A stretch of 64,000 nucleotides of DNA. It comes from Paraphysoderma sedebokerense (lineage: Eukaryota > Blastocladiomycota > Physodermatomycetes > Physodermatales > Physodermataceae). The stretch spans positions 1 to 64,000 of the forward strand of contig JAHLJZ010000036.1 of NCBI GenBank assembly GCA_025602915.1, written 5' to 3'. Position numbers and translations under genes: made by a program. Position 1 is the first letter of the stretch; every line of letters begins with the position of its first letter. Shown here in pieces: positions 1 through 64,000 of this stretch. The notes under the pieces were generated by a model. It saw only the letters and a list, made by a program, of their open reading frames with translations, made no database searches and was not told where the DNA came from.

Positions 1-3000
1 AAGGTGACTGATCAGTGATCACCGCTAAACCAGCGCGACATCACTAAGTTGAAGGTTGACTCTTAATAGAACTATATTACACATTCAATGTGTATTATGT
101 ATTTTGGATGTGTATTCATGTATTTTGGATGTGTATTCATGTATTTTGGATGTTCAATGTGTATTTCATATTAATATGAGAAAGAGAAAATGGCACTTTT
201 AAGTCACAGCAACATAGTCAGCCTAAAGCTTCCCTCCTGTCCCTTACATGTCATGTCACTTACAAACCAGCGCCGTTGAAGGTTGACTCTTAATAGAAAG
301 AACTATATTCCCGAATTACACATTCAATGTGTATTATGTATTTTGGATGTGTATTCATGTATTTTGGATGTTCAATGTGTATTTCATATTAATATGAGAA
401 AGAGAAAATGGCACTTTTAAAGACCACAGATCAATATTAATGTCAGCCTAAAGCTTCCCTCCTGTCCCTTACATGTCATGTCACTTACAAACCAGCGCCG
501 TTGAAGGTTGACTCTTAATAGAAAGAACTATATTCCCGAATTACACATTCAATGTGTATTATGTATTTTGGATGTGTATTCATGTATTTTGGATGTTCAA
601 TGTGTATTTCATATTAATATGAGAAAGAGAAAATGGCACTTTTAAAGACCACAGATCAATATTAATGTCAGCCTAAAGCTTCCCTCCTGTCCCTTACATG
701 TCATGTCACTTACAAACCAGCGCCGTTGAAGGTTGACTCTTAATAGAAATATATTCCCGAATTAGAGGGTATTATGTATTTTGGATGTGTATTCATGTAT
801 TTTGGATGTGTATTCATGTATTTTGGATGTTCAATGTGTATTTCATATTAATATGAGAAAGAGAAAATGGCACTTTTAAGTCACAGCAACATATAATGTC
901 AGCCTAAAGCTTCCCTCCTGTCCCTTACAAACCAGCGCCGTTGAAGGTTGACTCTTAATAGAAAGAACTATATTCCCGAATTACACATTCAATGTGTATT
1001 ATGTATTTTGGATGTGTATTCATGTATTTTGGATGTTCAATGTGTATTTCATATTAATATGAGAAAGAGAAAATGGCACTTTTAAAGACCACAGATCAAT
1101 ATTAATGTCAGCCTAAAGCTTCCCTCCTGTCCCTTACATGTCATGTCACTTACAAACCAGCGCCGTTGAAGGTTGACTCTTAATAGAAATATATTCCCGA
1201 ATTAGAGGGTATTATGTATTTTGGATGTGTATTCATGTATTTTGGATGTGTATTCATGTATTTTGGATGTTCAATGTGTATTTCATATTAATATGAGAAA
1301 GAGAAAATGGCACTTTTAAAGACCACAGATCAATATTAATTCCCTGCGTGTCATGTCACTTACATGTCATGTCACTTACAAACCAGCGCCGTTGAAGGTT
1401 GACTCTTAATAGAAATATATTCCCGAATTAGAGGGTATTATGTATTTTGGATGTGTATTCATGTATTTTGGATGTGTATTCATGTATTTTGGATGTTCAA
1501 TGTGTATTTCATATTAATATGAGAAAGAGAAAATGGCACTTTTAAGTCACAGCAACATAGTCAGCCTAAAGCTTCCCTCCTGTCCCTTACATGTCATGTC
1601 ACTTACAAACCAGCGCCGTTGAAGGTTGACTCTTAATAGAAATATATTCCCGAATTAGAGGGTATTATGTATTTTGGATGTGTATTCATGTATTTTGGAT
1701 GTGTATTCATGTATTTTGGATGTTCAATGTGTATTTCATATTAATATGAGAAAGAGAAAATGGCACTTTTAAGTCACAGCAACATAGTCAGCCTAAAGCT
1801 TCCCTCCTGTCCCTTACATGTCATGTCACTTACAAACCAGCGCCGTTGAAGGTTGACTCTTAATAGAAATATATTCCCGAATTAGAGGGTATTATGTATT
1901 TTGGATGTGTATTCATGTATTTTGGATGTGTATTCATGTATTTTGGATGTTCAATGTGTATTTCATATTAATATGAGAAAGAGAAAATGGCACTTTTAAG
2001 TCACAGCAACATAGTCAGCCTAAAGCTTCCCTCCTGTCCCTTACATGTCATGTCACTTACAAACCAGCGCCGTTGAAGGTTGACTCTTAATAGAAAGAAC
2101 TATATTCCCGAATTACACATTCAATGTGTATTATGTATTTTGGATGTGTATTCATGTATTTTGGATGTTCAATGTGTATTTCATATTAATATGAGAAAGA
2201 GAAAATGGCACTTTTAAGTCACTTAATTCCCTCTGATCATCCCTGCGAACTCCAGCGCGACATCGCTAAGTTGACTCTTAATAGAACTATATTACACATT
2301 CAATGTGTATTATGTATTTTGGATGTGTATTCATGTATTTTGGATGTGTATTCATGTATTTTGGATGTTCAATGTGTATTTCATATTAATATGAGAAAGA
2401 GAAAATGGCACTTTTAAGTCACAGCAACATATAATTCCCTGCGAACCAGCGCCGAGCGCGACACCACTAAGTTGAAGGTTGACTCTCAGTAGAACTATAT
2501 TCCCGAGGGTCAGATTGTTTTGAACACATTCAATGAATATTTTGGATGTTCAATGTGTATTTCATATTAATATGAGAAAGAGAAAATGGCACTTTTAAGT
2601 CACAGCAACATATAATGTCAGCCTAAAGCTTCCCTCCTGTCCCTTACAAACCAGCGCCGAGCGCGACACCACTAAGTTGAAGGTTGACTCTCAGTAGAAC
2701 TATATTCCCGAGGGTCAGATTGTTTTGAACACATTCAATGAATATTTTGGATGTTCAATGTGTATTTCATATTAATATGAGAAAGAGAAAATGGCACTTT
2801 TAAAGACCACAGATCAATATTAATGTCAGCCTAAAGCTTCCCTCCTGTCCCTTACATGTCATGTCACTTACAAACCAGCGCCGTTGAAGGTTGACTCTTA
2901 ATAGAACTATATTACACATTCAATGTGTATTATGTATTTTGGATGTAGATTCATATTTGCGTCAAAAGAAAATGGCACTTTTATCGCCAGATCAACAGAT

Positions 3001-6000
3001 ATTCAAATTAAAGTCACAGCAACATATAATTCCCTGCGAACTCCAGCGCGACATCGCTAAGTTGACTCTTAATAGAACTATATTACACATTCAATGTGTA
3101 TTATGTATTTTGGATGTGTATTCATGTATTTTGGATGTTCAATGTGTATTTCATATTAATATGAGAAAGAGAAAATGGCACTTTTAAAGACCACAGATCA
3201 ATATTAATGTCAGCCTAAAGCTTCCCTCCTGTCCCTTACATGTCATGTCACTTACAAACCAGCGCCGTTGAAGGTTGACTCTTAATAGAAATATATTCCC
3301 GAATTAGAGGGTATTATGTATTTTGGATGTGTATTCATGTATTTTGGATGTGTATTCATGTATTTTGGATGTTCAATGTGTATTTCATATTAATATGAGA
3401 AAGAGAAAATGGCACTTTTAAGTCACAGCAACATAATGTGAAATAATTCCCTGCGAACCAGCGCCGTTGAAGGTTGACTCTTAATAGAACTATATTACAC
3501 ATTCAATGTGTATTATGTATTTTGGATGTAGATTCATATTTGCGTCAAAAGAAAATGGCACTTTTATCGCCAGATCAACAGATATTCAAATTAAAGTCAC
3601 AGCAACATATAATTCCCTGCGAACTCCAGCGCGACATCGCTAAGTTGACTCTTAATAGAACTATATTACACATTCAATGTGTATTATGTATTTTGGATGT
3701 GTATTCATGTATTTTGGATGTTCAATGTGTATTTCATATTAATATGAGAAAGAGAAAATGGCACTTTTAAAGACCACAGATCAATATTAATGTCAGCCTA
3801 AAGCTTCCCTCCTGTCCCTTACATGTCATGTCACTTACAAACCAGCGCCGTTGAAGGTTGACTCTTAATAGAAATATATTCCCGAATTAGAGGGTATTAT
3901 GTATTTTGGATGTGTATTCATGTATTTTGGATGTGTATTCATGTATTTTGGATGTTCAATGTGTATTTCATATTAATATGAGAAAGAGAAAATGGCACTT
4001 TTAAGTCACAGCAACATATAATTCCCTGCGAACCAGCGCCGAGCGCGACACCACTAAGTTGAAGGTTGACTCTCAGTAGAACTATATTCCCGAGGGTCAG
4101 ATTGTTTTGAACACATTCAATGAATATTTTGGATGTTCAATGTGTATTTCATATTAATATGAGAAAGAGAAAATGGCACTTTTAAGTCACAGCAACATAT
4201 AATGTCAGCCTAAAGCTTCCCTCCTGTCCCTTACAAACTCCAGCGCGACATCGCTAAGTTGACTCTTAATAGAACTATATTACACATTCAATGTGTATTA
4301 TGTATTTTGGATGTGTATTCATGTATTTTGGATGTTCAATGTGTATTTCATATTAATATGAGAAAGAGAAAATGGCACTTTTAAAGACCACAGATCAATA
4401 TTAATGTCAGCCTAAAGCTTCCCTCCTGTCCCTTACATGTCATGTCACTTACAAACCAGCGCCGTTGAAGGTTGACTCTTAATAGAAAGAACTATATTCC
4501 CGAATTACACATTCAATGTGTATTATGTATTTTGGATGTGTATTCATGTATTTTGGATGTTCAATGTGTATTTCATATTAATATGAGAAAGAGAAAATGG
4601 CACTTTTAAGTCACAGCAACATATAATTCCCTCTGATCATCCCTGCGAACTCCAGCGCGACATCGCTAAGTTGACTCTTAATAGAACTATATTACACATT
4701 CAATGTGTATTATGTATTTTGGATGTGTATTCATGTATTTTGGATGTGTATTCATGTATTTTGGATGTTCAATGTGTATTTCATATTAATATGAGAAAGA
4801 GAAAATGGCACTTTTAAGTCACAGCAACATATAATTCCCTGCGAACCAGCGCCGAGCGCGACACCACTAAGTTGAAGGTTGACTCTCAGTAGAACTATAT
4901 TCCCGAGGGTCAGATTGTTTTGAACACATTCAATGAATATTTTGGATGTTCAATGTGTATTTCATATTAATATGAGAAAGAGAAAATGGCACTTTTAAGT
5001 CACAGCAACATATAATGTCAGCCTAAAGCTTCCCTCCTGTCCCTTACATGTCATGTCACTTACAAACCAGCGCCGTTGAAGGTTGACTCTTAATAGAAAG
5101 AACTATATTCCCGAATTACACATTCAATGTGTATTATGTATTTTGGATGTGTATTCATGTATTTTGGATGTTCAATGTGTATTTCATATTAATATGAGAA
5201 AGAGAAAATGGCACTTTTAAGTCACAGCAACATATAATTCCCTGCGAACCAGCGCCGAGCGCGACACCACTAAGTTGAAGGTTGACTCTCAGTAGAACTA
5301 TATTCCCGAGGGTCAGATTGTTTTGAACACATTCAATGAATATTTTGGATGTTCAATGTGTATTTCATATTAATATGAGAAAGAGAAAATGGCACTTTTA
5401 AGTCACAGCAACATATAATGTCAGCCTAAAGCTTCCCTCCTGTCCCTTACAAACCAGCGCCGTTGAAGGTTGACTCTTAATAGAAATATATTCCCGAATT
5501 AGAGGGTATTATGTATTTTGGATGTGTATTCATGTATTTTGGATGTTCAATGTGTATTTCATATTAATATGAGAATTGTGTCAAAGAGAAAATGGCACTT
5601 TTATCGCCAGATTGTCTGATATTCAACACAAGGTGACTGATCAGTGATCACCGCTAAACCAGCGCGACATCACTAAGTTGAAGGTTGACTCTTAATAGAA
5701 CTATATTACACATTCAATGTGTATTATGTATTTTGGATGTAGATTCATATTTGCGTCAAAAGAAAATGGCACTTTTATCGCCAGATCAACAGATATTCAA
5801 ATTAAAGTCACAGCAACATATAATTCCCTGCGAACTCCAGCGCGACATCGCTAAGTTGACTCTTAATAGAAAGAACTATATTCCCGAATTAGAGGGTATT
5901 ATGTATTTTGGATGTGTATTCATGTATTTTGGATGTTCAATGTGTATTTCATATTAATATGAGAAAGAGAAAATGGCACTTTTAAAGACCACAGATCAAT

Positions 6001-8772
6001 ATTAATTCCCTGCGTGTCATGTCACTTACAAACCAGCGCCGTTGAAGGTTGACTCTTAATAGAAAGAACTATATTCCCGAATTAGAGGGTATTATGTATT
6101 TTGGATGTGTATTCATGTATTTTGGATGTTCAATGTGTATTTCATATTAATATGAGAAAGAGAAAATGGCACTTTTAAAGACCACAGATCAATAAGCAAC
6201 ATAGTCAGCCTAAAGCTTCCCTCCTGTCCCTTACATGTCATGTCACTTACAAACCAGCGCCGTTGAAGGTTGACTCTTAATAGAAAGAACTATATTCCCG
6301 AATTAGAGGGTATTATGTATTTTGGATGTGTATTCATGTATTTTGGATGTTCAATGTGTATTTCATATTAATATGAGAAAGAGAAAATGGCACTTTTAAA
6401 GATTCAGATCAATATTAATTCCCTCTGATCATGTCATGTCACTTACAAACTCCAGCGCGACATCGCTAAGTTGACTCTTAATAGAAAGAACTATATTCCC
6501 GAATTAGAGGGTATTATGTATTTTGGATGTGTATTCATGTATTTTGGATGTTCAATGTGTATTTCATATTAATATGAGAAAGAGAAAATGGCACTTTTAA
6601 AGATTCAGATCAATATTAATTCCCTGCGTGTCATGTCACTTACAAACTCCAGCGCGACATCGCTAAGTTGACTCTTAATAGAACTATATTAGAGGGTATT
6701 ATGTATTTTGGATGTGTATTCATGTATTTTGGATGTTCAATGTGTATTTCATATTAATATGAGAAAGAGAAAATGGCACTTTTAAAGATTCAGATCAATA
6801 AGCAACATAGTCAGCCTAAAGCTTCCCTCCTGTCCCTTACATGTCATGTCACTTACAAACTCCAGCGCGACATCGCTAAGTTGACTCTTAATAGAAAGAA
6901 CTATATTCCCGAATTAGAGGGTATTATGTATTTTGGATGTGTATTCATGTATTTTGGATGTTCAATGTGTATTTCATATTAATATGAGAAAGAGAAAATG
7001 GCACTTTTAAAGATTCAGATCAATATTAATTCCCTCTGATCATGTCATGTCACTTACAAACTCCAGCGCGACATCGCTAAGTTGACTCTTAATAGAACTA
7101 TATTACACATTCAATGTGTATTATGTATTTTGGATGTGTATTCATGTATTTTGGATGTTCAATGTGTATTTCATATTAATATGAGAAAGAGAAAATGGCA
7201 CTTTTAAGTCACAGATCAACAGATAAGTCAAGTCAGCCTAAAGCTTCCCTCCTGTCCCTTACATGTCATGTCACTTACAAACTCCAGCGCGACATCGCTA
7301 AGTTGACTCTTAATAGAAAGAACTATATTCCCGAATTAGAGGGTATTATGTATTTTGGATGTGTATTCATGTATTTTGGATGTTCAATGTGTATTTCATA
7401 TTAATATGAGAAAGAGAAAATGGCACTTTTAAAGACCACAGATCAATAAGCAACATATAATTGTCATGTCACTTACAAACTCCAGCGCGACATCGCTAAG
7501 TTGACTCTTAATAGAACTATATTAGAGGGTATTATGTATTTTGGATGTGTATTCATGTATTTTGGATGTTCAATGTGTATTTCATATTAATATGAGAAAG
7601 AGAAAATGGCACTTTTAAAGACCACAGATCAATAAGCAACATAGTCAGCCTAAAGCTTCCCTCCTGTCCCTTACATGTCATGTCACTTACAAACTCCAGC
7701 GCGACATCGCTAAGTTGACTCTTAATAGAAAGAACTATATTCCCGAATTAGAGGGTATTATGTATTTTGGATGTGTATTCATGTATTTTGGATGTTCAAT
7801 GTGTATTTCATATTAATATGAGAAAGAGAAAATGGCACTTTTAAAGACCACAGATCAATAAGCAACATAGTCAGCCTAAAGCTTCCCTCCTGTCCCTTAC
7901 ATGTCATGTCACTTACAAACTCCAGCGCGACATCGCTAAGTTGACTCTTAATAGAAAGAACTATATTCCCGAATTAGAGGGTATTATGTATTTTGGATGT
8001 GTATTCATGTATTTTGGATGTTCAATGTGTATTTCATATTAATATGAGAAAGAGAAAATGGCACTTTTAAAGACCACAGATCAATAAGCAACATAGTCAG
8101 CCTAAAGCTTCCCTCCTGTCCCTTACATGTCATGTCACTTACAAACCAGCGCCGTTGAAGGTTGACTCTTAATAGAAAGAACTATATTCCCGAATTAGAG
8201 GGTATTATGTATTTTGGATGTGTATTCATGTATTTTGGATGTTCAATGTGTATTTCATATTAATATGAGAAAGAGAAAATGGCACTTTTAAAGATTCAGA
8301 TCAATATTAATTCCCTCTGATCATGTCATGTCACTTACAAACTCCAGCGCGACATCGCTAAGTTGACTCTTAATAGAAAGAACTATATTCCCGAATTAGA
8401 GGGTATTATGTATTTTGGATGTGTATTCATGTATTTTGGATGTTCAATGTGTATTTCATATTAATATGAGAAAGAGAAAATGGCACTTTTAAAGATTCAG
8501 ATCAATATTAATTCCCTGCGTGTCATGTCACTTACAAACTCCAGCGCGACATCGCTAAGTTGACTCTTAATAGAACTATATTAGAGGGTATTATGTATTT
8601 TGGATGTGTATTCATGTATTTTGGATGTTCAATGTGTATTTCATATTAATATGAGAAAGAGAAAATGGCACTTTTAAAGATTCAGATCAATAAGCAACAT
8701 AGTCAGCCTAAAGCTTCCCTCCTGTCCCTTACATGTCATGTCACTTACAAACTCCAGCGCGACATCGCTAAG
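1..8772. repeat. Tandem satellite array, about 40 units of roughly 0.15-0.24 kb
   Basis: Direct tandem repeats fill the left 8.8 kb and run off the window edge. By eye the core ending in AAAATGGCACTTTT recurs about 42 times at spacings of about 150-235 bp. Each unit has a TATTTTGGATG-bearing sub-repeat of about 21 bp in one to three copies, the odd palindrome ACACATTCAATGTGT in many units, and the perfect palindrome CATATTAATATG in most. Units are a mosaic of a few cassette types: an ACACATTC type, an AGAGGGTATTATG type, and a type with a deletion and AGGGTCAGATTG. Higher-order copies exist: a 583-bp block is repeated at 2882 and 3465, and about 480 bp at 6398 recurs at 8290. The first 80 bp of the window recur near 5630. 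Open frames inside (48-98 codons) are by-products of the repeat. A centromeric, subtelomeric or heterochromatic satellite is possible; the sequence alone does not decide. Confidence 0.95.
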
Positions 8773-8870
8773 CATAAAACTATATTCCCGAGGGTCAGAA
8801 TATTTTGATTTTAACTTGTATTCGTTGAGTCCAGCGAAAGTACACCCCCTAAACACATTCATTCATGTAC
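8773..8870. repeat. Degenerate edge of the satellite array
   Basis: The last intact unit stops after GACATCGCTAAG at 8772. The next bases keep AACTATATTCCCGAGGGTCAGA, shared with one internal cassette type, then drift into unique sequence with only scattered likeness (an ACACATTCATTCATGT stretch). This is the usual picture of a satellite boundary, where unequal exchange no longer homogenises the terminal copy. Confidence 0.6.
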
Positions 8871-8946
8871 CTGTACACCATCAATTCTTGATGAACCCCA
8901 CAACATCAAATCCAGCAACCTACGGAATCCGACAAAGAACACAAGA

Positions 8947-9426
8947 ATGTCAGACCCCTACGTCTCCAATTCTTCTTCTGGAGAATATTTCGCCTATTTC
9001 GGTAAACCGTTGAAATTCTCGGTCCAGTTCGGCCAAATCATCCAAGGATTCGTTGCCACACACTTTTGTATTCGTTGAGTTACGATAATGCATATTTTGT
9101 ATTGGTTTGGATTGGTAAGATCACTGAGAAAGGCTTAATTTAATTGCTGTTTTGAATAGATGGGAATGTTTCAGAGAGAATGATAGTAACTGAATTTTTT
9201 ATTCCGGCTTACAATTGTTTTGTGCTTTCTAACCATTCAGGACTGTATCTACCGACATTCAACGCCGAACTCTGTTTGGGGGGACATGATATGGATGGGT
9301 TAACCATTGAAAGCCATTTTGATAGTACTCTACGAATGGGATGATCTGTCATCTGATAACTCGTCAAGTGGCTCGGAGTCAGGAGAGCAGGATTACAATG
9401 CTTACATTATTGCAGATTGTTTGTAA
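8947..9426 (+). CDS. Possible small membrane-protein gene, structure unresolved
   Basis: A first exon can be read from the ATG at 8947. It begins MSDPYVSNSSSGEYF and runs into a mildly hydrophobic stretch (FSVQFGQIIQGFVATHF). After an intron-like gap of about 100 bp a second coherent stretch is read (about 9161-9300). An acidic, serine-rich tail reading DDLSSDNSSSGSESGE ends in a stop at 9424-9426. The hydrophobic segments and acidic tail recall small four-span MARVEL-like fungal proteins, but this is only a resemblance. I could not join the last pieces with introns of normal length: the frames need gaps of about 15-24 nt. So it may be decayed, or my reading may be wrong. Treat as tentative. 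Confidence 0.2.
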
Positions 9427-10351
9427 TGAGATAAGGCTAGGTTGCATAAAGTTGTAACTTGTAAGCGCAACACAAACGTTCCGCCCATGTCTAAAATTTT
9501 CAACACCACTGCGCGCAGCGCGCATTTTTCTAGATGAAGAATCTCACCTCTCTTCTTTGAATTGACAGTTCTTACTGACTCACTGTCGCCTATTTGGCTC
9601 ATCCAATTTTTTGGCTCTCTTTATTTCATCAGTCAATCTTATCTATTATAACTTTACTTTATTGAAATCATAACTCATAAGTAAAGATTTGGATTTCTCC
9701 GTTAAAAAATGCAAACATTGACGAGGTGAGGTTAGACGAGGCAGCAGCATGCCCAGGAGAAGTCTGAAATGTGATATAGCGGCCTGCATAGCTTGAACTA
9801 ATTCTTAAAGGTATTTGGATTCAAATTAAAAACTAGTTCAAATTGCTTCATGTAGTGAATGCTGCTTGTACTTATCTAAGTTCTTTTTTTTTCGTTATAA
9901 ATTTTTAGGTATAAATAAATTTCTTTAACCGCACAATTTCTCCGTTTATGCTGGCTTGATGAATGATGACAACAGACAAAATAAGAAAGAGAAAACATTC
10001 GTGAAATGAATCATATTCTGTTCAAAACGTTGTTAAATTACAACACTCCAAGATACCGTCACATTTTAATTAACCTCATTTGCTTCCAGTATTGTCAATA
10101 TTGCGTACTTTAGAGTTCAGGCACCCTGCTTTATTGCAGTAGTCTCACTCTTGTCGCCCGATTGAGTAATCGATGTGGCATGTCCTACCAGCTGCCAAAA
10201 GTACTTCACTTTTTGGCCCCGTAAACGGTAAAAGATTCTCTGTGTATTAGTTACCGTTATTCGTTGGAATCATCTAGGATGGAAAGTAGGCAAGATTAGG
10301 ATCACTGTGACTTTCATGGAGGAACGTCAACCCATAATTTATTCCCAGAGG
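9427..10351. other. Intergenic, no gene recognised
   Basis: Stop-rich AT-rich sequence between the doubtful small gene and the 3' end of the CIA30 gene. The only sizeable frame is an antisense one at 9402-9602 with no recognisable features. I saw no tRNA, repeat or clear regulatory element. Confidence 0.6.
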
Positions 10352-11301
10352 CTACAATCTCGAGGTAGACTCATCATTCAGCCTAATAGCGTCAATACTA
10401 GCGATGTCGATACTGAAAGTTCCATTTTGCTTCCCAAATAAACTGGCACACATTATGCTGATCGTCTTGACTTCTTCCGGCTTTAACACCAAGTCGTCAG
10501 CTTGAAATGTCCGCCTGGGGAAATCCGGATTCTCAGTTCTATCCTTTCCTGTGTGAGCACTGCCACCTTGGTCGCCTTTAACTGGACGTCCTCGATAATA
10601 AGGAATGAATTGATTCCAACGAACGGTAACCGTTTGTTTTCCTGATAATCCCGGGAATAGATACTTCCATTCCAGCAAGCTTTCATTGCGACCGTTTTTA
10701 CGTTTTTTCGGAATCTCGGTTTTCAAATTTATACTGTAAACTTTATTATCCCCATTTTCCGTCGAAATCGAGATACCTGAGTATGACTTGAGATTCAAAA
10801 GGCTAAAGAAGGAGGGGGAAGTGTATTGTTGTGATGCAAAACCAGCACCCCCCAAAGTGGTCGTGTCAACTGTGCCGTGAAATCGAGCTGTCGAAGAAGA
10901 ATTATCAAGAGAAAGATAGGATTGTGATATTCCCCCTCGTACTCTAGTAGAATTCATAGAGTTAAAACAAAACTCTTAGAAGAAGTTGACCCTTATTCGG
11001 AGATTCGGAGAATCGGATGCCAACACCCAAAAAAAAAATAGTTTTACCTATCATCCACTGCATACCACTTTTCGATATCCCAACCAGCCTTAGCACCAAA
11101 AATTTCTCGCTGATAAGAGACGCTCTATTATACCATTGAATTCCGTCAAAATGGGGAAGGTACTTCAGTCTTTAAAGGAAATGGCGAGGTACCGCCGCAA
11201 GCAGCACTTACATCTTGAGCCCGCAAATGAACTTTGGGTAAGAATGTGGCCGTTGTGGAAAAGTATCCTATTAGGATACTAAACAATGACGAGGGATGCA
11301 T
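10352..11301 (-). CDS. CIA30-domain protein (NDUFAF1-like)
   Basis: Three exons on the minus strand give 252 aa: 11212-11301, 11048-11124 and 10352-10943, with consistent phases. The start ATG at 11301 is followed by a hydrophobic/basic N-terminus (MHPSSLFSILIGYF...) that could be a signal or targeting sequence. The CIA30 fold begins at WYAVDDRVRGGISQS and continues with ARFHGTVDTTTLGGAGFAS, YRGRPV and SLFGKQNGTFSIDI, all typical of the family. CIA30/NDUFAF1 proteins assist assembly of the respiratory complex I membrane arm; other CIA30 proteins have unrelated roles, so the exact job is open. The start of the 14.7-kb duplication lies inside exon 3 at 10924. This left copy is intact because the left flank was not rearranged. 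Confidence 0.88.
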
Positions 11302-11995
11302 TAAATATAGCGTAGTATTCTTGATAAATTTTTGAACAGAGAGAATTGGAGCGATAAGATCAGATCGACTGCAAATTGATTTTATTGTGTCTTTAATCTG
11401 TGACGCCAGGGTGAATTAAAATCGGCGAAAACATCCCTGACACCCACAACGAAAGCCAAGAAATAGTATGCCAGAAATAACTATATTGGCCAAAATGAAG
11501 CGATATTCAGCGGATTCATTCAGAATTGAGGCTTCATCAGACTACGCATTATCAGGCAAATCTGTAATGTCACTAAATGGTATTACAGGGAAACGAAATT
11601 TATGTTTCCTAACGAAGTATATAATTTATTGAAATAAATACTGTATAAATTAGTTGCACACTAAGGACATGGGTCCCTTTGGATTGTGCTCTTCTATCTA
11701 ACAGCGTCGTTAACGTGTGGGACAATCTCACATTAATTATCCTGATCCACCCGGATGGCCAATATAGGAAATAATATGACATAGACACAGCAACCAAACG
11801 GACAGCTGATTACATTAAAGATCCCAAATGTAAATGAAATTCTGCATTTTAAGGCCAAAATCGCCAGAAACTGCGGAACAAGTGTCTTTCGTGGCAAAAT
11901 TCAAAAGTAAGGATGGGGATCTGGTAGGAAACAACAAAAAACCTAAGATTAGCCATACGGATTCCTTAAAGATGACGATGATAAATCGTTTGCAA
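11302..11995. other. Intergenic: CIA30 upstream region and secreted-gene 3' flank
   Basis: About 0.7 kb between the start of the CIA30 gene and the stop of the next minus-strand gene. Both frames of about 62 codons here (11609-11797 minus, 11834-12025 plus) lack recognisable composition or motifs. No RNA gene or repeat seen. Confidence 0.6.
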
Positions 11996-13306
11996 TTACC
12001 GGCTGGGATTCACAATACTGAGTAGGATGTTTTCGTCTGCTCTGTTACATTCCAATGATTGTGCCAACGATTTTTTAAACTCCGTCGACCTTGGAAGTTC
12101 CACTGCTTCTGCTATCACTCTTTCTATTTCATCAATGGTACGTCCATTCCGATTATGAATTTTGATTTGTCGAGTCAAGGGATTATCATTATAAAAATGC
12201 TGGAATGCTTGCAAGATGTCGTCCAGGCGGGACTCGAAATTCTCAATCAGAATATCGAGCACTGGAATCAATGGATTGAAAAAGAGAGTAGTATCGGTGA
12301 GAATGCTGTTGGTTTTATCGTCGGTCAGCTTAAGACCATTGAGCGCCTCCTCGAGTCGACCGTAAGTATCAATGGCAAGGCGATGTTTCATCCGACTGGT
12401 CATTCCATCAAGAGAAATGTATTTGAATTCTAACCGTTGAATCGCTACTTCAACTTCACCAATTCGACATAGATCGGACACTGATAACGCTTTTGAGATC
12501 GGTTTTATTCTTCGTTCTGAGTTATCGGGAACACCGGTTGCATGCTTCCAATTCTCGATAGCGATGGAATTGCACTTGGCCATAGTATCTTTGGAGATCG
12601 TACAAATGTTACAAACTTCGCTTACTGATGTCTGGGGCTTCAACAGCTGGCGGAGAACATCGGTTGGAATATCGGTGAAAGATGCAGGTTCTTCTTCCGA
12701 AGAAGAAGTCTTTTCACTTTCTCCAAATTTTGCAACGACTTGGTCGATGGCCTGATTAGTTGCCTTCTTGAAATCAATTTCGGCTTTGGCGCTCATTTGA
12801 ACAATATATTTATTCGCTGGGCCATCCAATATCTTTCCGTTTAACCCTAACACAACTAGATAATTTCCTGGTGATAGCCAAGTAGGAGGCACGAATTCGA
12901 TGTCGTAATTGGTGTTTTCAAAGATGAGTTTGTTTTCAACGATCAACCCTTGAAACTTGTGCACAGGAACTTTTCGTCCACTGGAAGGAGGCAGAAGAAG
13001 ATATAAATAGACGGCAAGGGTAACTCCTTGATCAAAGCGATTAGCGGAGTCAGCTGTCTGAAAGCGAATAGTCACTGGTTTTCCAGGAGACCATGACGAA
13101 GGAGATATAACTGAATTGACAATAAGTTCCGATGTCGAACGACAGACGGTGTTCTTTGTACATATCGCAGATTCGCCGAGAGGGGGTATATCTGCTGGCA
13201 GCTCTGTGTCTGTGATTGTCACTTTTTCGAATTGGAATGCCAAGCTAGAGAGAAGGGACAATGCCAAAATGACGAGGAATAACAACTGTCGTTCGGTATA
13301 TGCCAT
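11996..13306 (-). CDS. Secreted protein of unknown function (436 aa), copy 1
   Basis: Single-exon frame of 436 aa. The N-terminus (MAYTERQLLFLVILALSLLSSLAFQF) is a clear signal peptide with no later membrane span, so the product should enter the secretory pathway. Residues about 60-175 are rich in alternating hydrophobic strands (WSPGKPVTIRF, YLYLLLPPSSG, WLSPGNYLVVLGL) and look like an immunoglobulin-like or cell-wall-associated beta domain. About 200-230 is a Ser/Glu-rich linker. The remainder is helical, with four cysteines between about 240 and 300 and one near the C-terminus. I do not recognise the family. It lies divergently from the glutaminyl cyclase gene. Cleavage just before the Gln of AFQFEK would expose an N-terminal Gln, but the exact cleavage site is uncertain. 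Confidence 0.8.
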   Translation of the reverse strand: MAYTERQLLFLVILALSLLSSLAFQFEKVTITDTELPADIPPLGESAICTKNTVCRSTSELIVNSVISPSSWSPGKPVTIRFQTADSANRFDQGVTLAVYLYLLLPPSSGRKVPVHKFQGLIVENKLIFENTNYDIEFVPPTWLSPGNYLVVLGLNGKILDGPANKYIVQMSAKAEIDFKKATNQAIDQVVAKFGESEKTSSSEEEPASFTDIPTDVLRQLLKPQTSVSEVCNICTISKDTMAKCNSIAIENWKHATGVPDNSERRIKPISKALSVSDLCRIGEVEVAIQRLEFKYISLDGMTSRMKHRLAIDTYGRLEEALNGLKLTDDKTNSILTDTTLFFNPLIPVLDILIENFESRLDDILQAFQHFYNDNPLTRQIKIHNRNGRTIDEIERVIAEAVELPRSTEFKKSLAQSLECNRADENILLSIVNPSR

Positions 13307-13925
13307 CTGTATTTCGGTGAAGTATAAAGAAGCTCAATTCTTTCTCCAGGAATGAATTTCAGTCCTTTTTAAAGTACATCTCCCATCCTAAACCTCTGAT
13401 ATCAAACATGGATCTTTTGTCTCTGTGGTGCATATTTTGAAACATGTATTCTGTGCGGTTTCGCGTCCGTGTCCATTGAAGAAGACAATCAGTGAGGAGA
13501 GGAATTGCACCCTCAGCAAACAGGGACAATTTGTCTTTTGCTAACAGCACCGAATTATTCACCGCACAATTATTTAGTCACTATCTATGAAAGTCTTATG
13601 GAGACGAACACATTTCCAGACAAAATGCCATTAGGTCAACGTCCCGCCAAAATATGGATTGGATCACAGAACATGCTTACACATGTGTTTACGTAGATGT
13701 ATATTATTACATTAAATAGATAGTGCAGATTGTATCTGGTATTTATAATTGTCTCTGCAATATGAATTATCAGGAACAATCTTTCAGCATGATTTCCATT
13801 ATTTCCCTCGCGCATGTACCACCTTCGACATTCATTACACCGAGTGCACTGGATGTAAAGTCAGACGCAGAACCCATCTTCGCTACATTATCCGATATTT
13901 GAATGATATAAGAGTTGCACCCGAA
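13307..13925. other. Divergent intergenic region (secreted protein / glutaminyl cyclase)
   Basis: Shared upstream region of two genes reading apart. Short open frames exist on both strands, and the frame of the cyclase is open back to 13749, but they show no domain. The cyclase start is placed at 13926 because the extension is Cys/His-rich and atypical. No specific promoter element could be assigned. Confidence 0.55.
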
Positions 13926-15424
13926 ATGTCAGGATACGATCAACTATCCGACGATGATTCGAATGATATTGAATTGTTTTCCCGTTCGACGCAGACATCA
14001 TCGCAGGTAAACCGAAATCCACCAACACCGAGAAACTCACGCAAGAATACGTTTTACTCGATGATAAGAAAATCTAGACTGCTGATATTTCTCATACTCC
14101 TCGGTATCGTTATCCTCATCGTCGTCCTCACGACAACTAATAAGAGTTCACCCGAGCCCATCAACGTCCCGCAGACATTATCCCTGACGAAACTCAAACA
14201 GTTCATTTCACCAATACCGACATCAAGAGTCACTTCGACCTATCTTCAACCTATACTTATCCCCAGAGTTCCATCAACAGACAACAACACTAAAGTTCGA
14301 GAGTTCCTTGTATCAACCTTGAAATCGTTGAATTATCACGTTGAAATCGACGAGTTCAATTCAGCAACTCCAGTGGGACCGAAGTCATTCGCTAACGTCA
14401 TAGCAACAAAATATCCAAACGCTAAGAATAAATTGCTACTTTCTGCACATTTTGACTCCAAGATTTTACCTGAAGGTTTCATTGGAGCGACAGACTCGGC
14501 AGTTCCGTGCGCAATCCTTTTGGACGTAGCTGCAAATGTGAACAACTTATTAGAGAGGCAGTTTGAAAAGAACGGAGGCAAAGTTGATACAACACTACAA
14601 CTGGTATTTTTCGATGGGGAAGAGGCATTTGAAAAATGGACGAGAACTGATTCTACATACGGATCTAGGCATCTGGCAGGTAGACTATTTGTCTATGGCT
14701 TATTACCTTCTCTTATCAGAAATTCGTCTGACTTTTCTGGTTTCTATTCATTTAGAAAAATGGGAGAAAACTCTAATCGGTCCTGCTGATTCTAAGGACA
14801 GAAAGAATGTCCTATCTACAATTGAAGCATTTGTGCTACTGGACTTGTTGGGCACGACCGATTGCGGCCTAACGGAATGCCTTATTCACAATCTTCAACC
14901 GGAAACTACAACGGAATTATATAACCAGTTGATCGTAATCGAAGATAGGTTGTTTAATGCAGGATATATCATGTCGGCAAATAGCACCAAACAAACGGGC
15001 CCGAATGCTCAAGCATCAGCTGAAACCGAAGACGAATTTACCATTCTTGAACGAAGGGATACGCCAAAACCGGAGAAAAAATCATATTTCCTACGACGAA
15101 ATAGTATAGAAGAGTACAAGGCGGCGTGGCCTGGTGGCATTGAAGATGACCATATTCCGTTCATGGGTTAGTTCTTTCCTTCTGTTCAGTTTCTACTCCC
15201 GATTGCTGGAAATGAATAACTAATGCTACCTGCTATTTTTGCTGCCATTGTGATTATTAGAACGTGGAGTACCGATTCTGCACTTGATACCAAATCCATT
15301 CCCCAGAGTTTGGCATAATAATGAAGATAATGGTGATGCTATCATGCCGGAGGTGGTTATAAATTGGGCAAGGATAATGTCTGTGTTTGTTGCTGAATAT
15401 CTGAAGGTCCATCAATTTGTATAA
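13926..15424 (+). CDS. Glutaminyl-peptide cyclotransferase, membrane-anchored (M28 family), copy 1
   Basis: Three exons (13926-14679, 14756-15166, 15261-15424) give 442 aa. A short cytosolic tail (MSGYDQLSDDDSN...) precedes one transmembrane helix (LLIFLILLGIVILIVVL), giving the type II topology of Golgi-resident glutaminyl cyclases. The enzyme converts N-terminal Gln to pyroglutamate on secreted proteins. Family motifs are present in order: AHFDSK, GATDSAVPCAILLD (zinc Asp), FFDGEEAF (catalytic and zinc Glu), YGSRHLAEKW across the first splice junction, LLDLLG (catalytic Asp), and DDHIPFMERGVPILHL (zinc His) across the second. All expected metal and catalytic residues appear intact. EIPR1 follows in the same direction about 200 bp downstream. 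The clean alignment across both splice sites supports the exon joins. Confidence 0.93.
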
Positions 15425-15627
15425 TTATTCATGCAACATACTGTGTATCCTCAAAGCGTGGAATGCGGTTCTGAATGAGGAGAACAACAATAAAATTTTA
15501 TATCTTTTAATAAGAACTCCTTTCGCGGTGAGATCACTTGCGCCTGTCGCATCTCATAACGCATATATCTCAGTAACCATTGCCATATTCATTTAAATCA
15601 CTGCAACAAAACCATTATCCCACAAGC

Positions 15628-17672
15628 ATGGATGAGAACACACGATCATTTGTTTACGGTCTGCGACATCAAGCCAGATGCATTGCCTCCGTCCCGGACA
15701 CCGAACGAAACACTTTCTTGATAGGTACTCTCGGGTTGGGAGGTGATAACGAGGTTAGTCTAATGAGTTGCAACAACGGAAAAATGTTAATTATTTGCCT
15801 GAATATTTATAATGTCTTGGCAGGATGGTATACATTTATACCGCCAAGTTTGTGGGTTATAAGATGCCAGACTACCTGATTCTGCTTGAGATTTCTGTTC
15901 CTAGTCTTCAGCTTGTCATGGATTCGACTGCTCTCTTCGTACTCTCTACGTATATTCAATTCAAATTAACAAATATACGATTGTCATATCCTCTCTCTGT
16001 GCTCCATATAATTAGATTCATCTTCTCGACTTTGACGAGGACGTTTCTGAATTGAATTCAATCGTTTATACGCATCCTAATGAAGTTTGGTCTATAACCG
16101 CTTGTCCAGGAAAACCTGAATTATTCTTTACATGTTATAGCGTTGGTACGTTAATAGTAAAATATATTTCTCAAATTAGAGAAATGGTCTTGGGAATGCG
16201 AGCAGCTTCTCTTGCTTTAACAATTTGCATTATCCATGAACACTCCGTCTCAATGACCATTTCGTCATTTTTATTATATGCCTTGTTCCTGGTCAATAGC
16301 TACCCCTCTCAAACAAGAAATGCGGACGGCATTATGGAAAATACCTCCCGAAGATTTCAATACAGTTCGTGCGGGTGCCAGCGCAGGAAACACCAGTCCG
16401 AGTGGTAAAAAGGGTGCTCCGAATTTGGCAAACCCGAATATAAGAAAATCGAATCAAAAGCTGACATCAAATTCCCAAATTGAACCTATCCTGACGCTGG
16501 ATTCGAAAGGAACCGATGGAATGTTCAGAAGGTAGGACTACTGATTAGATACTTTATACGCTTAATATTCGGGGTTTACTAATTTTAAAATATCATGAAG
16601 TGTTATCCTAGATCCCAACGGAGAACTAAACAAACTGGTTGCTATAGATAATAACAAATTGCATGTGTACACACTCGCACAGGGATTGAGCAAAGGAGTG
16701 GTAATTAATTCAAGTTCTCAAACGTCCACATCACCACTACTGATGGCTACTACTTCATACATCTTGTCTGCTGTAGCTCGGTAATACAATCGAAATTCCA
16801 AGTTCTTCGTCGACGAATGTATCCAGGATTAGAAGCGGAGCGTGGAACCCGCACAACTCGTCATCTGTCGGAATCACATTTGAAAATGATGTTCATCTCT
16901 ACGACATTCGGTCAATGGCGTAAGTTCCAAATCTGCTTCCCAGCTCTTCGTAAACTGATCTGACAGATTCACTTATCGACACAGTAAATCGCATCATATC
17001 CCAAATGCACATTCGGTTCTCGCGCGTTGTCTTGACTTCAATCCGAACAAACAATATCAGATAGTTACAGGTGGTGACGACTGTAAGATTCGATTCTGGG
17101 ATATTCGGAATCCAAAAGACGTGGTGTTAGAATTGGGCGGTCATTCCCATTGGTAGATTTTCTGGATTTTGTTCATTCACAGTCGTGCTCAAGGTTGACG
17201 AAAAGTTTATTTTTAACTTTATGCGATCAGGATTCAATCAGTTGCATACAATCATTTCCATGATCAATTATTGTTATCGTCAAGTTCAGATTGTCAAGTT
17301 AATTTAACAAGTATCGTCTCAATATCGTCCGCTCCATTGGGTGACGAGGAAGATGAAGAATACGGATACCCCGCAAATAGCGGTAGCGGAGATATAGATA
17401 GCGAAAGAAAGAGAAAGTATGATGTTGGTATTACGTGCTGAACCTTAAGAACCTTTCCTAACTACTTGTTGTATCTTTTGTCGTTTACGTTTGTTCACGA
17501 CCGTAGTAAACCGACTGATGGTCTTGTATCAACATATGACCAACACGAAGATTCAGTATATAGCGTAGCCTGGTCTTGTGCTGATCCATGGGTATTTGCT
17601 AGTTTAAGTTACGATGGTAGGGCTGTAGTGAGTTTGGTTCCGAAAGAAGAGAAATATAAGATTTTGTTGTGA
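15628..17672 (+). CDS. EIPR1: EIPR1/TSSC1-like WD40 protein, copy 1
   Basis: Eight exons (15628-15753, 16016-16145, 16300-16531, 16601-16700, 16777-16919, 16985-17152, 17231-17416, 17507-17672) give 416 aa with phases that close exactly. The order of blades matches EARP-interacting protein 1: [97 protein letters not shown] and, at the end, [20 protein letters not shown] then SYDGR. EIPR1 binds the EARP and GARP tethering complexes and supports endosome recycling and dense-core vesicle traffic. An acidic low-complexity insert (DEEDEEYG) sits before the last blade, as in animals. Intron 1 (262 bp) is the longest. The gene is convergent with PAT1. Confidence 0.93.
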
Positions 17673-17946
17673 CGAAATTGTAACGATGATGTAGTATCCG
17701 CTTTAATATACCCACATATCATAAACAATTTATCTCGGCTAGTATGAAACCATTTCCATTCAGATCTCTTCACTACATTTGATGAATTGTATTGTAAGTG
17801 AATTATTACGCGACAATAACCCTTCTACAAGCTGATACAGTTTAAAAATGACAATTATCTGTAGCCAACGGATCTAAACGACAAAATTCGGTATGCAAAA
17901 TGAAAGGTATCGAATACGGCAGTCCACCTCTTCCACTCGGCCACTC

Positions 17947-20841
17947 TCACCCGTTGACCTGACTCGCATCCAATCCCAGAGCGTTTAATAGTAGATTTAC
18001 ATTACTGACAGCTTTTGATGCCTTTTCTCTGGCAGCTTCTTGTTCAGCTATTGGCATACCAGATAAACTCAAGGAATTTATGTTGCCTTGCGCTACGTTT
18101 GAAATAATTTTGTCTCGAACTTCGGCTACTAATACATGTTGCTGTTGAGGTGACGCACCTACAGCAAGCGAAGCCAGAAACTGCCATACATGGGTATCAT
18201 CTGTTGTCACAATTTCAATTGCGATATGTCAGTCAAGGCTGCAAAAAAAGTGTAATTCATAGGATAAGATTATACCAGATATATATGATTGAAGAACATT
18301 AATAGGCAGTGCCGGCTCCGTTGTTCCTCTCGGTGAAGGAAGGATGGGAATTGTAGATGGAGGAAAGAGAGTGATAAATTGCCCTTGCAAAGCAGTAAAT
18401 AACGCATTATATAGAATTGACCTAGAAAGAATAGAAGTTAATTTAGTTAATACATTACAATCAACATTTGAAATGTACATACCATCTTGCAACTGAAGGA
18501 TCTTCAGGTTCCGCACTCTGTTTCAATATTTCAGCTCTACTCAACAGCACAGTCAATAAAGCTAACCCGACTTTCGACATGCAAACTTTGACGATCTCGA
18601 TAGGTTCACCACTGCCTGTCGAAATCCAACTCTTCAAAAGACGTTCCATTGCGGCCAAGATCACATCCCAGGACGAGTCGCTGACATATGAAACGACTGG
18701 TGGCACGACGAAATTCATGAATGTCTCAAGATCTTCCACCATAGTAGACAGCTTTGAAATCGTGGGTGGCTTGAAGGAAGTCGACGGGAAAAGATGGGGC
18801 AAAGAATGAACGCATAACGAGACGGAAGCCTTCGTAATACGGAAGAAGGGTGTATTTTGGAGGATGGCATTGAGAAGTGATTGCTGGTGTGATGCATCCA
18901 AAAATCGAATGGCGCGGGCTATAATTTTATTTCCTTTGCCGTAAGAAAGGATATCTACGATCGGATGTATTTGCCTAAGGAAAGGTACGGAACGATGAGA
19001 TCGCGACGAGCGGAAAGAAATGGCTCAGAAAAAAAGTACCCGAATGGAACTTCGACATCTAACTTCAGCTCATCGACCAGCTGTGCCGTAAATTTGGCGA
19101 TATTTTCGTTCCTATATAGATGTTTAGTTGTGGCCCACATGCAACAGCGAAAACTTATCAAAAGCTCACCATTTGATCTCTTCTTCTGCTGCAGCTTTGT
19201 CACTCGGAGGTTGGCGTTTTAATTGCTCAAGTTCCAGGACACAGTTATACACAGTTTCAATGCTTTTAAGAACAGCTTGACCGGCGAGTCTTGTGGGTCC
19301 TCCTAGACTGGCCTGGCTCTGAAATGCAGATAAGTTAAACGCCTTCAAGTGCGAGCATCAACATTCTCTATTACTTACGGTAGATCTCTTGGGAGTTTCG
19401 GAGGCAGACTCGCTCGTCGTTTGGGATGCTGTGACTTGAAGAATCTGCTTAGGGTTCTTGACAGAGTTGATTGCAATCTTTCCAAGAGCGCCCTCGAGGC
19501 CAACTAATGACGCCAAATGTTAGGCAAGCCAGATATCTCGACAAGAAATGAGAGACGAATTACATTGTGTTGCTTTAGGCTTCTTCCGCGCTTGATCAAC
19601 AATCTTTTGTATTTGTGTGTCCAAATTTACCGGTCCGCGATTATTTTTATCTCTCCTCCCGCCTCTGGAATAACTTTCACGTAAGAGTAGGGGTGGTATG
19701 GAGCTGCGAGTTAACGCTTGTTGAGAAGCGCTCTGACCACGAAGTACCGTATAAACCTGATAATAAAAATCGTCTCCGAAAGGATCAGCACTGACGAGCT
19801 GTGAAATCTGAATTCTTGCGATGAGATCTTTCTCGTATTGTGTCATAAGATTATTGTATTTCGCCTGAAAGGCAATGGATCAATAAAAATGACAGTTTGA
19901 CGAAATGAAGCAGCCATTCAAATACCATTTCACGTGCTTTGCGCTCCCTTGCAGCTCTCTTGGCAGCCTTTTCTTGCTCATCTTTCGCTATCATCTGTTT
20001 TTGTAATAACTGCTTCTCCAGCTCCTCTACAGTCATGACAGCCTGCTGCGGGGAGATGCCTGGTTGAAATTGTTGCATTTGGAGCATCTGTTGCTTCTGT
20101 CGGGACTGCTGGATTAACTGTGCTTCTAATTCCTCCAACGACAGAGGTTCTTGCCCGCTGGTACGTTGAGACGCGGCGGCGGCGTACGAATATTGAAGCG
20201 GGGTTGGGAATAACGAGGTGTCTATTCCAGATGATTAAGAATCCCTTTGACAAATAATATCACAAAAGGGTAGGATGGAAAAACAAACCTATGGTCGAAC
20301 TGCTGGATGGTGGAGCCCAAAGGTTCTTTTTTTGCCTCGACTCTTTCTGTTTCTTGCTCTGAGCCTCCACTCTGCTCAAAACTTTGTCAAAAGTCTCTTC
20401 TTCGAAGCTGTAGCCACCGATGGCCATACTCTCCCCTGCGGTGCGTCCAAAAGAACCGGTAGGAGTGATTCCAAATCCATCCTTGCTGCTTGCATTCGCT
20501 TGTATATTCATTGCTGGTGTTTTGTATCTTGAATCTGACAAGTCATTGAATAACTTTCCCTGTGCACTCGCAGTGCTGCCGGAAAAGTCAAAATCCTTTG
20601 ACACTTCGGTCACATCGACACCAAAAGTTTCATCGTTCAGGATATCGTCATCATTCTGGTACTCATTATCGATACGATCACCGAAGGCGGACTCGTCGTA
20701 TATATATGCGCCATCATCGTCGAGAGTAAGAGACTCGAGTTTGGCATCGACAGAATTTGAATTCGGCCGATTGGTTTGGGCCGATTTGAAAGCCTCTCTA
20801 TCCTCTGGCGGAAGCGAGGTGTCGAACCCAAAAAAAGACAT
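17947..20841 (-). CDS. PAT1: PAT1 mRNA decapping activator, copy 1
   Basis: Nine exons (20289-20841, 19926-20221, 19564-19864, 19379-19503, 19170-19342, 19040-19111, 18483-18974, 18276-18421, 17947-18200) give 803 aa. PAT1 links Dhh1, Lsm1-7 and Dcp2 in P-bodies to promote decapping and translational repression. Hallmarks: the N-terminus MSFFGFDTSLPPEDREAF, an acidic low-complexity region, a Gln-rich coiled stretch (EELEAQLIQQSRQKQQM), the core MTQYEKDLIARIQISQLVS with DDFYYQVYTVLRG, LEGALGKIAINSVKNP, and the alpha-helical C-terminal domain (LLSRAEILKQ, VWQFLASLAVGASPQQQ, NVNLLLNALGLDAS). An apparent frame change near 19000 is explained by a 65-nt intron at 18975-19039. Confidence 0.93.
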
Positions 20842-21382
20842 GAGGGCTTATTCTTTCGGTAATGTTTATCCTTTCGAAATGCAAATGTTTTGATGAGAAA
20901 AACTGAAAAACCAAATGGTTTGTTTGGTGTTCGCATTTCAGTCATTGCACGTGCATATCACGTGTCGCTTTATGAATGATAATTTATTCCAGGAATTTAT
21001 TACATTCATGAACAAGAGCAGATTTTAACCTGATTCAAGAGATTGAGTATCATGATAAGTTCTCGCCTATATTATGTTGTTTGGATCCATTATGATTCGC
21101 GGAATCTGAAATCATTGATCAACAGAGTGTTAGAGCCTTACGTGGAGTTATTGAATGGATGCCTTCCACACATTTAATGTCTAATGACAAATATTTGAAG
21201 GAACAGCCGGTTGCACCTATTCGTATTTTTGCTGGCAATAAATATATTTTCTTGATTTATATTTTTGATGACATACTATCTCTGATGTATGCAGCAAATC
21301 AATACCAGTTAGTAGTTGGCTCTAACCAAAAACACATAGGCAGTCACCTGCAATTAGAAATAGTCAGCTGAAGATTTTTCAA
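20842..21382. other. Intergenic: PAT1 upstream region and PP2C-a 3' flank
   Basis: About 540 bp of AT-rich sequence. Apart from the twin CACGTG sites noted separately, no gene or repeat is evident; the 70-codon plus-strand frame at 21159 looks random. Confidence 0.6.
20948..20964. promoter_or_regulatory. Two E-boxes (CACGTG) one helical turn apart, upstream of PAT1
   Basis: CACGTG occurs at 20948-20953 and again at 20959-20964, 11 bp start to start, about 110 bp upstream of the PAT1 start codon. CACGTG is the core site of bHLH factors (Cbf1/Pho4/USF type). Two sites on the same face of the helix suggest a functional promoter element. Whether they act on PAT1 is inference. The copy in the second block lies at 35678-35694. 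Confidence 0.5.
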
Positions 21383-22739
21383 TTATATAAGACTGAAAGA
21401 TGTGATAAATACATCGTCAAGGACTCCAAATCTGCTCCTCCCTCCTGTCGGTCGGTTTGATTTCGCCTTCATCTCTGTTCCGTACATTCTTTCTCTAGCT
21501 TGTAAAACCAGCTTCGAAGCAATTCGTGTGAAACCGGCATCCAAATCATTTTTATTCCTAGATCGAAGAAATGGATCAATCGCACCCGCATAATTTTTAT
21601 GTATGATTTTTACAATGTCTGCGTTGTCGAGATTTTTAAAGAGACCATCGGTCCCTAGAATAATCACTATAATAGAATTATAATCAGCATGAAAGACCGA
21701 CAAAATCTCGCTTGATAATGGTTAAATTTTACCGTCAGAATCTTTAATTGCCTGGCTTTCGACTAAAACATCACTAGGAGAATCGCTCAGGGTGGAAATT
21801 GAACTAAATTGATAAGGTCTTGATTTGCGTACACAGATGCGTCAATTCAGAAAAACCGAAGGAAGCAGCATTCAGGTATCTAATAAAAACGTTACCGCGA
21901 CTCAGAGTGGTACATTGGTTTAGATATAAAACGAGTTCTGTTGTCTCGGATAATCATGATTTGATTATTGCCAAGATTGGCGGTTAACAATTCACCCTAA
22001 AGTATACCCCGTTAACGTTGTTATCTCCTTATTGTATTCCTACTATAAAGCCGTTTGAAAGCCAATTCTTACCGTGGAATAGTCATATTTTATAACTGAA
22101 ATGGTAGCCGACCCTTCGTACTGTGCTTTCGTAGTGACCGACTGAAATGAGGCATCAATGATTTGGACAGGTGTCAGCGTTCTATCATGGGCCGCTTCGT
22201 GAGCTCTAAACGAATTGAATAATTGGCATTCAGTATTCAAGTTGAAGTTGAGCAAGCGAACAATCCACTCACTTCGCCATCAGTTCTCTTCCATATTGCC
22301 CTTGAAAAGCATAAATTAGCAATATTATCACCATACTGCAAATTTAAAATTTTAACGCACCAGTATCGGTAGATTGCTCTTCAATACCACGGCTGTTGTT
22401 TCCGGCGCCCACTACTCCGATAACTTTATACTGAAGGTCAGAGTATTCAAAGAACGAGTCGTGGCCGCAATGCTGCGATGTGAGCGCTTCTTTGATATCG
22501 CCCGCATTTTTTGATTTACAGGAGAGGCCGCCAAAAAGCTCTAAATTACAGCTAAGGTTAGATCATAATGAATGCTAATAATATATTAGTTAAATTGTAC
22601 CATAAAATTTCGGACAGATTTGCTTGCCGCTCTCTTCGTCGACCATGCAACCCTGAAAAACAGCGGATCCGTTCTCGCCATATATGACGGGGATGGCACA
22701 GCTAACGACTAAAGCAAGAAATAAAGATAGAGTTTTCAT
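21383..22739 (-). CDS. Secreted PP2C-like protein with degenerate active site (PP2C-a), copy 1
   Basis: Seven exons (22601-22739, 22361-22540, 22273-22300, 22073-22205, 21896-21996, 21733-21818, 21383-21666) give 316 aa. A signal peptide (MKTLSLFLALVVSCAIPVIYG) leads into a PP2C fold of the PTC7/TA-PP2C type. Compared with the neighbouring paralogue PP2C-b, the first metal motif ADGVGSFSADGID is replaced by VGAGNNSRGI, GEDAFFEY has become GHDSFFEY, and ANLGDSG has become ANLGNNQ. The later GTDGLFKN and LDDV motifs remain. Loss of the first aspartates predicts little or no phosphatase activity, so it may be a pseudophosphatase. The coding frame is otherwise intact, so it looks maintained rather than decayed. 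Intron positions match PP2C-b, including a 28-nt exon, showing tandem gene duplication. Confidence 0.85.
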
Positions 22740-23538
22740 TGAAGGCGATGTTACTCCTTCTGTACTATAAATAATACTCGGGCCTGAGAGAAATGTGCCG
22801 CATCATTGGTTCATCCCTCCTGAAACGTACGAGTTGCGATGCACCGACAGCATAGACGCAATGATTTCAGGGACAATACCCAAAACTAATTGGTACGTTT
22901 CAGCTATTGTTTACGCAATTATTGTAATTCCCTATCCTGGAAAGAGTAATCAGGAGCGGTGACAGTTTATTTGGGGTGAAACACTGATACTGATATTGTT
23001 TGTTAATATCCAGGACAATTAATTCATAGGAATTGGGAGCTCTGCGAAATACCCGGAAATTCATTAATCAATTTTGCCTGATCTTTAAAAAATATTTTTA
23101 ACCTCAATCTCAAACAGAGAATATGCTAATTGCGGGGCGACTATTATTCCCAAAAATTTAGATAGTGCGACCGGTGATCAATTATTAACTGAGCAGATGC
23201 AGCATGTAAATCGCAACTACGACTTTCTGAATATTCAAGCATCCATATACTAGTAAACCATTACATTTCATATGTAAATTAAATATTAGATTATTTATAT
23301 TCTACTTCTTACGCTTGACTTGTACTGACAATAACTTAGCAAGTTCCTCTTCTGCGATTAATGTGGCGCAAATTTGAAAATGAGTTACTCAATCCACAGT
23401 TGAATTACAGGCAACTTCAGATTTATTCACTGAAGTATCTCGTATTATTTGGAATTTATTACATTAAATATTTATACAATGCCAAATGTGACATTGTCGC
23501 TGATAGAGACTTTCACTGGTATCTTCCGCTTCCGCAAC
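22740..23538. other. Intergenic between the two PP2C-like genes
   Basis: About 0.8 kb of AT-rich sequence. It should hold the PP2C-a promoter and the PP2C-b terminator. I see no motif to assign, no RNA gene, and the 83-codon plus-strand frame at 23361 is antisense to the last PP2C-b exon and not convincing. Confidence 0.55.
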
Positions 23539-24881
23539 TTAATCAAAATTTGCCTTCACCATCAGCGCAAAAACAGTTATCTACATTGAAAGTTACTGTC
23601 AGCTATGCCTGATGCCGCAAATAAATTCAACAGAGACTTACATCATCTACTTTACCGCCACCCGCATGATCTCCGTGGTTTCTAGCTTCCAGAGAAAATG
23701 GCGACCACCGCGCATCCATATTCATACACACCCTGGCCTCCAAAACCAACGATTTCGAAAGCTGCGACATTCCAACGCCAACAGTAGCGATGGACTTTGA
23801 CTTCTTGTATCTTCGGTTAATATCTGTCACTCTTGGGTTCACAATGTTAAGTATGTCAGCTTGAAATAAGTTGTCGAATAAACCATCGGTAGCGACGATA
23901 ATGACTGAGGTCACGAAATTTTAAGTAATGTTAGTCTATGTCACACCAGAGCAAGAAGAGAAGTGTAAGCGTACCATCTCCATCTTGCAGATTGTGTGAT
24001 TGCTGCACAGCTTCGGTGAGAGGGATATTACTTAAACTGCGGTCATGATGCAACTGATAAGGCCTAATATTGAAGTTAGCAAGAGGCAATTGGTAAGGAA
24101 TACAATATTCGAATAATTACATATTCCATCGATGTTGCATCTCTTTTGATTTGAAGAACACTTCGCTCTTGCGTATAATCCAGTACCCACTATCACCAAG
24201 ATTGGCTGACGTTAGTCTACCAAACCTCTCGTCGAAATTCAAAACCGTCGCTGTGCAAGCTCCGTGCGGCCGGTTCGGATTGCTCATCAAGGATTCAAAA
24301 GCATTCGAAAGAATTTCACGGGGTGATGAAGCAGTTCGCGCGGCATCTTGGCAGCTGATACCAGACGTTTATCGTTAGAATATAGAATAAATTATAACCT
24401 TCTGAATCAGAGACATACTTATTCATCAAGTTCCAAGCGAAATAGCCTTGGGAAAGGAATGTCAGAGATTGCGTGATGAAGAATTAAAGACAAGTAGAGA
24501 GACTTACGGGGATCAATTCCGTCCGCCGAGAATGAACCTACGCCGTCAGCGACGCCCAGTGATTTGTACGATTGATTTTCTTCCTTTTCATTTTTATATT
24601 CGAAAAAAGCATCTTCCCCACAGTCACGGGCCTGTTGAATATTTCCAGGGTTGTCTCCTTCGCTAGAAGGGTTCTTAGCGGCACAGTATACCGAGCCATG
24701 GAGTCCTGTAAACACAAATTAGCACTAAACTAGATGTAATGAACCATAATCCACCAGCAACCATACCATACGAAGATGGACATTGCTTCGAACCAAAGCA
24801 ACTTAAGATACCGGCGTTGCTGGTCGAACAAACAGCGAGGAAAAGAAACAGAAATATGAAGTTATTACTATTCGGCTGCAT
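23539..24881 (-). CDS. Secreted PP2C-type phosphatase (PP2C-b, PTC7-like), copy 1
   Basis: Seven exons (24767-24881, 24508-24705, 24419-24446, 24121-24354, 23975-24063, 23642-23904, 23539-23580) give 322 aa. The N-terminus (MQPNSNNFIFLFLFLAVCSTSNA) is a signal peptide, unusual because PTC7-type phosphatases normally sit in mitochondria or plastids. The catalytic set is complete: GEDAFFEY, GVADGVGSFSADGIDPR, ANLGDSGYWIIR, IVATDGLFDNLF and GGGKVDDITVF. The last motif is completed only by a small 3' exon after a 61-nt intron, which supports the proposed C-terminus. The enzyme would be a Mn/Mg-dependent Ser/Thr phosphatase acting in the secretory path or outside the cell. It is upstream of, and paralogous to, PP2C-a. 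Confidence 0.87.
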
Positions 24882-25653
24882 TTTTGATAGCTAATGTACT
24901 TTTTTAACCGATAGATTTGTGCATTAGGAACACGGACAGAGGGCATTTTTAAACCCCAGCGATGTCGCGCGGTGAATGCACAGGGGGAGACCAGGCACAA
25001 CGCAGCGGCGGTTTTTTCGTTTCAGAACGAGCACCTATATGATCTGTAACATTGAATTCATATTGTAATAATAAATTGCAGCGTAGTCCTTCTTTTTGTG
25101 TTTCTGTATCTCTATTCTTGCCGCGGGTAATTGGTTTACTCTATTTTTCATCGTCTCAGTTTATTGATGTTAATTGTTGCTTGTCTAGGATCCGTCAGAT
25201 AAAGAGAACGGATGTCTGAGATAATCGGGCGACGTAGATGGATCTAGATACTATTATGGAACATGCTGTGCTTCCCCGTTATTGGCACTATAATCTTTGC
25301 TTCTTCTTGTTAGCCAACGCGATGGCGTGTCCGTCGTTTCGTTTGTCGCAACATGCTTAAACTAAAGTGATAAGACTGCATTCCAGCAACATCCAGCTCT
25401 TTTAATATTTTCTTATGTAGGCATGGCATTGCTTTATGTAGTCACATCAATTATATATGTAGTCATATCCGACAAAACAAAATTCATATATATTCTAATT
25501 GTAAGCATTGCGACAGTGCTCGTCATATAAACCTGCTGTTAATACTAAGCATCGTCACCAAAAATGCTGAAAATCGGCTAAACCACAACAACTGCATACT
25601 TTTGGGCATATTTCTAGCTGTATCTTCTGTCTACATTTTTTCGGTCGCAATAA
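24882..25653. other. Intergenic: PP2C-b upstream region up to the duplication junction
   Basis: About 770 bp without a supportable gene. In the other copy the same sequence continues, past 40383, into the NAA15 promoter. It ends here at the junction with the second copy. Confidence 0.6.
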
Positions 25654-26031
25654 GTGATATTCCCCCTCGTACTCTAGTAGAATTCATAGAGTTAAAACAA
25701 AACTCTTAGAAGAAGTTGACCCTTATTCGGAGATTCGGAGAATCGGATGCCAACACCCAAAAAAAAAATAGTTTTACCTATCATCCACTGCATACCACTT
25801 TTCGATATCCCAACCAGCCTTAGCACCAAAAATTTCTCGCTGATAAGAGACGCTCTATTATACCATTGAATTCCGTCAAAATGGGGAAGGTACTTCAGTC
25901 TTTAAAGGAAATGGCGAGGTACCGCCGCAAGCAGCACTTACATCTTGAGCCCGCAAATGAACTTTGGGTAAGAATGTGGCCGTTGTGGAAAAGTATCCTA
26001 TTAGGATACTAAACAATGACGAGGGATGCAT
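25654..26031 (-). pseudogene. Truncated CIA30 gene created by the duplication
   Basis: This copy retains the promoter region, exon 1 (25942-26031), exon 2 (25778-25854) and only the first 20 nt of exon 3 (25654-25673). Beyond the junction the frame continues RGGIS then LIATEKM and stops, in sequence that is normally upstream of NAA15. Nearly all of the CIA30 domain is lost, so a transcript could encode at most a short peptide of about 70 residues. Confidence 0.88.
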
Positions 26032-26725
26032 TAAATATAGCGTAGTATTCTTGATAAATTTTTGAACAGAGAGAATTGGAGCGATAAGATCAGATCGACT
26101 GCAAATTGATTTTATTGTGTCTTTAATCTGTGACGCCAGGGTGAATTAAAATCGGCGAAAACATCCCTGACACCCACAACGAAAGCCAAGAAATAGTATG
26201 CCAGAAATAACTATATTGGCCAAAATGAAGCGATATTCAGCGGATTCATTCAGAATTGAGGCTTCATCAGACTACGCATTATCAGGCAAATCTGTAATGT
26301 CACTAAATGGTATTACAGGGAAACGAAATTTATGTTTCCTAACGAAGTATATAATTTATTGAAATAAATACTGTATAAATTAGTTGCACACTAAGGACAT
26401 GGGTCCCTTTGGATTGTGCTCTTCTATCTAACAGCGTCGTTAACGTGTGGGACAATCTCACATTAATTATCCTGATCCACCCGGATGGCCAATATAGGAA
26501 ATAATATGACATAGACACAGCAACCAAACGGACAGCTGATTACATTAAAGATCCCAAATGTAAATGAAATTCTGCATTTTAAGGCCAAAATCGCCAGAAA
26601 CTGCGGAACAAGTGTCTTTCGTGGCAAAATTCAAAAGTAAGGATGGGGATCTGGTAGGAAACAACAAAAAACCTAAGATTAGCCATACGGATTCCTTAAA
26701 GATGACGATGATAAATCGTTTGCAA
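26032..26725. other. Intergenic, copy 2 of 11302-11995
   Basis: Same sequence as in copy 1; no gene recognised. Confidence 0.6.
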
Positions 26726-28036
26726 TTACCGGCTGGGATTCACAATACTGAGTAGGATGTTTTCGTCTGCTCTGTTACATTCCAATGATTGTGCCAACGA
26801 TTTTTTAAACTCCGTCGACCTTGGAAGTTCCACTGCTTCTGCTATCACTCTTTCTATTTCATCAATGGTACGTCCATTCCGATTATGAATTTTGATTTGT
26901 CGAGTCAAGGGATTATCATTATAAAAATGCTGGAATGCTTGCAAGATGTCGTCCAGGCGGGACTCGAAATTCTCAATCAGAATATCGAGCACTGGAATCA
27001 ATGGATTGAAAAAGAGAGTAGTATCGGTGAGAATGCTGTTGGTTTTATCGTCGGTCAGCTTAAGACCATTGAGCGCCTCCTCGAGTCGACCGTAAGTATC
27101 AATGGCAAGGCGATGTTTCATCCGACTGGTCATTCCATCAAGAGAAATGTATTTGAATTCTAACCGTTGAATCGCTACTTCAACTTCACCAATTCGACAT
27201 AGATCGGACACTGATAACGCTTTTGAGATCGGTTTTATTCTTCGTTCTGAGTTATCGGGAACACCGGTTGCATGCTTCCAATTCTCGATAGCGATGGAAT
27301 TGCACTTGGCCATAGTATCTTTGGAGATCGTACAAATGTTACAAACTTCGCTTACTGATGTCTGGGGCTTCAACAGCTGGCGGAGAACATCGGTTGGAAT
27401 ATCGGTGAAAGATGCAGGTTCTTCTTCCGAAGAAGAAGTCTTTTCACTTTCTCCAAATTTTGCAACGACTTGGTCGATGGCCTGATTAGTTGCCTTCTTG
27501 AAATCAATTTCGGCTTTGGCGCTCATTTGAACAATATATTTATTCGCTGGGCCATCCAATATCTTTCCGTTTAACCCTAACACAACTAGATAATTTCCTG
27601 GTGATAGCCAAGTAGGAGGCACGAATTCGATGTCGTAATTGGTGTTTTCAAAGATGAGTTTGTTTTCAACGATCAACCCTTGAAACTTGTGCACAGGAAC
27701 TTTTCGTCCACTGGAAGGAGGCAGAAGAAGATATAAATAGACGGCAAGGGTAACTCCTTGATCAAAGCGATTAGCGGAGTCAGCTGTCTGAAAGCGAATA
27801 GTCACTGGTTTTCCAGGAGACCATGACGAAGGAGATATAACTGAATTGACAATAAGTTCCGATGTCGAACGACAGACGGTGTTCTTTGTACATATCGCAG
27901 ATTCGCCGAGAGGGGGTATATCTGCTGGCAGCTCTGTGTCTGTGATTGTCACTTTTTCGAATTGGAATGCCAAGCTAGAGAGAAGGGACAATGCCAAAAT
28001 GACGAGGAATAACAACTGTCGTTCGGTATATGCCAT
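26726..28036 (-). CDS. Secreted protein of unknown function (436 aa), copy 2
   Basis: Identical in reading frame and translation to the gene at 11996-13306: signal peptide, beta-rich N-terminal region, Ser/Glu-rich linker, helical C-terminal half. Complete, with its own upstream region, so it should be expressed like copy 1 if the duplication is real. Confidence 0.8.
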   Translation of the reverse strand: MAYTERQLLFLVILALSLLSSLAFQFEKVTITDTELPADIPPLGESAICTKNTVCRSTSELIVNSVISPSSWSPGKPVTIRFQTADSANRFDQGVTLAVYLYLLLPPSSGRKVPVHKFQGLIVENKLIFENTNYDIEFVPPTWLSPGNYLVVLGLNGKILDGPANKYIVQMSAKAEIDFKKATNQAIDQVVAKFGESEKTSSSEEEPASFTDIPTDVLRQLLKPQTSVSEVCNICTISKDTMAKCNSIAIENWKHATGVPDNSERRIKPISKALSVSDLCRIGEVEVAIQRLEFKYISLDGMTSRMKHRLAIDTYGRLEEALNGLKLTDDKTNSILTDTTLFFNPLIPVLDILIENFESRLDDILQAFQHFYNDNPLTRQIKIHNRNGRTIDEIERVIAEAVELPRSTEFKKSLAQSLECNRADENILLSIVNPSR

Positions 28037-28655
28037 CTGTATTTCGGTGAAGTATAAAGAAGCTCAATTCTTTCTCCAGGAATGAATTTCAGTCCTTTTT
28101 AAAGTACATCTCCCATCCTAAACCTCTGATATCAAACATGGATCTTTTGTCTCTGTGGTGCATATTTTGAAACATGTATTCTGTGCGGTTTCGCGTCCGT
28201 GTCCATTGAAGAAGACAATCAGTGAGGAGAGGAATTGCACCCTCAGCAAACAGGGACAATTTGTCTTTTGCTAACAGCACCGAATTATTCACCGCACAAT
28301 TATTTAGTCACTATCTATGAAAGTCTTATGGAGACGAACACATTTCCAGACAAAATGCCATTAGGTCAACGTCCCGCCAAAATATGGATTGGATCACAGA
28401 ACATGCTTACACATGTGTTTACGTAGATGTATATTATTACATTAAATAGATAGTGCAGATTGTATCTGGTATTTATAATTGTCTCTGCAATATGAATTAT
28501 CAGGAACAATCTTTCAGCATGATTTCCATTATTTCCCTCGCGCATGTACCACCTTCGACATTCATTACACCGAGTGCACTGGATGTAAAGTCAGACGCAG
28601 AACCCATCTTCGCTACATTATCCGATATTTGAATGATATAAGAGTTGCACCCGAA
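28037..28655. other. Divergent intergenic region, copy 2 of 13307-13925
   Basis: Same sequence as copy 1; upstream region of the secreted protein and of the glutaminyl cyclase. Confidence 0.55.
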
Positions 28656-30154
28656 ATGTCAGGATACGATCAACTATCCGACGATGATTCGAATGATATT
28701 GAATTGTTTTCCCGTTCGACGCAGACATCATCGCAGGTAAACCGAAATCCACCAACACCGAGAAACTCACGCAAGAATACGTTTTACTCGATGATAAGAA
28801 AATCTAGACTGCTGATATTTCTCATACTCCTCGGTATCGTTATCCTCATCGTCGTCCTCACGACAACTAATAAGAGTTCACCCGAGCCCATCAACGTCCC
28901 GCAGACATTATCCCTGACGAAACTCAAACAGTTCATTTCACCAATACCGACATCAAGAGTCACTTCGACCTATCTTCAACCTATACTTATCCCCAGAGTT
29001 CCATCAACAGACAACAACACTAAAGTTCGAGAGTTCCTTGTATCAACCTTGAAATCGTTGAATTATCACGTTGAAATCGACGAGTTCAATTCAGCAACTC
29101 CAGTGGGACCGAAGTCATTCGCTAACGTCATAGCAACAAAATATCCAAACGCTAAGAATAAATTGCTACTTTCTGCACATTTTGACTCCAAGATTTTACC
29201 TGAAGGTTTCATTGGAGCGACAGACTCGGCAGTTCCGTGCGCAATCCTTTTGGACGTAGCTGCAAATGTGAACAACTTATTAGAGAGGCAGTTTGAAAAG
29301 AACGGAGGCAAAGTTGATACAACACTACAACTGGTATTTTTCGATGGGGAAGAGGCATTTGAAAAATGGACGAGAACTGATTCTACATACGGATCTAGGC
29401 ATCTGGCAGGTAGACTATTTGTCTATGGCTTATTACCTTCTCTTATCAGAAATTCGTCTGACTTTTCTGGTTTCTATTCATTTAGAAAAATGGGAGAAAA
29501 CTCTAATCGGTCCTGCTGATTCTAAGGACAGAAAGAATGTCCTATCTACAATTGAAGCATTTGTGCTACTGGACTTGTTGGGCACGACCGATTGCGGCCT
29601 AACGGAATGCCTTATTCACAATCTTCAACCGGAAACTACAACGGAATTATATAACCAGTTGATCGTAATCGAAGATAGGTTGTTTAATGCAGGATATATC
29701 ATGTCGGCAAATAGCACCAAACAAACGGGCCCGAATGCTCAAGCATCAGCTGAAACCGAAGACGAATTTACCATTCTTGAACGAAGGGATACGCCAAAAC
29801 CGGAGAAAAAATCATATTTCCTACGACGAAATAGTATAGAAGAGTACAAGGCGGCGTGGCCTGGTGGCATTGAAGATGACCATATTCCGTTCATGGGTTA
29901 GTTCTTTCCTTCTGTTCAGTTTCTACTCCCGATTGCTGGAAATGAATAACTAATGCTACCTGCTATTTTTGCTGCCATTGTGATTATTAGAACGTGGAGT
30001 ACCGATTCTGCACTTGATACCAAATCCATTCCCCAGAGTTTGGCATAATAATGAAGATAATGGTGATGCTATCATGCCGGAGGTGGTTATAAATTGGGCA
30101 AGGATAATGTCTGTGTTTGTTGCTGAATATCTGAAGGTCCATCAATTTGTATAA
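28656..30154 (+). CDS. Glutaminyl-peptide cyclotransferase, membrane-anchored, copy 2
   Basis: Exact second copy of 13926-15424 (exons 28656-29409, 29486-29896, 29991-30154; 442 aa). It retains the transmembrane anchor and all zinc and catalytic motifs, so both copies look functional. Confidence 0.92.
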
Positions 30155-30357
30155 TTATTCATGCAACATACTGTGTATCCTCAAAGCGTGGAATGCGGTT
30201 CTGAATGAGGAGAACAACAATAAAATTTTATATCTTTTAATAAGAACTCCTTTCGCGGTGAGATCACTTGCGCCTGTCGCATCTCATAACGCATATATCT
30301 CAGTAACCATTGCCATATTCATTTAAATCACTGCAACAAAACCATTATCCCACAAGC

Positions 30358-32402
30358 ATGGATGAGAACACACGATCATTTGTTTACGGTCTGCGACATC
30401 AAGCCAGATGCATTGCCTCCGTCCCGGACACCGAACGAAACACTTTCTTGATAGGTACTCTCGGGTTGGGAGGTGATAACGAGGTTAGTCTAATGAGTTG
30501 CAACAACGGAAAAATGTTAATTATTTGCCTGAATATTTATAATGTCTTGGCAGGATGGTATACATTTATACCGCCAAGTTTGTGGGTTATAAGATGCCAG
30601 ACTACCTGATTCTGCTTGAGATTTCTGTTCCTAGTCTTCAGCTTGTCATGGATTCGACTGCTCTCTTCGTACTCTCTACGTATATTCAATTCAAATTAAC
30701 AAATATACGATTGTCATATCCTCTCTCTGTGCTCCATATAATTAGATTCATCTTCTCGACTTTGACGAGGACGTTTCTGAATTGAATTCAATCGTTTATA
30801 CGCATCCTAATGAAGTTTGGTCTATAACCGCTTGTCCAGGAAAACCTGAATTATTCTTTACATGTTATAGCGTTGGTACGTTAATAGTAAAATATATTTC
30901 TCAAATTAGAGAAATGGTCTTGGGAATGCGAGCAGCTTCTCTTGCTTTAACAATTTGCATTATCCATGAACACTCCGTCTCAATGACCATTTCGTCATTT
31001 TTATTATATGCCTTGTTCCTGGTCAATAGCTACCCCTCTCAAACAAGAAATGCGGACGGCATTATGGAAAATACCTCCCGAAGATTTCAATACAGTTCGT
31101 GCGGGTGCCAGCGCAGGAAACACCAGTCCGAGTGGTAAAAAGGGTGCTCCGAATTTGGCAAACCCGAATATAAGAAAATCGAATCAAAAGCTGACATCAA
31201 ATTCCCAAATTGAACCTATCCTGACGCTGGATTCGAAAGGAACCGATGGAATGTTCAGAAGGTAGGACTACTGATTAGATACTTTATACGCTTAATATTC
31301 GGGGTTTACTAATTTTAAAATATCATGAAGTGTTATCCTAGATCCCAACGGAGAACTAAACAAACTGGTTGCTATAGATAATAACAAATTGCATGTGTAC
31401 ACACTCGCACAGGGATTGAGCAAAGGAGTGGTAATTAATTCAAGTTCTCAAACGTCCACATCACCACTACTGATGGCTACTACTTCATACATCTTGTCTG
31501 CTGTAGCTCGGTAATACAATCGAAATTCCAAGTTCTTCGTCGACGAATGTATCCAGGATTAGAAGCGGAGCGTGGAACCCGCACAACTCGTCATCTGTCG
31601 GAATCACATTTGAAAATGATGTTCATCTCTACGACATTCGGTCAATGGCGTAAGTTCCAAATCTGCTTCCCAGCTCTTCGTAAACTGATCTGACAGATTC
31701 ACTTATCGACACAGTAAATCGCATCATATCCCAAATGCACATTCGGTTCTCGCGCGTTGTCTTGACTTCAATCCGAACAAACAATATCAGATAGTTACAG
31801 GTGGTGACGACTGTAAGATTCGATTCTGGGATATTCGGAATCCAAAAGACGTGGTGTTAGAATTGGGCGGTCATTCCCATTGGTAGATTTTCTGGATTTT
31901 GTTCATTCACAGTCGTGCTCAAGGTTGACGAAAAGTTTATTTTTAACTTTATGCGATCAGGATTCAATCAGTTGCATACAATCATTTCCATGATCAATTA
32001 TTGTTATCGTCAAGTTCAGATTGTCAAGTTAATTTAACAAGTATCGTCTCAATATCGTCCGCTCCATTGGGTGACGAGGAAGATGAAGAATACGGATACC
32101 CCGCAAATAGCGGTAGCGGAGATATAGATAGCGAAAGAAAGAGAAAGTATGATGTTGGTATTACGTGCTGAACCTTAAGAACCTTTCCTAACTACTTGTT
32201 GTATCTTTTGTCGTTTACGTTTGTTCACGACCGTAGTAAACCGACTGATGGTCTTGTATCAACATATGACCAACACGAAGATTCAGTATATAGCGTAGCC
32301 TGGTCTTGTGCTGATCCATGGGTATTTGCTAGTTTAAGTTACGATGGTAGGGCTGTAGTGAGTTTGGTTCCGAAAGAAGAGAAATATAAGATTTTGTTGT
32401 GA
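30358..32402 (+). CDS. EIPR1: EIPR1/TSSC1-like WD40 protein, copy 2
   Basis: Exact second copy of the eight-exon gene at 15628-17672 (416 aa), shifted by 14,730 bp, with the same splice sites and WD40 motifs. Confidence 0.92.
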
Positions 32403-32676
32403 CGAAATTGTAACGATGATGTAGTATCCGCTTTAATATACCCACATATCATAAACAATTTATCTCGGCTAGTATGAAACCATTTCCATTCAGATCTCTT
32501 CACTACATTTGATGAATTGTATTGTAAGTGAATTATTACGCGACAATAACCCTTCTACAAGCTGATACAGTTTAAAAATGACAATTATCTGTAGCCAACG
32601 GATCTAAACGACAAAATTCGGTATGCAAAATGAAAGGTATCGAATACGGCAGTCCACCTCTTCCACTCGGCCACTC

Positions 32677-35571
32677 TCACCCGTTGACCTGACTCGCATC
32701 CAATCCCAGAGCGTTTAATAGTAGATTTACATTACTGACAGCTTTTGATGCCTTTTCTCTGGCAGCTTCTTGTTCAGCTATTGGCATACCAGATAAACTC
32801 AAGGAATTTATGTTGCCTTGCGCTACGTTTGAAATAATTTTGTCTCGAACTTCGGCTACTAATACATGTTGCTGTTGAGGTGACGCACCTACAGCAAGCG
32901 AAGCCAGAAACTGCCATACATGGGTATCATCTGTTGTCACAATTTCAATTGCGATATGTCAGTCAAGGCTGCAAAAAAAGTGTAATTCATAGGATAAGAT
33001 TATACCAGATATATATGATTGAAGAACATTAATAGGCAGTGCCGGCTCCGTTGTTCCTCTCGGTGAAGGAAGGATGGGAATTGTAGATGGAGGAAAGAGA
33101 GTGATAAATTGCCCTTGCAAAGCAGTAAATAACGCATTATATAGAATTGACCTAGAAAGAATAGAAGTTAATTTAGTTAATACATTACAATCAACATTTG
33201 AAATGTACATACCATCTTGCAACTGAAGGATCTTCAGGTTCCGCACTCTGTTTCAATATTTCAGCTCTACTCAACAGCACAGTCAATAAAGCTAACCCGA
33301 CTTTCGACATGCAAACTTTGACGATCTCGATAGGTTCACCACTGCCTGTCGAAATCCAACTCTTCAAAAGACGTTCCATTGCGGCCAAGATCACATCCCA
33401 GGACGAGTCGCTGACATATGAAACGACTGGTGGCACGACGAAATTCATGAATGTCTCAAGATCTTCCACCATAGTAGACAGCTTTGAAATCGTGGGTGGC
33501 TTGAAGGAAGTCGACGGGAAAAGATGGGGCAAAGAATGAACGCATAACGAGACGGAAGCCTTCGTAATACGGAAGAAGGGTGTATTTTGGAGGATGGCAT
33601 TGAGAAGTGATTGCTGGTGTGATGCATCCAAAAATCGAATGGCGCGGGCTATAATTTTATTTCCTTTGCCGTAAGAAAGGATATCTACGATCGGATGTAT
33701 TTGCCTAAGGAAAGGTACGGAACGATGAGATCGCGACGAGCGGAAAGAAATGGCTCAGAAAAAAAGTACCCGAATGGAACTTCGACATCTAACTTCAGCT
33801 CATCGACCAGCTGTGCCGTAAATTTGGCGATATTTTCGTTCCTATATAGATGTTTAGTTGTGGCCCACATGCAACAGCGAAAACTTATCAAAAGCTCACC
33901 ATTTGATCTCTTCTTCTGCTGCAGCTTTGTCACTCGGAGGTTGGCGTTTTAATTGCTCAAGTTCCAGGACACAGTTATACACAGTTTCAATGCTTTTAAG
34001 AACAGCTTGACCGGCGAGTCTTGTGGGTCCTCCTAGACTGGCCTGGCTCTGAAATGCAGATAAGTTAAACGCCTTCAAGTGCGAGCATCAACATTCTCTA
34101 TTACTTACGGTAGATCTCTTGGGAGTTTCGGAGGCAGACTCGCTCGTCGTTTGGGATGCTGTGACTTGAAGAATCTGCTTAGGGTTCTTGACAGAGTTGA
34201 TTGCAATCTTTCCAAGAGCGCCCTCGAGGCCAACTAATGACGCCAAATGTTAGGCAAGCCAGATATCTCGACAAGAAATGAGAGACGAATTACATTGTGT
34301 TGCTTTAGGCTTCTTCCGCGCTTGATCAACAATCTTTTGTATTTGTGTGTCCAAATTTACCGGTCCGCGATTATTTTTATCTCTCCTCCCGCCTCTGGAA
34401 TAACTTTCACGTAAGAGTAGGGGTGGTATGGAGCTGCGAGTTAACGCTTGTTGAGAAGCGCTCTGACCACGAAGTACCGTATAAACCTGATAATAAAAAT
34501 CGTCTCCGAAAGGATCAGCACTGACGAGCTGTGAAATCTGAATTCTTGCGATGAGATCTTTCTCGTATTGTGTCATAAGATTATTGTATTTCGCCTGAAA
34601 GGCAATGGATCAATAAAAATGACAGTTTGACGAAATGAAGCAGCCATTCAAATACCATTTCACGTGCTTTGCGCTCCCTTGCAGCTCTCTTGGCAGCCTT
34701 TTCTTGCTCATCTTTCGCTATCATCTGTTTTTGTAATAACTGCTTCTCCAGCTCCTCTACAGTCATGACAGCCTGCTGCGGGGAGATGCCTGGTTGAAAT
34801 TGTTGCATTTGGAGCATCTGTTGCTTCTGTCGGGACTGCTGGATTAACTGTGCTTCTAATTCCTCCAACGACAGAGGTTCTTGCCCGCTGGTACGTTGAG
34901 ACGCGGCGGCGGCGTACGAATATTGAAGCGGGGTTGGGAATAACGAGGTGTCTATTCCAGATGATTAAGAATCCCTTTGACAAATAATATCACAAAAGGG
35001 TAGGATGGAAAAACAAACCTATGGTCGAACTGCTGGATGGTGGAGCCCAAAGGTTCTTTTTTTGCCTCGACTCTTTCTGTTTCTTGCTCTGAGCCTCCAC
35101 TCTGCTCAAAACTTTGTCAAAAGTCTCTTCTTCGAAGCTGTAGCCACCGATGGCCATACTCTCCCCTGCGGTGCGTCCAAAAGAACCGGTAGGAGTGATT
35201 CCAAATCCATCCTTGCTGCTTGCATTCGCTTGTATATTCATTGCTGGTGTTTTGTATCTTGAATCTGACAAGTCATTGAATAACTTTCCCTGTGCACTCG
35301 CAGTGCTGCCGGAAAAGTCAAAATCCTTTGACACTTCGGTCACATCGACACCAAAAGTTTCATCGTTCAGGATATCGTCATCATTCTGGTACTCATTATC
35401 GATACGATCACCGAAGGCGGACTCGTCGTATATATATGCGCCATCATCGTCGAGAGTAAGAGACTCGAGTTTGGCATCGACAGAATTTGAATTCGGCCGA
35501 TTGGTTTGGGCCGATTTGAAAGCCTCTCTATCCTCTGGCGGAAGCGAGGTGTCGAACCCAAAAAAAGACAT
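32677..35571 (-). CDS. PAT1: PAT1 mRNA decapping activator, copy 2
   Basis: Exact second copy of the nine-exon gene at 17947-20841 (803 aa). PAT1 level affects P-body formation and decapping in yeast, so an extra complete copy would be a dosage change if the duplication is real. Confidence 0.92.
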
Positions 35572-36112
35572 GAGGGCTTATTCTTTCGGTAATGTTTATC
35601 CTTTCGAAATGCAAATGTTTTGATGAGAAAAACTGAAAAACCAAATGGTTTGTTTGGTGTTCGCATTTCAGTCATTGCACGTGCATATCACGTGTCGCTT
35701 TATGAATGATAATTTATTCCAGGAATTTATTACATTCATGAACAAGAGCAGATTTTAACCTGATTCAAGAGATTGAGTATCATGATAAGTTCTCGCCTAT
35801 ATTATGTTGTTTGGATCCATTATGATTCGCGGAATCTGAAATCATTGATCAACAGAGTGTTAGAGCCTTACGTGGAGTTATTGAATGGATGCCTTCCACA
35901 CATTTAATGTCTAATGACAAATATTTGAAGGAACAGCCGGTTGCACCTATTCGTATTTTTGCTGGCAATAAATATATTTTCTTGATTTATATTTTTGATG
36001 ACATACTATCTCTGATGTATGCAGCAAATCAATACCAGTTAGTAGTTGGCTCTAACCAAAAACACATAGGCAGTCACCTGCAATTAGAAATAGTCAGCTG
36101 AAGATTTTTCAA
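35572..36112. other. Intergenic, copy 2 of 20842-21382
   Basis: Same as copy 1, including the twin CACGTG sites; no gene recognised. Confidence 0.6.
35678..35694. promoter_or_regulatory. Twin CACGTG E-boxes upstream of PAT1 copy 2
   Basis: Same pair as at 20948-20964: CACGTG at 35678-35683 and 35689-35694, 11 bp apart. Confidence 0.5.
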
Positions 36113-37469
36113 TTATATAAGACTGAAAGATGTGATAAATACATCGTCAAGGACTCCAAATCTGCTCCTCCCTCCTGTCGGTCGGTTTGATTTCGCCTTC
36201 ATCTCTGTTCCGTACATTCTTTCTCTAGCTTGTAAAACCAGCTTCGAAGCAATTCGTGTGAAACCGGCATCCAAATCATTTTTATTCCTAGATCGAAGAA
36301 ATGGATCAATCGCACCCGCATAATTTTTATGTATGATTTTTACAATGTCTGCGTTGTCGAGATTTTTAAAGAGACCATCGGTCCCTAGAATAATCACTAT
36401 AATAGAATTATAATCAGCATGAAAGACCGACAAAATCTCGCTTGATAATGGTTAAATTTTACCGTCAGAATCTTTAATTGCCTGGCTTTCGACTAAAACA
36501 TCACTAGGAGAATCGCTCAGGGTGGAAATTGAACTAAATTGATAAGGTCTTGATTTGCGTACACAGATGCGTCAATTCAGAAAAACCGAAGGAAGCAGCA
36601 TTCAGGTATCTAATAAAAACGTTACCGCGACTCAGAGTGGTACATTGGTTTAGATATAAAACGAGTTCTGTTGTCTCGGATAATCATGATTTGATTATTG
36701 CCAAGATTGGCGGTTAACAATTCACCCTAAAGTATACCCCGTTAACGTTGTTATCTCCTTATTGTATTCCTACTATAAAGCCGTTTGAAAGCCAATTCTT
36801 ACCGTGGAATAGTCATATTTTATAACTGAAATGGTAGCCGACCCTTCGTACTGTGCTTTCGTAGTGACCGACTGAAATGAGGCATCAATGATTTGGACAG
36901 GTGTCAGCGTTCTATCATGGGCCGCTTCGTGAGCTCTAAACGAATTGAATAATTGGCATTCAGTATTCAAGTTGAAGTTGAGCAAGCGAACAATCCACTC
37001 ACTTCGCCATCAGTTCTCTTCCATATTGCCCTTGAAAAGCATAAATTAGCAATATTATCACCATACTGCAAATTTAAAATTTTAACGCACCAGTATCGGT
37101 AGATTGCTCTTCAATACCACGGCTGTTGTTTCCGGCGCCCACTACTCCGATAACTTTATACTGAAGGTCAGAGTATTCAAAGAACGAGTCGTGGCCGCAA
37201 TGCTGCGATGTGAGCGCTTCTTTGATATCGCCCGCATTTTTTGATTTACAGGAGAGGCCGCCAAAAAGCTCTAAATTACAGCTAAGGTTAGATCATAATG
37301 AATGCTAATAATATATTAGTTAAATTGTACCATAAAATTTCGGACAGATTTGCTTGCCGCTCTCTTCGTCGACCATGCAACCCTGAAAAACAGCGGATCC
37401 GTTCTCGCCATATATGACGGGGATGGCACAGCTAACGACTAAAGCAAGAAATAAAGATAGAGTTTTCAT
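36113..37469 (-). CDS. Secreted PP2C-like protein with degenerate active site (PP2C-a), copy 2
   Basis: Exact second copy of the seven-exon gene at 21383-22739 (316 aa), with the same replaced metal-binding motifs. Confidence 0.84.
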
Positions 37470-38268
37470 TGAAGGCGATGTTACTCCTTCTGTACTATAA
37501 ATAATACTCGGGCCTGAGAGAAATGTGCCGCATCATTGGTTCATCCCTCCTGAAACGTACGAGTTGCGATGCACCGACAGCATAGACGCAATGATTTCAG
37601 GGACAATACCCAAAACTAATTGGTACGTTTCAGCTATTGTTTACGCAATTATTGTAATTCCCTATCCTGGAAAGAGTAATCAGGAGCGGTGACAGTTTAT
37701 TTGGGGTGAAACACTGATACTGATATTGTTTGTTAATATCCAGGACAATTAATTCATAGGAATTGGGAGCTCTGCGAAATACCCGGAAATTCATTAATCA
37801 ATTTTGCCTGATCTTTAAAAAATATTTTTAACCTCAATCTCAAACAGAGAATATGCTAATTGCGGGGCGACTATTATTCCCAAAAATTTAGATAGTGCGA
37901 CCGGTGATCAATTATTAACTGAGCAGATGCAGCATGTAAATCGCAACTACGACTTTCTGAATATTCAAGCATCCATATACTAGTAAACCATTACATTTCA
38001 TATGTAAATTAAATATTAGATTATTTATATTCTACTTCTTACGCTTGACTTGTACTGACAATAACTTAGCAAGTTCCTCTTCTGCGATTAATGTGGCGCA
38101 AATTTGAAAATGAGTTACTCAATCCACAGTTGAATTACAGGCAACTTCAGATTTATTCACTGAAGTATCTCGTATTATTTGGAATTTATTACATTAAATA
38201 TTTATACAATGCCAAATGTGACATTGTCGCTGATAGAGACTTTCACTGGTATCTTCCGCTTCCGCAAC
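37470..38268. other. Intergenic, copy 2 of 22740-23538
   Basis: Same sequence as copy 1; nothing recognised. Confidence 0.55.
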
Positions 38269-39611
38269 TTAATCAAAATTTGCCTTCACCATCAGCGCAA
38301 AAACAGTTATCTACATTGAAAGTTACTGTCAGCTATGCCTGATGCCGCAAATAAATTCAACAGAGACTTACATCATCTACTTTACCGCCACCCGCATGAT
38401 CTCCGTGGTTTCTAGCTTCCAGAGAAAATGGCGACCACCGCGCATCCATATTCATACACACCCTGGCCTCCAAAACCAACGATTTCGAAAGCTGCGACAT
38501 TCCAACGCCAACAGTAGCGATGGACTTTGACTTCTTGTATCTTCGGTTAATATCTGTCACTCTTGGGTTCACAATGTTAAGTATGTCAGCTTGAAATAAG
38601 TTGTCGAATAAACCATCGGTAGCGACGATAATGACTGAGGTCACGAAATTTTAAGTAATGTTAGTCTATGTCACACCAGAGCAAGAAGAGAAGTGTAAGC
38701 GTACCATCTCCATCTTGCAGATTGTGTGATTGCTGCACAGCTTCGGTGAGAGGGATATTACTTAAACTGCGGTCATGATGCAACTGATAAGGCCTAATAT
38801 TGAAGTTAGCAAGAGGCAATTGGTAAGGAATACAATATTCGAATAATTACATATTCCATCGATGTTGCATCTCTTTTGATTTGAAGAACACTTCGCTCTT
38901 GCGTATAATCCAGTACCCACTATCACCAAGATTGGCTGACGTTAGTCTACCAAACCTCTCGTCGAAATTCAAAACCGTCGCTGTGCAAGCTCCGTGCGGC
39001 CGGTTCGGATTGCTCATCAAGGATTCAAAAGCATTCGAAAGAATTTCACGGGGTGATGAAGCAGTTCGCGCGGCATCTTGGCAGCTGATACCAGACGTTT
39101 ATCGTTAGAATATAGAATAAATTATAACCTTCTGAATCAGAGACATACTTATTCATCAAGTTCCAAGCGAAATAGCCTTGGGAAAGGAATGTCAGAGATT
39201 GCGTGATGAAGAATTAAAGACAAGTAGAGAGACTTACGGGGATCAATTCCGTCCGCCGAGAATGAACCTACGCCGTCAGCGACGCCCAGTGATTTGTACG
39301 ATTGATTTTCTTCCTTTTCATTTTTATATTCGAAAAAAGCATCTTCCCCACAGTCACGGGCCTGTTGAATATTTCCAGGGTTGTCTCCTTCGCTAGAAGG
39401 GTTCTTAGCGGCACAGTATACCGAGCCATGGAGTCCTGTAAACACAAATTAGCACTAAACTAGATGTAATGAACCATAATCCACCAGCAACCATACCATA
39501 CGAAGATGGACATTGCTTCGAACCAAAGCAACTTAAGATACCGGCGTTGCTGGTCGAACAAACAGCGAGGAAAAGAAACAGAAATATGAAGTTATTACTA
39601 TTCGGCTGCAT
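38269..39611 (-). CDS. Secreted PP2C-type phosphatase (PP2C-b), copy 2
   Basis: Exact second copy of the seven-exon gene at 23539-24881 (322 aa), with signal peptide and complete PP2C metal motifs. Here its upstream region is the original one, shared divergently with NAA15. Confidence 0.86.
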
Positions 39612-40646
39612 TTTTGATAGCTAATGTACTTTTTTAACCGATAGATTTGTGCATTAGGAACACGGACAGAGGGCATTTTTAAACCCCAGCGATGTCGCGC
39701 GGTGAATGCACAGGGGGAGACCAGGCACAACGCAGCGGCGGTTTTTTCGTTTCAGAACGAGCACCTATATGATCTGTAACATTGAATTCATATTGTAATA
39801 ATAAATTGCAGCGTAGTCCTTCTTTTTGTGTTTCTGTATCTCTATTCTTGCCGCGGGTAATTGGTTTACTCTATTTTTCATCGTCTCAGTTTATTGATGT
39901 TAATTGTTGCTTGTCTAGGATCCGTCAGATAAAGAGAACGGATGTCTGAGATAATCGGGCGACGTAGATGGATCTAGATACTATTATGGAACATGCTGTG
40001 CTTCCCCGTTATTGGCACTATAATCTTTGCTTCTTCTTGTTAGCCAACGCGATGGCGTGTCCGTCGTTTCGTTTGTCGCAACATGCTTAAACTAAAGTGA
40101 TAAGACTGCATTCCAGCAACATCCAGCTCTTTTAATATTTTCTTATGTAGGCATGGCATTGCTTTATGTAGTCACATCAATTATATATGTAGTCATATCC
40201 GACAAAACAAAATTCATATATATTCTAATTGTAAGCATTGCGACAGTGCTCGTCATATAAACCTGCTGTTAATACTAAGCATCGTCACCAAAAATGCTGA
40301 AAATCGGCTAAACCACAACAACTGCATACTTTTGGGCATATTTCTAGCTGTATCTTCTGTCTACATTTTTTCGGTCGCAATAAGTCTGCTTTCCTTATCC
40401 AATTCTCCATTCATACTATACTTCAATTCATTTCACTTCATCCGGAAAGTGTGTCTGCCACCAATGAGACAAAGAACCCAACAAACACATGTTTTCAAAG
40501 TCACGTGCAGATTGCTACTTGACAACAGTGTGAGTTTTGTTTATCAACTTCCGACACCAAAAATTTCAAATTCTATCGGCGGAGACTGTGCAAACTATCC
40601 CTAGATTTCGTTGAAATTGCATGTAGATTTATCTCTTGAGCCCATC
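39612..40646. other. Divergent intergenic region PP2C-b / NAA15, containing the right duplication boundary
   Basis: About 1 kb between two start codons reading apart. The first 772 bp (to 40383) belong to the duplicated block and the rest is unique. A CACGTG E-box lies at 40502-40507, about 140 bp upstream of the NAA15 start. The 90-codon frame at 40332-40604 shows no domain. Confidence 0.6.
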
Positions 40647-43600
40647 ATGAATCGTCCCGCTACCGCCGTCCCGAAAAATCGCGAGCTTCCCTCGAAAGAA
40701 TCAACTCAGTTCAAGTCGTTACTTAGATACTTTGAACACAAGCAGTACAAGAAGGGATTGAAAACGGCCGATGGGATTCTGAAAAAGTATCCAAACCACG
40801 GTGAAACTTTGTCGATGAAAGGACTGTTTTTAAGTCATATGGATAAGAAAGAAGAAGCCTACGACCATGTAAAATTGGGATTAAGGAACGATTTAACTAG
40901 TCATATTTGCTGGCATGTTTATGGCTTGCTGTACAGGTCAGATAAAAATTATGAGGAAGCCAGCAAATGTTATACCCATGCGCTAAAGTATGATAAGGTT
41001 GGTTATCCAAAATATGTCAAGAAAACAATTTGGCGAGATCGGAACAATATTAACGTAGTTACCACATAGGAAAATTTGCAAATTCTTCGAGATTACTCTC
41101 TCATGCAGATACAGATGCGCAATTACGAAGCCTTCAATGAATCACGATATCAATTGCTCACTCTAAAATCTAATCTTCGGCCACACTGGATTAGTTTTTC
41201 CATATCCTACTTTCTTCTCGGCAAATACGACATGGCGCTACAAGTTTTGAACACGTACGAAGAAACCGCCGAAGACGAATGGAAACTTCGCGGCAGTAAG
41301 ACAAGACCGGACGGAAAAAGAGATGTCGAATGGAGTGAAATGATGCTTTATAAAGCTCTGGTTATGCAGAAAATGGAGGACTACGAGTCGGCCTTAACTT
41401 TCCTAGATAAAGTCGGAAAATGGGTTTGTGATACCATTGGGCTCTTAGAAATGAAAGGTTTGCTCTTGTGGCTTCCTTTTTTTTTCCCATTACTTCCCCG
41501 AGTCTAAACATATTGCTTTAGCGTCAATTCTTATATCTCTTAATCGCAAATCAGAAGCTCAAAAAATATACTCCAAACTAATATCAATGAATCCTGATAA
41601 TCACAGCTACATCCATTCTTATTTTCACTCTCTTTCAATCTTCCCTTCGGCGTCCCCCTCCATCCTTGAATCTGGCGTTATCTCGTCGTTCCTTCATCAA
41701 ATTGATACTTTCCTAGAATTATATCCGAGATCAAACTACTTTAAATATCTTACCCTCCTGGTCCTTCCTGTCGGGTCTCACACTATTAGAGTCCGCGACG
41801 GAAATGATAATGAAACTGAAAAGAAATCTGATGTATTTAGAGAGCGAGTTCATGCGTACTTACGTCACGGCCTCCGAAAAGGAATCCCAAGTTTGTTTGT
41901 CGGAATGAAGCATATCTATGTCAGCGATCCCCAAAAAATTGATGTAATACAAGGGATAGTTCACGGCTTTTTGGAAAACTTGGAGAGCCTATCAAAGTTT
42001 GAAGACAATGAGAGCGAAGAATCGGGTGAGTGGGCGAAGTTTACTTAAGTCTACTTAACACCTGCTGTTTCTCTAATATCGTGCTTTAGAACCGCCTTCG
42101 GCCAAACTATGGGTGTTGTATTACCTCGCCCAACATTACGATAACCTGGGAAAGCACGAGAAAGCTTTGGGATACATCAATGCCGCAATCGAACATACGC
42201 CTACCCTAGTTGAACTCTACATGACAAAGGGCCGAATTTACAAGGTTTGTATACCGATTATGGTCGATATGATATGAATACTTGTTGGCTCACATGTGGA
42301 ATTAATTAGCACGCCGGTGATCAAACGACAGCTGCATCATGTCTTGATCGAGCGCGAGAGCTTGATTTTCAAGACCGCTTCATCAATACGAAATGTGTGA
42401 AGTATTTCATCCGTAATGACCAGTTAGAAAAGGCCGAAGAAATGGCTGGGTTATTTACCAGAGTTGGTTGATCCCTGAAGTAATATATTTGTTGTTGCGG
42501 TGCTAATCCATTGAATTCACAGGCAGAAGCGACCTCTCCTCTTCAAGACTTGACCGATATGCAATGTTCATGGTATACGATTGAAACTGGCCTATCTTTT
42601 GTGAGGCAGAATCTTGTCGGTCGGGCTTTGAAAAGGCTATTAAATGTCGAAAAGGTTTTGCCGCATATTTATTTTCTTGATCGGCCGTGACAGTACTCTT
42701 TTCTAATAATGTATCCCTAGTTTTTCTTTGACATGACGGATGATCAGTTTGATTTCCACACCTATGCAATACGAAAAATGACACTGAGATCTTATATCGA
42801 GTATGTATTCACGGTTACCCGATCGACACGATGATCGAATGCTTACCGAAATTATGTTGCATTTTTTCTATAGGATGCTTGAGATGGAGGATAGGTTGCG
42901 AGCGCATCCATTTTACTTTGAAGCAGCGAAAACAATCATCGAAGTAACTATGTCCTGTTCTTCATGGAGATTGGTATATTCTATTCTAAACTGTCCTATA
43001 GTGCTATATCCGACTTTTCGATAATCCGAAAGATGTCAAACAGTCCCAAGAAGCAAACGGAGCCGCCAATCTTTCTGCGGCTGAATTGAAAAAGTTACGC
43101 CCCAAACAGCGCAAAGCCGAATTGAAATCGCAATCACAAACTTCTGGGAAGGACGACAAGGAAAATAAGCCAGATTCTCAAATTGACAAGAAAGATACCA
43201 AGAAAGATGATGATCCGAATGGACAGAAACTTCTTGAGACCAAGGATCCCCTCGGAGAAGCTAACAAGTTTTTGCATCATTTAATGCAATTAAGCCCCGG
43301 TCGGATTGAAACTTGGGCGCTCGCCGCAAAAGTATATCGCAGATTGAGTGAGTATAGCCTCGCTGTTAAATACTAAATTCATTGGTTAAGCTAACAGCAT
43401 GTATTACAGACAAGCCATTGCTTGTATTACGTGTCTTGAAGAAAGCGTTCACGATCGACTCGACTCATCCTGATATCTTCCTTGAATCTTTGAGATTCCT
43501 TATATCCGGTAGGTGTTTCCTGCGTATTTTAAACTTAATATGACTATTGCAATATTCGTATTCACGTCGGATTGTCTTTCTCAGTGCAAAATGTGGAAAG

Positions 43601-44135
43601 CTACCACTCCATGGTGCAGCAAGTGTTGAAAGACGAATTGCCCGGTGTTTTTGGCGAGTATATCAATGATCCACATAAGTATCGCCTAAAATACGCATCT
43701 GAAAAACGAAACGACACTCCCAGTCTCATCGCGGGTTTGTATTTTCATGCATTTCGGCGTCTACTCTACTTTACATATTGAAAATATTGATTGTTTATTC
43801 GTTTCCGCCAGATGCCGAAAGCTTACTTCTAGTCGAACCCAAAAGCAAAGCCAAAGCTGTTGATATGATTCTTAATGGCACCAAAAATTTTACTGATCTC
43901 TCTCCTTCAACTCATAAGGTATGAGAATGGCTTTCAAAATTTTAACTTCAAATTAATCACCATTTTTTTGATGTCTTAATCCGATTTAAATTTTTTTGTT
44001 TAGACTGCTGTCGCAACCTATAACGCCCTACTTTATAAATTTGAAGATACACCTGCCGCTGAAGAGTTTAAGAAACGCTGTCAAAAGTGGTTCCCGTTAA
44101 GTTCCGTGTTCAATGTAAAGAAAAGTAATGCTTAA
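40647..44135 (+). CDS. NAA15: NatA N-acetyltransferase auxiliary subunit (NAA15)
   Basis: About a dozen exons on the plus strand, starting [18 protein letters not shown]. The product is a TPR-helical scaffold that docks the catalytic subunit NAA10 at the ribosome exit for co-translational N-terminal acetylation. The order follows the family throughout: [36 protein letters not shown] across the first intron, [20 protein letters not shown]-type TPR segments ([19 protein letters not shown]), [42 protein letters not shown], and the charged [13 protein letters not shown] region followed by [13 protein letters not shown]. The C-terminus ends [11 protein letters not shown] before the stop at 44135. 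All joins use GT-AG introns of 50-100 nt. The protein appears complete. Confidence 0.93.
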
Positions 44136-44513
44136 TGTACTTTTACCGTGTTTGTGTCACCGACATGTATTTTTGAGCTATAATTGTATCATTAACGTAC
44201 AGCACAACAATTATAAATTTTGTTACTAAACGTGACTAGATAATCGGGATTTCCATCTAGACTTTGCTTCGAAGGTGTTTGAGTGCTACCTTTGTAACAG
44301 TCGGTTCCTTTCCCCGATAACTAGAACCGAAATATTGGCGAAAGAATCATCAGTTCACCAAGAACTTCCATTGAAAATTATTGTGAAAATATTTATTGAT
44401 CTCTATTACGGGATCACAACAAAGAAGAAATACACTTGGCGAATTCAAATTCTTAAAATCTACCGTCCAGAATCTTAATTTCTCATCATCTATCAAAAAC
44501 AACCTAAAATAAT
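44136..44513. other. Convergent intergenic region NAA15 / C1-THF synthase
   Basis: About 380 bp holding the two facing 3' ends. The 67-codon plus-strand frame at 44275 has no features. Nothing else seen. Confidence 0.6.
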
Positions 44514-47500
44514 CCTAACACCTGGCCGGTCTCTAGATCTAAATCGACGTCGTAGAAGCACGGCCGCTATACATAAGATTGAATATAAGAGTCAGCCTAA
44601 CAAATATCATACACCGTGGTATAAAAGGTGTGATTACATACGGTAGGTAAACCGGGCATCGTTTGCATTTGGCCTAACAGAGGGTAGAGGAAGCCTGCGC
44701 CTACTGATGCTCTAATGTCTCGGATGGGGACGGTAAAACCTAAGAAAAGGATTTGTCAATATATCAAATACGAGGTCAAGCGAAATGTCCATCATCCTAC
44801 CACTGGGGACGCCCTTCAAAGTTGGGTCATGTGAAAATGATAAGTGTGTTTTGGCCATACAAATAGGCATTTTATCGAATCCTTGTTTCTCGTATAATGC
44901 TATCTTCTTTTTGGCTAAGTCAGATAATTCAATTCCATCTGCCCCATACATTTCCTTAGCAATTATTTCAATTTTGGAGGGAATAGAGGTGTTTAAATCA
45001 TAAAGGAACTTGAAGTCGGAAGGTTGCGAGCATGCATTTATAACGGATTCTGCAAGCCCAGTAGCACCAAGACCTGTATGAGATTATTGATAACCGACGG
45101 TCAGTGAAATTCTTATGAACAATTAATAGATGATTAACTGACCTCCTTCGGCCCAATGATTGCACGGTACCGCATCGAAAGCACCCGCCTCGGAGGCGGC
45201 TTTCTTTACAATCTCAATCTCAGCTGCGGTGTCCGAACTACAAGGTGAATAGGTCAGCTTGCAACTCAAAGGCTTAGGTGAATCTCAAAGAACATACGAA
45301 AATCGATTAATGGCAACTACCACGGGAATACCAAACTTCCTGGCATTCTCGATATGACGCTGCATATTACTAACACCATTTTTCAATAACTCGAGATTTT
45401 CGAACTTGTACTCATCGGCTAAGGGCTTTCCAGGAGTCACATCTGGACCACCACCATGCATTTTGAGAGCTCGAATTGTTGTAGTTAACACCACCGCATC
45501 CGGCACAAGGCCTGAGATTCTGCATTTGATATCGAAGAATTTTTCCATCCCGATGTCAGCACCGAATCCAGCTTCTGTGACAACATATCCCGGATTATCG
45601 GGTGTTCCCGAAGCAAGTTTCAAAGCTACTTGATCGGCGAGAATCGAAGAATTGCCATGGGCAATGTTAGCGAATGGACCGGCATGAACAAACACCGGAG
45701 TGCCTTCCAGGGTCTGCATTAGGTTTGGCTTAATAGCATCTTTGAGTAAAACAGTTAACGCTCCGCCGACACCAAGATCATCTGCAGTGACCGGTTCACC
45801 CGACTTAGACGAAGCTACCACCATACGACCCAGTCTATGAAGACAATGTCAATTTGCTACACTAAAAGACACGGAAAGAGGCGTGAGGATATACCTGTTT
45901 CTCATATCTTCCACGCTGGTCGCCAAAGCTAAAACTGCCATACACTCACTGGCGACAGAGATATCAAATCCTGTTTCTCTCGTCATTCCTTGTTCGGTGG
46001 GGTTCAATCCAATTGTTATTTTTCTCAAAAAGCGATCATTGACATCAACAACACGTTGCCAAGTGATGGTTTCTTTGTCGATATCCAGTCTGACAAACTT
46101 TCGAATTTCTTCCGGGGTTAGATCAGCGGGATTGTTCTTGTTAATACCTAATTTTTGGAGTCGCGTCATCATGATCTTTGAGAATTTTTGGACACCGTTT
46201 TGCTTAGGACAAATGCGATTGAACAGAGCATTGTCGGATTGTGTGGCTTCGTGAAAGATTCGGGCATCGATCGCAGCGGCTATTAGAGCATCAGATAATG
46301 TAAGAAGAAACAATGCGAGATATTTCCATATATAGGACGAATAGTTACCTAACAAATTGTTGGCAGCACTGACAGCGTGTATATCCCCCGTCAAATGTAG
46401 GTTGAATTCGTCCATCGGAATGACTTGCGAATACCCGCCTCCTGCGGCGCCTCCTTTTATCCCAAATGTGGGTCCTTGACTCGGTTGACGGACGCAGGCG
46501 AACGTCGTTTTCTTCAATTGAGCACCCAAGGCTTGGCATAAACCGATCGTAGTGGTGGATTTACCTTCGCCCAGAGGTGTTGGTGTGATGCTGGCAAGAA
46601 AAATATGGCATTAAGACTTAACTGAGAAGAAAATGGATTCAGATCAAAGACGTACCCAGTCACAACAATATATTTACCGTTCGGTTTATGCTTAAGTCGA
46701 TCCACGACAGAGAGAGATATTTTGGCCTTGTGATTTCCGTACAATTCATACTATAAATGATGAAATTGTAAGAAGATGTCAAGACATAGACATTGTTCAA
46801 TTTTCGAACTACCTCTTTGATTCCTAACCCTAGCTCTTTGGCCAATTGTTTGATCGGTTTTGGTTTTTGTGATCGTGCAATATCGAGATCGCTTGGAACC
46901 GGCGTCCTGAGATCGAGTTTTAAGTACTCCATATTTCGCTTACTGCCACTCTCATCAAACCAAAATCTCTTGGCACTAATAAGAGTATTTTCAAGCAGCA
47001 TACAGACAGTCATTGGTCCAACTCCTCCAGGTACTGGCGTAATGGCAGATGCATGCTGTTTGGCGTCTGCATACTCAACGTCACCAACTAGTCGAGTTCC
47101 CGATTTTTTGGTGGCATCCGGAACAGGATTGGTGCCGACATCGATAACCACAGCGCCATCTTTAATCCAAGAACCTTTAATTATTTGTGGAACACCAACC
47201 GCTGCAACGACGATATCTGCCGTTTTGACCTTTAAAAAATCAGGTTACTGCAAGGGTAAAGAGTGGAACTTTAACGCAATGCGATGCATTAAACATACGA
47301 CTGACGCCAGATCCTTCGTTTTGGAGTGGCATAATGTAACTGTGGCATTTTCATTTTGAAGTAAATGGAACATTGGCATTCCGACAATGTCGCTACGTCC
47401 AATTACTACGGCAGTCTTGCCGGCGATCTGAATATTATGCTGTCTTAACAGTTCCATCACACCTTTGGGAGTGCAAGGTACGAATAGAGGTTTTGTACTT

Positions 47501-48387
47501 CGTTTTGCAAGGAAGCCAATATTAAGTGTATGAAATCTGAGGTAAACCGATTCGAGAGTGATGTCAAGTTACCGTACGTGGAGAAACAGAATAGTAAACA
47601 ACTAACCCGTCGACATCTTTAGACACATCGATTGCTTCTGTAACAGCCAACTCGTCGATGTGGCGAGGCAGAGGTAATTGCACTAATATACCATGGACAT
47701 CTGGATTCTCATTAAGCTCTTCGACGATTCGCATCAACTATATAAGAGAATGTCGGAAAATTGCAAAAATAGAGTGTTGAAAATCGTCGGATTCAGTCAG
47801 ATCGCCTATCATTCGAACCAAATAAACCAAAAACAAAATATATACCTCAGTTTGAGAAATAGATTCTTCCAATTTCTTCATTGTAAACTCCATGCCGACC
47901 TAAATCGTAATTTTGTTTCTGTGAATATTTATCGGGCAGTATTTCGCCACCAGATAGTAGACTACAATACCTCTAACGCAGCCTTTTGTTTCATTCGAAC
48001 ATAGACTGAGGAGTCCTCTCTATTTCCAACTTGAACAATAGCTAAGTGAGGAGTGAATTGAGGATGTTTGGATCTGAGTTGTTCAATTTCATTCTTGATG
48101 CGGCCTCGAATGTTTCTGGTGAAGAAAACCGTCCAAGAAAATTAGGTGTTTGATTGAAACAAAACGATAAATATGCTGTTATTATAAAATTTACGATCGT
48201 ACTTTGCAATTTCTTTTCCGTCAATGACAGTCGATCCTGTTGTCATGGTCATAAAATTTCGAAGCTGGAAAACAGGGACTTGGATACGATGTTTTGATCG
48301 AAATCGAAGAATGAATATACTGTTGCTGCGGACTGAATTCCTTAACCTAGTAGTAAGCGAAGACCCTAAATTTGAAGGCCAAAGCAT
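44514..48387 (-). CDS. MTHFD1: Trifunctional C1-tetrahydrofolate synthase with mitochondrial presequence
   Basis: Multi-exon minus-strand gene for a protein of a little under 1,000 aa. It combines methylene-THF dehydrogenase/methenyl-THF cyclohydrolase ([43 protein letters not shown]-type, [11 protein letters not shown]) with 10-formyl-THF synthetase ([50 protein letters not shown]) and the usual end [18 protein letters not shown] then QVLGLF. It interconverts one-carbon folates for purine, thymidylate and formyl-methionine synthesis. The first 45 residues are Arg/Ser-rich without acidic residues, a typical mitochondrial presequence. Internal methionines at about 46 and 48, just before [14 protein letters not shown], could give a cytosolic form by leaky scanning. 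Gene order is the standard fungal ADE3/MIS1 architecture. Confidence 0.92.
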
Positions 48388-48561
48388 ACACCAATGATAC
48401 AGTTTTTTTGCGTAAAGAAGAGTTCTTATTCTTTGTACTCTTCAATTTCGGACGTCCGGAACTAGTCGGGTTAGCTTGCAATCGCTTGTCGCCTCACGAG
48501 GAATCGGGGACAATTAAGGATATCATTTTTCATTTATCTCTATAGATACATCAACAAAAGC

Positions 48562-51500
48562 TCAAAATTCTATGTACAATCGCTCAAGGATATGCCTAAA
48601 CATATTACTCCTCTCTGTCATATCATATGTCGCCTTCCCTACTATTCGCCAAATTTGTGGATCGTCAATTTCATTGGCCAAGTCGTAAGCCCTAGGATAA
48701 AATGTATTCGTCAAAATGTATGAATAATTGGGTAATGAGATAACAAATACTCACCGATCCAGCTGCCTTAATTCGTCTACGAGGACCAATGTCGCCTCAA
48801 CGTGCATACCATGGTTGTAGAGCATTTGATATGCTTCCTATATAGTGATGAATAAAATCGTTAAAATTCATTGTGAATAAACGCTATCTTCAAGTAACAT
48901 TGAAATATCACCTCGTAAAATCCCAGCAGAATGGCTGATCGTGAGACCACAAACGGATCATACTGATTTAGTTTGTCCATGCCAATCATATTCTTAACTT
49001 CCTCGTTAGGACTAAACAACATTCCTACCAACAGCAATAAAGTTTGCAGTGTCCTGTACAAACGAAATCAGACTCCTGGTAAACCATTAATGCTATAAAT
49101 AAATGAAACTTACTCATTTTTACTAAATTTCGATTCATTCTTGAGCACAACCTCTTCCAAAACAAATCTCAATAATTCGCTTCGTTCCTCTCTGATCAAG
49201 GCTTCCAACAAAATAGCCAAATGTTTCCCGTCTTCTCCGAACAATTCAGTTAAGTTATCCTGATTAGTCAAAACTACACTTTCCAACAGAATATCAAATT
49301 TCAGTCCCAATGTAGCCATTGCTTTTACCCAAGTTACTCGAGACCCAGAATGCATAAGGGACCGGAAGATTCTAGTGTAATGCGGGTTCGTTGATGAAGT
49401 AGGAGAACCGTTTAATTGATCACAAATGTCCATTGCACGATGAAGAAGGTTATTTTCAACACATAAATCAAGAACCTCGTCCTTGTTGAAATGACTAAAT
49501 CTTCGACGCTTTAGAAGCTCTTCGGCTTCCTGTAAATATCATAATCGTAAGTTTAAACTCCTTCATTCTAAACCCAGAGAACGCAACTCACCGCAATGCT
49601 TGAACTGAACAGCAATTTGATGACTTTTGTTTGTAAGGATCCGTACTCTACATTGTCTTCGACAACTTCCAATGCATCCAGCAAAAACGTAGCCGCATAA
49701 GCCTGACTTCCTTTTTCCAAGAATGTTTCCGCGATATGGTTTAGGAAACTAGGGTCTCCGGATTTAGTTTGAATCATTCGTTTCGCATATTCCAACCCTA
49801 ATTCAGGATTCCTTGAAACCATCCGCGACAAAACTGAAATATCGCTGGGCGTGTAGTTTGATTTAATAATGTATTCTATCAACTCGGGGTATTGCTCTCG
49901 ATTGGCGAGTAGGCGAATCACTTTATATTGCGAGTTACATTGTTGATAAGCTTTTAGCGCGTAATCTAAAAATGAACCTTCCTATGGTTCGAAAGTTAAA
50001 AAATGATTGATTAGTTGTTAGCGACACAATGAAATCAAAATGATGACAATGTTACGTACCAGAAAGCTCAGAACGTCACCCAATTCTTCTGATAAGGTCA
50101 ATTTTCGATTTTTAAGAGCTTCGTGGACTACTGTATTCTGATTGCCTTGTAACCCAAACCGAACAAATGCAACGCTCTCTGCTTCATCGAGTACTCGATA
50201 ACCAGAGACAACATTTAAATACTTAAGCGATCATGTAAGTTAAAACGAAAATATTCATCTGGAATGATATACAAAAACTTACCAAGAGGGCAGGATGAGG
50301 TGTCGATTCTGAAGGCGTAGACTTCCGGCTTAAGACGTCAAGCACTTTCGCGGCAGGATAAGAATCCTAATGGGTATCTATATGTGTTAGTCTCGCAATG
50401 TCAATGTAAGGTATGTAAGGATAAAGTAAATCCACAGACCATTTTGCTAGCGAAATATGCAGCACTCTCGTAATCGCCGGAGTCCAACATCTTTTTCAAA
50501 ACATCCCATTCTGTCACTGTCAATGGGCCAGCGGGTGTTAAGATTGTCGAAGATTCAGACCCACTCCCACTATTTCGGACTTCATTACGGTTAACAGTTG
50601 ATGATGCTATACTACTTGTCGGAGAAACAAGGTTCGCACAGCCGTCACTCTCAGTTATAGATGGCAAGGCACGGAATCGTTCCCCTGAAGGTGACGGCTC
50701 AAGTAAGGGTAATTTTAGGTGCATTATCTGCAAATCAAAGCGATTAGTTTAAAAGTTCATCGCACAAGAGAACAATATGAGAGAAGGAAAATTACCAAAC
50801 CGCGGCTATCAAGCATGTAAATCCCCTCGTTATCATAAGTAGTCAAAGAAGGAAAAACGCCGGTTGGCAGAACAGTCTGCTTAATGATACATTCTCCAGA
50901 AAGTAAACCGTAAACGAGCAAGAAACCATTCTTCGATATCAGTATCACTCGATCATGCTGATATATAGGTTCAATTGTAGTGATGTAATCGGAGGCAACG
51001 CTAATGTCGACGTGAAATTTAGTGGGTTGGTTTTGATTGGTATTTGAGAGCGGGATTAGGTGGAACTAGAGTGTGACATTGTCTTAGAAAGCTCATGGAA
51101 GTTTAGTCATCACAAATAGTATAACTACATACCGAAACTCTTGTAGTGCTTCGACTTATCATGGCCAAAAATAGTTCATTTTTCACTTGTATGATTCGTC
51201 CAAACTCGCCATCAATCACTAAAGAACAACCAAATGTCAACGATGATATAGAATAAAGGAGAAGAGAGACAAAAACAAATTCGAACATATTACCTTGAGA
51301 CCCATCTTTCTCAACTGAAAAAAGTTGCAACTTTCCAGACATTCGGCTGCCAGGAATATGAGAGCACAATAACATCCATTTCGGATCCCTTTCATCATCC
51401 ACGTCAAAATATGAAATATTATTACCACGCAACTCTTCAAACACATCAAATACAACATCCATTTGTGGTGGATTTTTCTTAGCCAATCCCTCAACAGCAG

Positions 51501-53455
51501 TTGGATCCTTTTCCAAAAGTGTGACCATGACTACCTCGTCATCAGTTACTCCGACTAGAGACGTTTCTGAAATCCACTTGGCGTATTTGAACTTCCCGAT
51601 GCCACGGAAACCTCCCAATTTTGTTTTAGAATCCAGGTCAAAACAGGACCAGGCGTCAGAATTGCTCTGAGATACTGCGACTATATTTCGAGTGGGATGA
51701 AGAAGGACGTATTGTGCGTTGATTGATTTTTTGATATTAGGGAAACCCGGCGTAAGGGGAATGATGTAAAGGTGTGATGATGCTGTCGATGAGACAGTAG
51801 ACGACGAAGAAGGGACGGGAGTCTTAATTGATTTTAAGAGGGCAATCGCTCGACGAGACGGGAATGATACACTGAAAGTTTGAGGCTCTTCGGGTGGTGG
51901 AATGATAACACCGGAAATCTATGGCGCAAGGTAAATTTGGATACATGAAAATATGAATTATATTACTGTTATAAGTAGTTACCATGAGCAGTTTCTTTAA
52001 TTGAGCCTTTTTTGACTGACTCGAGTCTGATTCGTAACTGCTCGCAATACTCGGTCTCCTGCCATCCGGAATTGTAATACTAATATTCGATGGTCGTCTC
52101 TCACTAGAGGTATCAGTCATGTCGTCATCTCGATTCGATAGGCTAGGAGATTCTTGGTCAGATTGTGAATGCGCCGAAGGACTTGGTTCTCCGTGACCTT
52201 CGCATGTGATGATGATTTCTTTCAAGTCTTTGCGGTCTTCCGGAGAAACTTTGAGCAAAGACGTAATGATATTTGAGATTGAAGATTGATTTGAATCGTA
52301 ATCGGATGGAAATGTGAAAGCAGCCGTCGTAACATCAGACTGTGCAGTGAATGCTGGTTGACCGAATCGAATTTGGAAAAGAAGAGTGCCAAGTTGCTAA
52401 TGAGAGGTAGTTATATTCAACTATCAAAGGGCATATAATCCCGGATATTAGTATAGAACATACCCATAGATCTGTACTCGATCCTAAAGTGATCGTGTCT
52501 TCAGAACTCGGGTCCTCTAGTATTGCTTTCGCTTTCAGTAGTTCAGGGCTCATATTCAAGGGATCCGTCACAATCTGGAGCCATTCCATTATACCTTCCT
52601 CTTCGGACGGTACAGTCAGAGATCCTACTCTCGCTGACCCAAAATCTGCCAACTTGTAGGTGATGCTGCTAGTCAAGGTTCCCGACTTTAGCAAATGATG
52701 GTGGATAAACACATTTTCGGACTAACAAGTATTTAAAGTATCGGTAAGGTGATTTAAACTTGCAAGATAAATATGAAGATTAAGCGAACCCTAATGTCGA
52801 AATGAGTAATGTCCAACTCATGCAACCAAGCCACCGCTTTTGCAACATTTCCAAAAATGGCCAACGAAGTAGCGTCGTCCAATTCACCAGACAACACATC
52901 CAGCAAGTTCCCACCCGCACAATATTCCAATAGTATTCCTTTTTCATTATCTGATATAATTGAGCTGATGTAATCGATGATATTTGGGTTTGGTGATTCG
53001 GATTGCCGCTTCCGTATGAGTTCTAGAATCTTTACTTCGCGTTCAATTTGCTATGGATATATTACACATATGAGGTTTTAACAGAGTTTAGAGATAAAGA
53101 GAAGTATAATCAGATTGATTTAATCAAAAGAGAGTCCAAACCATTCGTAAAAATTTGTCGTCGGTGTCGTTCTTGTCGTCTGACTTTGAACAAAACCATT
53201 TCAACACCCATCTTTCTTTTGACAACAGCTGTTCTTCTTTCACTACGTAAGACTTAGAAGTTCTCCCTGCATAGTTGACAGTCAGAGAAGATTTAGTGAA
53301 TTATCCATTAGGGTGAGTAAAAACAACAGATTCGGCTTGTTTACTCGACCGTAGTCGTAAACAAAATCCGTTTCATTTGTACCTTCATCTAAAGACTTTA
53401 CCACCACTAAGTTCTTATCCCCAACGTTGATTTTCGAGTTTTTCTTCAGTGACAT
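48562..53455 (-). CDS. Protein kinase fused to a shortened clathrin heavy chain
   Basis: About 16 exons give roughly 1,280 aa. Exons 1-5 (53350-53455, 53142-53266, 52790-53050, 52464-52721, 51983-52396) encode a kinase of about 300 residues: beta-3 Lys in RWVLKWF, alpha-C Glu in QIEREVKILE, hinge LLEYCAGGNLLDVL, catalytic loop HFDIRSEN, DFGSARV, MSPELL. LLEYC.GG and DFGSA resemble the NAK family (AAK1/GAK), which regulates clathrin adaptors. After a Ser-rich linker, exon 6 (51294-51918) continues in phase into a clathrin heavy-chain beta-propeller (YVLLHPTRNIVAVS, FKYAKWISETSLVGV, PKWMLLC, LISKNGFLLVYGLLSGECI) and leg repeats (LSEELGDVLSFL, FLLDALEVVEDN, LQTLLLLVGM, LDRAYDLANEIDDPQIW). About 300 residues of distal leg are missing internally. 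The protein stops before the proximal leg, light-chain site and trimerisation domain. One gene or two was considered; the open frame crosses the linker without a break. Confidence 0.85.
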
Positions 53456-54249
53456 GATACCATTTTAATTTTCTTCAAATGGGTTGCAATTTGTAGACTA
53501 TATAATAAGAAACAACCGAACAATGAATATGAAGGTGCGGGTCCGGAAGTCGCGGATACAAATCAGAGGTTGTGCGGTGTTGCGGCAACACTAAATGCTG
53601 AATTTGGAATCAAATTTGCCCTTCAAAACTCAGGGGTTGTAGATTAAAAGTAGGAATTATTCTTCAGAGGGGATAAAATATAGATATATGTCCCGGAAAT
53701 CTAGCTGAATCCGTTTTAAGTATAAACTTCTCGGTGTATCCAGTATCCACGGTTAAGCCACTACATTGATTGATTGGTGCAACAAGAGAACTCTCGGACG
53801 CATTTTTGTGCTGACAACACCGATGACGATAAATCACCGATGAATCATATCAGCGCCGCAATAGAGTTTCCGCAGCATCTTTGGCAGCATACACAACATC
53901 GTAGGCTCTGTGGTGGCAGACTGCCAAGCGCACTGTGCGTATCCTTGGCAGCATTCTTCCCTTCGCAGCCAGAATACGTGCGTTGCATCAGACGAACACT
54001 GTATTTGTAGCCAAAATGATAACGAGTGGACAATCCCGCAGCAAATATTTGAAAATGCTAATTTGGTATATATTGTTGCTTTCAGACCACATCCATAACA
54101 GTTTCTTCAAATCAGTTTTATGAGTTCAGTATATTTCATGTACAAATTGAACACAATAATCGATAAAGGACTTTACAAAATATATATCATAATTTTTTGA
54201 ATGTTTAGGGGAATAAGATATTTTATTTTTCTACTTTATTGTTTAATGT
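53456..54249. other. Intergenic: kinase-clathrin upstream region
   Basis: About 0.8 kb. Four overlapping frames of 60-80 codons between 53774 and 54123 on both strands reflect a GC-richer patch with few stops, not a recognisable gene. No RNA gene found. Confidence 0.55.
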
Positions 54250-54607
54250 TTAAGAATGCTTGGCAAAGCTGTCTAATCGTTCTTCCCATGTAATGTTACC
54301 CTAATTACGCAAAGAATGAACAAATCAAGAGTGAATAACTGTGCTCGCAAAATCTACAACGGGTGATACGAATAAACTTACATGGTTGGGACGAATCCTC
54401 AGATCTTGATCGTGCATGATTTTGCGAGTGGCAGACGTGATCCCGACTACAAGTAGATTTATCCAAGAGTCAGCAATCAGGTTCAAAATCACAAAAATCT
54501 AATGAATTTTTCAACATACAGACTGAGACGACGCCAATAATACCGAAAAGCGGCAACACTTCCGGAGTCTTTTTGATGAAGCGGACGGCAGAGGCAGTGA
54601 ATGTCAT
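54250..54607 (-). CDS. Small B12D/MLRQ-like mitochondrial membrane protein
   Basis: Three exons (first from 54607, last ending at the stop at 54250) give about 67 aa. The first exon reads MTFTASAVRFIKKTPEVLPL and then the hydrophobic FGIIGVVSVFGITSATRKIM. The second continues HDQDLRIRPN, and a short last exon gives GNITWEERLDSFAKHS. A basic segment, the TPEVLPLF motif, one membrane span and an R-x-hydrophobic-x-P-N tail match the B12D/MLRQ (NDUFA4-like) family, small inner-membrane proteins associated with respiratory complexes I or IV. The size is normal. Family assignment rests on the short pattern and is less certain than the gene itself. Confidence 0.65.
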
Positions 54608-55319
54608 TTTCTGTGGTTTAATTTGTAGTTTAATGTACTTGGAATTTCTTGCTTTGTTTGTTGTTGTGTATTTTTTCGGGAGGACGAGGGCCTATTTTAT
54701 ATTCGCAGAAATGAATGCAACCAAAGTCACTTGCACTCAGTCGCAATACACGCGCGAAGGGAATGAACAAACCCTGACTCAGGCTTGCTCTGGCCGCGTT
54801 CCCTTCCGCCGCTGCACCTTCTCGAATTCCCTCGTCGGATTATCGTCTGATCGCTTCGATTCGGCAGTGATTCATTAAGAGTATGGGTACAGCGCATGTT
54901 CCATTGACATGTCTCACAGTTGATATCAACCAATAAACATTCGTTCGACACCCCTTTCACCTAATTGTGTAAACTGTGTAATTGCATCTCAATCAATGTA
55001 TCATCCAATACCATTAAGAACTGTGGCTACAAAAAAAAAAAAAAAAAAAAAACTCAAACTTTGAGATTCTTGCAATTTGCGAAAACGATGCTCCGTCTTT
55101 ATCCTACTTTAAATTGACAGAGGATAACCGAGAGGGCAACAATGCAAACTGCAAATGTGTCATTAATGCATACTTGTATTCAATAGTCATTCTCAATTAA
55201 TGTCAGAAGCTTGCCTTCAAAGACCTGAAGTAAGGACCAATGCTGTTGACCTAAATTGCCAAATACAACATTTCTCAAAATATAAGAACTTATATGCTTT
55301 AAATACCCAACTATCCATC
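54608..55319. other. Intergenic with a pure A22 tract
   Basis: Upstream region of the B12D-like gene and flank of the tRNA. It contains an uninterrupted run of 22 A at 55031-55052. No element with target-site duplications was recognised around it, so it is recorded as a simple homopolymer tract. The 101-codon plus-strand frame at 54573 is antisense to the B12D-like gene. Confidence 0.6.
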
Positions 55320-55402
55320 TCCGTTATGGTCTAGTGGCTAGGATTCCGCGCTTTCACTACTAAAGCACCGCGGCGGCCGGGGTTCGATTCCCCGTAACGG
55401 AA
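55320..55402 (+). tRNA. tRNA-Glu (UUC) with an 11-nt intron
   Basis: Acceptor stem TCCGTTA pairs with TAACGGA, with discriminator A at 55402. The A box (TGGTCTAGTGG) and B box (GGTTCGATTCC) are perfect. The anticodon stem CCGCG/CGCGG encloses 18 nt, which is a 7-nt loop CTTTCAC carrying anticodon TTC plus an 11-nt intron (CTACTAAAGCA) after the A at position 37, the canonical place. Removing it leaves a normal 72-nt tRNA-Glu. Confidence 0.95.
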
Positions 55403-55407
55403 TTTCA

Positions 55408-55412
55408 TTTTT
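55408..55412 (+). terminator. Pol III terminator of tRNA-Glu
   Basis: A run of five T starts 6 nt after the tRNA 3' end, the usual distance and length for RNA polymerase III termination. Confidence 0.75.
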
Positions 55413-55585
55413 GGCAATTTTGTTCATTAAATTTCATCTTACCATCCGTTTAACTTACATCAAGGAAAAAGTTCGCAATTGTTGTAATTGCCATATTTTT
55501 ATTCCCATTTACATCGGCAGATTCGGCACTACTCCTTCTATTTACAAATGCTTGCCTATTATTTAGTTCTAAATTTGATGAAACT

Positions 55586-58530
55586 TTATGAATCAAAAAT
55601 TTCTAGTAATACCCCATCTATAATGATTAAAAATCGCCCAATATTTAGTATCACATTCTTATAATACTCAACAACATCCAAGAAGAAAAAAATATCAAAC
55701 GTACTAGCCAACCTCTGTAGCTCTTCAAATTCCTTCATATTCTCTTGCAAACTCTCCATCACTTGGAAATACTTGAACAAAGTATCCCTAGGCCATAAAG
55801 TTTCCCCTTTGACAGTTCCAAACGCTTGCAAGGTTTCATCTACTGTTTGTTCCCATCCTTTAGTCACTCCCGCACTGGCTCTTAATAATTCTTCAATAGC
55901 TGTGGAAACCGTTTTAGTCTTCGTTGTTGGATGTGGGGATTCGTCAGAATGCGTCGGGCTACTGGTGGAAGAATGTGGAGGGTGGTGTGAAAAAGAGGTG
56001 TTGTAGTATTCTTCGGGAAAGTAAGGGGGTGGTAGTGTGATATTGGGTGGTACCCCTGGATTTGGGGATGGTTGAGAGGTAGTCGCGGTAAGAGAAATTG
56101 TGGGTTGTGAATTCAGGTTTGTCAAGCTTTCAGTTAGATTGGCTAATGACGTGCGTAATTGGTTCAGCATAGGATGATTCTGAATGTTCGAAGACGGTCG
56201 AGGAAGAGTTTGGTTAACTGGGGGAATATCGGATGAGTTCAAGTTATGCGGTGATCGAGCGATTGGGATTGGACTATGATGAGGGCGAGGCTGGTTGGTA
56301 GACTCATCCGATACTACGTTGCTGGATCTGGTCTCCTCTGTGGATACAGTATCATTACTGACAATTCGGCCCTCATCGTCTTGTTTGTTCAGTGTGCTAA
56401 GTATTTGCTTCCGACTCATATCCGTACTGTTGAGAATATTGAATAGCATTAACACCACGTACACCAAAAGTCTAAACGGAAGAACTCTGGCATACATACA
56501 TATTCTTTAAACTACCGTGCATCTTCAACTCTTTATCCAATTTTCGCCTCAGCCTTCGAAATCTTTTAGCTTTGAGGTACTCGGCTTTCTTTTCTTTAAG
56601 TGTTTCACGTAGTTTTCCGAAATTGCTCACTGCATCAAAACTCAGTAAGCAAAGCAATACAACACTTAGCATTTATCATATGAGAAAGATTAAACGCACC
56701 CATTACACCGACAAAAATATTTTTAAAAATGAACGCTCCCAACCAAATCCATAGTATCAGATAAATCCAAGTAGTTACAGGATCCGTTACCTTCAACAAG
56801 TCGTTCGCAACATCGTACCAATTATCAAGCGTTAACAATTGAAATAAAACGCCAAAAACTGTCCCTAGATCACTGATAAACATCAATGAGACGTTTTCGA
56901 AAAAGTCAGCCACAGAAATCAACCGATTAAAGCGTAAATACGGTACGTACGTAAAATCTGCTCGATACTTTAGATCTTGGATATCACTTCGTCTGTACGA
57001 ATCGAATAAGTTCAATGCTAAGACACCAAACAAGTAGACCACTAGCGCTATTAATATAGCGATGATTGCCAGTGACTGCGATGCGATACGCACAACAACA
57101 AAGAGAAAGGGTAACGTAAATAAAGTCGCGGGGTAAGAAAAGGTGATAGAATCGAGAGAAACTACATACCCTAAATGCCTCTATGATAGTAAGCACAATG
57201 ATTTTCAAGCTCCCGAATCGAACTACCTGTATACAACAGACATTCATTACACTACCTGATACGTTAGACGTAGTAGAAATCATTGTAAATACCAATTTTA
57301 ATGCCCTTAATATCCGAAGCATACGAAGCTGTTTTATGGATTTCGCAAAAACAGTGTTGTTATGTTCACCTGCTATGAATAAATCAATGATCACTGGTAT
57401 ACCGGACTATTTTGATGGTGAAGTTAGCACCGCTGAATGAATGGAGGGTGATTGAAAAAGACCTCGGTCTATGTACTATCACTGTCACAAAGAAATCGAA
57501 TAGATTCCATCCATCTGTCCAAAACTCTTCAAAATCTTCCAACCATTTCAATGTAATCTCGAATGCGAAGATTATCAGTGATACTAAATCTATATTGACG
57601 AATCCGATTTGTGAGAATGGACGCACGTAGAAACGATATACAAAGAGGCTACACACCCAGAATCTTTACGCCCATAAATAGTTGCCAGTGTTGATCTTCA
57701 TCGTTACTGAACTCTATATTCAATGATATACGGTTTAGTTCATCCTAATTAAATGATTCGATAAAGAAAGAGTCGAAACCTGCTGTGAAAGCTGCGATGA
57801 TTGAGTTCAACACAATAACACCTAGAATCGTATTATGGAATATGTCCTCTACAAGGGCGGAAGTAAACAGTTTGAAAAGGGTCAGATAAGTAAGTCCGAT
57901 ATATATTCACCAGAAATAAAGAATTCAAATCTGCTAACTATTCACCAGCCAAGTAGCCCAAGATCCCAGAGGAACTGTTCCTTTGTTTTTAATCCTCCGC
58001 AGCCTTCTATCTACTTCTTTAGGTTTTTGATTCTGTCTTCGGAAGACATTGAATTTTATCAATTGGTCTGGATTGCCTCGCAGAATTGAGAGAAGTGTTT
58101 TTGGATCTGTACAAATCTATTGTATTAGCGTTTGAAGCCCGAAACTCAAGAAAGTGTGAGATTTAACAGTCACCTCTGAGGTCCCTAGTACTATAATCCG
58201 CTCCAACATTTTCCAACAGTTGAAAATCTATTTGTATATGCCATCATTAAAACGACATCGTTGTTTCGTATTGTTCGTCATTGTCAGCCATCACCAATTG
58301 AAAAGCTGGAATACGGGTTTTCTAAATCGTTTGAAAAGAATCAACATACCCTCAATCAACCGTTGTCTAAATACCGCAGATCTGGAGGACAAATCATGAA
58401 AAGCGTCCTGGGGAATAGCCAATGCAGCTTGGAGGTCGAAATCATCAGCTGTAGATCCAGTTTGTTTATTAGAATCGAAAGAATCGAGTGAGAAGGAAAT
58501 GTTGGAGGAGAGAGAACCGAGTCTGCTCAT
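55586..58530 (-). CDS. CATSPER2: CatSper2-like calcium channel pore subunit
   Basis: Multi-exon minus-strand gene for a six-span channel subunit. Resolved segments align in order with animal CatSper2: the N-terminal RQRLIEDFQLLENVG, DPKTLLSILRGNPDQLIKF, GSWATWL, then S1, S2-S3 (FAFEITLKWLEDFEEFW, WNLFDFFVTV), an S4 with regularly spaced basic residues (KQLRMLRILRALKLV), QDLKYRADFTDLGTVFGVLF, the selectivity filter TLDNW (T-x-D-x-W), DLLKVTDPVTTWIYLILWIW, and VSNFGKLRETLKEKKAEYLK. A Ser/Pro-rich tail follows, ending with WPRDTLFKYFQVMESLQENM. This C-terminal motif matches the end of CatSper2 itself. CatSper forms a heterotetrameric, alkalinisation-sensitive Ca2+ channel of the flagellar membrane. 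Apparent stops in the S1-S2 region fall inside GT-AG introns of 66 and 68 nt. The frame looks complete. Confidence 0.88.
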
Positions 58531-59030
58531 TTAGATTGGAGTCAACTGTAGATATGAAGTTGGTAGAGGATAATATGGCACCGCTGTAGCATTGACGATG
58601 CGAATGACGATCCCATTTATATCGTAGACAAAGAACAGGAGATCGTCGTATCCAGATGATTGTGAATGTCCACAGACCAAAGAGGAACGCGCCAGTCTGT
58701 TTTTGAGTGAGTGATGTATATATGCAACAGGGACAATGATACATATGCCGCCAGTGTCCAAGAATGTGCGATTAGAATTACAGATATGGTAAAAAAAAGC
58801 AATGATTATTATTGGATGGACAGTTAATAGTCATAGTTCACAGTGGGAATTTCAAGTATTGCTTGCACCAGTCGTCTATACATCAGCTCCAACTTGTATT
58901 TTTACCGTATCGTTAAGGCACAGGTGTACTTGTATTTGAATTAGTGCAGCTATTTTTTATTCATTCATAATCAACTTAGAACTGGCATTTCCATTCACAC
59001 TCAATACAATTAATTTTCATTTAAAAGTTT
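58531..59030. other. Intergenic: CatSper2 upstream region
   Basis: About 0.5 kb. Three overlapping minus-strand frames between 58469 and 58802 include a hydrophobic stretch (MLFFTISVILIAHSW), but none has a recognisable domain or convincing splice partners. No gene called. Confidence 0.5.
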
Positions 59031-60740
59031 TTATGTCATGATAATATTCTCAATACGGCTCCAACCTTCTGTATTACTTCGGGTAAATACCAAGTGCCTT
59101 ACCATCCTGTTAACAACCAGAGTCCCCAATGCATTGGTATTTTTTGCCACATCTATAGACCCCAGCCTTGTCATTGTTAGTATGTTTGCACTACTGATGG
59201 ATTCAACTAGATGCACATGCAAATTGCCCCCTGGATAATTGCCGTATGGTTGAAAGTTCATAGCGGTCACGGTACTCACAAATCTTGGAGTATCAAATTC
59301 AATCACCAAAACATCGCCGTCCGCCCCTATATTCACCCACCAAGCATTTTCCCAATTGTTAACATACAGAAAGCCGTGATTGTCACCGTAAGGTGTCAAA
59401 ACTGTCGTGACAGGAGCAAATGTTCTCTCTCTGAAGCGGCCAGCAGACCATGCCTTGATAATGAATCTATTTAAACCCGGAAGCGCATTATTATTATAAG
59501 GCATTATCGGATGAGAGAAAAATAACGCTTGAAGATTTAATGGCGCCACAAAAATTGATGATGTCGGAAGAGGCGAACTTGTTATTTCAAGGGACGCAGG
59601 AGGGAACGCAGAATATGAAGTCGCGCTGGATGTCATGAAACCAAACATGGAGCGATAAATCCCTAATCTAGATATATAAGGTTCGGTCTCGAACGGCATA
59701 GATAAGTTGCTGGTAATCGGCCAGTTATTTTGATTAAATGTACATAGAGACATTTGATTTCCGCATATTCCGACGGCAGAATCTGAGGATCGACCTCCAG
59801 CTGCAAAAACACATTGAAAGAATCGATTAGTGCAGGAGAGTGAAAACCGGGTGAGGTCTTGCCAGCGGAGATTTGGATTGAGAGCGCTGTTGTATCGTTG
59901 CCATCTTGTATCATACGGCTCGTTGTATGCATTCGTAGCGTCATCTGTGTGAGGCCATAGTATGTTTTCGAAAGTGCATATAGCCATACGATTCCCACAG
60001 TCACCAATGGCGACATCACTTAATTGTCCACCTGATATCGGAACACATTGGGCCATTAAACCCCTACATATTGGTAGAAATACCGTCGACGTTTGCCAGA
60101 CCCTAGGATTCCCATTGTTGCCAGAATATGCATTTCGGTAAATCTGGAGTGTGGCATCGGTATAAGGCAGTTGCCAATAGAGGGAGGTGTCGTCGCCGTA
60201 TGGCCATCTTCCTTGTCTTTCCGTACAAACTGACATTCCATTACCGCAGATTCCAACATGTACGTCGGATTGTACACCACCGATATAACCGTCTACACAG
60301 CGTCTGAACTCAGCCCTACAGTCTGGCAAGAAATCCTGCGCACTTTGGAAGGTTGGAGGTGAGGCGATTGGTGAATTTTCCAAGGCGTTTCTATATGCAG
60401 CCAATCTGGAGGTGGCATCAACAGAAGTCAATGCTGGACGTTCTTGACCGGTAGACCAAGGCCAAGTTAGACTATCTGAAAATGTACAGATAGCCATTTT
60501 GTTGCCGCAGATTCCGATCGCCGTGTTGCAAATCTCACCGCTACATTGTCCCAAACTGTTTGATGAAGCTTGCACACAAGTTCTGAATAATCGAACACAG
60601 TATGGGTGAAAATTTGTCACATCTTGCCATCTAGATTGTCCAAAAGTTGAAGCAACCAGAGATGCGGCAATAATAAATTGTAGTAGTAATCGGAAAGTCG
60701 AATCGCTTGAAACTAGAGACCCTTGAGCGATGTGATACAT
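59031..60740 (-). CDS. Secreted protein with four Cys-rich CGN-repeats (569 aa)
   Basis: Single exon, 569 aa. A hydrophobic N-terminal segment at about 17-34 (RLLLQFIIAASLVASTFG) is a signal peptide. It is followed by four tandem repeats of about 80-95 residues starting near 37, 128, 215 and 292. Each carries a W/F-Q-x-x-x-x-F-x-x-x-C opening, a second Cys seven residues on, then GICGNxMxxCT (GDCGN in the third) and a nearby WP, followed by an R-x-x-x-YR-type spacer. The remaining 200 residues form a Gly/Asn/aromatic-rich beta domain (WWVNIGADGDVLVIEFDT, GNLHVHLVES, WSRIENIIMT) that resembles discoidin-like lectin folds, without a firm match. I do not recognise the repeat family. Extracellular or cell-surface location is inferred. 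A coat, adhesion or matrix role is possible but untested. Confidence 0.82.
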   Translation of the reverse strand: MYHIAQGSLVSSDSTFRLLLQFIIAASLVASTFGQSRWQDVTNFHPYCVRLFRTCVQASSNSLGQCSGEICNTAIGICGNKMAICTFSDSLTWPWSTGQERPALTSVDATSRLAAYRNALENSPIASPPTFQSAQDFLPDCRAEFRRCVDGYIGGVQSDVHVGICGNGMSVCTERQGRWPYGDDTSLYWQLPYTDATLQIYRNAYSGNNGNPRVWQTSTVFLPICRGLMAQCVPISGGQLSDVAIGDCGNRMAICTFENILWPHTDDATNAYNEPYDTRWQRYNSALNPNLRWQDLTRFSLSCTNRFFQCVFAAGGRSSDSAVGICGNQMSLCTFNQNNWPITSNLSMPFETEPYISRLGIYRSMFGFMTSSATSYSAFPPASLEITSSPLPTSSIFVAPLNLQALFFSHPIMPYNNNALPGLNRFIIKAWSAGRFRERTFAPVTTVLTPYGDNHGFLYVNNWENAWWVNIGADGDVLVIEFDTPRFVSTVTAMNFQPYGNYPGGNLHVHLVESISSANILTMTRLGSIDVAKNTNALGTLVVNRMVRHLVFTRSNTEGWSRIENIIMT

Positions 60741-61166
60741 TTTGCCTGTAGATGGCGGATTTCAAGGATTCAATGTCAAGTTAGGTTACATTTACTGGAT
60801 GCATATAATGTTTAAAGTATTCTACCTTTGATGTTACTCGCGTAGGTTCAATGTGTTGATTGATTTATGCCCTGGCAATACTTGCACTTAGGATAAGTCT
60901 TGTACTAGCTTCACAAGGATGCAGGATAAACAGTTTGAGATGTTACGAATATGAGCAAATTAGCACAGTATATCCACTTAGATAAAAGATAGTAATGAGG
61001 ATTGTGAGTTGTATCTTGGAATGCTGTGTCGACAGATCCGCTTATGCATACTCTTGGAAAGCATCAACTGGAAGATCCCTCCTGAGCACGCGTCTCGTGG
61101 AATTTGGGAATATCAATTTATATAAGAATTCGCATTGATATCGCATATATAAACATTCGCATTGAC
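60741..61166. other. Divergent intergenic region
   Basis: About 430 bp between the starts of the repeat-rich secreted protein and the DHHC enzyme. The frame of the latter is open back to an ATG at 61104, but that extension is a run of Ile/Arg codons made by a near-repeat (ATTCGCATTGA twice), so it is treated as 5' UTR. Confidence 0.55.
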
Positions 61167-62684
61167 ATGGAGTCAACCAATACTAACACAAGTTTACCAC
61201 CATCATATCATTCACATCCTCTCACGCTGAATCACATCCAAAGACAGAGAAAGAAACCATCGTGGAGACAAAGACTCCACTGTAGCCTACTGTCAATCCA
61301 TATCATTTGGTTCTACCTCCTCCTGCACCCTTCTCTCAAAATTATCTCTCATACACCCATACGCATCTACTCATATTTTATTACCTTCTCAGTGACTGCT
61401 TTTTCTGTAGTGATTCTACAGACAGCATTGACCTACTCGAATCCAAGTGATCCGCTCCTTTCGCAATCCAGGAATCGCAGCAGCTTGACAGAAGAATCTA
61501 AAAGGAATGAAACAATATTTTTGAAAGCGTTTAAGAGATTTAAATTGTCGATTGGATGTCAGACGTTGTCCTCAATTGTGACATGTTATACAGCTAGAAA
61601 ATCTATACTAAAAGTTACCCCCTCACCATCGGATGAAATCATCTCGCATTCAGCACAAAAGCACAACTCAATCGATTCAGTAATCCAACTTGTTGACACA
61701 ATTTCAATATCTGAGCCTGCTCAAATAGCGGCTGGTATTCATGCTCAACATCACAAATTTTGTGATATTTGCCAGAGTCTCGTGTAAGCACAGATTCCTT
61801 CAAACGACTAAGAAGTACGGTTTAAGCTGACTCCATCCGGTAATCAAGTCATTTGGAATCTATGCATTGCATACACTGCAACATCTGTGTTCTGAAACTT
61901 GATCATCACTGCTATTTTGTCAATAACTGCGTGGCGAAAAGCAATTATAGGTAGCTATAAATCTTATGTGCGAAGAACTTTCTGTAGTCAGTTCAATCTA
62001 TTAACCACCCATTTGCGAATATTTTCTGAAACAGGTTATTTATTACAATGATTTGCGTCATGTTTGCCTTCGCCATCCAGCAAGTTGCGTCTAGTGTTAC
62101 CTTTGTTGTCATGTACACGTCAAACCGATACCTCCTAGAGAAGTCAAGTATGTTCGGACCTATCCGATCTCGCCGGACATATATGAATTATCGGCTGTCG
62201 TCGTAACTTATGTCGTTTTTCACAGTTGTTGATCAATTTTCATCTTCGCGTAATTATTTCCAACCAATCGAATCAGGACTAGTCAGTCAAGAATTGAACT
62301 CTGTAGCTCAGAATACATGGATCCATGCGCTCTTAGGGTTGAACATTTTCCTGTTATTCTTTCTGATAGTCAAGCTACTCTTTCTGGGTTATTTAATTCT
62401 ATACCACATTGAAATTTGTATGTTCCAAGCTACCGTTTACCGTATCGTGCGCACTCCAGCAATCGCGACTGACTGTTTTCGTTCAAATCTTTTGTATATC
62501 ACTAAAAGCAATAAAAGGTTTGACGACATTAGAGTACTCGAGGAAACTCAAAATTGAACTATCTGGAAGTCAGAGTGACAAGACGAGCAAAAGTATATCA
62601 AAATTATGTTTCGAGTCTTTTAGAGCTTTCAGTAGATTTGAGTGGAAACGGGTATGTCATATCGATACAAATACCCCTCATTAG
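61167..62684 (+). CDS. DHHC-type protein S-palmitoyltransferase
   Basis: Five exons (61167-61783, 61849-61950, 62035-62147, 62226-62417, 62509-62684) give 399 aa. The enzyme attaches palmitate to cysteines of membrane proteins through an acyl-enzyme on the DHHC cysteine. Visible features in order: a proline/basic cytosolic N-terminus; two membrane spans (LLSIHIIWFYLLL and YSYFITFSVTAFSVVIL); a Ser-rich cytosolic loop; the zinc-binding cysteine-rich domain KFCDICQSLV, HCIHCNICVLKLDHHCYFVN with the DHHC active site; two more spans; and TTLE, the TTxE motif of the family, after the last span. The loop before the DHHC domain (about 90 aa) is longer than usual. Start chosen at MESTNTNTSLPP; an upstream ATG at 61104 is in frame. 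Substrates cannot be inferred. Confidence 0.9.
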
Positions 62685-63093
62685 ATAGTTTATAACTTTA
62701 TTGAATAAATCTCTATACCATTCACATCTTCACCGACGATTCGATCTCGAATTGACTGACATGACGCCTACAGAACAAACGAAATAAAGTCAACTTGAAA
62801 GACGAAAACATATCGATAGAACCTTAAGAATGAATAGTAATTGATTTTTTGATATAGGTTATTCTATACATTATAGTTTCAACAATGACATATGTACAGT
62901 TACGCCTATGACATTTAGAAATAGGAATTAATATACTTAAGTGCTAATATGAGGATTAAAAAATAGCTCACATTGAAGAATTTGAATATATATGATTTCT
63001 CGAGATGGATGGAACGACAATACAATTTGCGGTGAACTCGAATTCCATTCCTCCACGGGCCAAACTGATTCAGTCATCTTCCACCGCTGATAA
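62685..63093. other. Intergenic between DHHC gene and ASA1
   Basis: About 410 bp of AT-rich sequence, 3' flank of one gene and promoter of the next. Nothing else recognised. Confidence 0.6.
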
Positions 63094-64000
63094 ATGACGG
63101 CCTCACCGTCTACACCGTCGACAAATCCTCCTCCGCCCCCGTCCCCTCTCTATATTCTTCGGTACCACACATCTGCGGTCTCTCATGTCTATTTTCCGAC
63201 CCCGCAGCTCCTCATCTCCTCCGACTCGGACGGATTGATCGCGGTTTGGTGGGTACCAAGTCGAAGAGTTCTCGTGAGTTGGCAAGCTCATGCTAAAGGA
63301 AAAGGAGTGGTGACTGTTGAAGCCGTTTGTTTGAAGAAAAATGGTATGGTAATAGTGAGGTTGGTTTTCTCCGACTTTTTTCTGTAGTCTTCAAGATTCT
63401 AGCGGGCTTTCGAGTTTTAAAGAAAAACAAGAAGTTGACAGTAACCTTTATTCTTGCGGTGCTTCGGCGATATATCTGAAAATCTCTGTGCATGCATATT
63501 TGCAGTCATGGCCGAGACGATTTTATAAGATTGTGGGACTTTAATCTACCATTAGCGGACATCAAGTTCGATTCTGCCTCTAATCTCGCAACCATCAAAC
63601 CTCCACACTGCTTCTACGAAATACCGGTGAACGCTTTGAACTTTTGTAAATTTAGTATCCTTAAATTATCTTCTGAAAATGATGGCGGTACCGAGGGTAC
63701 GAAGGATTTCAAGACAGTCGACTTCATGGTTGCTGTGCCCGCGATGATGAAGGACGATTCGGTTTGTTTGTTACCTGTTGGTCTTTGCGGCTTCAGAAGG
63801 AACTCTGTGTCTGATCAAGATCTGTTGGTTTATTTTTCCTTATAATATGACACATAAGGTGGATTTGCATTATATTCGATTCGACTCCCCGATAGGTTCC
63901 GTCGACCTTAATGCTGAAAGTAAATCGAAAGTAACAATTCACAAGTTTTTAGCTCGATCAGGCTTTAGTCCAAATGGTAATAGCGGCCTCGTGATGGCAC
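63094..64000 (+). CDS. ASA1: ASTRA-associated protein 1 (ASA1/GNB1L-like), 5' part
   Basis: WD40 protein running off the right edge. Exons read so far are 63094-63359, 63506-63761 and 63859 onward, with matching phases. After a Pro/Ser-rich start come LYILRYHTSAVSHVYF, LLISSDSDGLIAVWWV, VLVSWQAHAKG, SHGRDDFIRLWDF, IPVNALNFCKF, DFMVAVPAMMKDDS and, in the third exon, VDLHYIRF through to NSGLVMA. The sequence matches ASA1, a subunit of the ASTRA/TTT assembly that helps Hsp90-dependent maturation of PIKK kinases such as TOR and ATM. The C-terminal blades lie outside the window. Confidence 0.87.

Follow-up and report, generated by a model that had tools for sequence, protein, structure and literature searches.

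A minus-strand gene of Paraphysoderma sedebokerense reads as a single gene that encodes a protein kinase joined to a truncated clathrin heavy chain (CHC), and we infer that both parts are expressed from one transcript. The gene extends from 53455 to 48562 in the window, by which we mean the whole stretch of 64,000 nucleotides that was analysed (contig JAHLJZ010000036.1). When spliced from the window DNA, the 16 exons yield a protein of 1268 residues in an uninterrupted reading frame, and the 15 introns are all of the GT..AG type with lengths of 60-116 nt. The product is letter-for-letter identical to the deposited protein BKA69DRAFT_510794 from Paraphysoderma sedebokerense, which in all likelihood stems from the same assembly and another gene caller. 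The open 16-exon frame and its identity to the deposited model bear out the original prediction of one continuous gene model, and the intron that connects the kinase and the clathrin part has the coordinates claimed for it. The order of the domains is a kinase, a serine-rich linker of 75 residues, the CHC propeller, the ankle and the distal-leg repeats (Table 1).

Table 1. Features of the kinase-clathrin gene in the window.
Feature	Position	Strand	Basis
Whole coding region, kinase and truncated CHC, 16 exons, 1268 aa	48562..53455	-	splice equals deposited model
Protein kinase domain, aa 24-300, exons 1-5	52214..53386	-	Pkinase 83.3 bits and motifs
Intron 1, phase 1, within Gly25 of the glycine loop	53267..53382	-	position and phase as in intron of AAK1-like gene (G000:C4)
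Ser-rich linker, aa 303-377, wholly in exon 5 with the kinase end	51983..52207	-	splice
Intron 5, 64 nt, phase 0, linker/propeller boundary	51919..51982	-	splice
Clathrin terminal-domain propeller, aa 378 to ~710, exons 6-9	50710..51918	-	phmmer, CHC 51-325
Intron 7, phase 0, after aa 614; exact match to canonical CHC, after CHC aa 227	51066..51132	-	alignment
Intron 8, phase 0, after aa 704; exact match to canonical CHC, after CHC aa 322	50728..50795	-	alignment
Ankle and distal-leg repeats, aa 787-1050 = CHC 374-632	49416..50481	-	phmmer
Second leg stretch, aa 1111-1247 = CHC 983-1115	48628..49235	-	phmmer and alignment

Exon 5 encodes the end of the kinase, the linker and the stretch up to intron 5 in one frame. 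When the frame of the propeller is read upstream, it runs into a stop at the intron-5 acceptor, and it contains no methionine from residue 378 until 508, so the propeller needs an upstream exon. It is improbable that the locus instead gives rise to two products, a kinase-only protein, for example by retention of intron 5, and a clathrin-like protein that is transcribed from an internal promoter, with Met332 or Met377 as its start. The retained intron would stay in the kinase frame and add 52 residues before a stop at 51824, both methionines are located within exon 5, and a start at Met332 would provide a serine-rich N-terminus resembling that of a homolog in Blastocladiella emersonii (serine fraction 0.24 in the linker and 0.23 in the first 245 residues of the homolog). 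However, the deposited model joins the two parts, intron 5 is typical of the introns in this gene (GT..AG, GC 0.28), and its 64 nt would leave little space to end one transcript and to begin another at a promoter.

The clathrin part contains both the N-terminal propeller and the leg repeats by which a CHC is recognized. Among the predicted domains, Pkinase and the Clathrin repeats (66.1 bits, cut-off 29.6) exceeded their Pfam cut-offs, whereas the Pfam propeller model had no match in the fusion protein at E-values up to 1, and the propeller was instead aligned by phmmer. The phmmer comparison to CHC chains covered the propeller and the two leg stretches with a total of 163 bits (E = 9e-47), and the propeller is about 23% identical to that of CHC. 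As predicted, about 300 internal leg residues are lost, as is the region for trimerization and light-chain binding. In the MAFFT alignments, residues corresponding to about CHC 690-985 and all residues beyond about CHC 1118-1132 are missing; the gap edges differ between MAFFT modes, and the gaps contain a few short threaded islands. Neither phmmer nor the alignments identified any counterpart to the CHC proximal leg, the light-chain site or the trimerization hub. Because the proximal leg and the hub are gone, the fusion protein would not be able to form triskelia.

A separate full-length CHC, for which the original prediction proposed a search, is encoded elsewhere in the P. sedebokerense genome (G000:C5) and matches residues 11 to 1609 of another CHC. 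The genome also contains a clathrin light-chain match and an AAK1-like kinase at other sites. Two of the 11 introns in the clathrin part, introns 7 and 8, have exactly the positions and phases of introns in the organism's own CHC gene, for which a simulation with randomly placed introns gave a P of about 0.001. Judging from the phmmer similarity and these two exactly shared introns, the clathrin part descends from a CHC gene by duplication. Two further introns were excluded from the count. Intron 9, after residue 800, has the phase of a CHC intron but is displaced from it by two codons. Two of five alignment runs placed intron 5 at 0-2 codons from CHC intron 1 and in the same phase, and the other three did not align it there, so that the coincidence hangs on the alignment (one of the agreeing runs was judged by eye and the other was globalpair). 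The tail of exon 5 was also considered as a remnant of CHC exon 1, but comparisons to the first exon of CHC and to the B. emersonii homolog gave no significant similarity (among 2000 shuffles, 1662, 1181 and 469 were as good), and the idea was dropped because shuffled sequences match as well.

The kinase domain scored well above the Pfam cut-off of 31.7 bits, and the motif check confirmed all of the predicted catalytic residues: the β3 lysine (Lys47), the αC glutamate (Glu71), the catalytic aspartate in an HFD rather than an HRD motif (149-151), Asn156 and DFG (179-181). The Lys-Glu pair, HxD, Asn and DFG of a eukaryotic protein kinase are thereby present over a full domain. Its activity is uncertain, since the arginine of HRD is replaced by phenylalanine and the catalytic-loop lysine by arginine (DIR for DIK), and since the glycine loop is degenerate (EGRTSKS). 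In addition, NMSPE is found where YRAPE is expected. These four departures, together with the longest branch in the kinase tree (2.72) and the kinase-free model of the B. emersonii homolog, are what could be expected if the same fusion contained a pseudokinase or weak kinase and served as a scaffold or as a clathrin decoy, a monomer that would sit on adaptor motifs and restrict the assembly of coats. Predicted pseudokinases and a change of the HRD arginine to tryptophan are also described among trypanosome AAK1-like proteins (PMC10952953). We consider a pseudokinase or weak kinase rather unlikely here: the fusion retains the Lys-Glu pair, the catalytic aspartate, the asparagine and DFG. Pseudokinases often lack some of them.

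The original prediction related the kinase to the NAK family, and it is probably, but not certainly, derived from there. The kinase tree placed it with the NAKs at 89/96, below the tool's star, and four other placements tried in AU tests gave p-values of 0.13-0.20, none of which was rejected. The activation segment contains 29 residues, compared to 30-34 in four NAKs, 21-23 in eight of ten other kinases, and 38 and 41 in the remaining two. PMC4780864 describes a long activation segment with an ASCH insert, a double glycine in the P-loop, a Tyr-Arg before APE and the HRD arginine as NAK features. The double glycine is absent from the fusion kinase, LDEGRTSKSYVV, as are the Tyr-Arg and the HRD arginine (NMSPE, HFD). 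The NAK HMM gave the fusion kinase 77.5 bits, compared to 75.6 for CAMK and 67.5 for ULK, and 12 of 14 other kinases, namely the four NAK members themselves and eight of the ten non-NAKs, outscored it on the NAK model. A phmmer search against PDB ranked ULK2 and PAK1 above AAK1. The glycine-loop intron is common to the fusion and the AAK1-like gene and absent from the eight loci with the loop covered, among nine examined. This is one of four kinase introns, a coincidence with a chance of about 0.03, and the other three are unshared. A NAK origin is thus favored by the tree, the near-NAK segment length and the shared intron, and opposed by the strong divergence, the HFD motif, the loss of the double glycine and of the Tyr-Arg, and the unrejected alternative trees.

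The homolog in B. emersonii, H9P43_003597, is the only one found for the clathrin part and comes from another class of the same phylum. It is related over the CHC-like part (E = 1.8e-93) in three stretches with 28, 31 and 46% identity, the last of which is the C-terminal stretch of 148 aligned residues, and it ends at about the same place in CHC as the fusion protein. The segment at 1086-1378, where CHC 690-985 would lie, consists to 65% of Ser, Pro, Thr, Ala and Gly and has no CHC match below E = 0.1. The model has a serine-rich N-terminus of about 245 residues where the fusion has its kinase, and Pfam recovered Clathrin alone, below the cut-off. A truncated clathrin was thus seen in two species that belong to different classes, and the kinase join in one of them, since the H9P43_003597 model is kinase-free. 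Relatives with two separate genes had been named as evidence against the fusion, and this partly applies, as the B. emersonii clathrin part stands without a kinase in its model. Two narrow-region homolog searches recovered the query and one ordinary CHC, and the query alone; because each missed the other known homolog, they say nothing on absence elsewhere. CLHC1 was weighed as a truncated clathrin relative and dropped, as nothing on its architecture was seen.

The join in one of two species and the strong divergence could also reflect a fusion that is decaying or neutral and that arose by accident in this lineage, with no fixed function beside a working CHC and an AAK1-like gene. This is a poor explanation for 16 exons without a stop or frameshift, for the retained catalytic residues, and for a clathrin part that two classes of the phylum have both retained, with 46% identity in the C-terminal stretch.

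The fusion resembles the organism's own CLTC-type CHC in its propeller, ankle, distal-leg repeats and two introns, and differs from it by the two missing regions and the added N-terminal kinase. It resembles the NAKs (AAK1, BIKE, GAK, STK16 and the fungal Ark1/Prk1) in the position of the kinase near the N-terminus, the near-NAK length of the activation segment, the unstarred tree grouping, the absence of the canonical first and third glycines, and the intron of the AAK1-like gene. Unlike the NAKs, it has HFD for HRD, lacks the double glycine and the Tyr-Arg before APE, and carries half a CHC where they have a NAK tail. In GAK, a clathrin-pathway kinase and a clathrin-contacting region are united in one chain, which binds clathrin and contains PTEN-like, clathrin-binding and J regions, whereas the part fused here is clathrin's own ligand-binding half. 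No description of a kinase joined to a truncated CHC was found in the titles and abstract starts among the matches listed for open-licence PMC papers. The join was seen in one genome only.

The peptide grooves for clathrin-box and arrestin-box motifs appear to be partly kept, which is supported but not proven by the residue comparison. At the sites taken to form the clathrin-box, arrestin-box and W-box sets, the residues identical to CHC were 5/9, 4/7 and 0/4, respectively, and the first two compare to 23% across the propeller (nominal P of 0.03 and 0.05, with three site sets tested). The substitutions R64K, I80V and R188K are conservative. The predicted targeting of the kinase by the propeller agrees with the partly kept clathrin-box and arrestin-box grooves. 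In the most likely reading, to which we give an even chance, the protein combines a divergent, probably NAK-derived kinase with the adaptor-binding half of CHC, which would steer the kinase onto adaptors. The linker would join the kinase to the propeller, ankle and distal leg of the duplicated CHC, and a protein that has lost the proximal leg and hub would not assemble into triskelia. Adaptors and accessory proteins carry clathrin-box and arrestin-box motifs on which the propeller and ankle may dock. The kinase would thereby be kept at vesicles that are forming or uncoating, and could phosphorylate adaptors or coat components there. The fusion may also compete with true clathrin.

The heavy chains of clathrin are strongly conserved components of coats and are regarded as builders of triskelia. 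Our results suggest that this algae-infecting fungus has made a portion of a clathrin copy into a guidance device for a signaling enzyme. More tentatively, the Blastocladiomycota may have a second, non-coat clathrin. Its lattice-building half would have been lost, and its ligand-reading half retained, before the divergence of the two classes, and it would then have become the targeting arm of a NAK-type kinase in the Paraphysoderma line, a coat protein turned into a signaling receptor for adaptor motifs. A hub-less CHC copy fused to a kinase of an adaptor-regulating type would show that the ligand-reading half can work alone, and the linking of two normally transient partners would provide a natural test of what the recruitment of a kinase to coats does.

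The proposal that a protein kinase and a clathrin heavy chain (CHC) are joined in one continuous minus-strand gene model was borne out. Its 16 exons are stop-free after splicing, and the encoded 1268 residues match BKA69DRAFT_510794 of Paraphysoderma sedebokerense, a blastocladiomycete that parasitises Haematococcus, letter for letter (protein search, then script comparison), although the two models are independent in gene calling only and very likely derive from the same assembly (27.3 Mb, 195 contigs). All 15 introns have GT..AG ends and lengths of 60-116 nt. No description of such an architecture was found among the titles and abstract beginnings that searches of open-licence PMC papers listed.

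Coordinates of the fusion gene, its neighbours and the canonical clathrin heavy chain
Feature	Position	Strand	Remarks
Kinase-clathrin fusion, coding region	53455-48562	minus	
Intron 5 of the fusion	51919-51982	minus	between linker and propeller
C1-THF synthase-type coding sequence	about 45.8-48.25 kb	minus	3' end not traced; Pfam PF02882 and PF01268
Open frame	55586-56506	minus	306 residues stop-to-stop; Ser/Thr/Pro-rich by eye
Locus of canonical CHC, L025	G000:C5:239000-247999		

The final fifth of the kinase domain lies in exon 5 together with the linker and the stretch just before intron 5. Read upstream, the propeller frame runs into a stop codon at the acceptor of intron 5, and it contains no methionine from aa 378 until aa 508, and it therefore needs an upstream exon. 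Exon 5 also contains Met332 and Met377, which leaves room for a shorter clathrin-like product starting at either. If intron 5 were retained, translation would instead add 52 residues to the linker and yield a protein with the kinase alone; the two forms could thus be switched by a single splicing choice. RNA-seq reads of P. sedebokerense are publicly available (PRJNA822859, named in PMC10276916).

The Pfam scores are 83.3 bits for the kinase (aa 24-300) and 66.1 bits for the clathrin repeats. The remainder of the protein matches PDB chains (phmmer) over the CHC propeller (51-325) and two leg segments (374-632 and 983-1115). As anticipated, about 300 internal leg residues and the trimerisation and light-chain region are absent: CHC ~690-985 and everything past ~1118-1132 are without counterpart, short threaded islands excepted, when the fusion is aligned with three CHCs, one of them the organism's own; the edges differ between the three MAFFT modes used. 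Adaptor motifs are read by the half of CHC that the fusion retains, while the light-chain site and the hub lie in the half that it has lost. Since hub and proximal leg are missing, the predicted protein should not build triskelia.

The top single PDB matches of the kinase were ULK2 and PAK1, with AAK1 further down. Our own group HMMs scored 77.5 (NAK, Numb-associated kinases), 75.6 (CAMK), 67.5 (ULK), 35.4 (PAK), 24.7 (PDK1) and 14.8 bits (CDK), the last three being single-sequence builds, and 12 of the 14 other kinases, four of them the HMM's own members, outscored the fusion on the NAK model. Consistent with the suggested link to the NAK family, a maximum-likelihood tree of 15 kinase domains groups the fusion with the four NAK rows (support 89/96, not starred), on the longest branch (2.72). 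The DFG-to-SPE segment has 29 residues, compared to 30-34 in the four NAKs; among ten others, eight have 21-23 and two have 38 and 41. Furthermore, a phase-1 intron inside the glycine of 'L-D-E-G' corresponds exactly to that in 'L-A-E-G' of the AAK1-like gene on contig C4 (chance of one such match about 0.03) and is absent from all eight other kinase loci, of nine examined, where the match covers the loop; the remaining three kinase introns are not shared with the AAK1-like gene. However, four alternative placements survived the AU tests (p 0.13-0.20), and the kinase lacks the double glycine, the HRD arginine and the Tyr-Arg before APE that a structural survey names among the family features (PMC4780864). 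On balance, the kinase is likely to descend from NAK.

The key residues Lys47, Glu71, Asp151, Asn156 and Asp179 are retained as claimed. A study of trypanosomatids reports a change of the HRD arginine in AAK1L2 likewise, and predicts AAK1L1 of salivarian species to be a pseudokinase (PMC10952953). The kinase activity of the fusion is uncertain, and the main rival explanation sees the protein as a scaffold or decoy whose kinase is weak or dead.

A separate full-length CHC, sought elsewhere in the genome, is located on C5 and matches another CHC over residues 11 to 1609. Splicing gives a model of 1634 residues, 24 of which (173-196) are in frame, free of stops and look like an unspliced 72-nt intron, a stretch that a gene caller could readily retain as coding. 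The light chain gave one partial match (48 bits, C56). With scoring limited to the best candidates, the clathrin half found 13 matches in the genome (11 in the fusion gene, two in the C5 CHC) and the kinase half 15 (five in the fusion gene, ten weak ones, E 1e-7 or worse, at other kinase loci). The fusion therefore looks like an extra, single-copy gene beside the ordinary CHC and AAK1-like genes.

The introns that follow aa 614 and 704 of the fusion coincide exactly, in alignment column and in phase, with those following aa 227 and 322 of CHC. Because at least two exact matches have a P of about 0.001 under random placement (simulation, 11 introns against an assumed 12), the clathrin part is most simply a duplicate of the CHC gene and not a retrocopy; the other nine of its 11 introns have no exact CHC match.

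Word-based database searches of limited sensitivity identified one homologue of the clathrin part outside P. sedebokerense, H9P43_003597 of Blastocladiella emersonii (1555 residues, 332 bits, E 1.8e-93), from another class of the same phylum. It is 46% identical to the fusion over 148 C-terminal residues and also stops short, near CHC 1150, in the alignment. In the place of CHC 690-985 it has 293 residues, 65% of which are Ser/Pro/Thr/Ala/Gly, with no match below E 0.1 to three CHCs; MAFFT nevertheless threads parts of them over CHC. We read this as the same truncation, and the truncated heavy chain was thus probably present before the two classes diverged. Long Ala/Ser/Pro/Gly-rich inserts enlarge the homologue between its clathrin repeats, also where the missing leg segment would be expected. 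Its residues 1-245 are Ser-rich, as is the linker of the fusion, and Pfam found no kinase in the deposited protein. Either the Paraphysoderma line acquired the kinase, or Blastocladiella lost it or has it unannotated.

Directly downstream of the fusion on the same strand are THF dehydrogenase/cyclohydrolase and formate-THF ligase domains; folate-dependent one-carbon genes of P. sedebokerense have been studied as antifungal targets (PMC10276916). The open frame on the other side of the fusion has no Pfam match at E 0.01.

The original suggestion of a kinase targeted by a clathrin propeller is supported in part. At the ligand-site positions of the clathrin-box, arrestin-box and W-box sets, the fusion is identical to the organism's CHC at five of nine, four of seven and none of four residues, respectively, with three more ligand-site residues conservative. 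The groove P values of 0.03 and 0.05 are nominal and uncorrected for the three site sets. Since identity at the clathrin-box and arrestin-box sites exceeds that of the propeller overall (23%), the comparison favours continued recognition of adaptor motifs by the propeller. Most likely, clathrin's own ligand-binding half would bring the kinase to adaptors.
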